Of a stretch of DNA of 64,000 nucleotides, positions 1-64,000 are shown piece by piece. The notes under the pieces are model-generated. The model made no database searches and was not told where the DNA came from. It worked only from the letters and a program-made list of their open reading frames with translations. This DNA is from Methylorubrum aminovorans (GTDB taxonomy: Bacteria; Pseudomonadota; Alphaproteobacteria; Rhizobiales; Beijerinckiaceae), in the NCBI RefSeq assembly GCF_022179725.1, contig NZ_BPRC01000006.1, forward strand, positions 1 to 64,000. The letters are read 5' to 3'. Both the position numbers and the translations under genes were made by a program. Every line of letters begins with the position of its first letter. Position 1 is the first letter of the stretch.

Positions 1-1224
1 CGCGCGGATCTCCATCTTGGCCAACGGCTCGCCGGAAGGCCGGATACGTTTGTGCAGACTGCCCAGACCAGCGGAACCAGAGCCACTTGCGGACGGGGCG
101 GGCCATACGTTTGCTCTGGATTGCTCCGGTGCGGTACTAAGGGGTGGGAAAGCGGAGATATTGCGTCGGCCATTACCGGGACGGTGTCCGGCAACCACCA
201 GGCGGAAAAAATATCCCCGCTCGGGGAAGGCATGCCCCCGGTCGACGGCCCGCAGGGCTAAGCGCGGGCCCGGCATCCACCCGGACATGACGCTTTCGCG
301 CGGCACCGGCCGCTCCGGAGACGGCTATGTACCACCGTCGCCCAGGCCGCCTCGATACTTGGGCCGGATGGGACCGGCGGCCGACTCAACCCACATCGCG
401 CACCATGGGCCGCCCCGCTTCCGACACGCGGATCGCCCTTGAGGTCGGCGCGGCGGTGCCAAGCCTGCCCGCGGTTTCCTCCACCCGCCAGCGAAGGATT
501 GCCGGAGCAGGGGCAAGGATTGCGTCGTTGCTCCTTCCGTCGCCTCTTTGATCGGGCATTCTGTATAAGTGACTGCCTGGATTGAGCTTTTTCATATTTC
601 AAGATCAAATCCGAAAGAATAGGCTATTCAATCCTTGGAATGCTTCGACGCCACTCTGATATCCTGCTTCAATCGAGCATCATCTCGCGATCATGCCAGA
701 TCGCAGGCCGATCCTGCAGTAAAAGGCGGTGGTCAGACTTGACTCCCAGGGCCGTGCTCGCGGTACAAGGCGCTGCCCGGGCCGCGTCGGCCCGAGCCGA
801 CCAGGAGTAAGGGAATGAAAGTTCCGGAACCGCCGTCGCGCAGGTAGGCGTGTGCGGGTAGCCGCCCACACACGCCTCCTTGCGATCCATCGACCGGGGT
901 GCGCCCTCACGAGGCCAAAGGCACCCCGGTCAGCAACCCCGAACCGCCGAGGGCGGAAACGGGCGCTTCGGCGCATGGGCAGTGGATTCGCATCTCCCAC
1001 CGCCCTTGGCAAGAGTCCCCGTTCCGCTCCGGCTCGAACGACGCCAGCCGCCAGGCATCGACCGGCTGTGCGTCGCCAGCGCGGAGCTGTCATTGAACAC
1101 GAAGCATGATCGAGATCCCGCACGCGAAGCGCGGGAGACGCCCGGTGACGCGGGCGCGTCGGCCGTCGGCCCGGGGGTGCCCGAACCCTTGTATCCGCCG
1201 ACGAAGATTGCCGGGGCCGACCTG
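1..1224. other. No convincing gene
   Basis: All open frames here are short, overlap one another on both strands, are rich in Arg/Pro/Gly (typical of antisense or random frames in GC-rich DNA) and lack good ribosome binding sites. I see no recognisable domain, tRNA or IS end. The only structure noticed is an imperfect hairpin near 846-877. It may be the tail of a transcription unit that starts outside the window, or degraded DNA. Confidence 0.5.
846..877. repeat. Hairpin-forming inverted repeat
   Basis: The arms AGGCGTGTG (846-854) and CACACGCCT (869-877) are exact reverse complements around a 14-base loop. No T-run follows on either strand, so it could be a factor-dependent terminator or a chance repeat in GC-rich sequence. 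Confidence 0.3.
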
Positions 1225-1569
1225 ATGGTCGTCGGCCTCGCCTACCGGTCCGACGAGTGGATCGAGTTCCTGGATGGCGAGGATTCCGGCGGCCGTTTCG
1301 AGGTCGCCGCAGTGGTCGACCCCGTCGACCTGCGCCAGATCGAAGCGATGGTGGCGGGGCGGACCTTCCGTCTGGCGGCGGTCGACCAGGAGCTCGCCAT
1401 GGGCACGTCCCTGGCTGTCCAACTCGCCTTCTTCGGGCCCCCGTCGGTCAAGGTCCTGCCGCCGCCGTCGGAGCGCAAAAGGCTGGTTGGCTCCAAGGCG
1501 CGGCGCCCACCCGAAAGGCCTTGGGTCCACACCCTCGGCGGTCCGCGGGAGCCAAGTCCGCGACGGTAG
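1225..1569 (+). CDS. Small hypothetical protein (about 114 aa)
   Basis: Family not recognised. The readable part starts MVVGLAYRSDEWIEFLDGED and continues with a plausible mixed soluble composition, including VVDPVDLRQIEAMVAGRTFRLAA, then a basic, Pro-rich tail. The same frame stays open upstream to 880, but that part is Arg/Pro-rich and looks non-coding. A TTG at 1093 is an alternative start. A perfect 11-bp hairpin begins 13 bases after the stop, which supports a genuine transcription unit. No operon partner is visible, and the function is unknown. Confidence 0.5.
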   Translation: MVVGLAYRSDEWIEFLDGEDSGGRFEVAAVVDPVDLRQIEAMVAGRTFRLAAVDQELAMGTSLAVQLAFFGPPSVKVLPPPSERKRLVGSKARRPPERPWVHTLGGPREPSPRR

Positions 1570-1581
1570 GAGACCGCGTGT

Positions 1582-1609
1582 CGGGAGGGCGCCGGTTTGC
1601 GCCCTCCCG
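1582..1609 (+). terminator. Terminator-like hairpin
   Basis: CGGGAGGGCGC (1582-1592) pairs perfectly with GCGCCCTCCCG (1599-1609) around a 6-base CGGTTT loop. No T-run follows. It sits just after the small gene ending at 1569 and probably ends that transcript. Confidence 0.6.
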
Positions 1610-2000
1610 TGCATGAGGCGGACGCCTCACGGTCGCGCTCGGGGAAGAGAGTTGCCGCCGTGCCCCCGCGCCTCGGATGAGCCTGATGTGGATGGGGGAA
1701 GCGACTACTCCGCCGAGCCGGCCCGCGACACCTTGAGCGCCCATCATCGGCTGAGTCTTGTGCCGACGATGCGAGGCCCGCCGTCTCGAACCCGCGGTCC
1801 CCGCCGGAGCGGGTATGCCGCTCCTCGACATCCCAAGGCGATTGAGTTCATGGCGGCGCGCAAGATCCCCAAGCCATTGCACAACCGTGTCGGCGCTGCC
1901 GAATTTCGGCCACTCTAAGTGGCCACGTGAGCTGGGTGATCCCCGTTTCCATGGCTTGATCCCGACTTCGCGATGGCTCCCCCGCTCAACCGACGAACCA
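1610..2000. other. Intergenic region upstream of the Ubl operon
   Basis: No convincing coding sequence. This region should hold the promoter of the operon that begins at 2018, but I could not pick out a clear -35/-10 pair by eye. Confidence 0.45.
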
Positions 2001-2017
2001 AGAAGGGAGAGTCGTAT

Positions 2018-2746
2018 GTGCGCCCCCCTTCGATAGAAGCCGCCCTCGACCGATTGGCCGCCCTCGACCTGGATGGGATCGTGCGTGAGGCACGGGCGGA
2101 GGACCCCAAGGCGCCCGGCTACGTCGAGAGCGAATGCTTGGTCCATCTGCTGCGTTCGACACGCCACGACAACACGGACACCCGTTTCCAGAGACTGTTC
2201 GAGGTGTTGATCGAGAGGGTCGAGCGCTCCCTGAAGGGCTCGATCCGGACCAGCCGCCGCTACGACGCGGAGGAGTTGCGGACCGAGGTCGTCAACCGCC
2301 TCGTCGATCTCCTCGTCGAGGACAGGCAGTCTCCGGGCATCAAGCTGGATTTCTTCGAGGTGCGGTTCGCCCGCGCCATGACCGCCTTGCGCATCGGCGT
2401 GCTGCGGCGTTCCGAAAGCCGGGCGGAGGGGACCGACCACATCGAAGACATGGGCGACGGTGAAGGTGATGCCGTCCCGGCCCTGACGAACCGTATCAGC
2501 CAAGCCTTCGCCGCCGACGGGTCCGAACAGGAAAAAGAACATTTCCGGAACGAGCTGCTTCGCGCGATCGACCGTCTGCCACCCCTTCAGCGGGAAGCCG
2601 TAGCCCTCTTCCTCGAAGGCCACCGCATCGAGGGAGGGGACACGGAGACCATAGCGAAGCTTTGCGGCGTCTCGGACCGGGCGGTACGTTATCGCCTCAG
2701 GAATGCGTACGAGACGCTGCGTCGGGAACTCGGAGAGAGACGATGA
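2018..2746 (+). CDS. Sigma-70-family-like factor, first gene of Ubl/helicase operon
   Basis: A 242-aa protein likely to bind RNA polymerase and/or DNA. The C-terminal third is typical of sigma region 4: it has LLRAIDRLPPLQREAVALF followed by the helix-turn-helix-like stretch TIAKLCGVSDRAVRYRLRNA near the end. The N-terminal two thirds are acidic/helical and I do not recognise a standard region-2 motif, so it may be a divergent sigma or a transcriptional regulator. The GTG start at 2018 is chosen because a strong Shine-Dalgarno (AGAAGGGAGA, 2001-2010) lies 7 bases upstream; an ATG at 1973 in the same frame has none. Its stop overlaps the next start (ATGA). It probably controls or is co-expressed with the downstream genes. 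Confidence 0.75.
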   Translation: MRPPSIEAALDRLAALDLDGIVREARAEDPKAPGYVESECLVHLLRSTRHDNTDTRFQRLFEVLIERVERSLKGSIRTSRRYDAEELRTEVVNRLVDLLVEDRQSPGIKLDFFEVRFARAMTALRIGVLRRSESRAEGTDHIEDMGDGEGDAVPALTNRISQAFAADGSEQEKEHFRNELLRAIDRLPPLQREAVALFLEGHRIEGGDTETIAKLCGVSDRAVRYRLRNAYETLRRELGERR

Positions 2747-3375
2747 CGACCAGCCCCTCGCACCGCGCGCAGGAAATCCTCCTGACCTTCGCGGCGGAAG
2801 GCGAACCCACCCCGAAGCGGTTGGAGGCCTTTACGAAGGAGTACCCGGACCTCCGCCGCGAGCTCACCGACCTTGCGGTCGAGTTGGTGCTGGAACCCTC
2901 GCGGCCGGTCCCCGCGGCTGACGCCGCGACGGCGCGCACCGTGTCGTCGGCATGGGCTCGCTTCCAGGCAGGCATCGCCAGCCCCCCGGCGAAGTCCCGG
3001 GCCGGCGCGGTGGTCGAGCCTTCGCCGGACGTCTTCGCGGGCTTCGCCGGCCCGTCATTCCCACGGCTCGCGGCCCGGCTCGGAGTGACACCCGCCTTCC
3101 TGATCAAGGTCCGGGATGGCCTTATCGAGGCCGCGTCCTTCCCCAAGGCGCTGGCCAGGGACATCGCGGACGAGGTCGGGCATGGCGTCGACACGGTCAT
3201 CGCCCTGTTGGAGCGCCCCGCATCCATGCCGGCCGGAACGATGGCCAAGGCCGACGGCAAGCCGGAGGTCGGCGTGAAGCAGACTTTCGAGGAGGCGGTG
3301 GCGAGCTCGGGCCTGACGGCGGATCAACGGCGGCGTCTGCTCGCGATGGCAGAGGCCGAACGTGGATCCGATTGA
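2743..3375 (+). CDS. Hypothetical regulator-like protein, partner of the peptidase-helicase
   Basis: A 210-aa protein starting MTTSPSHRAQEILL, translationally coupled to the sigma-like gene by a 4-base ATGA overlap. It overlaps the next gene by 14 bases. The centre (about residues 107-150) reads PRLAARLGVTPAFLIKVRDG and resembles the helix-turn-helix-containing partners often found beside IrrE/ImmA peptidases. The C-terminus carries KADGKPEVG and QTFEEAVASSGLTADQRRR, a pattern I recall from uncharacterised proteins coded beside sigma-like genes. Inference: it is an anti-sigma or repressor-like protein that the peptidase domain encoded next could cleave. No enzymatic motif is seen. Confidence 0.6.
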   Translation: MTTSPSHRAQEILLTFAAEGEPTPKRLEAFTKEYPDLRRELTDLAVELVLEPSRPVPAADAATARTVSSAWARFQAGIASPPAKSRAGAVVEPSPDVFAGFAGPSFPRLAARLGVTPAFLIKVRDGLIEAASFPKALARDIADEVGHGVDTVIALLERPASMPAGTMAKADGKPEVGVKQTFEEAVASSGLTADQRRRLLAMAEAERGSD

Positions 3376-6300
3376 GGCGGGGCGGAAGCAGGCCGCCCGC
3401 ATCCATGCCGAGATGGTCGCCGAGGGAGCCGATCCCTGGCAGCCGTTCGACCTTGCCGTGCGGGCCATTGAGGGCCACGGCCTCTGGCACCAGCCCGTCC
3501 ACGCGGGCGACGTCTCCCTGAACGGAGGCCGGGCACGGCTCGACCCGAAGTCGAAGGGCATCCTGTACGGCGAGACGGGCACCCCCGGAGGCGATGCGCT
3601 CCTGCTCGGACATGAGCTCGGGCACGTGGTGATGCACGGCGGGACCGCTCCCGTCGTCACTACGCATACCGACCCGAGCCGATCCTCCGAGAGCGGCATC
3701 GCCGTCGAGCGGCTGGCCGACTACGGGCGTGGGGAGCGCCGCGAGGTCCAGGCCGACCTGTTCGCGCGCGAACTGGTGCTGCCGCGAGCCGTCGCGCGTC
3801 GCCATCACCAAGACGGGATGAGCGTCGCCGACATCGCCGGGCGGCTCGGCATCTGCCCGGACGTGGTGACCCAGCAACTGCTGGACGCGCTACTGCTTCC
3901 CGTCGTGCCGGACGCCGCCCCCGCCCCCGCGGCCACGATGCGGCCGGACCCGAGCCAGGATGCGGCGGTCGCCCATCGTGGCGGCCCCTACCTGCTCCAG
4001 GCGGGGCCCGGGACGGGCAAGACCCGCACGTTGGTCAGAAGGATCGAGAGCCTCGTCGACGAGGGGATCGACCCGAACGGAATCCTCGTCCTGACCTTCT
4101 CGAACAAGGCGGCGGCCGAGCTGATGGATCGGCTCGCCCTGTCGCGGCCCGAGGCGGCCGCCTCGGTCTGGACGGGCACCTTCCACGCGTTCGGGCTGGA
4201 CGTGATCCGCCGCTTCCACGAACGCCTCGGACGAAGCGCGAGCCCGAAGCTCGTCGACAAGCCCACGGCCATCACGATGCTGGAGGGGGTTCTGGCGAGC
4301 CTGCCGCTGGCGCATTACCGGGACCTCTGGGACCCGGTGCAGGATCTCTCGAACATCCTCTCGGCCATTTCCCGCGCCAAGGACGAACTCGTCGACCACG
4401 TGCGCTACCGTGAATTGGCCGATGCGATGCAGCGTGCCGCCACGGACGACGCGACGCGCCTGAGGGCGGCGCGGGCGCATGAGGAAGCCATCGTCTACGA
4501 GGCTTACGAGAGGCTGCTCTCGGAGGCCGATGCCCTCGATTTCGGTGACCTCGTCATGAGGCCCGTGCGACTTGCGGCCGAGCATCCCGACGTGGCCAAG
4601 GCGCTGTCGCTCCGCCATCGCCACCTGCTCGTCGACGAGTACCAGGACGTCAACCTCGCCACCGTGCGCTTGATCCGGGCGCTGGCGGCCGACGAGGGCG
4701 AGCGGCTGTGGGTCGTCGGCGACGCCCGCCAATCGATCTACCGGTTCCGGGGCGCCACCTCGGCCAGCATGGCCGCGTTCCGGGCGCACTATCCCGGGGC
4801 GACCCTCGGGGCGCTCGACGTCAACTACCGGTCGCGCAAGGAGATCATCGACACCTTCACGAGCTTCGCCGCGAGCGTCGACGCCTTCCGCCCGCTCGGC
4901 GCGCTCGGCCTAGCCCCCGACAGGGGGGCGTCCGGCCTCAAACCGGTGCTGCACGACGCCGGCACCCCCGACGACGAGGTCGCGCTGGTGGCCGCCTCCG
5001 CGGCGCAGGCGAAGGCTGCGGGGGTGGACTACCGCGAACAGGCGGTCCTGTGCACGACCAACGACCGCCTCGCGGAGTTCGCCGCAGGCCTGATCGCCCG
5101 GGACGTACCGGTCCTCTACCTCGGGCCGCTGTTCGAACGGCCGGAGGTGAAGGAGCTGCTCTGCCTGCTCGCACTCTTCCACGATCCCCGCGCCGCAACG
5201 CTCGTCCGCGTCGCCACGATGCCGGGGTTCGAGATGGAGCTCGGCGACGTCGCCGCGGTCGCCGCCCATCTGAGGGACGCTTCAGGGCCGCCCCTCGACT
5301 GGCTGGCCGCCGCCGACGCCATCCCCGGCCTCGGCCCCTCGGCGACGGCGCCGCTGCGGCGCCTGCGAGAGGTCTGCGGGGGCTTCGCGGATCGGACGCC
5401 TCCGTGGCGCATCGCGAGCGCGCTGGTGCTGGACCGGCTCGGCATCGGCCGGAGGATCGCGGCCTCAGGTACCCTGCCCGAACGGATGGCGGGCATTGCG
5501 ATCTGGCAATTCCTGAACTTCCTGCGGTCATTGCCGGTCGAGGGTCAGTTCCCGACCTTCGAGGCGCTCCGCCGGATCAAGAGGCTGGTCGTCCTCGGCG
5601 AGGAGAAATCGCTCAGGCACGTCCCGGACGCCGCCCTCGAACTGGACGCGGTGCGCATCATGACGATCCACGCCTGCAAGGGCTTGGAGTTCCAGCTCGT
5701 CCATGCGCCCGGCATGATCAAGACGGGCCTGCCGCGAACGGCCAAGCCGCCGCCTTGCCCGCCGCCGGACGCGCTGATCGAGGGCAGCGACGGCCTCACC
5801 GGCCCGCAGGCCTGCCTGACGGGCCACGAAGAGCAGGAGGCCTGCCTCTTCTTCGTCCTGCTCTCCCGCGCGCGAGACGACCTGCGCCTCTACCGGTCCA
5901 CCATGATGGCCGGCGGGACCAAGAAGCGGAACCCGTCCGACTACAACGCCCGGATCGCCGCCACGCTGGGCCGGCCGCCCGCACTCGTCCGGCTCCCGTC
6001 GCCTCCGCCGCCATCCGGCCCGGCCGCCGTTCCCATCACATGGGAGACGCCGTTCGCGCTCGACCACCAGCACCTCGATTCCTACGGGAAATGCGGGCTG
6101 CGCTTCCTCTACACCTACCTGCTCGGCCTGGGCGGACGCCGCGACGAGACGCCGTACATGCGGATGCACAACGCCGTGGCGGAGACGGTCCGTTGGCTCG
6201 ACCGCAACTTCGACGCCGGGCGCGCTGAGCCGGAGGGCTTCGGCGAGGCCTTCGCCGCGGCCTGGACCGAGCACGGCCCGGTCGACCACGGGCACGCCGA

Positions 6301-6793
6301 GGCTTACAGGACCATCGCGGACGAGATGCTGCGGTTCCTCCTCGGCCTGCGTGACGAGGAAGGCAGGCTGCCTCCCGAGGCCTTGAGCCTGGCCGTTGCG
6401 GGAGGAAGCGTCCTTTCCAGGGCGCACGACGTGGTCCGCAACGCGGACGGACGCCTCGTCGTGCGCCGCGTCGCGACGAGGAAGGCACCGTCGGCGCTGC
6501 TGAAGGAGATCGAGTACATCGTCCTGGATGCCGCGGCGGAGGTGACGTTCGGCGAACCCGTTGTGGTCGAGGCGGTGCATCTCACCGGCGGCAGCCGGCA
6601 ACCGGTGGAGATCCCGCCGAAGAAGCGGGACGAGCTTCGTGCCGCCGTCGTCGCTCACATGTCCGGCATCGGGGCGGGACTGTTCGCCCCGAGCGTGGGA
6701 TCCCGCTGCCCGCGCTGCCCGCATCACTTCGCCTGCCCCGGCCTTCCCGGCGGCTCGGCGGTGGTGCGGCGACCCCTGGCGTGGGGCCGGTAG
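3362..6793 (+). CDS. IrrE/ImmA-type peptidase fused to UvrD/Rep-like helicase with AddB-like C-terminus
   Basis: A 1143-aa fusion. Residues about 1-145 form an IrrE/ImmA-like zinc peptidase, with HELGH at 84-88 and a downstream REVQAD (Glu128 the likely third ligand). Residues about 195-880 are a superfamily 1A (UvrD/Rep) ATPase: Walker A GPGTGKT at 215-221, DEYQD near 424-428, GDARQSIYRFRG near 452, and a late motif TIHACKGLEF near 764. The C-terminus (about 897-1140) resembles the PD-(D/E)XK_1 nuclease of AddB. It keeps a Cys near 911 and a terminal C-x2-C-x5-C (near 1116-1125), the pattern of the iron-sulphur nucleases, but I cannot find a clear D...ExK catalytic core, so it may be a dead nuclease. 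The start is GTG at 3362. The role is probably DNA unwinding or processing, coupled to proteolytic signalling. Confidence 0.85.
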   Translation: MDPIEAGRKQAARIHAEMVAEGADPWQPFDLAVRAIEGHGLWHQPVHAGDVSLNGGRARLDPKSKGILYGETGTPGGDALLLGHELGHVVMHGGTAPVVTTHTDPSRSSESGIAVERLADYGRGERREVQADLFARELVLPRAVARRHHQDGMSVADIAGRLGICPDVVTQQLLDALLLPVVPDAAPAPAATMRPDPSQDAAVAHRGGPYLLQAGPGTGKTRTLVRRIESLVDEGIDPNGILVLTFSNKAAAELMDRLALSRPEAAASVWTGTFHAFGLDVIRRFHERLGRSASPKLVDKPTAITMLEGVLASLPLAHYRDLWDPVQDLSNILSAISRAKDELVDHVRYRELADAMQRAATDDATRLRAARAHEEAIVYEAYERLLSEADALDFGDLVMRPVRLAAEHPDVAKALSLRHRHLLVDEYQDVNLATVRLIRALAADEGERLWVVGDARQSIYRFRGATSASMAAFRAHYPGATLGALDVNYRSRKEIIDTFTSFAASVDAFRPLGALGLAPDRGASGLKPVLHDAGTPDDEVALVAASAAQAKAAGVDYREQAVLCTTNDRLAEFAAGLIARDVPVLYLGPLFERPEVKELLCLLALFHDPRAATLVRVATMPGFEMELGDVAAVAAHLRDASGPPLDWLAAADAIPGLGPSATAPLRRLREVCGGFADRTPPWRIASALVLDRLGIGRRIAASGTLPERMAGIAIWQFLNFLRSLPVEGQFPTFEALRRIKRLVVLGEEKSLRHVPDAALELDAVRIMTIHACKGLEFQLVHAPGMIKTGLPRTAKPPPCPPPDALIEGSDGLTGPQACLTGHEEQEACLFFVLLSRARDDLRLYRSTMMAGGTKKRNPSDYNARIAATLGRPPALVRLPSPPPPSGPAAVPITWETPFALDHQHLDSYGKCGLRFLYTYLLGLGGRRDETPYMRMHNAVAETVRWLDRNFDAGRAEPEGFGEAFAAAWTEHGPVDHGHAEAYRTIADEMLRFLLGLRDEEGRLPPEALSLAVAGGSVLSRAHDVVRNADGRLVVRRVATRKAPSALLKEIEYIVLDAAAEVTFGEPVVVEAVHLTGGSRQPVEIPPKKRDELRAAVVAHMSGIGAGLFAPSVGSRCPRCPHHFACPGLPGGSAVVRRPLAWGR

Positions 6794-6937
6794 CGCGGCC
6801 CGGAGCCCCTAACAGACTGCTCGGCCCGCGGCCGAAAAAAACTTGGCCCGGCCGTTTCCGGCTTGGCCGGCCCCTTTCGATCAACCCCTCGACGGGCCGG
6901 GAAGGATGGCTTCCCGGGATGATCGAAAGGCAACGGG

Positions 6938-7651
6938 ATGAACACCAACGAGAACCACGGCCACCACGACGACGACGCCCCCCGCACGGACGAGGACGGC
7001 GTCCGCGCGGTCAAGGTCTACGGCTTCCGCATCGACAAGAAGAGCTACGAGAACCCGCTGCCGGACCTCACCGGCCGAGACCTGCTCGTTATCGCGGGCA
7101 AGGCGCACCCGGATCGCTGGAAGATTTTCCAGAAGGTCGGCGCCCAGTTGAAGCGCATCGGCCTCGACGAGGTCGTGCACGTGAGCGACAGCGGCGAGGA
7201 GCGCTTCGTCACCCTGCCGCTCGACCAGACGGAGGGGGAGCAGCCGCTCCCCCGCCGCCGGGATTTCGCGCTTCCCGAAGGCGACGAGGAGACGCTCGAC
7301 GCGGCCGGCCACCGCTGGGAGGCGATCCAGGAGGCGGGCGCCACCCGCGTCGTCGTCCGCGACTATCCCGTCCGCACCGGGTACGCCCCGGCCAAGGCGG
7401 ACCTGATGCTGCGCCTGCTGCCGGGGTATCCCTCGACTCAGATCGACATGTTCTACTTCCACCCCCCGCTCGCCCGGGCCGACGGGGTTCCGATCCGCGC
7501 CCTGGTCGGGGACACCTTCGAGGGCAAGCACTGGCAGGGTTGGTCGCGTCACCGCACCGGCGAGAACCCCTGGCGCCCGGACGTCGACGACATCGGCACG
7601 CACCTCGCGCTGGTCGAGCATTGCCTCGCCAAGGAAGTGGGGGCCGCCTGA
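6938..7651 (+). CDS. Multiubiquitin-domain / prokaryotic E2-like fusion
   Basis: A 237-aa protein. After a His/Asp-rich N-terminus, residues about 25-97 match the beta-grasp multiubiquitin domain (VKVYGFRIDKKSYENP, LTGRDLLVIAGK, GEERFVTLP). Residues about 108-233 match the prokaryotic E2 family E: RVVVRDYPVRTGYAPAKADL, LPGYPSTQIDMFYFHPP, a Trp-rich segment, and NPWRPDVDDIGTHL. The only cysteine is Cys229 near the C-terminus, not where a classical E2 active-site Cys would be, so this E2-like module may act without a thioester or use another residue. There is no terminal Gly-Gly; the protein ends EVGAA. The next gene starts 1 base after the stop. This is the likely modifier/conjugation component of the system. 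Confidence 0.85.
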   Translation: MNTNENHGHHDDDAPRTDEDGVRAVKVYGFRIDKKSYENPLPDLTGRDLLVIAGKAHPDRWKIFQKVGAQLKRIGLDEVVHVSDSGEERFVTLPLDQTEGEQPLPRRRDFALPEGDEETLDAAGHRWEAIQEAGATRVVVRDYPVRTGYAPAKADLMLRLLPGYPSTQIDMFYFHPPLARADGVPIRALVGDTFEGKHWQGWSRHRTGENPWRPDVDDIGTHLALVEHCLAKEVGAA

Positions 7652-7652
7652 C

Positions 7653-9047
7653 ATGCGCACCACCCTCGCCCTGACCGGCGCGCAACACGCCGCGCTTTGC
7701 GCCCACCTCTTCCCCGGCGACGGCCGCGAGGCGGTCGCCCTGATGCTCTGCGGGCGCGCCGCCTCGCCCGGACGGACGAAATTCGTCGTGAACCGGATCG
7801 TCCCGATCCCGCACCATGCCTGCGAGCGCACCGACAGGCGCGTGACTTGGCCGACCGCCTACCTGGAGCCCCTGCTCGCGGAGGCGGCGAAGCGCGGCAT
7901 GGCCGTGGCCAAGGTCCACAGCCATCCGGGCGGCGACCTGCGCTTCAGCGAGGTGGACGACGCCGCGGATGCCGACCTGTTCGGCGGGGTCCATGCCTGG
8001 GTCGACGACGGCCAGCCGCACCTCAGCGCGGTGATGGTCCCGGACGGGACGATGATCGCCCGGGCCCATGGCGAGGACGGCACGCACGCGCCGCTCGACC
8101 ACGTCGGCGTCGTCGGCGATGACCTCCGCTTCCACCGGCCCCCCGTTCACGCCGCCCAGGCCGTTCCCGAGTTCGCGCGGCGGCACGCCCAAGCCTTCGG
8201 ACGCGCGACGTTCGAGGCGATGCGGCACCTCCGCGTCGGGGTCGTGGGGTGCTCCGGGACCGGCGGTCCGGTCGTTGACCAGATCGCCCGCCTCGGCGTC
8301 GGCGAGATCGTGCTGGTCGACCCCGACCTGGTCGAGGACAAGAACCTCAACCGCATCGTCAACACGACGCTCGCCGACGTGGGTCGGCCGAAGGTGGAGG
8401 TTCTGGCGGCCTTCGTCGAACGCCTCGGGCTCGGTGCGAGGGTGGAGGCCTTTCCCTGCGACCTGTCCCGACCGGACGCGCTCAGGGCCGTTTCGACCTG
8501 CGACGTCGTGTTCGGGTGCATGGACGGGGTCGAGGGCCGCGACCTGCTGAATCGCCTCGCGACGTTCTACGTCCTGGCCTACCTGGACATCGGGGTGATG
8601 CTCGACGCCGATGGCGAGGGTGGCATCGACCAGATCTGCGGGTCGGTCCACTACCTGCAGCCGGGGCGCTCCAGCCTCCGGGGACGCGGTCTCTACACGG
8701 ACGGGATGCTTGAGGCCGAAAGCCTGAGGAGGCAGGACCCCGCGGCCTACGAGGACCGCCTCGCGCGCGGCTACATCCGCGGCGTGCCGCAGGAGCGGCC
8801 GGCCGTGGGTGCGGTGAACGGCCTGTTCTCCAGCCTCGCGGTGGTCGAGTTGCTGCTGAGGTTGCATCCGTCGCGGCTCGACCCGAACGGCGATTTCGCC
8901 GTCCAGACCCTAAGCCTGACGGCCGGGTTCTGGCAGTTCGCGCCGGAAGAGGGCACGGACGACGCGCTCGCGCGATACCTCGGTCGAGGCGACATGAGGC
9001 CGTTCCTGAACCGACCGCATCTCGACATGCTCATGAGGGCGGCGTGA
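7653..9047 (+). CDS. JAB (JAMM) peptidase fused to ThiF/E1-like adenylyltransferase
   Basis: A 464-aa protein with two modules. The N-terminal JAB/MPN domain has the complete JAMM set: Glu26, HSHP with His89 and His91, and SEVDD with Asp102, so it should be a zinc deubiquitinase-like isopeptidase. The C-terminal ThiF/MoeB/E1 domain starts near residue 193 with a nucleotide-binding VVGCSGTGGPV and DPDLVEDKNLNR. The E1 Cys is not certain; CGSVHY in the second half is a candidate. In bacterial Ubl systems such JAB-E1 fusions process and activate the modifier encoded next door. The ATG start lies 1 base beyond the preceding stop, and the stop overlaps the next start. Confidence 0.9.
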   Translation: MRTTLALTGAQHAALCAHLFPGDGREAVALMLCGRAASPGRTKFVVNRIVPIPHHACERTDRRVTWPTAYLEPLLAEAAKRGMAVAKVHSHPGGDLRFSEVDDAADADLFGGVHAWVDDGQPHLSAVMVPDGTMIARAHGEDGTHAPLDHVGVVGDDLRFHRPPVHAAQAVPEFARRHAQAFGRATFEAMRHLRVGVVGCSGTGGPVVDQIARLGVGEIVLVDPDLVEDKNLNRIVNTTLADVGRPKVEVLAAFVERLGLGARVEAFPCDLSRPDALRAVSTCDVVFGCMDGVEGRDLLNRLATFYVLAYLDIGVMLDADGEGGIDQICGSVHYLQPGRSSLRGRGLYTDGMLEAESLRRQDPAAYEDRLARGYIRGVPQERPAVGAVNGLFSSLAVVELLLRLHPSRLDPNGDFAVQTLSLTAGFWQFAPEEGTDDALARYLGRGDMRPFLNRPHLDMLMRAA

Positions 9048-9385
9048 TGGCGGGACTTCCCGTTACGCTGCTCCGGGCGTCCCTGTCCTGGGTCGCCCGC
9101 CGCCTCGGGCGTCACACCGTGGATTTCGTCGACGAGGAGCCCGATACGCCCGCGCCTCGCACGGTCTACGTCGTGGGTGAGGATGGCCATCAGTGGTTCG
9201 CGGCCTTCGGGTGCCCGTGCGGCTGCGGCGAGACGATCAAGCTCTCGCTCGTTCCCGGCGACCGGCCGGGCTGGCGCATCCGCCGACACTGGGACGGGAC
9301 CGCGTCGCTGACGCCGAGCGTCTGGCGTCAAGTGGGATGCCAGAGTCACTTCTGGCTGAGGAAGGGCCGGACCGACTGGTGCTGA
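9047..9385 (+). CDS. DUF6527-like zinc-binding protein
   Basis: A 112-aa protein overlapping the E1 stop (TGATG); a GTG three bases earlier is an alternative start. It has a Cys-rich core CPCGCGE near residues 63-69, followed by a W-rich stretch, LTPSVWRQVGCQSHFWL, and a terminal Trp-Cys. This matches the DUF6527 family as I recall it, which is repeatedly found beside bacterial ThiF/E2/JAB genes. The cysteines probably hold zinc. It could recognise substrate or act as a ligase-like adaptor, but no activity is established. Last gene of the operon. Confidence 0.75.
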   Translation: MAGLPVTLLRASLSWVARRLGRHTVDFVDEEPDTPAPRTVYVVGEDGHQWFAAFGCPCGCGETIKLSLVPGDRPGWRIRRHWDGTASLTPSVWRQVGCQSHFWLRKGRTDWC

Positions 9386-9723
9386 CCGCCTTCGCCCGCC
9401 GCGGCGCCGGTTCCGCCGACGCCGAACCTGTCGCCTCCGGAGCGGGGAGGATTCCGCCGCGGTGAACGGAGGTGAGGTCGACCCGGAGCTAGGTCGCCGC
9501 TGGCCGGACTGGGGTGAATTCCGGACATGGGGCCGTTCAGGAGGCCCTCGTTGCGACGAACGGTGCCGCTTGGAGGCCGTTGCCTCGGCCATATCACGCC
9601 GGAAAAATTGACCGGCGGAGGGATGTCGCTTCCATCGTTGCGGTCCGGACCAAGCCGAGGGCCGGATAAGCGCCGCCCGCCCGAACGCGTGATCCCCGGC
9701 CGTCGGCGGCAGGACGAACTCTG
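9386..9723. other. No gene seen
   Basis: The intergenic stretch between the end of the Ubl operon and a convergent gene contains only short overlapping frames with no domain or good ribosome binding site. Confidence 0.5.
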
Positions 9724-9751
9724 AACGGGGCGGCGCACGTGCGCCGCCCCG
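9724..9751 (-). terminator. Perfect 28-bp palindromic terminator
   Basis: ACGGGGCGGCGCAC followed immediately by its exact reverse complement (14-bp arms). It lies 9 bases beyond the stop of the minus-strand gene 9761-10240 and also at the end of the plus-strand operon, so it may serve both convergent transcripts. Confidence 0.7.
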
Positions 9752-9760
9752 TCGAAGCCG

Positions 9761-10240
9761 TTAGGCCAGGGCAGCGGCCCACTTCGTAGGATCGGGTGAC
9801 TTGTTCTTGTAGATCGTCCCGCCGAAATCCACGTGAAGCTCGGCCCACGCCCCGCCAGCCTGGCGCGCGAGAACTTCGAAGTGCTTCGGCTTGCGGCGAA
9901 GGTCCCCCGACGGGGTCCAGCCCGCGGCCTTCACCGCCTCCAGCACGCGCGATGGGTCGGCCGGCATGTCCGGTCGCTTATCGCCAGGCGGGTGACAAGG
10001 CTTCTTATGCTGGATGTGCACGGGTTCCCGGCTCTCGGCTGCGATCCGCGTCACCTTGATCTCGGACGGGCGACGCTCGCCCTCGATGTCCACATGCAGG
10101 CCCGCCACGAGCGGGAAGGCCTCCGCTCCCTTAGGGCCGAGATCGGCCAGATGCGTCCCGCCGCCGGCCTCCACCGTGAAGCGATGGGCAAAAACGTGCT
10201 GAATGACCCCCGAGAGGGCCGTCGTGTCGTGGTGCGGCAT
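9761..10240 (-). CDS. Conserved-looking hypothetical protein (159 aa)
   Basis: Family not recognised. The N-terminal half (HVFAHRFTVEAGGGTHLADL, KGAEAFPLVAGLHVDIEGE) looks like a small beta-barrel/OB-like segment. The C-terminal half (DPSRVLEAVKAAGWTPSGDL, KPKHFEVLARQAG, AELHVDFGG) resembles PepSY-like or other small alpha/beta domains. No signal peptide or membrane segment is seen. The ATG at 10240 has a GGAG ribosome binding site about 6 bases upstream. It is monocistronic, with a strong palindromic terminator downstream. Confidence 0.6.
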   Translation of the reverse strand: MPHHDTTALSGVIQHVFAHRFTVEAGGGTHLADLGPKGAEAFPLVAGLHVDIEGERRPSEIKVTRIAAESREPVHIQHKKPCHPPGDKRPDMPADPSRVLEAVKAAGWTPSGDLRRKPKHFEVLARQAGGAWAELHVDFGGTIYKNKSPDPTKWAAALA

Positions 10241-10467
10241 GATCTTCTCCGTAGGGCGCCCATCCGCAGGCGCGGCCCGTCAGGTGGCCTGGCCTCACAC
10301 GCCGTTCAAGATTGACCCCGGCCGGTGCGAGCGAGGGGACGATCACCTTTCTGTGCTTCGTCCCGAGGCCGCGGGGGCCCGTGCGCGGCTCACATGCCGG
10401 GTCTGCGGACCCATGGTGCTGCCGCGATCATGCTCACGCGCAGACCCTGCTCGGCCGACACGTAGCC

Positions 10468-12867
<2,400 letters not shown>

Positions 12868-12899
12868 GACCTGGCTCCCGTGGGTTCGCATCGCCTTCG

Positions 12900-12918
12900 G
12901 TCACCGGCTTCCGGTGAC
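12900..12918 (-). promoter_or_regulatory. Dyad upstream of copA
   Basis: GTCACCGG and CCGGTGAC (8-bp arms, 3-base centre) lie 33 bases upstream of the copper ATPase start. An overlapping GCTTCC-N7-GGAAGC dyad on the minus strand loosely recalls CueR/HmrR boxes, but I see no matching long-spacer promoter. It could be an operator or an RNA hairpin. Confidence 0.35.
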
Positions 12919-12957
12919 GGGAAGCAGGCCGAGGCTGTCCAAGGACGTCGAACAGGT

Positions 12958-12982
12958 GACGGGGACGGCGGGCGTCCCCGTC
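12958..12982 (-). terminator. Terminator-like hairpin after DUF305 gene
   Basis: A perfect 10-bp stem (GACGGGGACG / CGTCCCCGTC) with a 5-base loop, 34 bases past the stop of the DUF305 gene. No T-tract. Confidence 0.5.
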
Positions 12983-13015
12983 GGGATGGGTGCCCCGGAT
13001 CGGGGCGCGGCCGAC

Positions 13016-13393
13016 CTACTTGGCGTGCTGCTTCAGCCACGCCTCCATCTCGCCGATCTCCTTCTCCTGGTCGTCGATGATCTTCTGGGCCATAGCCTTG
13101 GTGGACGGGTCCTTGGCGTGCTTCAGGGCAACCCTGGCCATCGCGACCGCGCCCTTGTGGTGCGGAATCATGTGGGTGCGGAAATCGACGTCCGGGTTGC
13201 CGGTGTAAGCGACGGCCATGTCCTTCATCATGGCCATGTCGGCGGCCTTGAAGTCCTTGGTCGAGGCGTCGTCCTTCGGGTCCGGCTTCATGGAGGACAT
13301 CGAACCGTGGTCCTTCATGTCCTGCGCGTGGGCGGTACCGGCCAAACCGAGACCGAGAATGGCGGCGATGGCGAGCGTGTTCGGGATTTTCAT
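13016..13393 (-). CDS. DUF305-family exported protein
   Basis: A 125-aa protein with a signal peptide (MKIPNTLAIAAILGLGLAG...AHAQ) and a mature part rich in Met and His. The DUF305 (ferritin-like helical) signature is clear: FRTHMIPHHKGAVAMARVAL, then KAMAQKIIDDQEKEIGEM. Such proteins are common in copper/silver resistance clusters and are thought to bind metal in the periplasm. The ATG at 13393 has an AAGG ribosome site. It sits between the CopA gene and another small exported protein, with hairpins on both sides, so it may be transcribed separately or as a processed segment. Confidence 0.85.
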   Translation of the reverse strand: MKIPNTLAIAAILGLGLAGTAHAQDMKDHGSMSSMKPDPKDDASTKDFKAADMAMMKDMAVAYTGNPDVDFRTHMIPHHKGAVAMARVALKHAKDPSTKAMAQKIIDDQEKEIGEMEAWLKQHAK

Positions 13394-13423
13394 GGTCGTT
13401 ACCTTTTTCGATGGCGTGGGATG

Positions 13424-13461
13424 CCGTCGCGCCGGAACGGACGTCCGCTCCGGCGCGACGG
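13424..13461 (-). terminator. Strong terminator-like hairpin
   Basis: CCGTCGCGCCGGA (13424-13436) pairs exactly with TCCGGCGCGACGG (13449-13461) over a 12-base loop, 23 bases after the stop of the gene at 13485-13727. No T-run. Confidence 0.6.
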
Positions 13462-13484
13462 GGCGTCGTGAGGCGCGGCGGCGT

Positions 13485-13727
13485 TCAGTGACCGTGGGGA
13501 GGCTTGGTGGCCGTTCCGTCGGAACGTCCGTGGTCCATCCGCTCGCCGGACTTCGCGGGGGCCGTGTCCCCGAGACGCATGTCGTGGGCAGGCCCTCCCG
13601 CCGTGCCGCCGCGGCTCGGCGTGGGCTGCGTCTGCTGCTCGGCGTTCGCGTTGCCCTGGTCGTCGGCGAAGGCGGGCGATGCCGCACCGAAGGCCATCAG
13701 AAGGGTGGCGAGAGCGGCGATTTTCAT
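13485..13727 (-). CDS. Small exported hypothetical protein in copper cluster
   Basis: An 80-aa protein with a clear signal peptide (MKIAALATLLMAFGAASPAFA) and a short, hydrophilic mature chain rich in Gln, Gly and Pro, with DMRLGD in its centre and a His-containing end (TKPPHGH). The ATG at 13727 follows AAGGAG by about 8 bases. The family is not recognised. The neighbours (metal efflux pump, DUF305, CopA) suggest a periplasmic metal-related role, but only by context. Confidence 0.65.
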   Translation of the reverse strand: MKIAALATLLMAFGAASPAFADDQGNANAEQQTQPTPSRGGTAGGPAHDMRLGDTAPAKSGERMDHGRSDGTATKPPHGH

Positions 13728-13848
13728 GTGGTGAACTCCTTGGCTCATTGAGGTTGGCCGGTCGCCGGCGTGCAGCTCGTCGACCGATGGCTCCGGCACG
13801 GGCACCCGCCTCGGGCGGCTCCCCCTGCATCCCTGCGTGGGATCTTCA

Positions 13849-13881
13849 GGCCCCCTTCCGGTCGCGCTCGCGACAGGGGGC
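13849..13881 (-). terminator. Imperfect terminator-like hairpin
   Basis: GCCCCC...GGGGGC outer arms enclose GTCGCG-CT-CGCGAC. The structure begins 6 bases after the stop of the gene at 13887-14252. Confidence 0.45.
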
Positions 13882-13886
13882 GATGT

Positions 13887-14252
13887 TCAGTCGAACTTGC
13901 CGCTGGCCGTGGCACCGTCGGGCGCGGTGAGCTGCACGGCGCCCTTCGGGCTGTCCCCGAGCGCCACCGGGGCCGTCCCTGTCAGTCGGTTGCCGTCGGC
14001 CGGCTGCAGGGGGACCCGGGTCGGCTTGCCGCCGACGACGAGGATGGCCGTGCCCTTGAAGCCCGTGGCCGGCACCGGCTTCTGGCCGCCGTCCGACAGG
14101 AAGACGTCGACGGTCTCGCCCTTGGTAGCGAGCTCGACGTGGAACTTCCCGGCGTCGGCTACCCGGCCGCCGTGCTGGCCGGCGCTTTCGTGGGCGTACG
14201 CCGCGGTCGCCGCCATCAGGCCGGCGACGAGGGTCAGTCTGTGCAGGATCAT
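13887..14252 (-). CDS. Small periplasmic protein downstream of RND pump
   Basis: A 121-aa protein with an N-terminal signal (MILHRLTLVAGLMAATAAYA) followed by HESAGQHGGRVADAG, a beta-rich body (FHVELATKGETVDVFLSD, GTAILVVGGK, AVQLTAP) and a C-terminus GKFD. This composition recalls small periplasmic proteins that accompany Cus/Czc-type systems and may bind metal through the N-terminal His residues. It begins 18 bases after the pump gene stop, so it belongs to the same operon. No catalytic motif is seen. Confidence 0.7.
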   Translation of the reverse strand: MILHRLTLVAGLMAATAAYAHESAGQHGGRVADAGKFHVELATKGETVDVFLSDGGQKPVPATGFKGTAILVVGGKPTRVPLQPADGNRLTGTAPVALGDSPKGAVQLTAPDGATASGKFD

Positions 14253-14270
14253 GCTGGTTCTCCTCGGGGG

Positions 14271-17200
14271 TCAGTAGGCCTCGGCCGGGCGCGGTCGCGC
14301 GCCGTCCGGGGACGGGTCGGCCGGCGCCTCGGCGTGCAGGGCGTGCAGCCGCTCCAGCGGCTTGCGGCCGAAGCGCAGGAACAGGACGGGGGTCAGGAAG
14401 GTGTCGAGCAGCGTCGCGCTGACGAGGCCGCCGAAGATCGTCACCGCCACCGGGTGCAGGATCTCCTTGCCCGGGCTCGCGGCGTCGTAGAGCAGCGGCA
14501 CCAGCGCCACGCCCGCCGAGAGCGCCGTCATCAGCACCGGGGTCAGCCGCTCCAGGCTGCCGCGCACCACGAGGTCGGGCCCGAACGGCATACCCTCGTG
14601 CAGTGACAGGTTCAGGTAGTGGCTGATCTTCAGGATGCCGTTGCGGGCGGCGATGCCGGTCAGCGTGATGAAGCCGATCATCGACGCCACCGAGAGCGGC
14701 TGCCCCACCAGCCAGAGCGCGGCCACCGAGCCGATCAGGGCGAGCGGCACGTTGCCCATGATGATGAGCGCCAGGGCGGCCGAGCGGTAGCGGCTGAACA
14801 GGATGGCGAAGACCAGGGCCAGAGAGAGCGCCGAGAGCGCCGCGATGGTCCGGCTCGCCTCCTCCTGCGCCTGGAAAGTGCCTTCCAGGCTGGTGAAGAA
14901 GCCGGGCGGCATCGGCTCCTTCGCCACCGCCTCGCGGATGGCGGCCACGACGGTCGCCATGTCGGTGCCGGCCGTGGTGTTGGCCTGCACCACGATGCGG
15001 CGCCGGGCGTTCTCGCGCAGGATCTGGTTCGGCCCGTCGGTCTCGCGGATGTCGGCGACCTGGCGCGCCGGCACCCAGCCCGAGGGCGTCTCCAGGAGGA
15101 GGTCGCCCAGCCCCGTCGTCGTCCGGCGGTTCTCGGCGAGGCGCAATACCACGTCGAAGCGGCGCACGCCGTCGACGACCGTCGAGACCACCCGACCGTT
15201 GGAGAGGCGGCTGATCTGCTCGACGACGGCCGCGGGCTGGACGCCGTAAAGGGCCGCCCGGGTGTAGTCGACGCGCACCTCAAGCTGCGGGATGCGCACC
15301 TGCCGCTCGACTTGCAGGTCCGCGAGACCCGGGATCGAGGCCATGCGGTCGCGCAGGGAGTTCGCGACCCGCCGCAGGGCGTCGAGGTCGTCGCCGAACA
15401 CCTTGAGCGCGATCTCGGCCCGCACGCCCGAGAGCATGTGGTCGAGCCTGTGCGAGATCGGCTGGCCGACGTTGACCGCCACCGGAAGGGCGGCGAGGCG
15501 CCCGCGGATGTCGGCGACCAGCGCCTCCTTCGGACGCTTCGTACCTTCGTCGAGCGCCACGTCGATCTCGGAGGAGTGGACGCCCTCGGCGTGCTCGTCG
15601 AGTTCGGCCCGACCGGTCCGGCGGCCCACCGCCTTCACGCCCGGGATGTCCAGGAGCAGCTTCTCGGCGATCAGCCCGACCCGGTTGCTCTCGGCGAGCG
15701 AGATGCCCGGGTTGAAGGTCATGCTGACCGTGAACGAGCCCTCGTTGAACGGAGGCAGGAAGGCCCGGGGCAGGTTCCAGGCGGCGACGCCCGCGGCGGC
15801 GACCGCCACGGCGACGCTTCCGACGAGCCAGCCCTTGTGCCGGAAGGCGACCCGCAGCAGGGCGGCGTTGCCCCGCTTGAGCAGCTTGAGGAAGCGGCTG
15901 TCGTGCTCCTCAAGGTTCCTGAGCCCCGGGAGCAGCAGCGACGCCAGCACCGGCGTCAGGGTGATGGAGGTGAGCAGGCTCGCCAGGATGGAGATGATGT
16001 AGGCCTGCCCCAGGGGTGCGAAGAGCCGGCCCTCGATGCCCGAGAGGGCGAAGAGCGGCACGAACACCAGGATGATGATCAGCGTCGCGTAGACGATGCC
16101 GGAGCGCACCTCGTTCGAGGCCTCCACCACCACCTGGAACACGCTCTTCGGGTTGCCGGCCTTTCGGTTCTCGCCGAGCCGCCGGTAGATGTTCTCGACA
16201 TCGACCACCGCGTCGTCGACGAGCTCGCCGATGGCGATGGCCAGGCCCCCGAGCGTCATCGTGTTGATGGACAGCCCGAACAGGTGGAACACCACCGCGG
16301 TCGTCAGCACCGAGACCGGGATGGCGAGCAGCGAGATCGCCGTGGTGCGCACGTTCAGCAGGAAGGCGAACAGCACCACCGCCACGACCAGCACGGCCTC
16401 GACGAGGACGCGCTCGACGTTGCGGATCGAGGTCTCGATGAAGTCTGCCTGCCGGAACAGCACTTGGTCGGCCTTGATGCCGCCGGGCAGGTTCGGGTTG
16501 AGTTCCTTCAGTGCGGTCTCGATGCTGCGGGTCAGCCGCACGGTGTCGACGTCGGGTTGTTTCTCGACCGAGACGATGACCGCTGGCTTGGCCATGTAGC
16601 CGGCGTCGCCCCGCTTCACCTTCGCGGCAAAGGACACCTCCCCGACCTGGCGCAGGTATACAGGCGTGTCGGCGACCGTCGCGACCACGAGGTTGCGCAG
16701 GTCGTCGAGGCTCATGGTCCGGCCGATGCTCCGGATCAGGTACTCGCGGGCGTTCTGATCGGTGAAGCCGCCGCCGGCGTTGGTGCCGAACTGCGCCAGC
16801 GCCGTCTCCAGCTGGGCATTGGTCACCCCGAGCGCGCGCATCGCCGCTGGGTTGGGGCTGACCCGGAACTGGCGCACCTCGCCGCCGATGGGGATGACCT
16901 GCGCCACGCCCGGAATGGTCAGCAGGCGCGGCCGGATGGTGAAGTCGGCGACCTCGCGCACCTGCATGGGGGTCGCGGTCTCGCTGGTGACCGCCACCAG
17001 CAGGATCTGGCCCATGATCGAGGAGACAGGGCCCATCACAGGGGTGACGCCGCGGGGCAGCTGGTCCTGGACGAGGGACAGGCGCTCCGCGACCTGCTGC
17101 CGGTTCCGATAGATGTCGGTCCCCCAGTCGAACTCGACGTAGGTGATGGACAGGCCCACGCCCGAGACCGAGCGCACGCGGGTCACGCCGGGGAGACCGT

Positions 17201-17420
17201 TCATCCGGGTCTCGATGGGATAAGTGACGAGTTGCTCGACCTCCTGGGGGGCGTACCCTTCCGCCTCCGTCATGACCGTGACGGTGGGTCTGTTGAGGTC
17301 GGGAAAGACGTCGACCGGCAGCTTGGTCGCGGTGAAGGCGCCGTACAGTACCAGCACCGCGGCGAGCGCGAGGACGAGCAGGCGGTTGCGGACCGACTGG
17401 CTGACGAGGAAGGTGAACAT
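14271..17420 (-). CDS. Heavy-metal RND efflux pump (CusA/CzcA family)
   Basis: A 1049-aa inner-membrane proton/metal antiporter of the HME-RND family. It begins [20 protein letters not shown] with the first membrane helix and the FPDLNRPTV motif. Membrane segment 4 carries the proton-relay signature [20 protein letters not shown], and the C-terminal half repeats the fold, with [17 protein letters not shown] and [10 protein letters not shown]. The length is normal. The gene starts 12 bases after the adaptor stop. Metal specificity cannot be read with certainty; the CopA/DUF305 company suggests copper or silver, but the CzcA-like pattern also allows other divalent ions. The gene at 60957 is a close paralogue. 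Confidence 0.92.
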
Positions 17421-17432
17421 CGGGCGGCCTCC

Positions 17433-19172
17433 TCAGCGAACCTGGTCGAGGAGTTCGGCGCCCTGGGTCACGACCCGCTTACCGGACCCGATCCCCTCGG
17501 CCACGAGCACCCGGCCGCCGTCGAGCGGCTCGACCCGAACGGGCCGCGCCTCGAAGCGCTCGGCGGTGGTGTGCTCGTAGACGACGTCCTGCCCGTTGCC
17601 GGTGCGCACCACGGCAGAGCGCGGCAGCGCCAGGCCGGCCTGCTCGGTGTCGGTCCCGGCCAGCACCGTGACGAACTGGCCGACCCGCAGGCCGGAGGCG
17701 TCGCCCTGGACCGCGAACTGGACCGGTATGGCCTGGTTGCGGTCGGCGAGCCCCGTGCCCTGGTAGGCGAGCTTCAGGGTCCGTCCGTCGGCGAGACGGG
17801 CCGTAGCGTTCTGCGCCGCGGTCAGAGCGTCGAAGCTGAGGGCCTCGACCCAGAGGCGGTTTGGATCGACGATCTGGAAGACCATGGCGCCGGGCGCCGC
17901 CATCTGCCCGGCCACTGCGGTCGCCTGCGCCACCACGCCGTCGACGGGCGAGACCAGGGCCTCGGGCTGCTGGCGGATCTTGTCGAGGGCCGCGCGGCGG
18001 TCGTGCAGGCCATTGAGCTCCGCGACCGCGTCGTCGAGCTGGGTCGTGGCGACGGCGCCGGTCGTGGCGAGCTTCCGGTAGCGCTCGACCCGGCGCTCGA
18101 CGATGGCGATCTGCTGGTCGAGTTCGCCCTGGCGCTGGCGCATGTCGGAGACGTCGACGGCCTGGACCGGCGGCGTCACCGTGGCGAGCACGTCGCCCTT
18201 GCGAACCTTCGTGCCGAGGCGAGGGAAGACGCCGGACGGCGGTGGCGAGATCCGTCCGCCGACCGAGGACTGGACGACGCCGCTGGCGTTCGGGTCCGGG
18301 ATGATGCGGCCCGGCAACTCGACCGAGCGGTGGAAGCTGCCCTGCTCGGTCATGATGGTGCGCAGGACCAGCAGCCGTTGCGTCGGCTTCGGCACGAAGA
18401 CGGAGCCGTCGGGCAGGCGCTGCGCGAGGTCCGACGAGGCCGGCGTCGTCTGGCGCGGCTCGATCAGGGCGGCGCCCTCAACGGTTGAGCCGTGGTCCTC
18501 GTCGCCGTGCGCGAAGGCGGCGGTGCCGAGGACGAGGGTGATGCCGATGGCGACCAGCGCCACCGCCGGCGCGCCACGGCGCCCGCGTGCGAGCGCCGTC
18601 ACGAGCACGCCGAGCAGGAAGGCGACGGCGACCGCGGCCACCAGGGCCGGGTCCTTGGCCATCAGCCGTTCCCTGATGCCGTGGGCGACCTCGGAGACGC
18701 GCGCCAGGGCAGCCTGAGCCGGGGCCGGCTTGGCAGGCGCCGCGGCCGCGGCGACCTTCGGGTCGGGCACTGTGACCGCCACGGTCAGCACATCGACCGC
18801 GTCCCCGGCCGTGACGGTCGCGAGGAGCTCGTGCCGGCCGGGCTTCGACAGCCACGGGACCGGCAGCGCGTAGCCGCCGTCGGTCGTGGCGGTCGCGACC
18901 CTGGGACCGTCCGGCGTCTCGACCTCGATGGTCGCGCCGGGCACCGGCTCGTTCGTCCGGAAGCGGTCGAGGAACAGCGTCAGGGTGCCGTCGCGCGGGA
19001 CGGCGACGAGTTCGAAGGCGTCCGAAAGCGCCTCGCCGCGCGGCGCGATGGTCTTCGAGAGGGGCGGCGGCACGGCGCCGTGGTCGTGGCCCTCGTGGGC
19101 AAGCGCAGGCCCCGTTAGGACGGCAGCAAGCAGCGCCACCACGCCATAGGCGGCGGCAAAACGGGTCGACAT
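17433..19172 (-). CDS. RND periplasmic adaptor with extra N-terminal membrane domain
   Basis: A 579-aa protein, longer than a typical CusB/CzcB (about 400 aa). A signal peptide and metal-binding-looking HEGHDHG are followed by an immunoglobulin-like periplasmic segment (FELVAVPRDGTLTLFLDRF, VPGATIEVETPDG), then two hydrophobic segments (about 178-220), a second HGDEDHG motif, and the HlyD/MFP core (GRIIPDPNASGVVQSSVGG, coiled coil, VDGVVAQATAVAGQ). It links the pump encoded downstream to an outer-membrane channel that is not encoded here. The paralogue at 59217 has the same unusual architecture. Confidence 0.9.
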   Translation of the reverse strand: MSTRFAAAYGVVALLAAVLTGPALAHEGHDHGAVPPPLSKTIAPRGEALSDAFELVAVPRDGTLTLFLDRFRTNEPVPGATIEVETPDGPRVATATTDGGYALPVPWLSKPGRHELLATVTAGDAVDVLTVAVTVPDPKVAAAAAPAKPAPAQAALARVSEVAHGIRERLMAKDPALVAAVAVAFLLGVLVTALARGRRGAPAVALVAIGITLVLGTAAFAHGDEDHGSTVEGAALIEPRQTTPASSDLAQRLPDGSVFVPKPTQRLLVLRTIMTEQGSFHRSVELPGRIIPDPNASGVVQSSVGGRISPPPSGVFPRLGTKVRKGDVLATVTPPVQAVDVSDMRQRQGELDQQIAIVERRVERYRKLATTGAVATTQLDDAVAELNGLHDRRAALDKIRQQPEALVSPVDGVVAQATAVAGQMAAPGAMVFQIVDPNRLWVEALSFDALTAAQNATARLADGRTLKLAYQGTGLADRNQAIPVQFAVQGDASGLRVGQFVTVLAGTDTEQAGLALPRSAVVRTGNGQDVVYEHTTAERFEARPVRVEPLDGGRVLVAEGIGSGKRVVTQGAELLDQVR

Positions 19173-19234
19173 GAATAGGAATCCTCGCGTCGGGAAGTCC
19201 GGACGGCGCCGATAGCGGGCGCATTCCGGGCGTC

Positions 19235-19251
19235 GCGCGCCTCAGGCGCGC
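19235..19251 (-). terminator. Short hairpin after Cys-rich exported protein gene
   Basis: GCGCGCC-TCA-GGCGCGC (7-bp arms) starts 7 bases after the stop at 19258. It may attenuate transcription into the adaptor gene. Weak evidence because of high GC. Confidence 0.4.
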
Positions 19252-19257
19252 CCTACT

Positions 19258-19707
19258 TCACGCGAGGGTTCGTGGGGGCTCGGGCAGGGCCTCGGGGTCG
19301 ACGCCTGAACGGGCATCGACGTCGTGCGGGATCAGCACGACGTTCCCAGACAGGGGCCTGGAAAGCGACGCGGCGCCGGCGACGACGCCGGACGGGCAGC
19401 ATACCATCGTCCCGCAGCATGAGCCCCTGCAGCCGACAGGGCAGCATCTCCCACCGGCATCGTCAGCCTGCAGCGAAGACAGCGGCTCGGCTGCCGGGGA
19501 TTGTCCGTCGAGCGCAAGCCGGGTTTCGGCAGGGCCACCGACGATGCGGGACGGGAGGGTAATCGGCCTCGTCGCGACGGGAGGCGCTGCGTTCGCCTGA
19601 GTCGTTGATTGATGACGACCGTGGTGGGCATGGCCGTCGTGGGCTTGGACGGCAGACGGCGCGACGTAGGCGATGATCGCGAGGATCACCACCGCCGTCA
19701 GGCGCAT
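19258..19707 (-). CDS. Cys-rich exported protein with PEPPRTLA C-terminus
   Basis: A 149-aa protein and probable first gene of the copper operon. The signal peptide (MRLTAVVILAIIAYVAPSAVQA) is followed by HDGHAHHGRH, then a Cys cluster GRCCPVGCRGSCCGTMVCC near residues 85-103, and it ends ALPEPPRTLA. Start 19707 is chosen because it yields the signal peptide; in-frame ATGs upstream (19773, 19824) do not. It shares its terminus with 58753-59133, which also precedes an adaptor/pump pair. The protein is likely periplasmic and metal binding; it may be related to DUF2946-type small proteins, but I cannot confirm that. Confidence 0.75.
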   Translation of the reverse strand: MRLTAVVILAIIAYVAPSAVQAHDGHAHHGRHQSTTQANAAPPVATRPITLPSRIVGGPAETRLALDGQSPAAEPLSSLQADDAGGRCCPVGCRGSCCGTMVCCPSGVVAGAASLSRPLSGNVVLIPHDVDARSGVDPEALPEPPRTLA

Positions 19708-19820
19708 GATTTGCCGGTCGAGGCTTATGAGGTCTGGCTTACACCGATTTCGGTGGCGGGACCATGTCCGCATGTGAAACGAAAATGGGGGGATGAAGGT
19801 TTGGTTGCCGCTGCGGCATT

Positions 19821-19979
19821 TCAAGCTGCCGCGAGCAGCGGCTCAGCCGGATCCGCGGCCACGGACACGAGATCGGCCCGCAAATTGATCCCGACTTGAG
19901 CGCACGGCTCGATGGCTTGGATGGTGCAGGTGATGGGCTTGGTGCAGCCGCCGCATCCGATCTTGTAACGGAACAGGAC
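19821..19979 (-). pseudogene. HMA-domain (CopZ-like) metallochaperone remnant
   Basis: The minus-strand frame reads VLFRYKIGCGGCTKPITCTI, then QAIEPCAQVGINLRADLVSV and a short Ala-rich end with a stop. This is the layout of a 65-70-aa heavy-metal-associated domain with its CxxC (GCGGC). No start codon or ribosome site is present at the expected place (GTC stands where ATG/GTG would be), and two or three residues normally found before the CxxC are missing. Best read as a decayed chaperone gene lying between divergent metal operons; a small live gene with an unusual start cannot be excluded. Confidence 0.55.
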
Positions 19980-20089
19980 GCGCTTTCTTTGATGACGTGC
20001 CGCGGGTAGTGGGGCTTCCCGATTTGGGAGGGTCGGGGCGTGATGGTTGTTCTTGTGCGAACAAACCAAAATCGCGCATAAGAACCTCG

Positions 20090-20464
20090 ATGGGTGTCGG
20101 CGGTTGGCATAGGCGTTGTGCCGTGTTGCAGGAGTGGTGCGCATTCGGTGCCCGCGCGCTCTTGCTTGCCCTGGCCATGTTCATCGTTTCGACCGTTGCG
20201 GGCTCCGGCGACGATCTTGCTGATCATGGCGGCCGCTACCAAAACGCAATCGGTGTGGGGACGCTAGTCACGCCCATGCCCACCGAGGCCGGCAATCCGG
20301 GTTTGGCCTGCCGCCTCCTTTGTGGCTGCCATCAGGTGGCCCCTCTCCAAGTCTCCTCCCACGTCACGCCGTCGACGGAGTTCGCCGGCCTGGGCTTTTC
20401 CTGGGTGGCCGAGGTTCCGACCTCCGTCACTCCCGACCGACTGGCGAGACCGCCCCGCGCGTAA
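20090..20464 (+). CDS. Small Cys-containing membrane/exported protein upstream of czcB-like gene
   Basis: A 124-aa protein beginning MGVGGWHRRCAVLQEW with a hydrophobic segment ALLLALAMFIVSTVAG near residues 23-38, then CRLLCGCH near 80-87, and ending DRLARPPRA. The ATG at 20090 gives a sensible signal-anchor arrangement; the frame is open upstream to 19997. No family is assigned. The terminal Pro-Pro-Arg-Ala and the position immediately upstream of an efflux adaptor echo the other small proteins in this window (19258, 35414, 58753). Confidence 0.55.
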   Translation: MGVGGWHRRCAVLQEWCAFGARALLLALAMFIVSTVAGSGDDLADHGGRYQNAIGVGTLVTPMPTEAGNPGLACRLLCGCHQVAPLQVSSHVTPSTEFAGLGFSWVAEVPTSVTPDRLARPPRA

Positions 20465-20595
20465 GGTGACGCCGCGCTCCCAAGAGCGCGTTCGCCCGGC
20501 CCACATCTCGGCGCCGGTTCGTCCATCACCTGATCCAACGGGAACGACCGTGACCGCCCAAGCAGGCCGTCCGGCGTCCTTGTCGAGCGGCCCCC

Positions 20596-21960
20596 ATGCG
20601 CCTCCTCCTGTTCGCGGTCCTCCTGGCCACCGGCATCGCCATAGGCGCAGCCGTCCCCGCCGTCGCCCGCTTCGTCAGGGACAATCTGGCCGCCGCCGGG
20701 CTGCCGAAAGACCTGTTCACCATCACCGTGCCACCCATCACCGCCAACCACGAACCCTCGAAGGCTGGGACGCCGCCCGACGGAGATGACGACGTCAAGA
20801 AGCCGGGAACCCCCAAGGCCACGAACGGCCACGAGATCGGGAAGCACGGGTACGAGCCGGGCGAGGAGCACCCCGAGAAGGGCGCAATCCGGATGGGACC
20901 CGAGGAGGTGGCGGCGCTCAACATCTCGGTCGTGAAAGTCGAGGGCGGCACGCTCGCCCGGCACCTCCTGGTACCCGGCGCCATCACCCCCGACACCGAC
21001 CGGATCGCGCGCGTCCCGGCCCGGGTCGTGGGTACCGTCACGGAGATGCGCAAGCGCCTCGGCGACCGGGTTGCCAAGGACGAGATCGTCGCCGTCCTCG
21101 AAAGCCGTGACGTCGCCGACGCCAAGAGCGAGTACCTCATCGCCTCGGTACGCGCCGAGCTGGAGAAGACCAACTTCGACCGGCAGCAGGCGCTCTGGGA
21201 CAAGCGCATCTCGTCGGAGCAGGTCTACCTGCGGACCAGGGCAACCTACACGGAAGCCACCTTGCGCGTCGACCTCGCCAGCCAGAAGCTGTCCGCCCTC
21301 GGGCTGAGCGCGACCGATGTCGCAGCCGTACAGAAACGAGAAGGTGCCACCCTGAACCAATCCACCCTGCGCCGGTACGAGCTCCGCTCGTCGCTCGCCG
21401 GCCGGGTCGTCGAGCGCAAGGTCGAGGTCGGGACGACGGTCGGCGGCAAGGGCGACCCCGCCGACATCTACACCGTCGCCGACCTCTCGACCGTATGGAT
21501 CGAGCTGTCGGTGCCGACACACGAGCTCGCCATGGTTCGGGAGGGCGCACCCGTAGCTGTCACCCATGCCCATGAGGCCGGCGGCCGCCATGCCGACGGC
21601 AAGGTCGTCTTCGTCAGCCCGTTCTTGAACCCGGACACCCGCTCGGCGCGGGTCATCGTCGCCCTGCCGAACCCTGACCTTGCATGGCGCCCCGGCGCCT
21701 TCGTCACTGCCGGGGTGGAGATCGCGAACGACGCGGTCGAGGTGCACGTCCCGAAGGCCGCCCTGCAGACGGTCGGGGGCGAGCGCGTCGTTTTCGTGCG
21801 CACTGAGGAGGGCTTCGAGAAGCGGGAGGTCGAGCTCGGACGCTCGGACGACGATTCCTACGAGGTCGTCTCCGGACTGAAGTCGGGCGCCACCATCGCG
21901 GTTGCCAACTCCTTCATCCTCAAGGCCGAGCTCCGCAAATCCGAAGCGGGCGACGACTGA
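20596..21960 (+). CDS. CzcB-like RND periplasmic adaptor
   Basis: A 454-aa membrane-fusion protein. An N-terminal membrane anchor (LLLFAVLLATGIAIGAAVPA) is followed by a charged linker, the HlyD-type core (LLVPGAITPDTDRIARVPAR, VVGTVTEMRKRLGDRVAKDE), a helical hairpin, a lipoyl/beta-barrel part (SLAGRVVERKVEVG, YTVADLSTVWIELSVP) and a terminal VVSGLKSGATIAV. It should couple a CzcA-type pump to an outer-membrane channel. The pump gene directly downstream is a pseudogene, so this adaptor is orphaned unless it works with another RND protein encoded nearby. Confidence 0.88.
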   Translation: MRLLLFAVLLATGIAIGAAVPAVARFVRDNLAAAGLPKDLFTITVPPITANHEPSKAGTPPDGDDDVKKPGTPKATNGHEIGKHGYEPGEEHPEKGAIRMGPEEVAALNISVVKVEGGTLARHLLVPGAITPDTDRIARVPARVVGTVTEMRKRLGDRVAKDEIVAVLESRDVADAKSEYLIASVRAELEKTNFDRQQALWDKRISSEQVYLRTRATYTEATLRVDLASQKLSALGLSATDVAAVQKREGATLNQSTLRRYELRSSLAGRVVERKVEVGTTVGGKGDPADIYTVADLSTVWIELSVPTHELAMVREGAPVAVTHAHEAGGRHADGKVVFVSPFLNPDTRSARVIVALPNPDLAWRPGAFVTAGVEIANDAVEVHVPKAALQTVGGERVVFVRTEEGFEKREVELGRSDDDSYEVVSGLKSGATIAVANSFILKAELRKSEAGDD

Positions 21961-21972
21961 GGGCGACCGGAC

Positions 21973-22891
<919 letters not shown>

Positions 22892-22981
22892 GCACCACGC
22901 GAACCAGCGGCAGTCCTATCAGGATCGCGGACCTCGCATTGCAAGCTTGACAGACTTCAAGAGCAACGAGACCACTCAGAA

Positions 22982-23305
22982 ATGACGACCTTCCTCGCCT
23001 ATGCGGGCGCGGCCCTCGCCGAAATCGTTGGATGCTTCGCGTTCTGGGCCTGGCTGCGCCTGGACAGATCACCCCTCTGGTTGCTCCCCGGCATGGCATC
23101 GCTTGCGCTCTTCGCCTACCTGCTTACCTTAGTCGAGAGCGAGGCGGCAGGCAGGGCTTATGCGGCCTACGGAGGCATCTACATCGTGGCGGCCATCCTC
23201 TGGCTATGGGGTGCGGAAGGCTACCGTCCGGACCGATGGGACGTTACGGGCGGTGCGATCTGCCTCGTCGGCATGACGGTGATCCTGTTCGGCCCACGCC
23301 CCTGA
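22982..23305 (+). CDS. UPF0060 (YnfA) family small membrane protein
   Basis: A 107-aa protein of normal family length with four hydrophobic segments: [56 protein letters not shown] and [13 protein letters not shown]. The conserved [12 protein letters not shown] and [14 protein letters not shown] patterns identify UPF0060/YnfA. Relatives resemble small multidrug-resistance-type transporters, but the substrate is unknown. It lies 91 bases after the czcA remnant, with no obvious operon partner downstream. Confidence 0.92.
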
Positions 23306-23432
23306 GGCCCTCGCGGCGATGCGCGCGGCTTACCCAGGATAGTGCCGAATCTTGTTCTTCAACAAGGGTCGGCTCACGCTCGTGGCAGCCTGCAGTCGCA
23401 TGCTCAACAGCACGCCTGCGGAGGACCATGCC

Positions 23433-24155
23433 TCAACCGATCCGCCCAAGCACGGGGAAGGCCTCCACGAGGAGGGAAGCCACGGCGCTCATGCGGTCGG
23501 TCACCATCAGCAGCCCCATCGCCACCATCACGCCCCCGCCGACGAGCTGAAGCGCACGACCGAACCAGCGTAGGGTCCGAAGGCGCGCGACGAAGCCTGA
23601 CAGGAAAAGGGCCGCCGCCACGAACGGCACGCCAAGCCCGAGCGAGTAGACGGTGAGCAGGGCGACGCCCTTGCCCGCGGCCGAGGAGGCCGTGACTGCC
23701 AGGATGGCACCGAGGACGGGACCGATGCATGGGGTCCATCCGAAGGCGAAGGCCGTTCCGAGGAGATAGGCGGCGACGGGCCCCTGACCCGGCGGATCGC
23801 CGTGCCAGCGCAGCTCACGCTGCAGCCAGGCGGGCCGCAGCAGACCGGCCGTGAACAGGCCGAACAGGATCACCAGCAAGCCCGAGGCGAGGTTCAGCGC
23901 CTCGCGATGGGCGAGCAGGGCGAAGCCGAGCGCGCTCGCCCCCGCGCCGAACGCGACGAAGACGGTCGTGAACCCGAGCACGAAGCAAAGGCTCAGGCCG
24001 AGCGTGCGCAGGCTGTCGCGCTCGCCGGCGGCCGACTGCCCCGCGACGTACGACACGTAGCCCGGAACGAGGGGCAGCACGCAGGGCGATAGGAACGACA
24101 CGGCGCCGGCCGCGAAGGCCGCCAGGAAGCCCACGCTTGAGGCGTCGATGGCCAT
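23433..24155 (-). CDS. ccdA: CcdA/DsbD-type thiol-disulphide membrane transporter
   Basis: A 240-aa inner-membrane protein with six predicted hydrophobic segments. The two conserved redox cysteines lie in SFLSPCVLPLVPGYVSY (near residue 26) and FGWTPCIGPVLGAI (near 142), the hallmark of CcdA, which moves reducing power from cytoplasmic thioredoxin to periplasmic targets. It is the last gene of the minus-strand block ATPase-LspA-L,D-transpeptidase-CcdA. It could keep metal-exposed periplasmic thiols reduced, an inference from context. Confidence 0.9.
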   Translation of the reverse strand: MAIDASSVGFLAAFAAGAVSFLSPCVLPLVPGYVSYVAGQSAAGERDSLRTLGLSLCFVLGFTTVFVAFGAGASALGFALLAHREALNLASGLLVILFGLFTAGLLRPAWLQRELRWHGDPPGQGPVAAYLLGTAFAFGWTPCIGPVLGAILAVTASSAAGKGVALLTVYSLGLGVPFVAAALFLSGFVARLRTLRWFGRALQLVGGGVMVAMGLLMVTDRMSAVASLLVEAFPVLGRIG

Positions 24156-24191
24156 CGGTTCAGCCCCGGCGGAATGATGGACGCAGGATCG

Positions 24192-25259
24192 TCACTCCTG
24201 ACCGGCCCCGGCCGCGGCGAAGATCTTGAGAAGGCGTTGGCGCTCCGCCTCGGTCCCGCCGGGCCCCGCCGGCTTGCGTGCCGCCGCACCCCGGACCGGC
24301 TCCCGCTTGCCGGCGAGAGCAACCGGGCCCGCGGCCGGCACGGCGACCTCACGCGGCCCTGCGGCCAGAGCCTCGGGGCGGCTCACCTCGCCGAGACCGC
24401 CTCCGGCCGCGACCATGGTCTCTCGGAACGACCGGTGCTGGCCGCCGTCCTCGTACACCAGCCGGACGGCGGGCGTCCCGCTCGCCACGAGGGCGGCGAC
24501 CTGCCGCTCGTCATCCGCCTGCCTCCGCGCGACCGCGCCAGCGGTGGCCTCGTCGCCGGCATCGAACACGTATCGGCCATCGGCGACGCCGACGCCCTGC
24601 TCGGCCCCCGTGACCTCGAACCGGTCGGACCCCTCCTTGAGGTTCCTCCAGAACGCGATGTTCGGGTCCTGGCGATGCCGGGCCAAGTTCTCCGGCGTCA
24701 TGCGGAACGGGTAGGACTGGAACTGGACGGCGCGCTGGCCGCCCGCGAAGGCCTCCCGCACCACGGCATAGAGTTCCGAGATCACCTCGTCCGTCATCGC
24801 GAAGCAGCCCCGCGACGAGCACGAGCCGTGCACCATCAGGTGCGCGCCGGTGCGTCCCAGGGAGCGGTCGTACTCGTTCGGGTACCCGAGATTGAACGAG
24901 AGATAGAGGCTCGAATTCGGGTTCATGGACGCGGGCGTCACCGCGTAGAAGCCCTCCGGCGCCTGCCGGTCCCCCTCCCGGGTCTTGGGCCCCAGCTGAC
25001 CCGACCAGCGGCACATCGCGTAGGTCTTCAGGAGGGCGTACTTGCCGTCCGTGCCGCGCTTCCAGAGCTCGATCTCGGACTCCTTCTTGTAGGCCCGCAT
25101 CAGGATCGGATCCGCCGGCGAGACACCCTTGGCCGACATCAGGGCCAGGGTCGCCGGCGGGATCGGCGCGAGGTGGCGCGTCGAGGCCGCGTACTGGCCG
25201 TCCTGGCAGGCGGACAGCGCCAGGAGGAGGGCCAGACCGAGCGTTGTCGTCTTCAGCAT
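24192..25259 (-). CDS. L,D-transpeptidase-fold lipoprotein (YafK/YkuD-like)
   Basis: A 355-aa predicted lipoprotein: the signal LLLALSAC has the lipobox Cys at residue 18. The catalytic domain (about 45-200) shows YLSFNLGYPNEYDRSLGRTG and the active-site stretch MVHGSCSSRGCFAMTD with the nucleophilic Cys in RGC, as in murein L,D-transpeptidases. The C-terminal 100 residues are Ala/Arg/Gly-rich and low in complexity. It sits directly downstream of lspA, which is interesting because LspA processes lipoproteins such as this one. Likely cell-wall or outer-membrane anchoring/remodelling. Confidence 0.85.
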   Translation of the reverse strand: MLKTTTLGLALLLALSACQDGQYAASTRHLAPIPPATLALMSAKGVSPADPILMRAYKKESEIELWKRGTDGKYALLKTYAMCRWSGQLGPKTREGDRQAPEGFYAVTPASMNPNSSLYLSFNLGYPNEYDRSLGRTGAHLMVHGSCSSRGCFAMTDEVISELYAVVREAFAGGQRAVQFQSYPFRMTPENLARHRQDPNIAFWRNLKEGSDRFEVTGAEQGVGVADGRYVFDAGDEATAGAVARRQADDERQVAALVASGTPAVRLVYEDGGQHRSFRETMVAAGGGLGEVSRPEALAAGPREVAVPAAGPVALAGKREPVRGAAARKPAGPGGTEAERQRLLKIFAAAGAGQE

Positions 25260-25347
25260 GTCGGCCTCGCCGAGGTCGGCCTCCGAGCCTGGGCTCGAAG
25301 GGTTGATGACAGGTTGCCGTGGCTGCGGTTCGGCGGAAGCGGGCCGC

Positions 25348-25860
25348 TTACGGGATCGGATCCCCGGCGCTGCGATGCCTCCGCCGCAGGGGAAGTCCGT
25401 CGAGGAGCAGCAGCACCACGCCTGTCGAGATCCAGACGTCCGCCAAATTGAAGGTGAACCAGCGGATGCCGCCGGTGTGCAGGTCGAGGTAGTCCGTGAC
25501 GACGCCGTCCATGAGCCGGTCGACGAAGTTGCCGGCGGCCCCGCCCGCTATCGCGGCGAGCCCGAGGCGTTCGAGCCCGCCGCCCGCGGCCAGGGCCCAG
25601 CCGGCCACGAGGCAGGTGAGCGTGCCCTGGATGGCGAGGAGCAGTGCCAGGGAGGACGGGTCGTGCGCCGGGAACAGGCTGAAGCTGATGCCGTAGTTGA
25701 ATGACAGGCTCAGGTCGACGAAGGGCAGTGCGCCCCTGACGGCGCCTTCCTCCAGCCACGCCTCGGCCACCGCCTTGGCGACGAGGTCTATGGCCGCGGC
25801 GGCCCCCGCCACCCCGGCCACGGTCGCCGCCCGGCCGGCCCACCCTGACAGGGAGATCAT
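25348..25860 (-). CDS. lspA: Signal peptidase II (lipoprotein signal peptidase)
   Basis: A 170-aa four-helix aspartyl protease. The two catalytic Asp motifs are present: GGAAGNFVDRLMDGVVTDYL and FNLADVWISTG. It overlaps the P-type ATPase stop by one base (TCAT on the plus strand), so it is translationally coupled. A LspA homologue in an operon with a Cd/Pb/Zn ATPase recalls pbrBC of lead-resistance operons. It is probably an accessory copy, with the chromosomal housekeeping gene elsewhere. Confidence 0.92.
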   Translation of the reverse strand: MISLSGWAGRAATVAGVAGAAAAIDLVAKAVAEAWLEEGAVRGALPFVDLSLSFNYGISFSLFPAHDPSSLALLLAIQGTLTCLVAGWALAAGGGLERLGLAAIAGGAAGNFVDRLMDGVVTDYLDLHTGGIRWFTFNLADVWISTGVVLLLLDGLPLRRRHRSAGDPIP

Positions 25861-28055
25861 CAGGCCCTCAGGAGACGGAGCGCGTTGGCCGTCACCAGGA
25901 CGGTCGCGCCGGTGTCGGCCAGGATGGCCGGCCAGAGGCCGGTGATGCCTGCGACGGTCGTCATTAGGAACACGGCCTTCAGGCCGAGGGCGATCGCGAC
26001 GTTCTGGCGGATATTGCCCAGGGTCGCCCGAGAGAGGGAGACCAGCGCCGCCACGTCGCCCACCCGGTCGTTCAGCACCGCCGCGTCCGCCGTTTCCAGG
26101 GCCGCGTCGGTGCCGCCGCCCATCGCGATGCCGACGCTGGCGGCGGCGAGCGCCGGCGCGTCGTTAATGCCGTCGCCGACCATCGCCACCGGAGCCGCCG
26201 CCTTCAGGGCCGCGATCTCGGCGAGCTTGTCCTGGGGCAGGAGCTCGGCCTTCACGTCGAGCCCGAGTTCGGACGCGACCGCCTCGCCCGTGCGCCGGTT
26301 GTCGCCGGTCAGCATCACGCTGCGGACGCCGAGCTTCCGCAGGGCCGAGATGCCGGCCGCCGCGTCGGCGCGGGGCTCGTCCCGGACCGAGATGGCGCCC
26401 AAGGCCTCGGCGCCGCGGACGACGATGACCACCGTCTTGCCGCCGGCTTCCAGGTCCGCGACCGCGCGCTCGGCCTCGGGGCCGAGCCGCGCGCTCTCGG
26501 CGGCGTGGCGTGGGGAGGCGACGAGCACCGTCTGACCCATCACCGTGGCCGACACCGCCTTGCCGGGGATGGCGCGGGCGTCCCGCGTCGGGCGCAGCGG
26601 CACCCCGTCCGCGCTCGCCCGGTCGAGGATGGCCCGGGCGATGGGGTGGCCGCTTCCGCTCTCGACCGCGGCAGCCAACCCGAGAAGCGAGCGCTCCGAC
26701 GCGTCCGGGGCGAAGACCAGGATGTCCGAGACCCGCGGCCGTCCGGCGGTCAGCGTCCCGGTCTTGTCGAACGCGACCGTGTGCACCCGCCCGATGACCT
26801 CCAGTGCGGCGCCGCCCTTGACGAGCAGCCCGCGTCGCGCACCGGCGGCCAGTCCGGAGGCGATGGCCGCGGGGGTCGAGAGCACCAGCGCGCAGGGGCA
26901 GGCGATGAGGAGGAGCGCCAGGCCCCGGTAGATCCAGGTGCCCCAATCGGCGCCGAGCAGCGGCGGCACGACCGCAACGGCGGCCGCGAACGCGAACGCG
27001 ATGGGCGTGTAGACCGCGCTGAACCGGTCGATGAAGCGCGCCGTGGGCGACTTCGACGCCTGCGCCTCCTCGACGAGGTGCAGGATGCGGGCGACTGTGT
27101 TGTCGGCCGCCGTCTTTGTGACCCGGACCTGGAGCGCGCCATCGGCGTTGACGCTGCCGGCGTAGACCGGGTCGCCGACCTCCTTGGGCTTCGGGACCGA
27201 TTCGCCAGTGATGGGGGACTCGTCCAGGCTCGACGCGCCGTCGGTGATCACCCCGTCGGCAGGCACACGGTCGCCCGGCCTCACGACCACGACTTGCCCG
27301 ATGGCCAGCGACGCAGCGGCCACCTCGCGGATGGTGCCATTGGCCTCGTCGACGAGGCGGGCGGTCTTCGGCACCAGGGCGGCGAGCGCCTTGATGCCGG
27401 CACGCGCCCGGCCCGCCGCCACGACCTCCAGCATCTCGCCGACCGTGAAGAGCAGCACGACGATGGCGGCCTCCTCGGCGGCGTGGATGGCGAGCGCCCC
27501 CGCGGTGGCGACCGACATCAGCATCTCGATGGAGAAGGGCGTGCCGGCCAACGCCGCCACGGCCGCGCGGCGGCCGTAATAGGCGAGCCCGACGAGCGCC
27601 CCTGGCCAGTAGGCGTACTCGCCCGCCAGGCCCGGCGCGATCCGCTCGACCAGGAAGCCGGCGGCGAACAGGGCGCCGATCAGGATGCCCAGCCGCGCCT
27701 TCCGGCTCCGCCAGAGCGGCGGCTCAGGCTCCTCCGCGGTCCCGGCGGGCGGGGCGCCGCCCGAGGCTTGGGCCATGGCTAAGTCCGCGGCCGTGGGGAG
27801 CAGCGCGACGCCGTAGCCCAGGCGCTCGATACGCCCCTCCAATTCGGTCCTCGGCGTCGCAGCCTCATCGAGCGCGAGGTCGAGGACTTGGCTGCCGTAG
27901 TTCACGCGCACGTCCGCGACGCCCGGCAGCCGGGAGACGGCGGTCTCGATCTTCCCGGCGCAGGTCGGGCAGTCCATGCCCTTGACCCTGTAGCGCAGGG
28001 CCTGCGGACCGTTCGTGGGGAAGGATGTGCGGTCCGCGCCGGCGGCCTGGCTCAT
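25860..28055 (-). CDS. cadA: Cd/Zn/Pb-type P1B ATPase
   Basis: A 731-aa pump. One N-terminal HMA domain (VKGMDCPTCAGKIETAV; Cys29 and Cys32) is followed by a short His-poor linker and the core: CPC (LIACPCALVLSTP), DKTGTLT, GSGHPIA and GDGINDAPALA. The pattern fits the Zn2+/Cd2+/Pb2+ P1B-2 group rather than copper, and the divergent MerR regulator has Cys placement of CadR/PbrR type. A ribosome site GGAG lies about 9 bases upstream of the ATG at 28055. It heads an operon with lspA, an L,D-transpeptidase and ccdA. Confidence 0.92.
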   Translation of the reverse strand: MSQAAGADRTSFPTNGPQALRYRVKGMDCPTCAGKIETAVSRLPGVADVRVNYGSQVLDLALDEAATPRTELEGRIERLGYGVALLPTAADLAMAQASGGAPPAGTAEEPEPPLWRSRKARLGILIGALFAAGFLVERIAPGLAGEYAYWPGALVGLAYYGRRAAVAALAGTPFSIEMLMSVATAGALAIHAAEEAAIVVLLFTVGEMLEVVAAGRARAGIKALAALVPKTARLVDEANGTIREVAAASLAIGQVVVVRPGDRVPADGVITDGASSLDESPITGESVPKPKEVGDPVYAGSVNADGALQVRVTKTAADNTVARILHLVEEAQASKSPTARFIDRFSAVYTPIAFAFAAAVAVVPPLLGADWGTWIYRGLALLLIACPCALVLSTPAAIASGLAAGARRGLLVKGGAALEVIGRVHTVAFDKTGTLTAGRPRVSDILVFAPDASERSLLGLAAAVESGSGHPIARAILDRASADGVPLRPTRDARAIPGKAVSATVMGQTVLVASPRHAAESARLGPEAERAVADLEAGGKTVVIVVRGAEALGAISVRDEPRADAAAGISALRKLGVRSVMLTGDNRRTGEAVASELGLDVKAELLPQDKLAEIAALKAAAPVAMVGDGINDAPALAAASVGIAMGGGTDAALETADAAVLNDRVGDVAALVSLSRATLGNIRQNVAIALGLKAVFLMTTVAGITGLWPAILADTGATVLVTANALRLLRA

Positions 28056-28102
28056 GGTGCGCTCCGTTCGCCGGGCTCCTGGTCCGGACTGGGAAGGCCC
28101 CC

Positions 28103-28133
28103 TACATGCACCCTGTAGTCACTACAGGGTCAA
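28103..28133 (-). promoter_or_regulatory. MerR-type operator/promoter of the cadA-like operon
   Basis: The perfect dyad ACCCTGTAG-TCA-CTACAGGGT (28110-28130) lies between the divergent ATPase and MerR genes. On the minus strand -35 TTGACC (28133-28128) and -10-like CATGTA (28108-28103) are separated by 19 bases, the overlong spacer used by MerR-family activators. The sequence closely matches known PbrR/CadR operators. Confidence 0.85.
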
Positions 28134-28155
28134 GGCCGTGCGGAGCGCTTCTTCC

Positions 28156-28557
28156 ATGACCATCGGCAGCCTCGCGGAGGCCACGCAGACCCGTGTCGAA
28201 ACGGTCCGGTGGTACGAGAAGGTCGGGTTGCTGCCCCCGCCGGCGCGGTCGAGCGGCAACTACCGGCTCTACGGGCCCGAACACCTGCGCCGGCTGAGCT
28301 TCATCCGCCGCGGTCGCGCCCTCGGCTTCACCGTGGAGCAGATCCGGGACCTGCTCGCCTTGGCGGACGACCGGGATCGCTCCTGCGGCGAGGTCGACAC
28401 CATCGCCCGCGCCCATCTCGCCCACGTGGAGCGCAAGCTGGCCGACCTGACCCGGCTCGCCTCGGAACTCCGCGAGGTCATCGGCCAGTGCGGCTGCGGG
28501 TCGGTCTCCGACTGCCGCATCATCGAGGCGCTATCGCCGTTGGGTGAACCCGCGTGA
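28156..28557 (+). CDS. MerR-family metal regulator (CadR/PbrR-like)
   Basis: A 133-aa regulator starting MTIGSLAEATQTRVETVRWY, with the winged-helix (VGLLPPPARSSGNYRLYG) and long dimer helix (ADLTRLASELREVIG). Cys77, Cys112 and Cys120 occupy the usual positions of Cd/Pb/Zn sensors, with an additional Cys114, in QCGCGSVSDCRIIEALS. It should sense Cd2+, Pb2+ or Zn2+ and activate the divergent ATPase operon by underwinding the 19-base spacer promoter at 28103-28133. The start at 28156 is 23 bases beyond the operator. The frame is open upstream to 28015, but that part is non-conserved. Confidence 0.9.
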   Translation: MTIGSLAEATQTRVETVRWYEKVGLLPPPARSSGNYRLYGPEHLRRLSFIRRGRALGFTVEQIRDLLALADDRDRSCGEVDTIARAHLAHVERKLADLTRLASELREVIGQCGCGSVSDCRIIEALSPLGEPA

Positions 28558-28575
28558 GCGATCTGGGCGCGGGGG

Positions 28576-28794
28576 TCAGCGAGCGACGTAGGGCATCATC
28601 AGCACTCGGCTCTCGAACAGCCCCTTGGCCGCGAACCCGCAGCACGCGACGGCGAGGACAGCGACCGTGATCGCGACGAAGGCTCGGCGCGCGGCGGTCC
28701 GGACGTGCGGCCTGATGCGACGGCGGCGGCCCGCGTTCCTCTGGCCCCAGGAATGGCGTTCCACGCGAACCGCCCCGTTCCGCCCGACGAGCAT
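28576..28794 (-). CDS. Possible small single-pass membrane protein
   Basis: A 72-aa frame: a basic N-terminal half, then one hydrophobic helix (AFVAITVAVLAVACCGFAAK) and a short tail FESRVLMMPYVAR. It is plausible as a small membrane protein downstream of the MerR gene on the opposite strand, but the basic N-terminus and lack of a strong ribosome site leave doubt. The true start could be internal. Confidence 0.35.
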   Translation of the reverse strand: MLVGRNGAVRVERHSWGQRNAGRRRRIRPHVRTAARRAFVAITVAVLAVACCGFAAKGLFESRVLMMPYVAR

Positions 28795-28940
28795 CGCAGG
28801 CTTGCCACCGCGACCTTAAGAGGCCCGGGGATAACATGCCGGCGGCCAAAGCCCGAAGGGCCGGCGCGGTCAACTCGCGAGAGACAAAAAGACAGTACTA
28901 CGCGAGGCGAACTCAGGATAGAACAGCCTCGGAAACCAAG

Positions 28941-28968
28941 AAGCCCACAGGTTGGAACCTGTGGGCTT
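28941..28968. repeat. Perfect 13-bp inverted repeat
   Basis: AAGCCCACAGGTT-GG-AACCTGTGGGCTT, exact over 13-bp arms with a 2-base centre. It lies about 70 bases upstream of the NYN gene. It could be a terminator for something upstream, a regulator site or an RNA hairpin. Confidence 0.6.
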
Positions 28969-28980
28969 CACACGGGCCGG

Positions 28981-28992
28981 AACCCATGGGTT
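28981..28992. repeat. 12-bp palindrome
   Basis: AACCCATGGGTT, perfect, 12 bases after the larger inverted repeat and sharing part of its sequence style (AACC...GGGTT). It may be a second operator half or a degenerate copy. Confidence 0.4.
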
Positions 28993-29036
28993 GCTGACGG
29001 CGCACCGTTCAGCGTTGACGGATCGGATATGAGTGC

Positions 29037-29777
29037 ATGGAGCTGGATAGTCAAGCGGGAAAATCCAGGATCCGGGCTGCACTCTACATCGATGGCTTCA
29101 ATTTGTATCATTCCGTCAATGATTTAGGAGAGCCCTTTCTGAAGTGGTGCAACTTCTGGAAGCTGGGGGAGTCGATCATCTCGCGCCAGTCGGAGGAGCT
29201 CGTTCGCGTCGTGTTCTGCACGGCCTATTACCCGGGCGATCACAGCAAGAAAATCCGCCACGAGCGCCTGGTCCGCGCCCTCAAACTGGTCGGCGTTGAG
29301 ACCGTCCTCGGCCACTTCAGCCATGAAGACGCCAAGTGCCGGGACTGTGGCTCCACTTGGCAGAAGCCGACCGAGAAGGCGACGGACATCAATCTCGCGC
29401 TTAGCGTCTATGACGACGCAGTACAGGACGTCATGGATACTGCATATCTCCTGACCGCCGATACGGACCAGGCGGCGACAGCCAAGCTGTTCGCCAAGCG
29501 CTTTCCCGGCAAGAAGCTCGTCAGCGTCAGCCCCCCGGGCCGGACCCACTCGCAGCACATCCTGTCGCACACCCCGCACAAGATCGCGCTTAACCGGGAG
29601 CATATCGAGAGGGCGCTGTTCCCGGGGCTCGTCACCGCGGAGGGGCAGGCCTCCGTCATGCGCCCGCACGAGTACGACCCGCCGGCCGGCTACGTGATGT
29701 GGGACCAGCGTCCGAAGCCCGCGCCCAAGTCGGGGGCGAAGGCGGCCGCGCCGGCGGCGGCGATGCCCGAGCGCTGA
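29037..29777 (+). CDS. NYN/PIN-like domain protein (putative RNase)
   Basis: A 246-aa protein. The NYN domain spans about residues 12-175: YIDGFNLYHSVNDLGE with the first Asp, EKATDINLALSVYDDAVQD with central acidic residues, and LLTADTDQAATAKLF with a further Asp. A CxxC pair (KCRDCGSTW) lies near residue 100. The C-terminus is Ala/Pro/Lys-rich and probably disordered. NYN proteins are metal-dependent ribonucleases, often in defence or RNA-decay contexts. It stands alone, downstream of two strong inverted repeats that may regulate it. Confidence 0.88.
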   Translation: MELDSQAGKSRIRAALYIDGFNLYHSVNDLGEPFLKWCNFWKLGESIISRQSEELVRVVFCTAYYPGDHSKKIRHERLVRALKLVGVETVLGHFSHEDAKCRDCGSTWQKPTEKATDINLALSVYDDAVQDVMDTAYLLTADTDQAATAKLFAKRFPGKKLVSVSPPGRTHSQHILSHTPHKIALNREHIERALFPGLVTAEGQASVMRPHEYDPPAGYVMWDQRPKPAPKSGAKAAAPAAAMPER

Positions 29778-29790
29778 ATCCGCCGTGGCC

Positions 29791-30252
29791 TCAGGTTAGT
29801 TCCCCGCCGCGGTACCGCGCGAACGTCGACCGACCGTCCTTCCCAAACAGGACGACGTCGTAGGTATCAGGCTGCATGTCCTCGACCTCCATGCCGGGCG
29901 AACCGACCGGCATGCCTGGCACGGCCAGACCCATTCCCTCGGGTCGCTCCGCGAGGAGCCGCTTGATCGCCCCGGCCGGGACGTGCCCCTCGATCACGTA
30001 GCCGCCGACCTGGGCGGTGTGGCAGGAGGCAAGCTCGCGAGGCACCCCCAGGCGGATCTTGAGCGGGTTCACCGGGCCCTCGGTCACGGTGACGGTGAAG
30101 CCGGCCTCGCGCAGGTGGGTGACCCATCTCTCGCAGCAGCCGCAGCTCGGGTCCTTGGTCACCGCGACCATCGGCGGCCCCTCCGCCAAGGCGCCCCGTC
30201 CAAGCATCAGCCCCACCGCCAAACCCACGAGCACGGTACGTCTGGATGGCAT
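29791..30252 (-). CDS. DUF411-family periplasmic metal-binding protein
   Basis: A 153-aa protein. The twin-arginine-like signal SRRTVLVGLAVGLMLGRGALA is followed by the DUF411 pattern: VTKDPSCGCCERWVTHLREAGF, ELASCHTAQVGGYVIEGHVP and AVPGMPVGSPGME. DUF411 proteins accompany copper/silver efflux. The ATG of MPSRR at 30252 is preferred over the ATG at 30273 because GAGGAG lies 7 bases before it. It follows the CusA-like gene by 34 bases and is probably the last gene of that operon. Confidence 0.88.
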   Translation of the reverse strand: MPSRRTVLVGLAVGLMLGRGALAEGPPMVAVTKDPSCGCCERWVTHLREAGFTVTVTEGPVNPLKIRLGVPRELASCHTAQVGGYVIEGHVPAGAIKRLLAERPEGMGLAVPGMPVGSPGMEVEDMQPDTYDVVLFGKDGRSTFARYRGGELT

Positions 30253-30286
30253 CGCATCGCTCCTCATCGTCATCTACCGTTCGCTC

Positions 30287-33200
30287 TCACTCGGCCGCCT
30301 GCGGCAGCCGCATCGCCTCACCATCCGTCCCCTCGCGGACCGCGCCGGCCGGGGGCAGGCCCCGCCCCTTCACCAGGGCGTAGACCGCCGGGATGACCAC
30401 CAGGGTCAGCACGGTCGAGGAGACCATCCCGCCGATCATCGGCACCGCGATGCGCTGCATGACCTCGGAGCCTGAACCGGTACTCCAGAGGATGGGCAGC
30501 AGGCCCGCCATGATGGCGACGACCGTCATCATCTTGGGCCGGACCCGCTCGACCGCGCCGACCATGATGGCCCGGCGCAGGTCCGGGCGCGCGAGCGGGC
30601 GTCCCTCGCGCTCGCACTGGGCGCGGACCTCGTCGAGGGCGTGGTCGAGGTAGACCAGCATGATCACCCCGGTCTCGGCAGCGACGCCAGCCAGGGCGAT
30701 GAAGCCGACCGCCACAGCGACCGACAGGTTGAAGCCCATCCACCAGAGCAGCCACACCCCGCCGACCAGGGCAAAAGGCAGCGACAGCATCACGATGAGT
30801 GTCTCGGTCAGGCGCCGGAAGTTCAGGTAGAGCAGCAGGAACACGATCAGCAGCGTCAGCGGCACCACGACCGCGAGGCGCGCCTCCGCACGCTCCAGGT
30901 ACTCGTACTGTCCGCTCCACTGCAGGGTCGTGCCCTGGGGAAGCCGCACCGCGTCTGCCACCGCCTTGCGCGCCTCGGCGACGTAGCCGCCGAGGTCTCG
31001 CCCGGCGATGTCGACGAAGAGGTAGACCGCGAGATGCCCGTTCTCGGTGCGGATCGAGGTCGGCCCTCGGGTGAGCTCGACCTTCGCCACCTCACCGAGC
31101 GGCACCGTGCCGCCGGTCGGCAGCGGCACCTGGACCTCTGTCGCGATGGCCCTTGGGTCCGAGCGGAAGGCGCGCGGGTAGCGCACATTGACGGTGTAGC
31201 GCTCGCGGCCCTCGACCGTGTTCGTCACGGACTGCCCACCCAGGGCCGTCGCGACGACGTCCTGCACGTCCCCGACCATCAGGCCGTAGCGCCCGAGCGC
31301 TTCGCGGTCCGGCGTGATGTCGAGGAAGTAGCCCCCGATGACCCGCTCGGCATAGGCGCTCGACGTGCCCGGCACGGCCCGCACCACCGTCTCCACCTGG
31401 CGGGCGACCCCCTCCATCGCCCTGAGGTTGGTGCCCAGCACCTTCACGCCCACCGGGGTGCGGATGCCCGTCGAGAGCATGTCGATGCGCGCGCGGATCG
31501 GCTGCGTCCAGGCATTCGACACACCCGGGAACTGCAGGGCCGCGTCCATCTCCGCCTTGAGGCTCGCGAGCGTCACGCCCGGGCGCCACTCCGCCTTCGG
31601 CTTCAAGGCGATGACCGTCTCGAACATCTCCATCGGCGCGGGGTCGGTGGCCGTGTTGGCGCGCCCAGCCTTGCCGTAGACCGAGGCCACCTCGGGGAAG
31701 CTCTTGATGATGCGGTCCTGGGTGGCGAGGAGCTCGCCGGCCTTGGTCACCGAGATGCCCGGCAGGGTCGTCGGCATGTAGAGCAGCGTGCCTTCGTCGA
31801 GCTCCGGCATGAACTCGGATCCGAGTTGCCGGGCCGGCCAAGCGGTCGCGGCCAGTACGCCGACGGCGAGCAGGATGGTGAGGAGTCGGGCTCGCAGAAC
31901 GCCGGCGATGAGAGGCAGGTACAGCCAGATGAGGAGCCGGTTCAGCGGGTTGCGGTGCTCCGGGACGATGCGCCCGCGCACGAACAGCACCATCAGGGCC
32001 GGCACCAGCGTGACCGAGAGGAGCGCCGCCGCCGCCATGGCGAAGGTCTTGGTGAAGGCGAGCGGCCCGAACAGCCGTCCCTCCTGGCTCTCCAGGGTGA
32101 AGATCGGCAGGAAGCTCATCGTGATGACGAGGAGCGAGAAGAACAGGGACGGCCCGACCTCCGCAGCGGCCTCGACGAGGACCTCGACCCGCGGCTTGCC
32201 CGGGGGCGCCCGCTCCAGGTGCTTGTGGGCGTTCTCGATCATCACGATGGCGGCGTCGACCATGGTGCCGACCGCGATGGCGATGCCGCCCAGGCTCATG
32301 ATGTTGGCGCCGATTCCGAGCGCCCTCATGCCGGCGAAGGCCATCAGGATGCCGACCGGCAGCATCAGGATGGCCACGAGCGCGCTGCGCACGTGCAGCA
32401 GGAACACGATGCAGACGAGAGAGACGACGATGCTCTCCTCGACCAGCGTGTGGCGCAGGGTGTCGATGGCCGCGTCGATGAGCTGCGAGCGGTCGTAGAC
32501 CGGCAGGATCTCGGTGCCGGCCGGCAGGCTTTTCGCGACCTCTGCGAGCTTCGCCTTGACGCCCTCGATGACGTTGAGTGCGTTGGCGCCGAAGCGCTGC
32601 AGGACGATGCCGCCGGCGACCTCGCCCTCGCCGTTCATCTCGGTGATGCCGCGGCGCTCGTCCGGCCCGAGCTCGACCCGGGCGACGTCCCGGAGCCGCA
32701 GCGGCGTGCCGCCCACGGTCTTGAGCACGATGTTCTCGATATCGGCGACGCTCTTCAGGTAACCGCGCCCGCGCACCATGAACTCGAACTCGGACAGCTC
32801 GACCGTGCGCCCGCCGACGTCGGCGTTGCTCGACCGGATGGCGTCCCGGAGCTTGTTGAGGCTGATGCCCTGCGCGCGCAGCCGGTTCGGGTCCACGACG
32901 ACGTTGTACTGCTTCACGAACCCGCCGACGCCCGCGACCTCGGCCACGCCCTCCGCGCGCGAGGCCCCGAACCGGATGACCCAATCCTGCAGCGACCGAA
33001 GCTCGGCGAGCGTCCGTTCCTTCGCGACGACGACGTACTGGTAGACCCAGCCCACACCGGTCGCGTCGGGTCCGAGGGTCGGCGTCACGCCGACCGGCAG
33101 GCGGCTCGCCGCACCGTTGAGGAACTCCAGCACGCGCGAGCGCGCCCAGTACGGGTCGGTGCCGTCCTCGAAGATGACGTAGACGAAGGACACCCCGAAG

Positions 33201-33460
33201 AACGAGAAGCCGCGCACCACCTTCGCCTTCGGAACCGTCAGCATGGCGGTCGTGAGGGGGAAGGTGACGACGTCCTCGACGGTCGTCGGACTTTGCCCGG
33301 GGTATTCGGTGTAGACGATGGCCTGCACGTCCGAGAGGTCGGGGATGGCGTCGAGCGGCAGGGTCTTGAGCGCCAGGACGCCGGTCGCCACCGCGAACAC
33401 GGTCCCGATCAGCACCAGGACGAGGTTGCGGGCCGACCAGCCGATCAGGCGGGCGATCAC
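30287..33460 (-). CDS. cusA: CusA-type Cu(I)/Ag(I) RND efflux pump
   Basis: A 1057-aa HME-RND pump. The N-terminus (MIARLIGWSARNLVLVLIGT, LPLDAIPDLSDVQ, EYPGQSP) and the pore region (GTMVDAAIVMIENAHKHLE) are CusA-like and more distant from the two other pumps in this window. The GTG start overlaps the CusB stop (GTGA), giving coupled translation. Met residues in the periplasmic part are plausible metal ligands, but I did not align them. With CusB, the YtkA-like protein, DUF411 and a Met/Cys-rich exported protein it forms a complete copper/silver detoxification operon lacking only an outer-membrane channel. Confidence 0.93.
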   Translation of the reverse strand: MIARLIGWSARNLVLVLIGTVFAVATGVLALKTLPLDAIPDLSDVQAIVYTEYPGQSPTTVEDVVTFPLTTAMLTVPKAKVVRGFSFFGVSFVYVIFEDGTDPYWARSRVLEFLNGAASRLPVGVTPTLGPDATGVGWVYQYVVVAKERTLAELRSLQDWVIRFGASRAEGVAEVAGVGGFVKQYNVVVDPNRLRAQGISLNKLRDAIRSSNADVGGRTVELSEFEFMVRGRGYLKSVADIENIVLKTVGGTPLRLRDVARVELGPDERRGITEMNGEGEVAGGIVLQRFGANALNVIEGVKAKLAEVAKSLPAGTEILPVYDRSQLIDAAIDTLRHTLVEESIVVSLVCIVFLLHVRSALVAILMLPVGILMAFAGMRALGIGANIMSLGGIAIAVGTMVDAAIVMIENAHKHLERAPPGKPRVEVLVEAAAEVGPSLFFSLLVITMSFLPIFTLESQEGRLFGPLAFTKTFAMAAAALLSVTLVPALMVLFVRGRIVPEHRNPLNRLLIWLYLPLIAGVLRARLLTILLAVGVLAATAWPARQLGSEFMPELDEGTLLYMPTTLPGISVTKAGELLATQDRIIKSFPEVASVYGKAGRANTATDPAPMEMFETVIALKPKAEWRPGVTLASLKAEMDAALQFPGVSNAWTQPIRARIDMLSTGIRTPVGVKVLGTNLRAMEGVARQVETVVRAVPGTSSAYAERVIGGYFLDITPDREALGRYGLMVGDVQDVVATALGGQSVTNTVEGRERYTVNVRYPRAFRSDPRAIATEVQVPLPTGGTVPLGEVAKVELTRGPTSIRTENGHLAVYLFVDIAGRDLGGYVAEARKAVADAVRLPQGTTLQWSGQYEYLERAEARLAVVVPLTLLIVFLLLYLNFRRLTETLIVMLSLPFALVGGVWLLWWMGFNLSVAVAVGFIALAGVAAETGVIMLVYLDHALDEVRAQCEREGRPLARPDLRRAIMVGAVERVRPKMMTVVAIMAGLLPILWSTGSGSEVMQRIAVPMIGGMVSSTVLTLVVIPAVYALVKGRGLPPAGAVREGTDGEAMRLPQAAE

Positions 33461-34941
33461 GGCGTGCCTCCCGCGCTCGCCGCCTGCTGGTCATCCTTGG
33501 GCGCGGTCATGCCCTGCAGCGCCGCCTTCAGGTTGCTCTCGGCGTCAATCAGGAAGTTCGCCGCGGTAACCACGCGGTCACCGGCCGTGACCCCCTCGCG
33601 GATCTCGACGTAGCCCCGGCCGCGGAGGCCGACCGTCACCGGCTTCGGCTCGAAGCGCCCCTCGCCGTGGTCGAGCAGCACGACCTGGCGCTCGCCGGTG
33701 TCGATGACCGCGTCGTCGGGCACCGCCACCACTGGCTTGGCGTCGCCTGTCGCGATCTCGACGTCCGCGTACATCGACGGGCGCAGGGCGCCGTCGGGGT
33801 TCGGCAGCTCGACGCGCAGGCGGGCGGTCCGGGTCTCCATGTTGAGGTGGGGGTAGATCCGGGTCACCGTCCCGGTGAAGGTCCGGTCCGGGAAGGCCCG
33901 CACCCGCACCGTCGCCCTCTGTCCCTCCGCCACCCCGGCGAGGTCGCGCTCGGTCACGTCGGCCAGCACCCAGACGCGCGTGTGGTCGACGATGCGGAAC
34001 AGGACGTCACCGGACTTGGCCTTCATCCCGTCCGAGACGTTGCGCTCGACCACGACGCCGTCCCGGGGCGAGGACCAGGTGATGGAGGGTGGTACCTTAT
34101 GGGTGCGCTCGATCTCGTCGATGACCTCCGGCGGGATGGCAAGGTTCTCCAGCCGCCGGCGGCCCCCCTCGTAGCCGATGGAGGTCAGGTACTGGGCCGC
34201 GACCGCATTGATCTCGGGCGCGAACAGGCGCAGCAGCGGCTGCCCCTTGTGGACGTGGTCGCCGGTGGTGACCGGCTCGACCTTCTCGATGAAGGCGTCC
34301 GTGCGCATGGCGATGACGGAGATGCGGCGCTCGTCCTCCTCGACGCTGCCCGGCGCCCGCACCGGCAGAGACAGGACGCGGCGCTCCGCGAGCTCGGTCC
34401 GCACGCCCGTGCGCTGGACCTTGCCCGGCGCCACCTTCACGACGCCGCCCTCGTCCTCGCCCGCGTAGACGGGGATGTAGTCCATCCCCATCGAATCCTT
34501 CTTCGGCACAGGCGAGGTGTCGGCCAAGCCCATCGGGTTGCGGTAGTACAGCACTTGCCGGGCGTCGGACGTCGCCGCACCCTGCCCCGAAATGCCGTTC
34601 GCGGCCCTGTCGGCGGGCATGGCCTCGCCGTCCTCCGGGTCATCGAATCGCACGTCCTCGCTGGCACGCACGGCCCGGAAGACGCGCCCGTCGGCGGTCA
34701 GCATCGGCGCGAGCGAGTAGGCCGGCTTCCCGTCCGGGTCCCGATAGTAGACGACCGGCCCGGTCGCCTTCGCGGGGGACGGGGTGACCGGAGCCGGCTC
34801 GCCGGGGGGGCGGTGGGCGAGCCGGCTCCGCGCGCGCTCGACGAGCGCCGGCACGGGATTGCCACCGTGCCCGGCGACGTAGCCGGCGCTCCCTGCCACC
34901 AGCGCGGCGAGGGCACCGGCCGTCCAGCCCGCCCGGCTCAT
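33457..34941 (-). CDS. cusB: CusB-type RND periplasmic adaptor
   Basis: A 494-aa adaptor with an N-terminal anchor, a heavy-metal-binding module (LYYRNPMGLADTSPVPKKDS, GMDYIPVY; residues about 130-158) typical of CusB, and the HlyD core (VEEDERRISVIAMRTDAFIE, SPRDGVVVERNVSDG, VWVLADVTERDL). A second partial copy of the metal module (VYYRDPDGKPAYSLAPM) precedes the first. It starts by an ATGA overlap with the FixH/YtkA-like gene and ends overlapping cusA. Confidence 0.92.
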   Translation of the reverse strand: MSRAGWTAGALAALVAGSAGYVAGHGGNPVPALVERARSRLAHRPPGEPAPVTPSPAKATGPVVYYRDPDGKPAYSLAPMLTADGRVFRAVRASEDVRFDDPEDGEAMPADRAANGISGQGAATSDARQVLYYRNPMGLADTSPVPKKDSMGMDYIPVYAGEDEGGVVKVAPGKVQRTGVRTELAERRVLSLPVRAPGSVEEDERRISVIAMRTDAFIEKVEPVTTGDHVHKGQPLLRLFAPEINAVAAQYLTSIGYEGGRRRLENLAIPPEVIDEIERTHKVPPSITWSSPRDGVVVERNVSDGMKAKSGDVLFRIVDHTRVWVLADVTERDLAGVAEGQRATVRVRAFPDRTFTGTVTRIYPHLNMETRTARLRVELPNPDGALRPSMYADVEIATGDAKPVVAVPDDAVIDTGERQVVLLDHGEGRFEPKPVTVGLRGRGYVEIREGVTAGDRVVTAANFLIDAESNLKAALQGMTAPKDDQQAASAGGTP

Positions 34942-35333
34942 TTGACGGCCTGGAAGACGAGCTTGTTCTCGACTGTGCCCGTCTCGCCCTGGACCTTGGC
35001 CCCGAGCGACAGGCGCCAGCCTCCCGCCATCGAGAGCTTCGCCCTGAAGCGGTAGACGCCCGGCTCGGTCGAGGGGACCTGCTCGATCTTCGAGACCATC
35101 TCCTCCATGCTGTCGGGGGCCATGTCGATGCGCTTGGCGAAGATCACGGCGTCGGTCACCGGCTTGCCGGTGCGCCTGTCGACGAGGCGGACGGACAGGA
35201 CGGCCTCGCCGACCTTCGCCTCACGCTGCACGAGCTCGAACGCGTAGTCCTTGATGTCGGCGACGGCTGGCCCCGTCAGGGCGGCAGCGAACAGCGCAGC
35301 CCAGAGGGCGCGCGAGAAGGATTTCCGGGTCAC
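34938..35333 (-). CDS. FixH/YtkA-like exported protein in cus operon
   Basis: A 131-aa protein with a signal peptide (SFSRALWAALFAAALTGPAVA) and an Ig-like body (YAFELVQREAKVGEAVLSVR, VTDAVIFAKRIDMAPDSMEE, VYRFRAKLSMAGGWRLSLGA), the FixH/YtkA-like fold seen beside Cus pumps. The GTG start at 35333 is selected because GGAG lies about 9 bases upstream and because it yields a signal peptide; the frame is open upstream to 35495. It overlaps the CusB start by 4 bases. Confidence 0.82.
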   Translation of the reverse strand: MTRKSFSRALWAALFAAALTGPAVADIKDYAFELVQREAKVGEAVLSVRLVDRRTGKPVTDAVIFAKRIDMAPDSMEEMVSKIEQVPSTEPGVYRFRAKLSMAGGWRLSLGAKVQGETGTVENKLVFQAVK

Positions 35334-35413
35334 GTTTGTCGTCTCCTGAATGCGATGGATGGCCACGCGCGGACGCGCGTCACCGTGCCGGCGCAGGCGC
35401 CGGCGGCATCGGG

Positions 35414-35833
35414 TCAGGCTCTGGGAGGCTCTGGCGGCGGGGGGCCGTGCACGCTGGCGAACGAGGCCGCTTCGGGCCAAGCCGGCGCGGCGCACGTCGC
35501 CCCCGGCCTCGGGATGGGGACCGCGGTCGGCAGGAGCGAGGCGACGCCGGCGTTACAGAGCGCCTTTAGGGGGCAACCCGCCTTGGCGCAGTCCGGGTTC
35601 AGTGGCTTCTCGGGCGGGCAGCAGCGCATGTCGTCCATGGCCATGCCGGCCATGTCGGTCCCTCCCATCGCTTCATGGCCCATGCCGGGCATGGCCTCGC
35701 GGGACCCTTGCGCCTGCGCCGTCATGGAGGCGCGCATGCCCACGGCGGCCGCGGAAGCGGTCACCGGCGTCAGGGCGAGGCTGACAACCGCCATGAGCGG
35801 GAGCAGCCGCCGAAGGGCGAGCCAAAACGTCAC
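35414..35833 (-). CDS. Met/Cys-rich exported protein with PEPPRA C-terminus
   Basis: A 139-aa protein if it starts at GTG 35833 (an ATG at 35938 is possible but would put the signal peptide inside). Signal: RRLLPLMAVVSLALTPVTA. The mature chain has a Met-rich stretch (MPGMGHEAMGGTDMAGMAMD) and a Cys cluster (MRCCPPEKPLNPDCAKAGCP), and it ends PPPPEPPRA. The Met and Cys clusters predict copper or silver binding in the periplasm. It heads the cus operon. The terminus resembles those of 19258 and 58753. Confidence 0.65.
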   Translation of the reverse strand: MTFWLALRRLLPLMAVVSLALTPVTASAAAVGMRASMTAQAQGSREAMPGMGHEAMGGTDMAGMAMDDMRCCPPEKPLNPDCAKAGCPLKALCNAGVASLLPTAVPIPRPGATCAAPAWPEAASFASVHGPPPPEPPRA

Positions 35834-35981
35834 GAATCGAGGATGCCAGTTTTCAGGGCGCGCATGAAGCCTCCCGGTTTCCCGCGCGCAGCGACCTGCA
35901 GGTGGCCTGGATAAGGCTTTCCACGGTGGGAAGGTCAAGCCCAGGATGGCAGCCTGACTTACGGTCGTCCCGGGTCAGGCC

Positions 35982-38900
35982 CTAGGGAACCAGGCGTCGC
36001 CCGAGCGGCCCTGCATCCGACGCCTCGATCATGGAGCGGATGCGGGCAGACATCGTGTCGACGGCGAAGGGCTTGGTCAGGACCGCCATGCCCGGTGCGA
36101 GATGGCCGTTCCCGAGAATGGAATTCTCGGCGTATCCGGTGATGAACAGCACCTTGAGGTCGGGACGGGTGACGCGGCCGGCATCGGCCATCTGCCGGCC
36201 GTTCATGCCGCCTGGCAGCCCCACGTCCGTCACCAGAAGGTCGATACGGACGTCCGACTGCAGCACCTTGAGGCCCGCGGCGCTGTCGGCGGCCTCGATG
36301 GCGGTGTAGCCGAGATCCTCCAGGATGTCGTTGACCAGCATGCGGACCGTCGGCTCGTCGTCCACGACGAGGACGGTCTCGCCCTGCTCGGAGCGGGGTA
36401 GCGTCGTCGCGACTTCGTCACCCGTGTCCTCGGCGATCTCGCCGTAGTGGCGCGGAAGGTAGACGCACACGGTCGTGCCCCTGCCGACTTCCGAGTAGAT
36501 ACGCACCTGCCCGCCGGACTGCTGGGCGAAGCCGTAGATCATCGAGAGGCCGAGTCCAGTGCCCTCGCCCAGCGGCTTGGTGGTGAAGAACGGCTCGAAC
36601 ACCCGCGCGACGACGTCCGGCGGCATGCCGGTACCGGTGTCGGTGACGCAGAGGGAGAGGTACTGCCCCTCGGGCATGTCATGCTGGCGTGCGGCCCGCT
36701 CGTCGAGCCATTTGTTGGCGGTCTCGACCGTGATGCGCCCGCCGTCCGGCATCGCGTCACGCGCGTTGATGCACAGGTTGAGCAGCGCGTTCTCAAGCTG
36801 CGGTGGGTCCACCAGCGCAGGCCACAGCCCGGATGCGCCGACGACCTCCACGGGAATGGCCGGGCCGACCGTACGCTGGATCAATTCCTGCATGCCGGAG
36901 ACGAGGCGGTTCACGTCGGTGGGCTTGGGGGCCAGGGTCTGGCGGCGCGAGAAGGCGAGCAGGCGGTGGGTCAGGGCGGCCGCGCGCTTCGAGGCGCCCT
37001 GCGCGGCCGCCATGTAGCGGTCGACATCGCTGAGCCGTCCCTGTTGCATCCGGGTCTGCATCAGTTCCAGCGAGCCGGAGATGCCGGCGAGCAGGTTGTT
37101 GAAGTCGTGCGCCAAGCCGCCGGTCAACTGTCCGACCGCCTCCATCTTCTGCGATTGCCTCAGGGCTTCCTGAGCCGCCGCGAGTTCCGCCTCGCGCGCC
37201 TTCGCCACGCTCAGGTCGCGACCGACGGCGATGAAGTGCAGCCCGTCCGGCTCGGGCGCCACGGTCCATTCGATGGACTTCCACGACCCGTCGCTCGCGG
37301 CGATGCGGTTCTCGAACCGGGTTGGCCGCTTCGTGTCGCCCATCCGGACGAGGGCCGCAAGCGTCTGGTCCGTGTCGTCGGGATGCATGAAGGTCGCGTA
37401 GGGCCGCGACAGGAGCTCGGCCTCGGACCAGCCTAGCACCTGGGTCCAGGCAGGACTCACCGCCGACATCGTCCCCTGGTAGTTGGCGCGGGCCAGCATG
37501 TCCTCGGACAGGTTCCAGAGCCGGTCGCGCTCGGCGGTACGCTCGGCGAGGGTCGCGGCATGCTCCCTCTCCTCCGTCACGTCCCGCGCGCTGCAGTAGA
37601 ATTGCCCGCCCTCGGGGACCGCGACCCAGGCTAGCCAGCGGTACCCACCGGCGGTGGTGCGGCAGCGGTTCTCGAAGCGGAGGACCGCCTCCCCGGCCCG
37701 TAGCCGATCCAGCGCGGCGTGGGTGGCCCTGACGTCGTCGGGGTGGACCAGCTCGACGAAGGGGATGCGTGCGGCCTCCGCATCGCTCCAGCCCAGCAGC
37801 GACTTCCAGGCCGGGTTGGTCCGGACGAAGAATCCGGCGTCGTCGGCGATGCCCAGGAGGTCCGTGGAGACCTGCCAAGTCCGGCTCAACTCGCGTGACC
37901 GTTCGGCGACCTGCCGTTCGAGGTCGGCGTTGAGGTCGCGCAAGGCCGTCTCGACACGGCTCCGCTCAACCGCGATGCGGGTCCTGCCCGCGACTTCCCG
38001 GATGAAGGCCAGGTCGTCCGGCGCCCAGTCCCGCACCTCGGCATGGTTGACGAAGAGGGCGGCCACGAGCCGACCCTGTTCGAGCACCGGCACGTTGACG
38101 AAGGCGTGCGCGCCGCGCCCCTTCGAGGCCTCCGCCGCGCCCGCCGTCCTATCGTCGCGCTCGACGTCCGCGATGCTGACGAACTCGCCGCGCTTCAGGC
38201 TGTCGATGAACGACCCGTAGGTCCGCAGCGGCACGACGCCGGCGAGGGTCTCGACGCCCGGTGCGTTCCAGTCGCGCTCGACGTGGAGCGTCTCGGCGTC
38301 GGGGTCGATGGTGCCGTATCCCACACGGCTGACCGCCAACGTCTCGCCGAGGACCTGCGAGGCCGCGAAAGCGATGTCGTCCGCCCTCGTGAGCTCATTG
38401 AACCGGTCGGTGATCCGCACCAGCGCCTCGCGCCGCGTCTCCGCCCGCGCACGGTCGGTGACGTCCGCGCCCTCGATGAAGATACCCCCGACCGTACCGT
38501 CGACATCCCGGATCGGTTGGTAGACGACGTCGACGAAGCGCTCGTCATGCGGGCCGCCCGGCACCGCCTGCACGGCGTAGCGGATGCCATGGAACGTCTG
38601 CGGCACGCCGCTGTCGTAGACCTGGTCGAGAATTTCCAGGAACCCTTGCTCGACCGCGTCGGGCAGGGCTTCCGCGACCGTCCTGCCTACGACGTCCCGG
38701 TGGCCGACGAGCTTCAGGTAGCGGGGATTGGCCAGTTCGAACCGATGCTCCCTGCCGCGCAGCACGGTCATGAACGTCGGGGTCTGCTCGAAGAGGCTGG
38801 CGAAGCGCTCGCGCTCGGCCGACAGGCGGCGCTCGGCCAGGACCTGCTTGGTGATCTCGGTACAGGCACAGAACAGCCCCGCGACCGTGTTTCTGTCGTC

Positions 38901-39269
38901 CGGGACGGGCGTGTAGGAGAACGAGAAGTGCGTTTCCTCGGGGTAGCCGTTCCTGTGCAAGGTGAGCTGGAGGTCGTCCATGTGCACCGGGTCGCCGGCA
39001 TACACCCGATCCATCAGGACCCCGACCTCGATGCGGACCTCGGGCCAGACATCGAAGAACGGGCGACCGAGGGCATCGGGATGCCGGGCGCCGAGCATGG
39101 GGGCGTAGGCGTCGTTGTAGACGAGCGTACGCTCGGGACCCCAGCACAGGAACATCGGCTGGCGCGAGCTGAGCATCACTCGCAACAGCGTCACGAAGGC
39201 TTGCGGCCACCGGTCCGCCGGCCCGAGGAACGTCGACGCCCAATCGTGGGCGCGCATCCGCGCGCCCAT
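35982..39269 (-). CDS. Multi-PAS/GAF hybrid histidine kinase
   Basis: A 1095-aa cytoplasmic kinase. In order: PAS-like sensor regions (about 1-260), a GAF-like domain (about 270-430), two further PAS domains, HisKA with LTGGLAHDFNNLLAGISG, HATPase_c (DTGTGMPPDVVARVFEPFF, GTGLGLSM), and a receiver domain with TVLVVDDEPTVRMLV and the Asp in LVTDVGLPGGMNG. Start 39269 is chosen because AGGAGGGG sits directly upstream; an ATG at 39308 has a poor site. The ligand is unknown. It belongs to a run of sensory kinases. Confidence 0.9.
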   Translation of the reverse strand: MGARMRAHDWASTFLGPADRWPQAFVTLLRVMLSSRQPMFLCWGPERTLVYNDAYAPMLGARHPDALGRPFFDVWPEVRIEVGVLMDRVYAGDPVHMDDLQLTLHRNGYPEETHFSFSYTPVPDDRNTVAGLFCACTEITKQVLAERRLSAERERFASLFEQTPTFMTVLRGREHRFELANPRYLKLVGHRDVVGRTVAEALPDAVEQGFLEILDQVYDSGVPQTFHGIRYAVQAVPGGPHDERFVDVVYQPIRDVDGTVGGIFIEGADVTDRARAETRREALVRITDRFNELTRADDIAFAASQVLGETLAVSRVGYGTIDPDAETLHVERDWNAPGVETLAGVVPLRTYGSFIDSLKRGEFVSIADVERDDRTAGAAEASKGRGAHAFVNVPVLEQGRLVAALFVNHAEVRDWAPDDLAFIREVAGRTRIAVERSRVETALRDLNADLERQVAERSRELSRTWQVSTDLLGIADDAGFFVRTNPAWKSLLGWSDAEAARIPFVELVHPDDVRATHAALDRLRAGEAVLRFENRCRTTAGGYRWLAWVAVPEGGQFYCSARDVTEEREHAATLAERTAERDRLWNLSEDMLARANYQGTMSAVSPAWTQVLGWSEAELLSRPYATFMHPDDTDQTLAALVRMGDTKRPTRFENRIAASDGSWKSIEWTVAPEPDGLHFIAVGRDLSVAKAREAELAAAQEALRQSQKMEAVGQLTGGLAHDFNNLLAGISGSLELMQTRMQQGRLSDVDRYMAAAQGASKRAAALTHRLLAFSRRQTLAPKPTDVNRLVSGMQELIQRTVGPAIPVEVVGASGLWPALVDPPQLENALLNLCINARDAMPDGGRITVETANKWLDERAARQHDMPEGQYLSLCVTDTGTGMPPDVVARVFEPFFTTKPLGEGTGLGLSMIYGFAQQSGGQVRIYSEVGRGTTVCVYLPRHYGEIAEDTGDEVATTLPRSEQGETVLVVDDEPTVRMLVNDILEDLGYTAIEAADSAAGLKVLQSDVRIDLLVTDVGLPGGMNGRQMADAGRVTRPDLKVLFITGYAENSILGNGHLAPGMAVLTKPFAVDTMSARIRSMIEASDAGPLGRRLVP

Positions 39270-40337
39270 GTTGCCCCCTCCTGCCAGGAAGCCCGGAGCC
39301 TGGGTCATCGGATCAGGCTTGCCCTTGCGCTAGCGGAGACCGTGTCGACCACGGGACCTGACCTACCGTGTGAGCCTCGTGCCGGGCTTTCACGCGCATC
39401 GAAGCGCGGGTGAACTCGCTGGCCGAGGTGTGCTTACTTTGGGTGGCTTGGCTTTTCGACCATCCGGCGACGGGCACGACCAGGGAGGTATGACGCGAGC
39501 GCTTGGCGGGCATGGCAGCGGCTTAACACGTTTGGCTGGTCGGGATGTCTCCCGTTTTGTCCCACCCGGCGTTCCGACGGAGCTTGCGCCGTCCGTCCCC
39601 GACCTATGGCGGCCCCGTCTCGGAACGCGGCAGGCCACTCAGGTCAGGCTCGAACTCCGCAGCTTCGAAGCTCCCTTTCGGGATGCCGCATACGGGCGGC
39701 GACCAGGTGCTGGCGACAGTGCGCCTGGCCGCCCCCCGACGCGTGCTGGAGAACCACCGAGTTGGCGCGCGCTACACTCGTAAGTGCGCGTCGCCCTGGC
39801 GACCGGCCCGGAGGGCGAATTGCCGGCCGATGTCCACCTTCCTCGGCCGGGTGTCCGGTCGCGGACACATCTCGTCGCGGACCCAGCGATCCAGCCACTA
39901 ACGGCGTGGTTACCTCGTTGTTCGAATTGACCGATGCGGTTGCCGCCGGATGGCGGACAGTTGAAGCGGACGGTCGCGGCTGCTCTCCCCCGGGATGCAG
40001 GAGGCCGCCGAGGATCCTGCCTTCATCTTGGACGTGCATGGCAACGTCCCGAACTTCAAGCGAACGGTCCTGAACACCGGAGCCGTGTCCGGCGGACCAA
40101 CCCACCGCAACGGCTCGCGCTCCGGCGGGGGAGAAGGTGCCCGACGGCAAGCCCGCGCACGCGGACAACGACTGGCATGCGCACGGGTACAGGCACGAAA
40201 TGCCCGGCAGGAGATAGGAGTTCTCCGGGCGGCCCGTCCAAGCAGGCGGTGCGGACATGCGGATGCTACCCGAACTCGCGGGTTTTCGCGCCTGGCCGCG
40301 GGCATCGGGTACGCGCCCGCGAAGCCTCCCGCGCACG
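39270..40337. other. About 1 kb without a clear gene
   Basis: The divergent/intergenic region holds only short, mutually overlapping frames of Arg/Ser-rich composition. No tRNA, IS end or repeat array was recognised. It should contain the promoter of the hybrid kinase gene. Confidence 0.5.
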
Positions 40338-40610
40338 TTACTCCCCATGCGCCGCCCCCAATTCCGGCCTGCGACCTGAGTCGTCGAAGTCGTGGTGGTG
40401 ATGGTGCCGCTCGAACCGGCGCGGCTCGTATTCGTCGCGGCGCGTGTGATGGTGCCGGACTACGACGTCGTCATGGTCGCCGTGACGGTAGACCTCGACA
40501 TGATCGTGCGGCCGCCGTTCGCCATAGCCGCGCTCGTAATATTGGGCCGAGGCCGCGGCCGGCGCGATGACGATGGCCGCGGCCATCAAGCCTGCAAGGT
40601 GTCGCCGCAT
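40338..40610 (-). CDS. Small exported His/Arg/Tyr-rich protein
   Basis: A 90-aa protein with a good signal peptide (MRRHLAGLMAAAIVIAPAAASA) and an entirely polar mature part (YYERGYGERRPHDHVEVYRH, a run of five His, many Arg/Asp). It may bind metal or the cell envelope; no family is assigned. The composition is unlike that of the neighbouring frames and the signal peptide is convincing. Confidence 0.65.
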   Translation of the reverse strand: MRRHLAGLMAAAIVIAPAAASAQYYERGYGERRPHDHVEVYRHGDHDDVVVRHHHTRRDEYEPRRFERHHHHHDFDDSGRRPELGAAHGE

Positions 40611-41281
<671 letters not shown>

Positions 41282-42643
41282 ATGGACACGGTAAGCTCGC
41301 AAGACATCGTCGACACCGTCCGGACCAGCCTGCTGGTTCTCGACATGGACCTTAGGGTCAAGTCGGCGAACCGCGCCTTCTACAACACCTTCAAGGTCGA
41401 GCCCGAGGCGACGGTCGGACGGCCGCTGTTCGAGCTCGGCAACGGCCAGTGGGGGATCCCCGAACTGCGCACGCTGCTCGGCGAGATCGTGCCGCGCGAC
41501 GGGACCGTCGAGGGCTACGAGGTCGGGCACGACTTTCCCGGCATCGGCGTGAAGTGCATGCGCCTCAACGCCCGCAAGGTGTTCAGGGAGGACGGCCACG
41601 TTCCATACCTGCTCCTCGCCATCGACGACGTCACGGGCGAGCACGAGGCCCGGGCCGAGGCCGAGCGACAGCGACTTCTCGCCCAGGGCATCGTCGACAC
41701 GGTTCGAGACCCGCTGGTGGTCCTCGAAGCCGACATGACAGTGGTCAGTGCCAGCCGCTCCTTCCTGCGCATGTTCGGCCTCGACGTTGGGACTGTGGTC
41801 GGCACGTCGCTCTACGACCTGTCGCAAGGCCAGTGGCGGGTCGGGCGGCTCCAGGATCTGCTCGGGCGGATCGTGCCCGACGACATGGCCATCGACGGCT
41901 TCGAGGTCGAGGACGAGTTCCCGGGACTCGGTCGGCGCATCTTCAAGCTCAACGCCCGCAAGGTCCACCGTCCCGGCAACCATATCACTCGGCTGCTCCT
42001 GGTCTTCGAGGACGTGACCGAGGCGCGAATGCTGGAGAGGCACCGCGACCTTCTCGCCGCCGAGCTCGCCCATCGCATCAAGAACAGCCTGCAGATCATC
42101 ACCTCGTTCGTCTCGTACGAAATCCGCCGGGCGGCCGAACCCTGCGTCGAGGGCTACCGCGCGATGCAGGGCCGCATCGGCGCCGTGGCCGAGCTCTACG
42201 ACGTGATCTCCCGCTCCTCGACGCTCGGCCCGGTGGCGATGGGGCCATATCTGGAGGGCATCGCCGGAAGCCTGCGTTCCAGCCTGCTCGGCGCCGAGGC
42301 CCGCATCGCCGTCGACGTCGAGGCGGAGCCGCTGTCCATCGTCGCCGACCAGGCGGTCACGGTCGGGTTGATCGTCAACGAACTCGCCACCAACGCGGTG
42401 AAGTACGCGTTTCCGTCCGGAGGGGGCCGCATCCTCCTCGGGTTCAGGCGCCGGGACGGTGAGGCGGTGCTCACGGTCGCCGACGACGGCATCGGGCTGG
42501 ACGCGACCAGCGGCCCGGGTTCCGGCCTTGGATCCCGGTTCGTCGAGGCGTTCGTCCGCCAGCTCAACGGAACGCTCGCGATGGCAAGCGGCGCGGGCGG
42601 GACGACCGTGACGGTAAGGCTGCCGGCCTCCGTCCTGGCGTAG
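41282..42643 (+). CDS. PAS-PAS-HisKA_2 sensor histidine kinase
   Basis: A 453-aa kinase. Two similar PAS domains (SLLVLDMDLRVKSANRAFYN and DPLVVLEADMTVVSASRSFL) precede a HisKA_2 dimerisation domain with the phospho-acceptor His in ELAHRIKNSLQIITSF, then a HATPase with NELATNAVKYAFPSGGG and DDGIGLD. This HisKA_2/HWE class is typical of Alphaproteobacteria and often feeds general stress signalling. ATG 41282 is chosen; the frame is open to a GTG at 41246. No cognate regulator is adjacent. Confidence 0.9.
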   Translation: MDTVSSQDIVDTVRTSLLVLDMDLRVKSANRAFYNTFKVEPEATVGRPLFELGNGQWGIPELRTLLGEIVPRDGTVEGYEVGHDFPGIGVKCMRLNARKVFREDGHVPYLLLAIDDVTGEHEARAEAERQRLLAQGIVDTVRDPLVVLEADMTVVSASRSFLRMFGLDVGTVVGTSLYDLSQGQWRVGRLQDLLGRIVPDDMAIDGFEVEDEFPGLGRRIFKLNARKVHRPGNHITRLLLVFEDVTEARMLERHRDLLAAELAHRIKNSLQIITSFVSYEIRRAAEPCVEGYRAMQGRIGAVAELYDVISRSSTLGPVAMGPYLEGIAGSLRSSLLGAEARIAVDVEAEPLSIVADQAVTVGLIVNELATNAVKYAFPSGGGRILLGFRRRDGEAVLTVADDGIGLDATSGPGSGLGSRFVEAFVRQLNGTLAMASGAGGTTVTVRLPASVLA

Positions 42644-42772
42644 TCCGGTCGGGCGCCTCGCCTTCGGGGTCGCTCGGTTGTGAAAATTTCACCGGGCGAC
42701 TTGGCGGGTCCGGCGACCGCCGCGCCCGACCCCGCTGCGAATTGTGGCAACGGCTGCTAGAACCGAAGCCTG

Positions 42773-45439
42773 ATGGACGACACGGTCAAGCCACCCCCAT
42801 ACCGCGCGACGCCTGAGCGGCTCCGACGCGACCAAGCCAGGATCGAGGCCGAACTCGCCGGAATTGATGGCGGGACCGACCCGTTCCCCGCTGCCGTGCG
42901 GGCAACGCGCATGCCGATGGTCATCACCAATCCGCGCCGGCCGGACAATCCCATCGTCTTCGTCAACGATGCCTTCTGCCGCCTGACCGGTTATGCGCGG
43001 GAGGAGATCCTCGGGCGCAATTGCCGCTTCCTGCAGGGCCCTGAGACCGACCCGGAGACAGTCCGCCTGATCCGCGAGGCCATCGTCGCGCCCCGGTCCA
43101 TCGAGATCGACATCCGCAACCACAAGAAGGACGGAACACCGTTCTGGAACCGGCTGCTGCTGGCGCCGGTCAACGACGCGGGCGGCGATCTCGCATACTT
43201 CTTCGCCAGCCAGTTGGACGTGACGGTCGAGCGTGAGCGCCTCGTCGTGCTGGAGGACGAGAACGCGGCGTTGACGGCCGAGCGGCGGGCCAACCTGGAG
43301 CGGCTGGCCTTCAGCGAGGAATCCCTGCGGCTCGCGACCGAGGCCGCCGAGGTGGGGACCTGGGACCTCGACCTGACCACCGACGTGCTGACCTGGTCGG
43401 ATCGTACCAAGGCGATGTTCGGCATCTCGCCGGGCGTGCCCTGCAGCATGGCCGACTTCTATGCCGGGCTGCATCCGGACGACCTGGAGGTGACGAGCGC
43501 GGCCTTCGCCTCGGCGCTCGACCCGGCGCGGCGCGCGACCTACGACGTCGAGTACCGCACGGTCGGAAAGGAGGATGGCGTCGTCCGCTGGGTCGCGGCC
43601 AAGGGCAAGGGCCTGTTCGACGCGAGAGGAGCGTGCGTCCGGGCGCTCGGCACGGCCATCGACATCACGGCGCGGCGGCGAGCCGAGGAGGTCCGGCAAG
43701 CCAACGAGGCAAGGCTGCGCTTCCTCGACGCACTCGGCACGGAGACCGCCGGGAACACAGATGCCGAGGGCATCCTGTCGGTGACGACGCGCATGGTGGC
43801 GGGCCATCTGCGTCTCTCGAACTGCGCCTACGCCGACATGGACCCGGACGGGGAAGGCCTGACCATCCGCGGGGATTGGTCGGCGGAGGGCTCGCCGAGC
43901 ATCGTCGGGCGCTACCGCCTCACCGATTTCGGCACGCTGGCCGCGACCTGCCTTCGTTCGGGCGAGTTGCTCGTCGTCGGCGACGTCCGGTCTGAACTGC
44001 CGGCTGCGGACGCTGCCTCCTTCCAGGCCGTTGGTGTCGCGGCGGTAGCCTGCATGCCCCTGGTCAAGGACGGGCGCCTGACGGCCATGATGGCCATCCA
44101 CGACCGGGTGGCGCGGGCTTGGTCGGGCGACGACCTTGCGGTTCTCCGCGAGGTGACGGAGCGCTGCTGGGCGCATATCGAGCGCGTGCGCGCCGACGCC
44201 GCCCTGCGCGAGGCGGCGGGGCAGCTCGCGGCCCTGAACGCGACGCTTGAGCAGCGGGTCGAGGAGCGCACCGCCCGCCTGGGCGAGGCGGAGGCGGCGC
44301 TCCGGCAGTCGCAGAAGCTGGAGGCGGTCGGCCAGCTGACCGGGGGCGTGGCCCACGACTTCAACAACCTCCTGACCATCATCCGGTCCTCTGTCGACTT
44401 CCTGCGGCGACCCGACCTGCCGGACGACAGGCGAAGGCGCTACATGGACGCGGTCTCGGACACGGTGGAGCGCGCCACCAAGCTGACCGGGCAACTCCTG
44501 GCCTTCGCCCGAAGGCAGGCGCTCAAGCCCGAGGTGTTCGAGGCCGGCGCCCGTCTGAAAAGCGTGGCCGACATGCTCGACACGGTGACCGGTTCGCGCA
44601 TCCGCGTGCTGACCGAGTTGCCCGAGCGTCCCTGTCACGTCCTGGCCGACGTGAGCCAGTTCGAGACGGCCGTCATCAACATGGCGGTGAATGCCCGCGA
44701 CGCTATGGACGGCGAGGGCACGCTGACGCTGCGGCTGTCCTGCTCGCAGGGGATGCCTTCGATCCGCGGTCACGGCGGCAGCCCGGCGCCGTTCGCGGCG
44801 GTCTCGCTGTCGGACACGGGCACGGGCATCGCCCCGGAGCTCCTCGGACGCATCTTCGAGCCGTTCTACACCACGAAGGAAGTCGGCAAGGGAACGGGGT
44901 TGGGCCTGAGCCAGGTGTTCGGCTTCGCCAAGCAATCGGGCGGCGACGTGAACGTGGAGAGCGCTCCGGGGCGTGGGACCACGTTCACGCTGTACCTGCC
45001 CGAGATCGAGGTCGCCCCGGAGCCGGGCAGACATGAAACGGGAGACGAGGCCACCTCGTCCGGAGCCGGGCGGCGCGTGCTGGTCGTGGAGGACAACGTC
45101 GAGGTCGGGCGATTCGCCACGCAGATCCTCCAGGACTTGGGCTTCGCGACGGACTGGGCGGCGAACGCCGAGGAGGCCCTCGACCGGCTCGGCCCGGATG
45201 GCGCCGGCTTCCACGTCGTGTTCTCGGACGTGGTCATGCCCGGCATGGGCGGCCTCGCCATGGCCAAGCTGTTGCGCGGGCGGCTCCCCGGCCTGCCGGT
45301 CGTCCTGGCGTCCGGCTACAGCGATGCGCTGGCCCAGGGAGGTGGTGACGGCTTCGAGCTGCTGCACAAGCCCTACGCCGCCGACCAACTCGGGCGCACC
45401 CTGAACCGGGTGATCCGGCAGCACGGCCGAGCCATTTGA
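42773..45439 (+). CDS. LOV-domain hybrid histidine kinase (putative blue-light receptor)
   Basis: An 888-aa kinase. The N-terminal LOV domain has the flavin-adduct signature GRNCRFLQG with Cys84, preceded by PIVFVNDAFCRLTGY and followed by DGTPFWNRL. Then come a PAS domain (about 180-300), a GAF-like domain (about 310-470), a coiled coil, HisKA (GGVAHDFNNLL, His near 525), HATPase_c (DTGTGIAPELLGRIFEPFY) and a receiver with the Asp in VVFSDVVMPGMG (near 818). It should bind FMN and respond to blue light. Close to the other sensor kinases but with no output gene beside it. Confidence 0.93.
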   Translation: MDDTVKPPPYRATPERLRRDQARIEAELAGIDGGTDPFPAAVRATRMPMVITNPRRPDNPIVFVNDAFCRLTGYAREEILGRNCRFLQGPETDPETVRLIREAIVAPRSIEIDIRNHKKDGTPFWNRLLLAPVNDAGGDLAYFFASQLDVTVERERLVVLEDENAALTAERRANLERLAFSEESLRLATEAAEVGTWDLDLTTDVLTWSDRTKAMFGISPGVPCSMADFYAGLHPDDLEVTSAAFASALDPARRATYDVEYRTVGKEDGVVRWVAAKGKGLFDARGACVRALGTAIDITARRRAEEVRQANEARLRFLDALGTETAGNTDAEGILSVTTRMVAGHLRLSNCAYADMDPDGEGLTIRGDWSAEGSPSIVGRYRLTDFGTLAATCLRSGELLVVGDVRSELPAADAASFQAVGVAAVACMPLVKDGRLTAMMAIHDRVARAWSGDDLAVLREVTERCWAHIERVRADAALREAAGQLAALNATLEQRVEERTARLGEAEAALRQSQKLEAVGQLTGGVAHDFNNLLTIIRSSVDFLRRPDLPDDRRRRYMDAVSDTVERATKLTGQLLAFARRQALKPEVFEAGARLKSVADMLDTVTGSRIRVLTELPERPCHVLADVSQFETAVINMAVNARDAMDGEGTLTLRLSCSQGMPSIRGHGGSPAPFAAVSLSDTGTGIAPELLGRIFEPFYTTKEVGKGTGLGLSQVFGFAKQSGGDVNVESAPGRGTTFTLYLPEIEVAPEPGRHETGDEATSSGAGRRVLVVEDNVEVGRFATQILQDLGFATDWAANAEEALDRLGPDGAGFHVVFSDVVMPGMGGLAMAKLLRGRLPGLPVVLASGYSDALAQGGGDGFELLHKPYAADQLGRTLNRVIRQHGRAI

Positions 45440-45455
45440 GCGCCGTAAGGCGACG

Positions 45456-46229
45456 CTAACGCAAGGTCCGAACGGACAGCTTCGAATCCGCATGAGCCGT
45501 ACGGTCGGGCTCACCGGCCGCCCCCGACGCTTCGACCTGGCCGCGCCGCTGGAGGCGCAGCGCCACGATCCAGCACAGCACCGCCCAGGCCGACCCGACG
45601 CACCAGCCCGCCAACACGTCGGTCGCGTAGTGGACGCCGATGTAGACGCGGCTCAGCCCCACGACGACGGTGAGGAAGACGGCGAGCCCCATGAAGTACG
45701 CCTTCAGCCGTGCGCCCGCTGCGACCCTCGTCATGATCGCCCCCAGCGTCAGGAAGGTCACCGCAGAGAGCATGGCGTGGCTGCTGGGAAAGCTGGCTGT
45801 GAACACTTGGATGCCGCCGGGAATGTCGGGACGAGGGCGGTTGAAGAGCAGCTTCAGGCCGAAGCTGATGACCGTGCCGCCCAGCATCGAGCCCACCACC
45901 AGGAGGGCAGTCCCACGCCTGCGGACCAGGAGCAGGTACCCCACGGTCGCAGCCAGCAGGAAGCACAGGACGACCATGCTCCCAAGGGAGGTCACGTCGC
46001 GCGCCATCTCATGCACCCAGGCCGGCCCGATTGGGCCGGCGGCGCCGAGTGGACGGAAGAAGCGCGCGACCCGGGTGTCGAACGCCATGGTATCACCCTC
46101 CATCACCTCGCCGGCGAGGAGGCCGAACGCGAGGAGGAGTGCGGCGACGCAGAACAGCGTCGCCACGAGGCCGAGCTCCCGTTTCCCGAGGCGCGTCACG
46201 GCTGCTGCCCAGGCACCCAATTCGTTCAT
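45456..46229 (-). CDS. PAP2-family membrane phosphatase
   Basis: A 257-aa protein with six hydrophobic segments. The three PAP2 phosphatase motifs are present: KLLFNRPRP, PSSHAMLSA and SRVYIGVHYATDVLAGW. It likely dephosphorylates undecaprenyl diphosphate or phosphatidate at the inner membrane. The ATG at 46229 has a GGGAGG site; the frame is open further upstream but is not credible there. It is followed by a minus-strand run of membrane proteins. Confidence 0.9.
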   Translation of the reverse strand: MNELGAWAAAVTRLGKRELGLVATLFCVAALLLAFGLLAGEVMEGDTMAFDTRVARFFRPLGAAGPIGPAWVHEMARDVTSLGSMVVLCFLLAATVGYLLLVRRRGTALLVVGSMLGGTVISFGLKLLFNRPRPDIPGGIQVFTASFPSSHAMLSAVTFLTLGAIMTRVAAGARLKAYFMGLAVFLTVVVGLSRVYIGVHYATDVLAGWCVGSAWAVLCWIVALRLQRRGQVEASGAAGEPDRTAHADSKLSVRTLR

Positions 46230-46527
46230 CCGCCTCGCCTCCCGGCCGGACCTCGGTACGCCGCCCCAGGTCTGACGCGCGTCGCCCGTGGGGCGAGGCG
46301 GCCAGACCGGGGATGCAAGGATCGTCGATGGACCGCGGCCCTGACCCACGGCGACTGCTTCTGGCCCGGCCTCGGGATGCGCGCGGCCGCCGTCCCCGGG
46401 CCGCCGGCATCCGTGCGAACTCCACGGATCGGGGGCAGGTCGCGCGCACGGCCCCGTGGACGAAGTCGCCGCGGCGCCGGACAAGGGCGGGGCCCCGGCG
46501 CGTCGCCATGCGGTGTCGACCGCAGGT

Positions 46528-47304
46528 TCATGACGCCGTCGCGTCCGCGCCCGGATGACGGCCGGCCCGCTGCGGTAGCAGGACGATGAGCGCCACGATG
46601 AAGGCCGCGATCACGGCGGAAGCGAGCGGCCGGCTCAGGTTCAGCCCGCCGTTGGCGACCGGCTTGTCGAGGAAATCGCCCACCGTGGCCCCGAGCGGGC
46701 GGGTCAGGATGAACGCCGCCCAGAAGAGCGTGACCCGTGAAACGGAGGTCCGGTAGTACAGGGCGATGACGACCGCGAGCGCCGCCGCGAAGACGAGGGC
46801 GCCACCCTCGTAGCCGAGGCCGCCGGTGTCCGCGAGCCAGTCGCCGAGCGCGGTGCCCAACGTCTGCGAGAAGGTGATCGCCCCCCAATAGAACGCCTCG
46901 ACCCGCGGGGTCGAAACCGTGTCCACCGACACGGTGCCCTCGGTCGCGTACCAAAGCCCGAGCACGGCCGCGAGGCAGGCGAGTAGCAGGGTCGACCCGC
47001 CGGTGTATCCGATGCCGAGCGAGCGGTCGGCGAAGTCCGCCATCGTCGTACCGAAGGTGGTCGAGGCGACGATCGTGGACCAGTACAGGACCGGGTGGAA
47101 CCGCTTCGATATGATCTGGGCGACCACGAGCGCGACCAGCAGCACGGCGAACAGGGCGGTGCCGGCGAGGTAGCCCCAGTTGAGGGTCATGGTGACGGTG
47201 TCGCCGCCGGTCTCCCCGAGCGTCGTGGCCAGGATCTTGATGATCCAGAAGCCCAGCGTGACCTCGGGTACCTTGCTCAGGGCGCGTTCGTAACGGTCGT
47301 CCAT
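46528..47304 (-). CDS. Multi-pass membrane protein of COG4705-like type, copy 1
   Basis: A 258-aa protein, strongly hydrophobic throughout (about eight segments), beginning MDDRYERALSKVPEVTLGFW. It contains two internal near-repeats: IKILATTLGETGGDTVTM and FSQTLGTALGDWLADTGGLG. The start at 47304 has AAGGAG. I recall it as the COG4705 group of uncharacterised membrane proteins. It is paralogous to 47277-48149 and 48622-49398. The function is unknown. Confidence 0.8.
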   Translation of the reverse strand: MDDRYERALSKVPEVTLGFWIIKILATTLGETGGDTVTMTLNWGYLAGTALFAVLLVALVVAQIISKRFHPVLYWSTIVASTTFGTTMADFADRSLGIGYTGGSTLLLACLAAVLGLWYATEGTVSVDTVSTPRVEAFYWGAITFSQTLGTALGDWLADTGGLGYEGGALVFAAALAVVIALYYRTSVSRVTLFWAAFILTRPLGATVGDFLDKPVANGGLNLSRPLASAVIAAFIVALIVLLPQRAGRHPGADATAS

Positions 47305-48149
47305 CGGACCTGCTCCTTCTTCGAGAAAAACCTCACGGCGCGTCGGCGCAGGCCGCCCGGCGACCGGCACGCTGCGGGATGAGGAGGACGAGCCCCGGCC
47401 ATGACGAGCGCGAGCACGCCGGAGATCGTGATGTCGTCGATGCCCAGGCCGCCGGAAGCGACCGGCTTGTCGAGCGAGTTGGCGAGGGTGGCGCCGAGCG
47501 GCCGCGTCAGGACGAACGCCGTCCAGAACAGCATGGGCCTGGAAACACGCGTTCGCAGATGGAGGGCCGTGACCACGGCCAGCGCGACGAGGATGAGGAG
47601 CGCGCTCCCGTTGTACCCGAGCCCGCTGCTGTCAGCCATCCAGTCGCCCAACGCGGTGCCGAGCGTCTGGGAGAACATGACCGTGGCCCAGTAGAAACCT
47701 TCGGCCCGCGGGGACCGCACCGTCTCCACGGCGACCGTGCCGAGCGTGCGCTTCCACAGGATCAGGGTCGCGACGACCGATCCGAGCAGCACCAGGGACC
47801 CGCCCGCGTAGCCGATGCCGAGGGACCTGTCGCAGAAGTCGGCGAGGGTCGTGCCTGCGAGCGTCGTCGCGGTGACCACGGCCCAGTACAGGATCGGATG
47901 GAAGCGGTCCGCCCGGACCTGTGCGGCCAGCAGCACCGCCAGGGCGGCCCCGAAGATCGCCGTGCCGGCGAGATAGCCGAGGCCGAGCGTCAACGTGACG
48001 GCGTTCCCGCCGACCTCGCCCAGGGTCGTGGCCACGATCTTGATGGCCCAGAACCCGGCGGTGGCTTCAGGCACCTTGGCGGGTTCGACGTGTCCGGGTC
48101 GCTCGGTCGGTTGCATCGGGCTGCCGTGGGAAAGCGAGGGCTGGCTCAC
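47277..48149 (-). pseudogene. COG4705-like membrane protein, copy 2, C-terminally frameshifted
   Basis: A 290-codon frame, GTG start at 48149 (overlapping TGA) or ATG 48116. Residues up to about 254 match copy 1 and copy 3, including FSQTLGTALGDWMADSSGLG and LTRPLGATLANSLD. The tail is then non-homologous (VMAGARPPHPAACRSP). Removing one base from the CCCC at 47393-47396 restores LVLLIPQRAGRRAACADAP and a stop at 47333-47335, matching copy 1's VLLPQRAGRHPG. As read, the last transmembrane end is replaced by about 40 unrelated residues and the frame invades the next gene. A sequencing error is also possible. Confidence 0.75.
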
Positions 48150-48553
48150 GCGGTGTGGGTCTGGTCGATGATGGCGAGCAGGTCGTCGACCGCGCGACGG
48201 CAGGCGGCCGGATCGGGGTTCGACGCCCGCAGCGCGTCGAGGGCGCGGTCGATGGCCTTGTCCACGACGTGCCAGTCGGCGGCGGCTCGCGGCTTCAGGC
48301 CGGCCTCGGACGCGTCCCAGGACAATTCCAGGTCCTTGATGCGCGTCTTGGCGGCGGCGAGGTCGCCCCGGTCGGTCATCGCCTTCACGTCGACGACGAT
48401 GGTCCGGAACTTGGAGAGGTCGCCAAGCTTCGAGGCCGCCATCGCCTTGGGCGTCGCTCCGACGGCGGCGTCCTGCATCGCCAGCAGGCCCAGGGGGGCG
48501 GCCGTGGCACCGATGACCGTCGCGGCGATGGCGGCGAGGAGGATGTTTCGCAT
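48146..48553 (-). CDS. Small exported hypothetical protein between membrane paralogues
   Basis: A 135-aa protein: signal peptide ([20 protein letters not shown]) then a helical mature part ([60 protein letters not shown]). The ATG at 48553 has GGAG about 9 bases upstream. The stop overlaps the GTG start of the next gene by 3 bases. It may be a periplasmic partner of the neighbouring membrane proteins; family unknown. Confidence 0.7.
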
Positions 48554-48621
48554 GGTCGTTCGCTCCGTGTCGTGCGGCGTTGGAAGGACTGGAGGATGGG
48601 GATGCGGGAGGCGGCGGACGG

Positions 48622-49398
48622 TCAGGCCCGCCGCTGTCCGGCCGGCTCGCCAGGGCGTCCGGAGACGAGGCTCAGGGACGTCACCAGGGCGACGATGACG
48701 GAGAAGAAGGCGAGGCTGGTGGAGGCCGTGCCGAAGCCGAGGCCGCCGTATTCCCGTGCCTGCGACAGCAGATCGCCCAGCGATGCGCCGAGGGGGCGCG
48801 TGACGATGTAGGCGAGCCAGAAGGTCGTCACCGGGTTCGCGCCGAGGCGCCAGGCGAGGGCGAGGGCGGCCAGGATCGTGCCGAAGATGACGACGCCGAG
48901 ATTGAAGCCGAGCCCCAGCGCCTCGGTAGCCAGGTCGCCCGCGGCCGTGCCGAGCGCGAAGGTCAGGAGGATGGCGAGCCAGTAGAACGCCTCGCGGCGC
49001 CGGGTCACGATGGCGTGGATCGAGAGCGTCCGCTCGGTCGCGTACCAGAGGGCGAACACGGCGGCGAGGGCGGCCGCGAACACGCCGGTGCTGACGAAGA
49101 GGCTCACGCCGAGCTTGTCGGTCAGGATGTCGGTGACCTGCGTGCCGACCACGCTGACGAGGACGACGGTCGACCAATAGGTCCAGGGCACGTAGCGCCG
49201 CTCGCGCACCTGCAGGGCGAGGACGGCCGCGAGGAGGCCGGCCGTGAGGGTGGCGGTGACGGCGGCACCCAGGCCGACGTTCACCGCGAGGTAGTCCGCG
49301 CCGGTCTCGCCGACGGTCGTGGACAGGATCTTGATGACCCAGAAGGCCGCGGTGACCTCCGGTACCTTGTTCAAGACCTGGCGCTGGATCTCGCTCAT
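48622..49398 (-). CDS. Multi-pass membrane protein of COG4705-like type, copy 3
   Basis: A 258-aa protein starting [20 protein letters not shown], with about eight hydrophobic segments, [20 protein letters not shown], and [20 protein letters not shown], then [15 protein letters not shown]. The start at 49398 has a GGGAG site. More divergent than copies 1 and 2. The HK/RR pair encoded upstream may control it. Confidence 0.8.
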
Positions 49399-49490
49399 CC
49401 CCGTCTCCCGTCCGTCATGGTCGGGCACGGTGATAGCGAGCCAGAATGAGGGCAGAATGAGCTTCGTCCGGAGGAGCCGCAGGCTCGGCC

Positions 49491-50786
49491 TCAGGCCGGC
49501 AGTCTGACGGTTGCGAGGGTCCCCTGCCCGTCACGTCGGTTTTCGACCGTCAGGCCGAGGTCGTTGCGCTCCGCGATGCGGCGGGCGATGGCGAGCCCGA
49601 GCCCTGTGCCTTCGACTTCCGGTGGCGCGGCCCGGAAGAAGCGGTCGAACAGGCGGCCCTCGCTTCCCGGCGGCAGCCCGCAGCCGGTGTCCCGAACCGT
49701 GACGACGCACGCACCGTTCCGGTTCAGCAGACGGACGTCGACCTGGCCTCCCGACGGCGTGTAGCGCAGGGCGTTGTCGACCAGGTTGGCGAACAGGACG
49801 CGGACCTCGTCCTCCGACGCGTGAAGCGTCGCGGGTGTCTCGATATGCACGCCCAGGTCGATGTCCTTGCGCTCGGCGAGCACGACGTGGTCGGCGACGC
49901 AGTCGAGCAGGAGCTGGCCGAGGTCGACGGATGCAGGACGGGCCTCGGCACCGTCGTCGAGCCGGGCGAGACGGAGCAGTTGATCCACCAGCCGGTTCGC
50001 CCTCCGGAGGCCGTCCGCCAGCGCCATACGCCGCGCGTCGCCCCCGCCACCGGCAGGCCCGCCGAGGGAGTCGAGTTGGATCTGCATCGCGGCAAGCGGC
50101 GTACGCAGTTCGTGCGCCGCGTCGGCCACGAACCGCTTCTGGGCGGCCAGAGCGGCCTGCAGGCGAAGGATGAGCCCGTTCATGGCCTCGACGAGGGGCG
50201 CCACCTCCGTCGGCACGCCGCGCGTCGGCAAGGGGCCTTGGGCGGCGGCGCCGCGCCCGGCGAGGTCATGCACCAAGCCGTCGAGCCGCCCGAGCGCCCG
50301 GTTCATCGCCCAGCCGACGACGATCCACGACAGCGGGACGAGGAGCAGCAGCGGGGCCACGGCGCCGAGCGCCGCATTGCGTGCGAACTCCGCCCTCACG
50401 ACGTCGCGCTGGGCGACCCGGACCGTCGTGGTGCCGTTGGCGGTCGTGTAGGTGCGCCAGAGCTCGCCGCCCATGACGACGTTCGCGTATCCCGTGCGGC
50501 CGGGGTGGCGGACGTCGACGCCGCGGTCGTCGCGCAGGACCTGCCCGTCCTTCCAGATGGTGACGGCGAGTTGGTCCTCCGGGTCCTGGTCGGCGGCGGG
50601 CGGCGCGTCCGCGTCCGGGAGCCCGGGACCGGCGTTGAGGGCGACCTGCCGCAACTGCCCGTCGAGGAAATCGGCCGCCTCGATCCGCGCGAGGGCATAG
50701 GCCGCGACCATCGCGGCCAAGCCGATTCCGGCGAGCAGGGCGGTCATCCAGCCGAGCGTCGTGCGGCGCAAGGAGGCGGCCCTCAT
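49491..50786 (-). CDS. QseC/PmrB-like sensor histidine kinase
   Basis: A 431-aa membrane kinase: an N-terminal membrane segment (LGWMTALLAGIGLAAMVAAY), a periplasmic part of about 110 residues, a second membrane segment (LLLLVPLSWIVVGWAM), HAMP-like linker, HisKA with ADAAHELRTPLAAMQI, and HATPase with NLVDNALRYTPSGG and GTGLGLAIARRI. It overlaps the response regulator stop by 4 bases. The signal is unknown; it probably pairs with the regulator encoded immediately upstream. Confidence 0.92.
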   Translation of the reverse strand: MRAASLRRTTLGWMTALLAGIGLAAMVAAYALARIEAADFLDGQLRQVALNAGPGLPDADAPPAADQDPEDQLAVTIWKDGQVLRDDRGVDVRHPGRTGYANVVMGGELWRTYTTANGTTTVRVAQRDVVRAEFARNAALGAVAPLLLLVPLSWIVVGWAMNRALGRLDGLVHDLAGRGAAAQGPLPTRGVPTEVAPLVEAMNGLILRLQAALAAQKRFVADAAHELRTPLAAMQIQLDSLGGPAGGGGDARRMALADGLRRANRLVDQLLRLARLDDGAEARPASVDLGQLLLDCVADHVVLAERKDIDLGVHIETPATLHASEDEVRVLFANLVDNALRYTPSGGQVDVRLLNRNGACVVTVRDTGCGLPPGSEGRLFDRFFRAAPPEVEGTGLGLAIARRIAERNDLGLTVENRRDGQGTLATVRLPA

Positions 50787-51442
50787 GGCTTGGGCACCAT
50801 CCAGCCTGCGCCGCGGACGTTGAGGATCACGCCCTTGCCGACCTTGCGGCGGACCGTGAGGATCAGGGCGTCCACCGCGTTGCTCTCGACCTCCTCGCCC
50901 CACCCGTAGATGCGTTCCTCGATCTGCGCCCGAGAGAGGATGCGCCCCGGTCGCTCCATGAGCGCGTGCATGAGGGCGTATTCGCGCGCCGACAGGACCG
51001 CGACGGTTCCGGCGTGGGATAGCACATGGCTCTCCGTGTCGAGTTCGGTCTCGGCGGCCACGAGCCGCGCGGTCGCCCGCCCGGCCCGGCGCCGCAGGAT
51101 CGCCCGCATCCGGGCGAGCAGCTCGCGCATCTCGAACGGCTTGACCAGGTAGTCGTCGGCCCCGAGGTCGAGGCCGGCGACGCGGCTGTCGAGTCCGTCC
51201 CGCGCCGTGATGATGAGCACCGACATGTCGTTGCCCGCCGTCCGCGCGGACCTGAGAACCTGCAGGCCGTCGGCGCCCGGCAGGCCGAGGTCCAGCAGGA
51301 CCAATGCGTGGCCGCCGACCCGCAGCGCCGTTTCGGCCATGGGGCCGTCGCGTACCCAATCGACGGAGTAGCCTTCGGCGGCAAGGCCGTGCGACAACCC
51401 TTCGCCGATCATGCGGTCGTCCTCGATCAGCAGCACGCGCAT
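50783..51442 (-). CDS. OmpR-type response regulator (QseB/TctD-like)
   Basis: A 219-aa regulator: receiver domain MRVLLIEDDRMIGEGLSHGL with the phospho-Asp in LVLLDLGLPGADG, and a winged helix (LSAREYALMHALMERPGRIL, VDALILTVRRKVG). ATG 51442 is preferred to 51472 because AAGG lies 7 bases before it and it gives the canonical 219-aa length. Together with the kinase it may regulate the membrane-protein cluster downstream. Confidence 0.93.
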   Translation of the reverse strand: MRVLLIEDDRMIGEGLSHGLAAEGYSVDWVRDGPMAETALRVGGHALVLLDLGLPGADGLQVLRSARTAGNDMSVLIITARDGLDSRVAGLDLGADDYLVKPFEMRELLARMRAILRRRAGRATARLVAAETELDTESHVLSHAGTVAVLSAREYALMHALMERPGRILSRAQIEERIYGWGEEVESNAVDALILTVRRKVGKGVILNVRGAGWMVPKP

Positions 51443-51968
51443 GGGTCGCCTTGTTCGGGTCGGAGCATTCATGGCGCGGTGCTGGCCGTGACCGCTCGCA
51501 AGCCGGAGCCGGAACTGAGCCGCGCCACGGACCGGTCCTAGCCTGCAGCCGAGACAACAGCGACGTGAGAAGTCGCTTACCCTAAAGGCGTAAGCATTCC
51601 TTTGGACTTGAGGAAAGCAGCCCTGGATCGGCGCCTCGGAGGCGGTGTCGGGTTTCGGGAGATTTCCGGCCACGTGCCGACGTCTGCGTCCGACCTGCCG
51701 CCACTGGGCATATGGCGAGCCGTCATGACGGCGCCGAGCGGACAGCACGGATCACCGTCGGGCTTGCGATACACCAAATGGCTCGGGATGAATGCGGATG
51801 GCGCGTTGCCGAATCGCCGGTGGTGGCCGGACCCAAAACCACATACTGCCCGTTCCGGCACCTCGCCCCTAGTTGGCCTTGCAGGCGAGTGACGCAACGA
51901 CCTACCATCATGAACGTCATCACGCGGCCTTTGTAGTTTTTGGTCGTTGGAAGTGCGTCATCGTCGTT
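51443..51968. other. No gene seen
   Basis: About 0.5 kb between the response regulator gene and the Fic gene stop. Only short, overlapping frames; no recognisable domain. It should include the two-component promoter. Confidence 0.45.
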
Positions 51969-53603
51969 CTATACGACTTGATGTTCAAGGGGTATCAGGC
52001 CGGTGACATCGTCCTGGAGTTGGGCCGTCAAGTCGAGTTCCTGCCAGTAGGAGGCGGGGGCCGGGATGCCTCGCCGCCATACGATGTCCACGTTGACGTT
52101 CGGGTCGGTGAACCTCGCGTTCTTCTCGTCTTCCAGAAAAGCGTGTGTCGAGGCCCAAAGGCGCAACGTTTCGTCGAGGTCCGGCGAAGCGATGCGGGCC
52201 GTGACGGACTGGCACCGCAGCATCGCGCGCACGAGGGGCGCGGCTTGAGCGGCGCCGGGTGCGGTAAGCGCCCGCAACCCCCCGATGTAGTCCGACCGGT
52301 AGATGGTCGGCACCACGATTCGCGACTTCCCCCCGCCGACCAATTCCTTCGTCATCATGATGCGGGCGGTCCGACCGTTGCCGTCGTTGAAGGGATGGAC
52401 GAGGACGATGAGGGTGTGGGCGAACACGCCGCGGGCGAACGGGGCCTGCAGGTCGCGCAGCATGGCGAAACCCTCGCGCAGAGTCCCCTTGACGAGGTCA
52501 GGCAACACGAAGACGGTGTTGCCGGCGCTGTTGGCATCCTCCTTGAACTCGCCCGGCTTCTTGTCGGGGCGCGCGTCGAGCAACCGCGCGTTCCGCTCGC
52601 GGATCTCGGCCATGAACTCATCGACGGACGATGCGCGCGCCTCGCCCGGCACGATGCTCGCGACCTGGGCAAAGGTTTGCGTCACGTCGCGACCGTCCTG
52701 CGGCCGCCCATCGGCCGGTTCGTGCTCGAACACGATGCGCCGCGCCTTGTCGACGAGGAAGCGCGTGCCCTCGATGTAGTTGGTGAAGTACGCCTCGACG
52801 AATGACGTGCAGTCCCGCTCGCCGGGACCGACGTGCGGGTCGGCCAAGTCGGGCGCGACGCGCCCGAGGGTCATCGCCAAGACCTTGAGGCGCTCCATGC
52901 ACTCGGGGTCGTAGGGGTCGTCCGGCCGGCGCCGCGCGGCCACGTCCCTTGCGACCAAACCGGCTTTGCGCGTTCCGAGGATGGTCCCGATGATATCGAG
53001 GAGGACCTGCAGTTCCTGTTCCGCCCCAAGCGAGCCTGCGATGCACTCGGCCCGCTGCCGGATCTCCCGGAGACCGTCCTCATGGGCGGTCTTCAGCAAC
53101 CGCTCGACCTCTCGTTCGACGCCTTCCCTTCCGACGGTGCGGCTAGGCCCACTCCGTGCGCGTGATGCCTGCAGGTTCTCCAGCAGGGCGCGCGCGTCGC
53201 TCGGAAGGTAGACCCCGAGGAAGGACATGTCCCCCTCCAACGGCCCTGGACCGGGGAAGGTTCTGATTTCCAAGCCGGGCAGTGACAACCGCCTGCGGGC
53301 CTTCCCGTGCGGATCGGTCGCGAACACCCAGCCCGGGAAGACGACGCGCCCGTCCGGCCCGCGCTCACGCCAGGGATTCCTCTGCAGGGCAGTCCGGCCC
53401 CTGAGCACGGCACCAGGCGCGTATCGAGCGAGGATGGGAGCCCATCCGCCGCAGACAATCTCTTCGACGGGACGACCGTTGCACACCGCATAGATGCCGT
53501 CGCCGACCCGCCGGAGCTTGCCGGCGGCGGCCTGCCGCTGAAGGGACCGGTCGCGTTGCGGGTCGCCTCGCGTGAGGATCAGATCACCGTGCGTCGTAGC
53601 CAC
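51969..53603 (-). CDS. AbiEi-like/Fic-domain fusion (putative AMPylator, defence)
   Basis: A 544-aa protein. Residues about 1-150 resemble the AbiEi-type antitoxin N-terminus (a winged-helix start DLILTRGDPQRDRSLQRQAA, then AVLRGRTAL, EIRTFPGPGP). The Fic domain carries the complete catalytic loop HPFNDGNGR at 403-411. The segment TNYIEG at 274-279 matches the class II autoinhibitory motif [S/T]xxxE[G/N]. It is likely an autoregulated AMP/nucleotide-transferring enzyme that may act as a toxin or effector. A separate promoter at 53646-53674 serves it. The frame is intact, unlike the three upstream neighbours. Confidence 0.85.
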   Translation of the reverse strand: MATTHGDLILTRGDPQRDRSLQRQAAAGKLRRVGDGIYAVCNGRPVEEIVCGGWAPILARYAPGAVLRGRTALQRNPWRERGPDGRVVFPGWVFATDPHGKARRRLSLPGLEIRTFPGPGPLEGDMSFLGVYLPSDARALLENLQASRARSGPSRTVGREGVEREVERLLKTAHEDGLREIRQRAECIAGSLGAEQELQVLLDIIGTILGTRKAGLVARDVAARRRPDDPYDPECMERLKVLAMTLGRVAPDLADPHVGPGERDCTSFVEAYFTNYIEGTRFLVDKARRIVFEHEPADGRPQDGRDVTQTFAQVASIVPGEARASSVDEFMAEIRERNARLLDARPDKKPGEFKEDANSAGNTVFVLPDLVKGTLREGFAMLRDLQAPFARGVFAHTLIVLVHPFNDGNGRTARIMMTKELVGGGKSRIVVPTIYRSDYIGGLRALTAPGAAQAAPLVRAMLRCQSVTARIASPDLDETLRLWASTHAFLEDEKNARFTDPNVNVDIVWRRGIPAPASYWQELDLTAQLQDDVTGLIPLEHQVV

Positions 53604-53645
53604 TTAACGCCCCCGGGCGGCGGAAGCCCCGTCGCTTATATCGAC

Positions 53646-53674
53646 ATAATAACCTCTTGTGTCGTTTAAAACAA
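53646..53674 (-). promoter_or_regulatory. Sigma-70-like promoter of the Fic gene
   Basis: On the minus strand TTGTTT (53674-53669), 17 bases, TATTAT (53651-53646), about 43 bases before the ATG. The region is AT-rich in an otherwise GC-rich window. The -35 overlaps an imperfect 17-base dyad (TGTCGTTTAAAACAACA) that could bind a repressor, possibly the winged-helix N-terminus of the protein itself. Confidence 0.7.
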
Positions 53675-53777
53675 CATAAGCTCGCAATTGCCCTAAGGCA
53701 GGCTGATATACCCGTCTACTACTCGATTCCCGGACAAGGCAACCATGTCTCCGAGCGGTTGGAAGTCGAAGACCCCC

Positions 53778-54299
53778 TCAGACCGGCATGCCGGTCAAGG
53801 AGCGCGGGTTCACCTCGGCCCGATATCCCTTCGAATGCCTGAGCAGGCGCCGCATCTCATCGAGCCAGCCGAGGTCCTCGGCGGACTGGTCGTAGAGGCA
53901 GATGGCCAGCCCGTGTTCGAGGACCGGCTCGATCTTGGCGTATGCCTCGGAGGAATGCATCGCGGCAACGGCCTTGTCCCGGGATGGCCAGCGCGCCATC
54001 AGCGCGAACTCGACGTACCGGATGTCCCGGTCGTGCAGGTAGAAGACGACGTTCTTGTGCCGGAAGCGGGGACGCTGGAAGACGGGTCGCGGCCTCAGAT
54101 CGACGAGTGCCCGCGCGGCGTTGGTCGCAATCAGGCGCAGCAGAGGCTCCTCCGTCAGCCCCTCGATGTCGACGAAGGCGACGGCGCCCTCTCAGTCGTC
54201 CTGGCCGGGGAAGAGGGTGTATTGCAGGTCCGGCATGGACGGGACGGCATGCGGCGCCAGCGCCCGGGTCGGGAAGCTGAGGATCTTGCGTTCGGCCAT
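53778..54299 (-). pseudogene. Hypothetical gene with in-frame TGA (DUF488-like body?)
   Basis: A 173-codon frame starts at ATG 54299 (MAERKILSFPTRALAPHAVP) and reaches TGA at codon 36 (54194-54192). It then continues in the same frame with a coherent protein: EGAVAFVDIEGLTEEPLLRL, VDLRPRPVFQRPRFRH, RDIRYVEFALMARWP, to the stop at 53778. The run around VDLRPRPVF resembles DUF488-type proteins, but this is tentative. TGG to TGA (a lost Trp in GQDD-W-EGAV) is the simplest cause. It is likely non-functional unless read through. Confidence 0.75.
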
Positions 54300-54301
54300 C
54301 G

Positions 54302-54754
54302 TCAGGCTTCCGGGACCAAGGAGGCGGCACGCCTCTCGACGGAGGCCAAGTCACGCAGCCGGACGGCATGTTCGGGCAGGCCCCCGCCGGGAGGCACGAA
54401 CGTGCCGTGCTCGTCCTTCAGATCACCTTTCTTGATGAAGAAATCCTCATGCATTCGCTCGCCGACGCCGGTGAATGGAACGATGACCATCTGGGCCTGG
54501 GTCGGCGCCTTTCCGTCCTTGGGCCGTTGCGGAAGTTCCGTAACGATGGTGTCGGAGTGAAGCTCGACCGCGAGGCTCTTCACGTAAGGCTCGACGTAAT
54601 AGACCCGCTTCACCCCGGCGGTGACGAGGTGCCGGGCACAGTTATGGCAGGGATATACGGTGCAATAGAGCGTCCACTGACGACTGTTGCCGGCCCTTCG
54701 TGCGGGCGAGGCGCTCGGGTCGCCTGTCGCGGTGAAAAGCGTCGGGTTGACCGG
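54302..54754 (-). pseudogene. 5'-truncated deoxycytidylate-deaminase-like gene
   Basis: The frame beginning right after the stop of the OLD-like gene reads PVNPTLFTATGDP, then QWTLYCTVYPCHNCARHLVT with the deaminase zinc motif PCxxC, GVKRVYYVEPYVKSLAVELH, and a normal-looking end (LVPEA). The upstream HAE zinc/catalytic motif and the whole N-terminal domain are missing, and no good start codon exists before the motif (a GTG at 54613 lies after it). The end resembles the deaminase half of anti-phage dCTP/dCMP deaminases. It is a remnant. Confidence 0.8.
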
Positions 54755-56761
54755 TTACCGTGGCAAAGCAGCGTTGATGGCCTCGATGACCTTCTCACCG
54801 TTGTCGAGGGTCGTCACGACGCCAGGGCCGTTTCCGTCCAGGAAACTGGGATTGCGGATGAGCCAATCAGCCGGGCTGAAGTGGTCGAATTCCGGCGTGG
54901 ATGCCGGGAGGATCCTGAACACCGTCTCCATGCGCTTCACCAGCCGGCCGGGGCCCGGTGCATCCTTGTCAAGCTTGGCTAGGGTCAGTGCGGAACGCCC
55001 CTTGAGCTCGAAGGCGCCGTTGACAATGCCGACATAGGTCTCGGGCTCGAATATGTCCTCGACGTCGCCCTCGGCGATGCCGAGCACGTCGGGATAATTC
55101 ATGATGCGGCTCTCTGGTATGGCACCGGCGGCCTTGAGCTGCTCAAGCTTGCGCTTGTCGCCCTGGGCTCTGTCGGACATCACCGCCAGGTGTAGGTTCG
55201 CGCCCTTGAACAGGGAGACGAACGACTGGATCTTGTCGAGCCCACCGGCCGGACAGATCGTCCAGCGGGGGTCGAGCGCGGTCCGTCGCCGTCGCTTCAG
55301 CTGAGCCGACAGGGCCTTGAGGAACAGGATGTCGCCCGGTCCCTCGACCAGCAGGGTGTGCTTGCCGATGAACAGCGCCTGGGTGACGTCGTAGCCCAAG
55401 GCGGCCTGGAGGGGGAAGAGGGTGTCCGGGTCCGTGGCGAGCACGTCGCCCCTGACCTTGGTACCCTTCGTCGTCCAGAAGCCTGGACGCTTCTGCTCGA
55501 CCTGGTCCTCGATGATCCGGGAGAGCGTCAGGTCGTCGGGCGGCACCATGAAGGGCGAATGCGTGGAGAAGACCACTTGGTGCTTCGGCAGGAGTCGGTC
55601 GGCGAAGTACCGCAGCAGATCGGCCTGGGCCTTGCCGTGGAGGGTCAGCCCCGGCTCGTCCAGCAGGAGTATCTGGTTGCCCCCACGCTTGCTTACCTGC
55701 GCGAACTTCACCAGGAACGAGAAGAACCAGATGAACCCGGCGCTACGCTCCGAGAACGGCACCGTCACCCTGTGAAGGGTGTTCCTGACACGGGCGCGGG
55801 CGATCGCGCCGGCGTTGAACGGGGCGGGGTCGCCCGCTTCCGCCTTCGTGACCCTGACCTCAAGCTCCAGGAACGCGTTCTACGTCCAGTATTCCTGCAA
55901 TTGGTCGGTGATGGCGTTCGATGCGGATTCACACTTGGCGTTCAGCGACTCGTAGGTCGTCGACGCCTTGATCTCCTCCACCGAGGTCCCGGCGAATTCG
56001 AGGAAGTCGAGGAAAACCCTCTCGCCGACGTCCAAATGCGTGTTTCCATGCGGATGTCCGGGATGGTGGTACGGTGCGTCCCCGTTGCGTACGATGTCGT
56101 CGACCCGGATTTGCCCGGCCATGCGGTCGTAATACGAAAAGTACATGAACTGGGGCGTCACGGAGCGGATGTAGCTCCCAACGAAACCCACCGCGTTCTG
56201 GCCGGGGAACGACCTGATCGTTTCCAGGAGCGCGACTTGGTCCGGCGTCGGCTCCGCCAACGCCTCCAACGCCTTTCGGAGCATGTCCGTGGTTGTGGCT
56301 TCCGCAAGCGGTTCCCTGACGGTTTCGCCGAGGCCGTGGCTGGCCATCAGGTACTCGGCGATGGCCGGGTAGTTCAGCGGAACGTCGATGCGGAAGGTTT
56401 CGTCGTCGTAGCGGCGCGAGAGGGTGATCTGACGCGACCGGAGACAGTCGGGGCCCAACGCTTCGGCCAGCGTCGCCACATCCTCGGGCGATAGGGACCA
56501 TTTGGACGTGATGACGATTGCCTCGCCCTCCTCCTTCGGATGCCGTGCGTCGTACTCGTTCAGGTGCCGCCTGGGGTAGTCCCGTTCCCTATCGAATACC
56601 GTTGGTGTCGCCGGGTGGGGATTCAGGCCGGCCAAGGCTTGAAGGAGGGCGGTCTTGCCAGCCTCGTTCTTGCCGACAAGACAGACCATGTCGCCGAGCG
56701 TGACCTCTTCCGAATCCTCGACGCTGCGAAAATTGGTGACCCTGAAACTGTCGAGCCTCAT
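54755..56761 (-). pseudogene. OLD-like AAA ATPase/TOPRIM nuclease gene with in-frame TAG
   Basis: A single 669-codon frame from ATG 56761: Walker A GKNEAGKT (residues 30-37), then TAG at codon 294 (55882-55880). The same frame continues NAFLELEVRVTKAEAGDP, a coupling region, Walker B ILLLDEPGLTLHG, QVVFSTHSPFMV, and a TOPRIM-like part with TLLVEGPGDILFLKAL and SDRAQGDK. The TAG replaces what is usually a Gln (CAG) in related sequences (EYWT-Q-N), a single transition. Both halves are otherwise intact. It is an inactivated Gabija/OLD-type nuclease unless the stop is suppressed. Confidence 0.85.
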
Positions 56762-56827
56762 TCCATCCCTCGTAGTCGGTCCGCAGCTTCGCGGATGGCC
56801 AAGCAACTGCAATCGCAGATTGGTCTG

Positions 56828-58324
56828 CTAGACGATGCCGGATTTCGCTGCCCCTGGGTTTGGCGAGCCCGGCGCATAAGCGGTCCTGAAGTCCCGGTGG
56901 TTCGCCAACGCCAACGGCCTATAGGGACCTTTCCCATCACATTGGGTCACCTCGGCCAGATCGAATCTTTCCCTGACGCTCGGGTGGACCAGGGCATCCT
57001 CCGGGATCTCCCGGACCTTCACCGGCCATCCCAGCCATCCCATGCGACGGGACAGCCAGCGGGGAAGGATGCCGGCGATGGAGTCGTGCATGCCGGCGAC
57101 CTCGCAGTGCTGCATGCCATCGGACGCCGGATGCAGGTGCAGCCGGCCGGTACCGGGCTCTCCGGACACCATCCCGTCGACCCGAAGCGGATCCGGGATC
57201 TTGGTGGCCTGCTCCACCATCCACTGCAAGGCGACGTCGGACAGCCGGCTCTCGGCTTCGGGGTAGCTGCCGCCGATGTCGGAGTGGTTGCCGGCGAACC
57301 ACATCTGGATGAGCGGATCGGGCTCGCCCTGGACCTTTTTCCGCACCCCGTCCCGGCTGCCCCACCTGACCCGCGGGAAGTCGGCGCGGGTCTCGTCGAT
57401 GGAGAGGGCATGCCGGGCATAGCCGACATGGCCGCTCAGCAGTTGGTCGTAGTTCCCGGAGCGCCATTGCGCGATGTGCCAGCGCGCCTTCCCGTTCACC
57501 GGTGAGTCGGTGATGGTCTTGACCGCTGTCGGCAGCCAACGCCAGAGGACGAACGCCGCAGTGAGCGAGAGGGTGGCCAGGAACGGGCGCCAGTAGCCGG
57601 TGCCGAACGCTAGGTCGGACAGGACGGCGGGCACGGCTGCAACCAGCACGGCCAGGATCGTCAGGCCGGCCGCGATGCCCCACCACTTGGGTCCGGTCGC
57701 GCCGAGCGAGGCGACGGTGTCGAACACGCCGATGAAGTGCGGTGCCACGTTCGAGGAAAGGTCGTCACCCGACCTGTACTTGCGCCGGAATCGCCTCGCC
57801 AACTCGAACCGGTCCTTCTCGTAGTCGCCGCCCCGGGGTGAACCCGCGCCGTACTCATAGACCTTGATCACCGCCTCATCCGCGATGTCCCGCGTCGCCT
57901 TGCGGAAGCGTGGAAGGTCTCCGCCCGGCACTTTCGTCGGGACGCCGCACAGGAACAGAACGTTGGCCACGCAACGGGCCGTGTAGGCCCCTCGGCTGAA
58001 GCCGATCAGGTAGATGCGGTCGCCGGGCTCGTAGTGGTTGATGGCGAACTCGTAGCAGTCGGCGATGTTCTTCGTGATGCCCAGGCCGGTCACCGAGGAC
58101 AGCAGCTTCTGCAGTCGGCGGTAGGCACCGACGAAACCCGGGGCCGAGCCGTCCGTGCCGAGGCCGGCGTCGTAGAAGGCGACCTGCTCGCGCGGGTCGA
58201 TGCCGCTGTCCGGCCCGACCCGGCAGACGCGGTAGAGCTTGTAGACGTTGCTGAGGCGCTGTTCCTCGCGGAGGCCACCTTCCTGGCCGGTGCCATCCGA
58301 GAAGACCACGATGTTCTTAGCCAC
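56828..58324 (-). CDS. DUF2235 alpha/beta hydrolase (Tle1-like phospholipase fold)
   Basis: A 498-aa protein with GTG start at 58324 (AGGAGGGGGG upstream). KNIVVFSDGTGQEGG at the N-terminus and IGFSRGAYTARCVANV (nucleophile Ser in GFSRG) identify the DUF2235 family. Two hydrophobic segments (about 225-290) split the domain and suggest membrane association. Further conserved parts are FIGVFDTVASLG and HSDIGGSYPEAESRLSDV. Relatives act as phospholipase effectors (Tle1) or phage/defence-associated hydrolases. It lies 66 bases upstream of the broken OLD-like gene on the same strand. Confidence 0.88.
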   Translation of the reverse strand: MAKNIVVFSDGTGQEGGLREEQRLSNVYKLYRVCRVGPDSGIDPREQVAFYDAGLGTDGSAPGFVGAYRRLQKLLSSVTGLGITKNIADCYEFAINHYEPGDRIYLIGFSRGAYTARCVANVLFLCGVPTKVPGGDLPRFRKATRDIADEAVIKVYEYGAGSPRGGDYEKDRFELARRFRRKYRSGDDLSSNVAPHFIGVFDTVASLGATGPKWWGIAAGLTILAVLVAAVPAVLSDLAFGTGYWRPFLATLSLTAAFVLWRWLPTAVKTITDSPVNGKARWHIAQWRSGNYDQLLSGHVGYARHALSIDETRADFPRVRWGSRDGVRKKVQGEPDPLIQMWFAGNHSDIGGSYPEAESRLSDVALQWMVEQATKIPDPLRVDGMVSGEPGTGRLHLHPASDGMQHCEVAGMHDSIAGILPRWLSRRMGWLGWPVKVREIPEDALVHPSVRERFDLAEVTQCDGKGPYRPLALANHRDFRTAYAPGSPNPGAAKSGIV

Positions 58325-58752
58325 GCCCCCCTCCTGCAGCCGGGATGGTCCTGGAATGGAGCCCATCTTGCGAGGCTGGATCGCGTCCGACGCCCAGTCA
58401 GACCGGTTAAGCCCAGCTTCGGGAGTCGCAACCGCCAGGTTCCTTGTTTGTTCCCAATCTGCGACCAGAGTGTACGCGCTGACGGAGGCCATGGCCTCCG
58501 AGCACGAAGCCCGGCGGGCGAAGTCGCGCCCTGCACGCGAACAACCTCACCCCTGACACCAAGGCGGCCGGAATGGCGGCCGGGACCTAACCCCCTACCG
58601 GCGGCCGGCCCCGCCGGTGCCCGGATTTGAACCTCGCTCACCGGACCGAACGGTTGGGGCGGATACATCCAAGGACTTTCGTCGGGGCGCCACTCGTTGA
58701 GCGCCAAATAGCTCATGGTCTGCCCGCGTGGATGTGCTATGCACCCCGCATC
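58325..58752. other. No gene seen
   Basis: Divergent intergenic region between the DUF2235 gene and the second metal operon. Only short shadow frames. One stretch looks like a tRNA T-loop, but it does not fold (see rejected items). Confidence 0.5.
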
Positions 58753-59133
58753 ATGTCGGCCACCCGGTCCTTTTGGCGTTCGTTGCTCACGGTCTTCCAG
58801 ATCGTGTCGCTTGCCGCCTTTTCGGTGGCGGGTGCGGGACACTCGCACGCGGGGGAGCTTCACGTCGGACACGACACGTCCGTCTCGGTCGGGTACCAAG
58901 TGACTGGAGGGCCAGGTCAGGTTGACGACATGGTGGGCCATGCCGACCGAAGCGCCGAAGAGTCGGTGGCTGGTCCTTGCGGCCTTTGCTGCCCAGCGTC
59001 GTTCGCGCGCTGGGACTGCTTGACCGTCGTGGTTGCCTGGAAGCCCGAGCGAACGTTGGCTGGCGTCCGCAAAGTCACGTTCGACAGCGTGGTTCCTGAG
59101 ACGCTTCCTGAACCCCCTCGAACCTTCGCCTGA
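58753..59133 (+). CDS. Exported protein with PEPPRTFA C-terminus, second metal operon
   Basis: A 126-aa protein with N-terminal membrane/signal segment (LLTVFQIVSLAAFSVAGAGH), a His-rich part (HSHAGELHVGHD), Cys motif CGLCCP and a single C further on, and the end TLPEPPRTFA. ATG 58753 gives the signal peptide; the frame is open upstream to 58627. It occupies the same place in its operon as the 19258-19707 protein and shares its terminus. Confidence 0.72.
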   Translation: MSATRSFWRSLLTVFQIVSLAAFSVAGAGHSHAGELHVGHDTSVSVGYQVTGGPGQVDDMVGHADRSAEESVAGPCGLCCPASFARWDCLTVVVAWKPERTLAGVRKVTFDSVVPETLPEPPRTFA

Positions 59134-59159
59134 GGTCCGCGCTCCAACGCGCGCCCTGA

Positions 59160-59184
59160 GCGGCTGTCCGTGAACGACAGCCGC
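59160..59184 (+). terminator. Hairpin between small protein and adaptor genes
   Basis: GCGGCTGTC-N7-GACAGCCGC, perfect 9-bp arms, no T-run. It may attenuate transcription of the adaptor/pump genes relative to the small protein, like the hairpin at the equivalent place (19235-19251) in the other operon. Confidence 0.5.
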
Positions 59185-59216
59185 CAGCCTCCTTTACGCG
59201 AAGGCTCGATCATCCC

Positions 59217-60944
59217 ATGCGTGTTCTCTACGCCTCCGCCCTGCGGACGGCTCTCCTGGCGTTTGGCCTCTGGGCCGGTGCGCCGACGCTCGCCGTCGCC
59301 CATGAGGGGCACGACCACGGCAACGAGGCGCAGGCTCCGGCGGCGGCTACAGCGCCGCGCAGTACGTCGAGCACCGACGCGCTCGAATTGGTCGCCATCG
59401 TCCGAAGCGGCCGCTTGGCCGTGTTCCTCGACCGTGTGGGCACCAACGAGCCTGTGACGGACGCCGTCGTCCGAGCCGAGACGCCGGACGGCTCCCTCAC
59501 CGCCTCGCCCATGCCGGACGGCAGCTACGCGGTCGATGCACATTGGAGCCTGCACCCCGGCGAGCACGAGGTGCTCTTCACCGTGACCGCGGCAGGCTCA
59601 ACCGACATGTTTCCGGTCACGTTGACGGTGCGGGAGGCACCGCCGCCGAAGTCTGAGGCGGGTGTCTCCGCGTGGGCATCCGGCCTCGCCGCGGCCCACG
59701 ACTTTCAGCGCCACCTGAAGGAGGCCGACCCGCTGCCGCTGGCCATCGGCGGCACCGGCTTCCTTCTCGGCATCGCGGTCACGCTCCTGATGAAGGGGCG
59801 CCGTTACTTGCCGGCCACTGCCCTCGTCGCCCTCATCGTCGCCCTCGCGTTCGCGCCGCGCGCCTTCGCGGGCGAGGGGCACGGTCACGGGAGTGCCCCC
59901 GGATCGCAAACCACCCTCATGGCCGCCCCGGCGCCGGCGGGACAGGACTTGGCGCGACGTCAACCGGACGGGTCGATCTTCGTGCCCAAGCCCACCCAGA
60001 GGGTACTGGCCGTGCGCACGGTGGTGACATCCTCCGACATCATGCGCCGCACCGTCGAGCTGCCGGGGCGCATCGTGCCCGATCCGAGTGCCAGCGGGGT
60101 CGTGCAGTCCTCGGTCGGCGGCCGGCTCTCGCCGCCGGAATCCGGGATCTTCCCGCGGCTCGGCACGCGGGTGCGCAAGGGCGAGGTGCTGGCCTATGTC
60201 ACGCCGCCGGTGCAGGCGGTCGACGCCTCCGACATGCGCCAACGCCAGGGCGAACTCGACCAGCAGATCGCAGTCACGGAGCGACGGGTCGAACGTTACC
60301 GCAAGCTCGCACCGGGCGGCGCCGTATCGCAGGTGCAACTGGAGGACGCCCAGGCCGAGCTGAAGGGTCTGCTCGACCGCCGCGCCGCCCTCGACACAAT
60401 CCGCCAGCAGCCCGAAGCACTCAAGGCGCCGGTCGACGGCGTGATCGCCGAGGCGACCGCCGTGGCCGGGCAGATGGCGAGCCCCGGCGTGCAGGTGTTC
60501 CAGATCGTCGACCCGACCCGCCTCTGGATCGAGGCGCTGAGCTTCGACGCCCTCACCGGCGGCCAGCACGCCACCGCCCGCCTTGCCGACGGTCGCATGC
60601 TGCGCCTCGCCTACATGGGCGCAGGGCTCGCCGACCGCAGCCAAGCCGTGCCGATGCACTTCGCCGTCGAAGGCGCGCCGTCGGAACTGCGGACCGGGCA
60701 GTTCGTCACCGTGCTGGCCGCAACCGACGCACAGCAGAAGGGGTTGGCGCTTCCGCGCATGAGCGTGGTGCGTGGCGGCAACGGCCAAAGCATCGTCTAC
60801 GAGCACACCGCGCCGGAGCGCTTCGAGCCCCGCGAGGTGCGGGTCGAGCCGCTCGATGCGGGGCAGGTGCTGGTCGTCTCCGGGCTCGCCGCGGGCAAGC
60901 GGATCGTGACCCAAGGCGCCGAACTCCTCAACCAGGTCCGCTGA
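59217..60944 (+). CDS. RND periplasmic adaptor, paralogue of 17433-19172
   Basis: A 575-aa protein, collinear with the adaptor at 17433-19172. It has a signal, HEGHDHGN, an Ig-like periplasmic part (ALELVAIVRSGRLAVFLDRV), hydrophobic segments (IGGTGFLLGIAVTLLM), a second HGHGS stretch, and the HlyD core (GRIVPDPSASGVVQSSVGGR, VDGVIAEATAVAGQMAS). The extra membrane domain is shared only by these two. The GAGGAGG in the next gene's leader follows immediately, so the two are cotranscribed. Confidence 0.9.
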   Translation: MRVLYASALRTALLAFGLWAGAPTLAVAHEGHDHGNEAQAPAAATAPRSTSSTDALELVAIVRSGRLAVFLDRVGTNEPVTDAVVRAETPDGSLTASPMPDGSYAVDAHWSLHPGEHEVLFTVTAAGSTDMFPVTLTVREAPPPKSEAGVSAWASGLAAAHDFQRHLKEADPLPLAIGGTGFLLGIAVTLLMKGRRYLPATALVALIVALAFAPRAFAGEGHGHGSAPGSQTTLMAAPAPAGQDLARRQPDGSIFVPKPTQRVLAVRTVVTSSDIMRRTVELPGRIVPDPSASGVVQSSVGGRLSPPESGIFPRLGTRVRKGEVLAYVTPPVQAVDASDMRQRQGELDQQIAVTERRVERYRKLAPGGAVSQVQLEDAQAELKGLLDRRAALDTIRQQPEALKAPVDGVIAEATAVAGQMASPGVQVFQIVDPTRLWIEALSFDALTGGQHATARLADGRMLRLAYMGAGLADRSQAVPMHFAVEGAPSELRTGQFVTVLAATDAQQKGLALPRMSVVRGGNGQSIVYEHTAPERFEPREVRVEPLDAGQVLVVSGLAAGKRIVTQGAELLNQVR

Positions 60945-60956
60945 GGAGGCCAACCC

Positions 60957-63900
60957 GTGTTCACGCTCCTCGTCACGCAATCCCTGCGCAACCGCCTCCT
61001 CGTACTGGCGCTTGCCGCGGTGCTCGTCATCTACGGTGCCTTCACCGCGACCAAGCTTCCGGTCGACGTATTCCCGGACCTCAATCGGCCGACGGTGACG
61101 ATCATGACCGAGGCCGAGGGACTCGCCCCCCAGGAGGTCGAGCAGCTCGTCACGTTCCCGGTCGAGACGCAGATGAACGGCCTGCCGGGCGTGACCCGGG
61201 TGCGTTCCGTGTCCGGCGTCGGCCTCTCGGTGATCTACGTCGAGTTCGACTGGGGCACCGACATCTACCGCAACCGCCAGCAGGTCGCCGAGCGCCTCGC
61301 GATGGTGCGCCCGCAACTACCCCCAAACGTCAACCCGATGATGGGTCCGGTCTCCTCGATCATGGGCCAGATCGTGATGGTCGCCCTCAACGGCGGCACG
61401 GTCTCGCCGATGCAATTGCGGGAACTCGCCGACTTCACCATCCGACCACGCCTGCTCTCGATCCCCGGCGTCGCCCAGGTGATCCCGATGGGCGGCGAGG
61501 TGCGCCAGTTCCGCGTCGCGCCCCAGCCCACGGCCCTGCGGGCGCTCGGCGTCACCCATGGCCAACTGGAGACGGCGCTGGCTCAGTTCGGCACCAACAC
61601 CGGCGGCGGCTTCACCGACCAGTACGCCCGCGAGTACCTGATCCGGAACCTCGGCCGGAGCATGAGCCTCGACGACCTGCGCAACATGGTCGTCGCCACC
61701 GTCAACGGCCGACCGATCTACCTGCGGCAGGTGGCCGAGGTCTCCTTCGCGGCCCGGGTGAAGCGGGGTGATGCCGGTTACATGGGCGCGCCCGCGGTCG
61801 TGGTCTCGGTCGAGAAGCAGCCGGCCGTCGACACGGTGCGGCTCACCCGCGAGGTCGAGACGGCCCTCGCGGAGATCACCGCCAGCCTGAACGCCTGCGG
61901 CCCCGACGCGGGCAAGGGCAGCTCGGATCGGACGGGTCCGTCCGTGGCCGAACCCGTCGGCGAGGCATGCGCCTTCAAGGGCGTGCGCGCCGACCAGCTC
62001 ATCTTCCGGCAGGCGAACTTCATCGAGACCTCGATACGCAACGTCGAGACGGTGCTGATGGAGGCCGTCGTCGTCGTCGCGGTGGTGCTGTTCGCCTTCC
62101 TCTTGAACGTGCGCACCACCGCGATCTCGCTCACGGCGATCCCGGTCTCGATCCTGGCGACCGCGGTCGTGTTCCACCTCGCCGGGCTGTCGATCAATAC
62201 GATGACCCTTGGCGGCCTCGCCATCGCCATCGGCGAACTCGTCGACGACGCGGTGGTCGACGTCGAAAACATTTTTCGGAGACTCGGCGAGAACCGTAAA
62301 GCGGGTAACCCCAAAAGCGTCTTCACAGTCGTGGTAGAGGCCTCGAACGAGGTGCGCTCCGGCATCGTCTACGCCACTATGGTGATCGTGCTGGTGTTCG
62401 TGCCGCTCTTCGCCCTGTCGGGCATCGAGGGCCGGCTCTTCGCCCCGCTGGGTCAGGCCTACATCGTCTCGATCCTGGCGAGCCTCCTCGTCTCCATCAC
62501 CCTGACGCCGGTGCTGGCCTACTACCTGCTGCCGGGCCTCAAGCGACTGGAGGAGCATGACAGCCAATTCCTCAAGTGGCTTAAGCGCGGGAACGCCGCC
62601 CTGCTGCGCGGCCTGCTCGGGCATGGCCGGCCGGTCATGGCGGTCGCCGGTCTGGCGGTGGCGGCGGCCGGGCTCGCGGCGACCTTCCTGCCACGCACCT
62701 TCCTGCCGCCGTTCAACGAGGGCTCGTTCACGGTCAACATGACCTTCAACCCCGGCATCTCGCTGGCCGAGAGCAACCGGATCGGACTGGTGGCGGAACG
62801 GCTGCTCCTGGAGATGCAGGACGTGAAGTCCATCGGTCGCCGCACCGGCCGGGCCGAGCTCGACGAGCACGCGGAAGGCGTCCACTCCTCCGACCTTGAG
62901 ATCGACCTGAAGCCGGGGTCGCGACCCAAGCCCGAACTCGTCACCGACATCCGCGGGCGCCTCGCGGTGCTGCCCGTCAGCGTCAACGTCGGCCAGCCGA
63001 TCTCGCACCGGCTCGACCACATGCTCTCGGGCGTGCGCGCCGAGATCGCGCTCAAGATCTTCGGCGAGGATCTCGACACCCTGCGCGCGCTCGCCGAGGA
63101 CACGAGGGCGCGGCTCTCGGACATCCCCGGCCTCGCCGACCTCCAGGTCGAGAAGCAGGTGCTCATCCCCCAGTTGGAAATTCGCGTCGACTATGCCCGC
63201 GCGGCCCTCTACGGCGTCCAACCCGCGGCCCTGGTCGAGCAGTTGAGCCGCCTGTCGAACGGGCAGGTGGTCTCGCGGGTGGTGGACGGCTACCGCCGCT
63301 TCGACGTGGTGATGCGCCTCTCCGACACGATGCGCACGACCCAGCGCCTCGGCGACCTCCTCATCGAGACCCCGTCCGGCTGGGTGCCGGCCCGCCAGAT
63401 CGCCGACATCCGCGAGACCGACGGGCCGAACCAGATCCTGCGCGAGAACGCCCGGCGCCGCATCGTCGTGCAGGCCAACACCCAACCCGGCTCCGACATG
63501 GGAAAGATCGTCCAGGCCATCCAGGAGAAGGTCGCCGCGGCGAACTTGCCCAACGGGTACGCCACGAGCCTGGAGGGCTCTTTCCAGGCCCAGGCAGAGG
63601 CGAGCCGGACCATCGGCCTGCTGTCGCTGCTCTCCCTCGCCCTGGTCTTCGCGCTGCTCTACTCCCGTTACCGCTCGGTCGTCTTCACGCTGATCATCCT
63701 AGGCAGCATCCCGCTCGCCCTGATCGGCTCGGTGGCCGCCCTTTGGATAGCCGGGCAACCACTCTCGGTCGCCTCGATGATCGGCTTCATCACGCTGACC
63801 GGCATCGCCACCCGCAACGGCATCCTCAAGATCAGCCACTACCTGAACCTTGCCATCCACGAGGGCATGCCGTTCGGGCGCGACCTCGTCATCCGCGGCA

Positions 63901-64000
63901 GCTTGGAGCGGCTGGCGCCGGTCCTGATGACGGCGCTCTCGGCGGGCGTCGCCCTGGTGCCGCTGATGATCGGCGCCGACGCGCCGGGCAAGGAGATCCT
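60957..64000 (+). CDS. Heavy-metal RND efflux pump, paralogue of 14271-17420 (cut by window end)
   Basis: GTG start at 60957, with GAGGAGG about 8 bases upstream. About 1014 codons are visible of an expected 1050 or so. It begins [20 protein letters not shown] and keeps [17 protein letters not shown] and [21 protein letters not shown] segment after residue 300 ([20 protein letters not shown]...) is longer than in the paralogue. The final C-terminal helices lie beyond the window. It is collinear with the pump at 14271 and forms an operon with the adaptor and the small PEPPRTFA protein. Confidence 0.92.

Follow-up and report, generated by a model that had tools for sequence, protein, structure and literature searches.

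The M78 peptidase IrrE of Deinococcus cuts the HTH repressor DdrO after DNA damage, in a system that, unlike the locus described here, includes no helicase fusion, sigma factor or ubiquitin-like (Ubl) operon. BilABCD operons direct ISG15-like conjugation, and are a published anti-phage system. Type 6e multi-ubiquitin (multi-Ub) operons (Iyer et al. 2006) encode a Ubl protein, an inactive E2-like domain, a JAB-E1 fusion and a metal-binding protein (PMC1779556), and are probably the operons later called Bub, as suggested by the Enterobacter roggenkampii plasmid locus L031. In PMC13373217, CapH + CapP pairs are described as regulators, CapP being an ssDNA-activated protease that cuts CapH. The same paper describes CapK + CapS (a kinase and a STAS repressor) and CapW (a WYL regulator) as DNA-damage responsive controllers found before the same operon classes; unlike the genes described below, these include neither a sigma factor nor a helicase.

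The window, i.e. the whole 64-kb stretch of Methylorubrum aminovorans DNA analysed, hosts a multi-Ub module preceded by three genes, denominated SIG, REG and HEL, which judging from their sequences are best read as a controller of the Ubl operon. The six ORFs claimed in an earlier note on this DNA are all present, co-directional on the plus strand and nearly touching, the widest intergenic gap (144 bp) being located before gene 4. The features are:

1973..2746, plus strand: SIG, sigma-70/ECF-like factor, 257 aa (Pfam Sigma70_r4_2, 2.2e-10)
2541..2571, plus strand: P_int, promoter-like copy inside the SIG gene, ~170 bp before REG (PWM score 21.1, the best of the 64-kb window)
2743..3375, plus strand: REG, regulator, 210 aa, probable XRE-type HTH at aa 93-157
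3362..6793, plus strand: HEL, 1143 aa, M78 metallopeptidase, UvrD helicase and PD-(D/E)XK-like domain (Pfam Peptidase_M78 4.8e-8, UvrD 8e-58, PDDEXK_1 4.7e-8)
3533..3877, plus strand: M78 (ImmA/IrrE/CapP-type) peptidase domain of HEL, HELGH motif (PF06114, 4.8e-8)
6068..6739, plus strand: PD-(D/E)XK-like domain of HEL, four conserved Cys, probably inactive (PF12705, 4.7e-8)
6854..6884, plus strand: P_ubl, promoter-like element GTTTCCGG-N15-TCGATCAA, lying 53 bp upstream of the Ubl gene (leave-one-out p=0.002, the test floor)
6938..7651, plus strand: Ubl-E2 gene, putatively driven by P_ubl (Pfam Multi_ubiq 1.4e-9, Prok-E2_E 1.4e-33)
7653..9047, plus strand: JAB-E1, JAB/JAMM peptidase with JAMM motif (HSHPGGDLRFSEVD) and E1/ThiF adenylation domain (Pfam Prok-JAB 2.7e-8, ThiF 8e-30)
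9044..9385, plus strand: DUF6527 protein (PF20137, 3e-23)

Pfam searches upheld the sigma-like, IrrE-UvrD, Ubl/E2, JAB-E1 and DUF6527 assignments made earlier. The start of gene 1 had been placed at 2018, which is an internal GTG; the ATG at 1973 is the most likely start, because the extra N-terminus is common to relatives. Gene 3 features both domains of the proposed IrrE-UvrD fusion, and also a C-terminal nuclease-like domain that had been overlooked. The gene 4 product, taken as a multiubiquitin-E2 fusion, has the Ubl and E2-like parts (aa 28-93 and 112-233, with TEG near the junction), but the ubiquitin-like domain is single. The stretch of the E2-like domain that holds the active site has no cysteine conserved across the family. 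The last three genes match type 6e operons as outlined in section 14 of PMC1779556, the operon encoding a Ubl, a Cys-less E2-like domain, a JAB domain N-terminal to E1 and a DUF6527-type protein, described there as metal-binding. BilABCD genes are represented in the window operon only by a weak BilD match (0.008) to gene 5. The sigma-regulator-helicase triad is not mentioned in section 14 of PMC1779556, and the terms helicase and sigma factor do not occur in the text of that paper searched. No description of this gene set was found in the literature searched; an earlier mention may exist elsewhere.

HEL relatives retrieved from three genome samples, the window genome excluded, are followed in 16/16 cases by a ubiquitin-like module, either a multi-Ub operon like that of the window or BilABCD. 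The tie between triad and Ubl genes proposed earlier is thus borne out, and coincidental linkage was set aside. Overall, 64 loci were found via HEL; 57 have a module, 4 do not, and 3 lie on contigs ending too early. Of the first-set loci that could be assessed, 43 of 47 have the module, as do 14/14 of the later set, near relatives being counted separately (HEL pairs are up to 97% identical among the 50 loci). From a HEL search that yielded 80 loci, L032-L060 (29) were counted, and L061-L111 (51), matching HEL from residue 177 or later and devoid of the M78 domain, were left out. Of 91 plasmid records with HEL, 18 (8 + 10), hand-picked, were taken via HEL matches. Two complete triads (L047, L059) are accompanied neither by a Ubl module nor by the promoter-like element described below. 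The earlier note held that the linkage would be coincidental if the upstream genes occurred widely without the Ubl genes and vice versa. The triad is seldom found without Ubl genes, but these are often found without the triad, HEL being absent in 8/12 genomes with a Prok-E2_E match and in 9/12 with a Multi_ubiq match. The linkage is still not coincidental, because a short gene for an M78 peptidase lies close by instead in 15 of the 19 triad-less multi-Ub operons that were read.

A sequence fitting TTWCCGG-N14-16-CGATT, or a clade variant, is located between HEL and the Ubl genes. In the window the exact core pattern has two matches (0.10 expected). The element was detected at p<=0.01 by leave-one-out in 40/44 loci, 34/37 in the main clade and 6/7 in a divergent clade, which has its own variant with a different second block. 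The count includes two HEL loci reached via a Bil search and lying outside the 64 (L161, L165), and omits L025, whose Ubl genes are divergent. With the gap alone and no clade split, 29/42 loci reach p<=0.01. In 30 of the 34 main-clade matches, 40-62 bp separate the element from the start codon. A frozen matrix found it in 12/14 held-out loci, whose HELs are 44-95% identical to the training ones; among operons lacking the triad, used as controls, it was found in 1/23 (the control set does not include L147 or three Bil loci, L158, L160 and L166). Motif seeds were picked after seeing the gaps and the clade split after seeing the tree, so that leave-one-out and control-comparison p-values are post hoc; the held-out test and the codon test reported below are not. 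The element follows SIG and not HEL: it is kept in Cupriavidus EM10, in which SIG and REG are present and no HEL was found. It is absent in Methylobacterium brachiatum, which has REG-HEL and lacks SIG, as well as in Robbsia, where the first position is taken by the gene of another protein, sigma-like by eye. A wider regulon could not be drawn from exact core patterns, which are too common (27 matches in the 6.1-Mb genome for one pattern and 7 genome matches for another, against 2 and 1 for their backwards controls).

Most loci have another copy of the element within the SIG gene itself, where it is written in synonymous codons that are otherwise unfavoured. In 28 relatives, the loci being related, codons under the inner copy depart strongly from codon usage. 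The preceding codon ends in T in 25/28 (5.7 expected), Arg is CGG or CGA in 28/28 (10.6 expected), Ala is GCG in 26/27 (9.5 expected) and Ile is ATT in 23/28 (8.1 expected). The P_int matrix comparison left out five of its own 28 loci (L048, L049, L051, L058, L161). Several loci lacking the inner copy have one just upstream of SIG instead. In 8 of 41 SIG loci neither an inner nor an upstream copy was seen, the upstream scan covering five of these eight; both copies are missing also in the held-out loci L211 and L219.

Since the promoter-like element marks the Ubl genes of triad loci, the triad is read as a controller. We consider it a dedicated, mobile on-switch for the Ubl conjugation operon, with a probability of about 0.6. 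We infer that SIG recognises the element, that REG keeps SIG in check, that REG is cut by HEL in response to DNA, and that the resulting output acts against phages. At rest REG would keep SIG inactive. By means of its UvrD part and of the probably inactive nuclease-like domain, HEL would sense abnormal DNA, such as single strands and ends resulting from damage or phage replication, and this would turn on the N-terminal M78 peptidase, leading to REG cleavage. Freed SIG would transcribe from its own two promoter copies, one, inside or before SIG, serving REG-HEL as a feedback, the other serving the Ubl genes; JAB-E1 and Ubl-E2 would then tag target proteins. Elsewhere the same switch would drive BilABCD. 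Where the copy lies inside SIG, this model does not account for the first SIG molecules. There is a slightly better than even chance that the triad represents a new class of immune-operon controllers, in which a protease-helicase that senses DNA releases a sigma factor reserved for this system; the promoter copies of this factor, one of them concealed in the SIG codons, would then start whichever operon, multi-Ub or Bil, stands behind the triad.

Of the sigma regions 2 and 4, region 4 is clear in SIG by Pfam. SIG also matches TIGR02937 nearly full-length, at 39.9 bits, a little below the cut-off of 42.9, and a profile search of the PDB gives sigma-H at 3e-6 and sigma-E at 4e-4. The AF2 model (pLDDT 86) has sigma-E and sigma-32 as top Foldseek rows, a weak match (best E 0.017). 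REG features N-terminal helices, the probable XRE-type HTH, a conserved KP segment (about 3235-3282), which is a candidate cut region, and C-terminal helices, and matches no Pfam family above cut-off. Its HTH has weak profile matches to XRE HTH proteins in the PDB (E 0.003-0.1). With the AF2 model (pLDDT 84), VIA-align ranked best the cyanase HTH domain (Z 5.0); rows tied at Z ~4 include the CapH N-terminal domain (7t5u, 4.2), DdrO (6jq1, 4.1), SinR and the 434 repressor. Structure comparison of the N-terminal helices gave no useful match. The REG HTH could bind DNA instead of SIG. REG may accordingly be a CapH/DdrO-like repressor of the SIG promoters, cut by HEL on DNA, with SIG constitutively competent. 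We hold this reading unlikely; in its favour are the probable XRE-type HTH, the tied CapH and DdrO rows, and the short M78 genes, usually next to an HTH gene by eye, filling the same slot where the triad is missing. Most loci, however, retain the private sigma factor, and their element is bipartite, is not palindromic and keeps a set distance to the start codon, all of which a plain repressor could do without. Also, no element accompanies M. brachiatum REG-HEL, which lacks SIG. It is even less probable that the element is an operator for REG and not a promoter for SIG. REG and SIG travel together, both being kept in Cupriavidus EM10, and conservation cannot part them; but two non-palindromic blocks, their 14-16 bp spacing, the constant position before the start codon, the different second block of the divergent clade and the absence of the element at the one locus where REG stands without SIG all argue for a promoter.

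The on-switch reading assigns a sensor role to HEL. The motif HE[LI]GH and E128, which we take to be the third ligand of the M78 peptidase, are found in 15/15 aligned members, and helicase motifs are similarly invariant. In the PD-(D/E)XK-like domain, C911, C1116, C1119 and C1125 are invariant in the same 15 members. At the place of D-x-K-T-G, the motif presumably expected at the nuclease site, alignment by eye shows that D is replaced in 15/15 and K in 13/15, K being retained only in L018 and L023; the window HEL lacks both. The domain is probably inactive as a nuclease, and HEL as an active nuclease was set aside, the acidic residue being gone in all aligned members. The earlier note had envisaged a two-layer stress or phage-sensing defence. 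HEL acting as a second effector in such a defence is not supported. The sequence resemblance of the UvrD part to GajB and AddA, and the K kept in two members, would suit a peptidase-armed helicase-nuclease directed against phage DNA. We regard this as improbable, because the nuclease motif is degenerate, the promoter system of the triad is aimed at the Ubl genes, and short M78 genes replace HEL elsewhere; the same motif and the promoter evidence favour the triad as controller.

The short M78 genes near triad-less multi-Ub operons are usually located beside an HTH gene (by eye). Among the other triad-less operons, one has a WYL regulator and one a CapK/CapS-like pair. In Paraburkholderia caffeinilytica, HTH and ImmA/IrrE genes are found directly upstream of BilABCD, and genes so annotated are present at the Bil loci L157, L162 and L163. 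L159 has an HTH-M78 fusion, L164 an M78 motif, L160 SIG-REG without HEL; no such controller genes were found on reading L158 and L166. That the triad is a toxin-antitoxin-like addiction element keeping a mobile cassette is very improbable: PMC4963859 reports that 70% of PF14452 proteins adjoin COG2856 'TA' loci and contains the 2016 proposal that COG2856 genes beside multiubiquitin genes act in addiction, but CapH + CapP pairs are described as regulators in PMC13373217, and conservation of the promoter-like element speaks for control at the level of transcription.

Like CapH + CapP, the triad combines a probable HTH protein and an M78 peptidase, with intact HExxH, beside Ubl operons, with DNA damage as proposed trigger. 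CapH and CapP are encoded by two short stand-alone genes. The triad instead has its peptidase fused to UvrD and to a PD-(D/E)XK-like domain that is degenerate, and it further includes a sigma-like factor with promoter-like elements of its own. If the on-switch reading is correct, one mobile cassette would unite a peptidase of the ImmA type, a helicase acting as sensor and a dedicated sigma factor, a wiring of which no description was found in the papers searched. This would explain how part of the Ubl operons, including many Bil operons, are silenced and fired, and P_ubl would provide a ready-made reporter for finding the trigger.

The same triad precedes BilABCD operons in other genomes, with the element or a variant in most of them; the window differs in carrying a multi-Ub module. 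Because the switch is common to Bil, multi-Ub operons, unproven in this respect, would become better defence candidates. Bil genes are unequivocal at L058 (BilA 1.6e-52, BilB 4.5e-64, BilC 1.5e-67, BilD 1.6e-170), and among 35 plasmid records with BilD, at least 15 also have HEL in the vicinity (at least 13 by coordinates, two by reading). In a quick HEL tree, in which some branches are long and unsure, multi-Ub and Bil modules change places four times. A scan of viral contigs yielded 26 HEL relatives, nearly all matching the helicase core alone. In two of the viral loci (L182, L186), short stretches in which profile search detected no Ubl module, REG is found beside HEL.

The operon occupies 1973-9385 and consists, by ORF reading of the window, of six ORFs, all on the + strand. 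Family scans gave the following.

1st gene, + strand, SIG (sigma-like gene): sigma-70 region 4
2nd gene, + strand, REG (helix-turn-helix regulator): no family
3rd gene, + strand, HEL: Peptidase_M78, UvrD and PDDEXK_1
4th gene, + strand, Ubl-E2 protein: Multi_ubiq and Prok-E2_E
5th gene, + strand, JAB-E1: Prok-JAB and ThiF
6th gene, + strand, DUF6527 protein: DUF6527

The scans upheld the domain assignments of the earlier note, with three corrections. The first gene remains sigma-like, with its start moved, most likely to 1973; HEL is indeed a peptidase-helicase fusion, to which a third, nuclease-like domain (PDDEXK_1) must be added; the fusion of Ubl and E2 stands, with a single Ubl domain rather than several. 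The E2-like domain is devoid of a conserved catalytic cysteine. Genes 4-6, here called the multi-Ub module, agree with the type 6e operon described in the portion consulted of Iyer et al. 2006 (PMC1779556). SIG, REG and HEL, the triad, are read as a putative CapHP-type switch with a sigma output.

Searches for HEL (E <= 1e-60) covered sampled genomes from the order (9 matches in 297 genomes, the window's own included), the class (5 in 385) and the phylum (5 in 329). A ubiquitin-like module was found 3' of HEL, within short flanking stretches, in 16/16 relatives (8 + 4 + 4, the window's genome excluded). The tie between peptidase-helicase and Ubl genes, proposed from the window alone, is thus not due to chance. 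A first set of 50 loci comprised the window, the order and class relatives, 29 named loci and 8 loci from plasmids chosen by hand. HEL is followed by multi-Ub in 30 and by Bil (BilABCD) in 13; the contig terminates within HEL in three (L046, L050, L055), and four (L023, L036, L047, L059) are module-less. Ten multi-Ub and 4 Bil loci make up a later set of 14 (4 phylum-sample relatives and 10 hand-picked plasmids), and a module is present at 57/64 HEL loci of both sets combined. SIG is found in 45/50 loci of the first set; the stretch stops short of its position in L020, L021 and L041, L036 is without SIG, and in Robbsia (L025) the position is taken by another protein, sigma-like by eye. HEL of the Bil locus L021 is split into two overlapping ORFs in different frames (L021:1498-4853), which is a frameshift or a sequencing error. 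IMG/VR contigs also carry REG-HEL pairs, located at the stretch end or close to it (L186:3660-5143, L182:266-4316); L186 HEL is 63% identical to that of L019 across the first 282 residues.

Bil is described as an anti-phage conjugation system in the part consulted of PMC13373217. In L058 the four genes 3' of HEL match the PADLOC models of BilA (1.6e-52), BilB (4.5e-64), BilC (1.5e-67) and BilD (1.6e-170). HEL adjoins BilB in 3/3 order-sample genomes with matches above the cut-off, and is missing in one (G060) with a match below it; at least 15/35 BilD plasmid records have HEL nearby. In a quickly built tree covering 49 HEL proteins, where L165, L059, L049 and L161 form long, unsure branches, multi-Ub and Bil exchange places four times, and the modules therefore seem to have been exchanged behind one and the same switch. 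Genes of the PD-(D/E)XK nuclease family, identified by annotation only, are located 3' of Ubl or Bil modules in rhizobial plasmids (L163:10496-16443; past ThiF/DUF6527 genes in L214, L215 and L216), once with a UvrD helicase gene.

Gaps between HEL and the Ubl genes share a promoter-like element fitting the consensus TTWCCGG - 14 to 16 bp - CGATT. Each locus was scored with a matrix trained on other loci only, excluding rows >=70% alike to the tested stretch, against 500 first-order Markov resamplings per locus. In the main clade 34/37 loci reached p <= 0.01 (misses: L049, 0.036; L161, 0.134; L018, 0.172), and 30 of the 34 matches lie 40-62 bp 5' of the start codon. A divergent HEL clade features its own variant, CTTCCGG - 16 - TCGCT (p <= 0.01 in 6/7; L051 missed). 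An earlier version, using the gap alone with clades unsplit, had given 29/42. Among control operons without the triad only 1/23 reached p <= 0.01 (L143, 0.010), and none scored >8.8. Since seed words had been drawn from the same gaps, the matrix was frozen and applied to 14 further loci, whose nearest training HEL is 44-95% identical: 12/14 were positive at p <= 0.01 (misses: L211, 0.032; L219, 0.082).

In matrix scans of whole loci (n=23), the gap site was the best match at 7 loci and the second best at the other 16. The better site falls inside the SIG gene in 14 of these 16, before SIG in L165 and elsewhere in L043. The two top-scoring sites of the window's 64 kb, from the matrix scan, are:

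2541-2571: inner copy, within SIG
6854-6884: gap copy, between HEL and the Ubl genes

The 250 bp 5' of the window SIG contain no element (best score 8.5, p=0.08). The inner copy, typically 218 bases from the SIG gene end, scores >=14.7 in 27/41 SIG genes. It overlies the residues [FY]R.....AI, and protein conservation could therefore mimic the element; codon choice shows otherwise. Relative to each locus's own codon use, the preceding codon ends in T in 25 of 28 loci (5.7 expected), Arg is CGG/CGA in 28/28 (10.6), Ala is GCG in 26/27 (9.5) and Ile is ATT in 23/28 (8.1). Each of the four counts exceeded those of all 20,000 simulations, the loci being related and hence not independent. The residues are missing in 13/41 SIG proteins. 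Where the inner copy is missing, an upstream copy was found in L024, L035, L053 and L056, and as a variant in L051 and L058; none was seen at the eight other such loci, upstream sequences having been scanned in part of them. The 14 held-out loci include 9 with the inner copy, 3 others with an upstream copy and 2 with neither.

The element tracks SIG, each case being a single locus. Cupriavidus EM10 has SIG-REG-Bil, with an element (16.1) about 55 bp 5' of BilA, and no HEL match was found at the locus; an inverted gene of no Pfam family (L160:6212-7099) sits in HEL's place between SIG-REG and Bil. M. brachiatum has REG-HEL with neither SIG nor element, and Robbsia a different first gene and no element. 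As to module-less triads, L023 hosts an element scoring 25.3 followed by an IS66-type gene; no element scored above 11.1 in L047 and L059.

HE[LI]GH, E128, the helicase motifs and four cysteines are conserved in 15/15 aligned HEL members, and the cysteines resemble those of Fe-S nucleases of the AddB/Cas4 kind. At the D-x-K-T-G place, read by eye, D is replaced in 15/15 and K in 13/15, so that HEL is likely a sensor. In its model (pLDDT 84), REG has an XRE-type HTH at aa 93-157, flanked by helices on the N- and C-terminal sides; among its structural matches, CapH and DdrO share a Z of about 4 with numerous other HTH proteins. The near-invariant P174 lies in coil past the HTH, and the surrounding region is a candidate cut region. 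The SIG model resembles sigma-like proteins, with weak E-values.

HEL is present in 4/12 Prok-E2_E-positive genomes of the order sample and 3/12 Multi_ubiq-positive genomes of the class sample (one match below cut-off), the window's genome counted in both. Nineteen triad-less operons were read, from the other 17 genomes and plasmids L030 and L031. Short M78-like genes lie near 15/19, 11 identified by sequence pattern and 4 by HExxH in the gene list; Pfam was positive for the three scanned (L143, L154, L155). Most adjoin, by eye, a helix-turn-helix gene, and L154 encodes an HTH-M78 fusion (Pfam). HTH and ImmA/IrrE genes are found immediately 5' of BilABCD in Paraburkholderia caffeinilytica. L149 has a WYL regulator; the L031 gene pair, with a weak HATPase match (0.04) and a winged helix, is what CapK+CapS would be expected to show. 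No controller of a nameable family was found among the genes read in L030 and L144. In the sections consulted of PMC13373217, CapP is an ssDNA-activated protease cleaving CapH, 219/544 Bub operons carry CapW or CapH+CapP, and 59 CapK+CapS. A 2016 paper (PMC4963859, consulted in part) found COG2856 genes adjoining 70% of PF14452 proteins, interpreted as toxin-antitoxin. Short M78 genes were found beside Ubl genes in 0/50 triad loci, a weak negative because the pattern missed 4/15 known genes and 12/50 stretches had 1.5 kb flanks only; its three matches were, in L021, a HEL piece; in L022, an M48-like gene 5' of the triad; and in L039, a gene some 5 kb off.

An exonuclease gene immediately follows the short M78 gene and runs in the same direction; it is annotated in L162 and L163, was recognized by eye in L147 and may belong, with the HTH and M78 pair, to a single DNA-damage controller. 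According to annotations, WYL-domain and WGR-domain genes are found directly 5' of the triad, adjoined by SbcCD-like genes, in L213:2299-3466 and L221:2298-3351, where two controllers are possibly stacked. A heavy-metal island flanks the window operon (10468-34941; P-type ATPase and RND-efflux by Pfam, others by eye), and the operon copies of Robbsia and Acinetobacter (L028) are likewise near copper or mercury genes. A further defence- or toxin-like cluster of the window (51969-58492, - strand) encodes a Fic/DOC protein, a Tle1-like phospholipase and two AAA ATPase-matching ORFs, one also with an OLD-like TOPRIM match.
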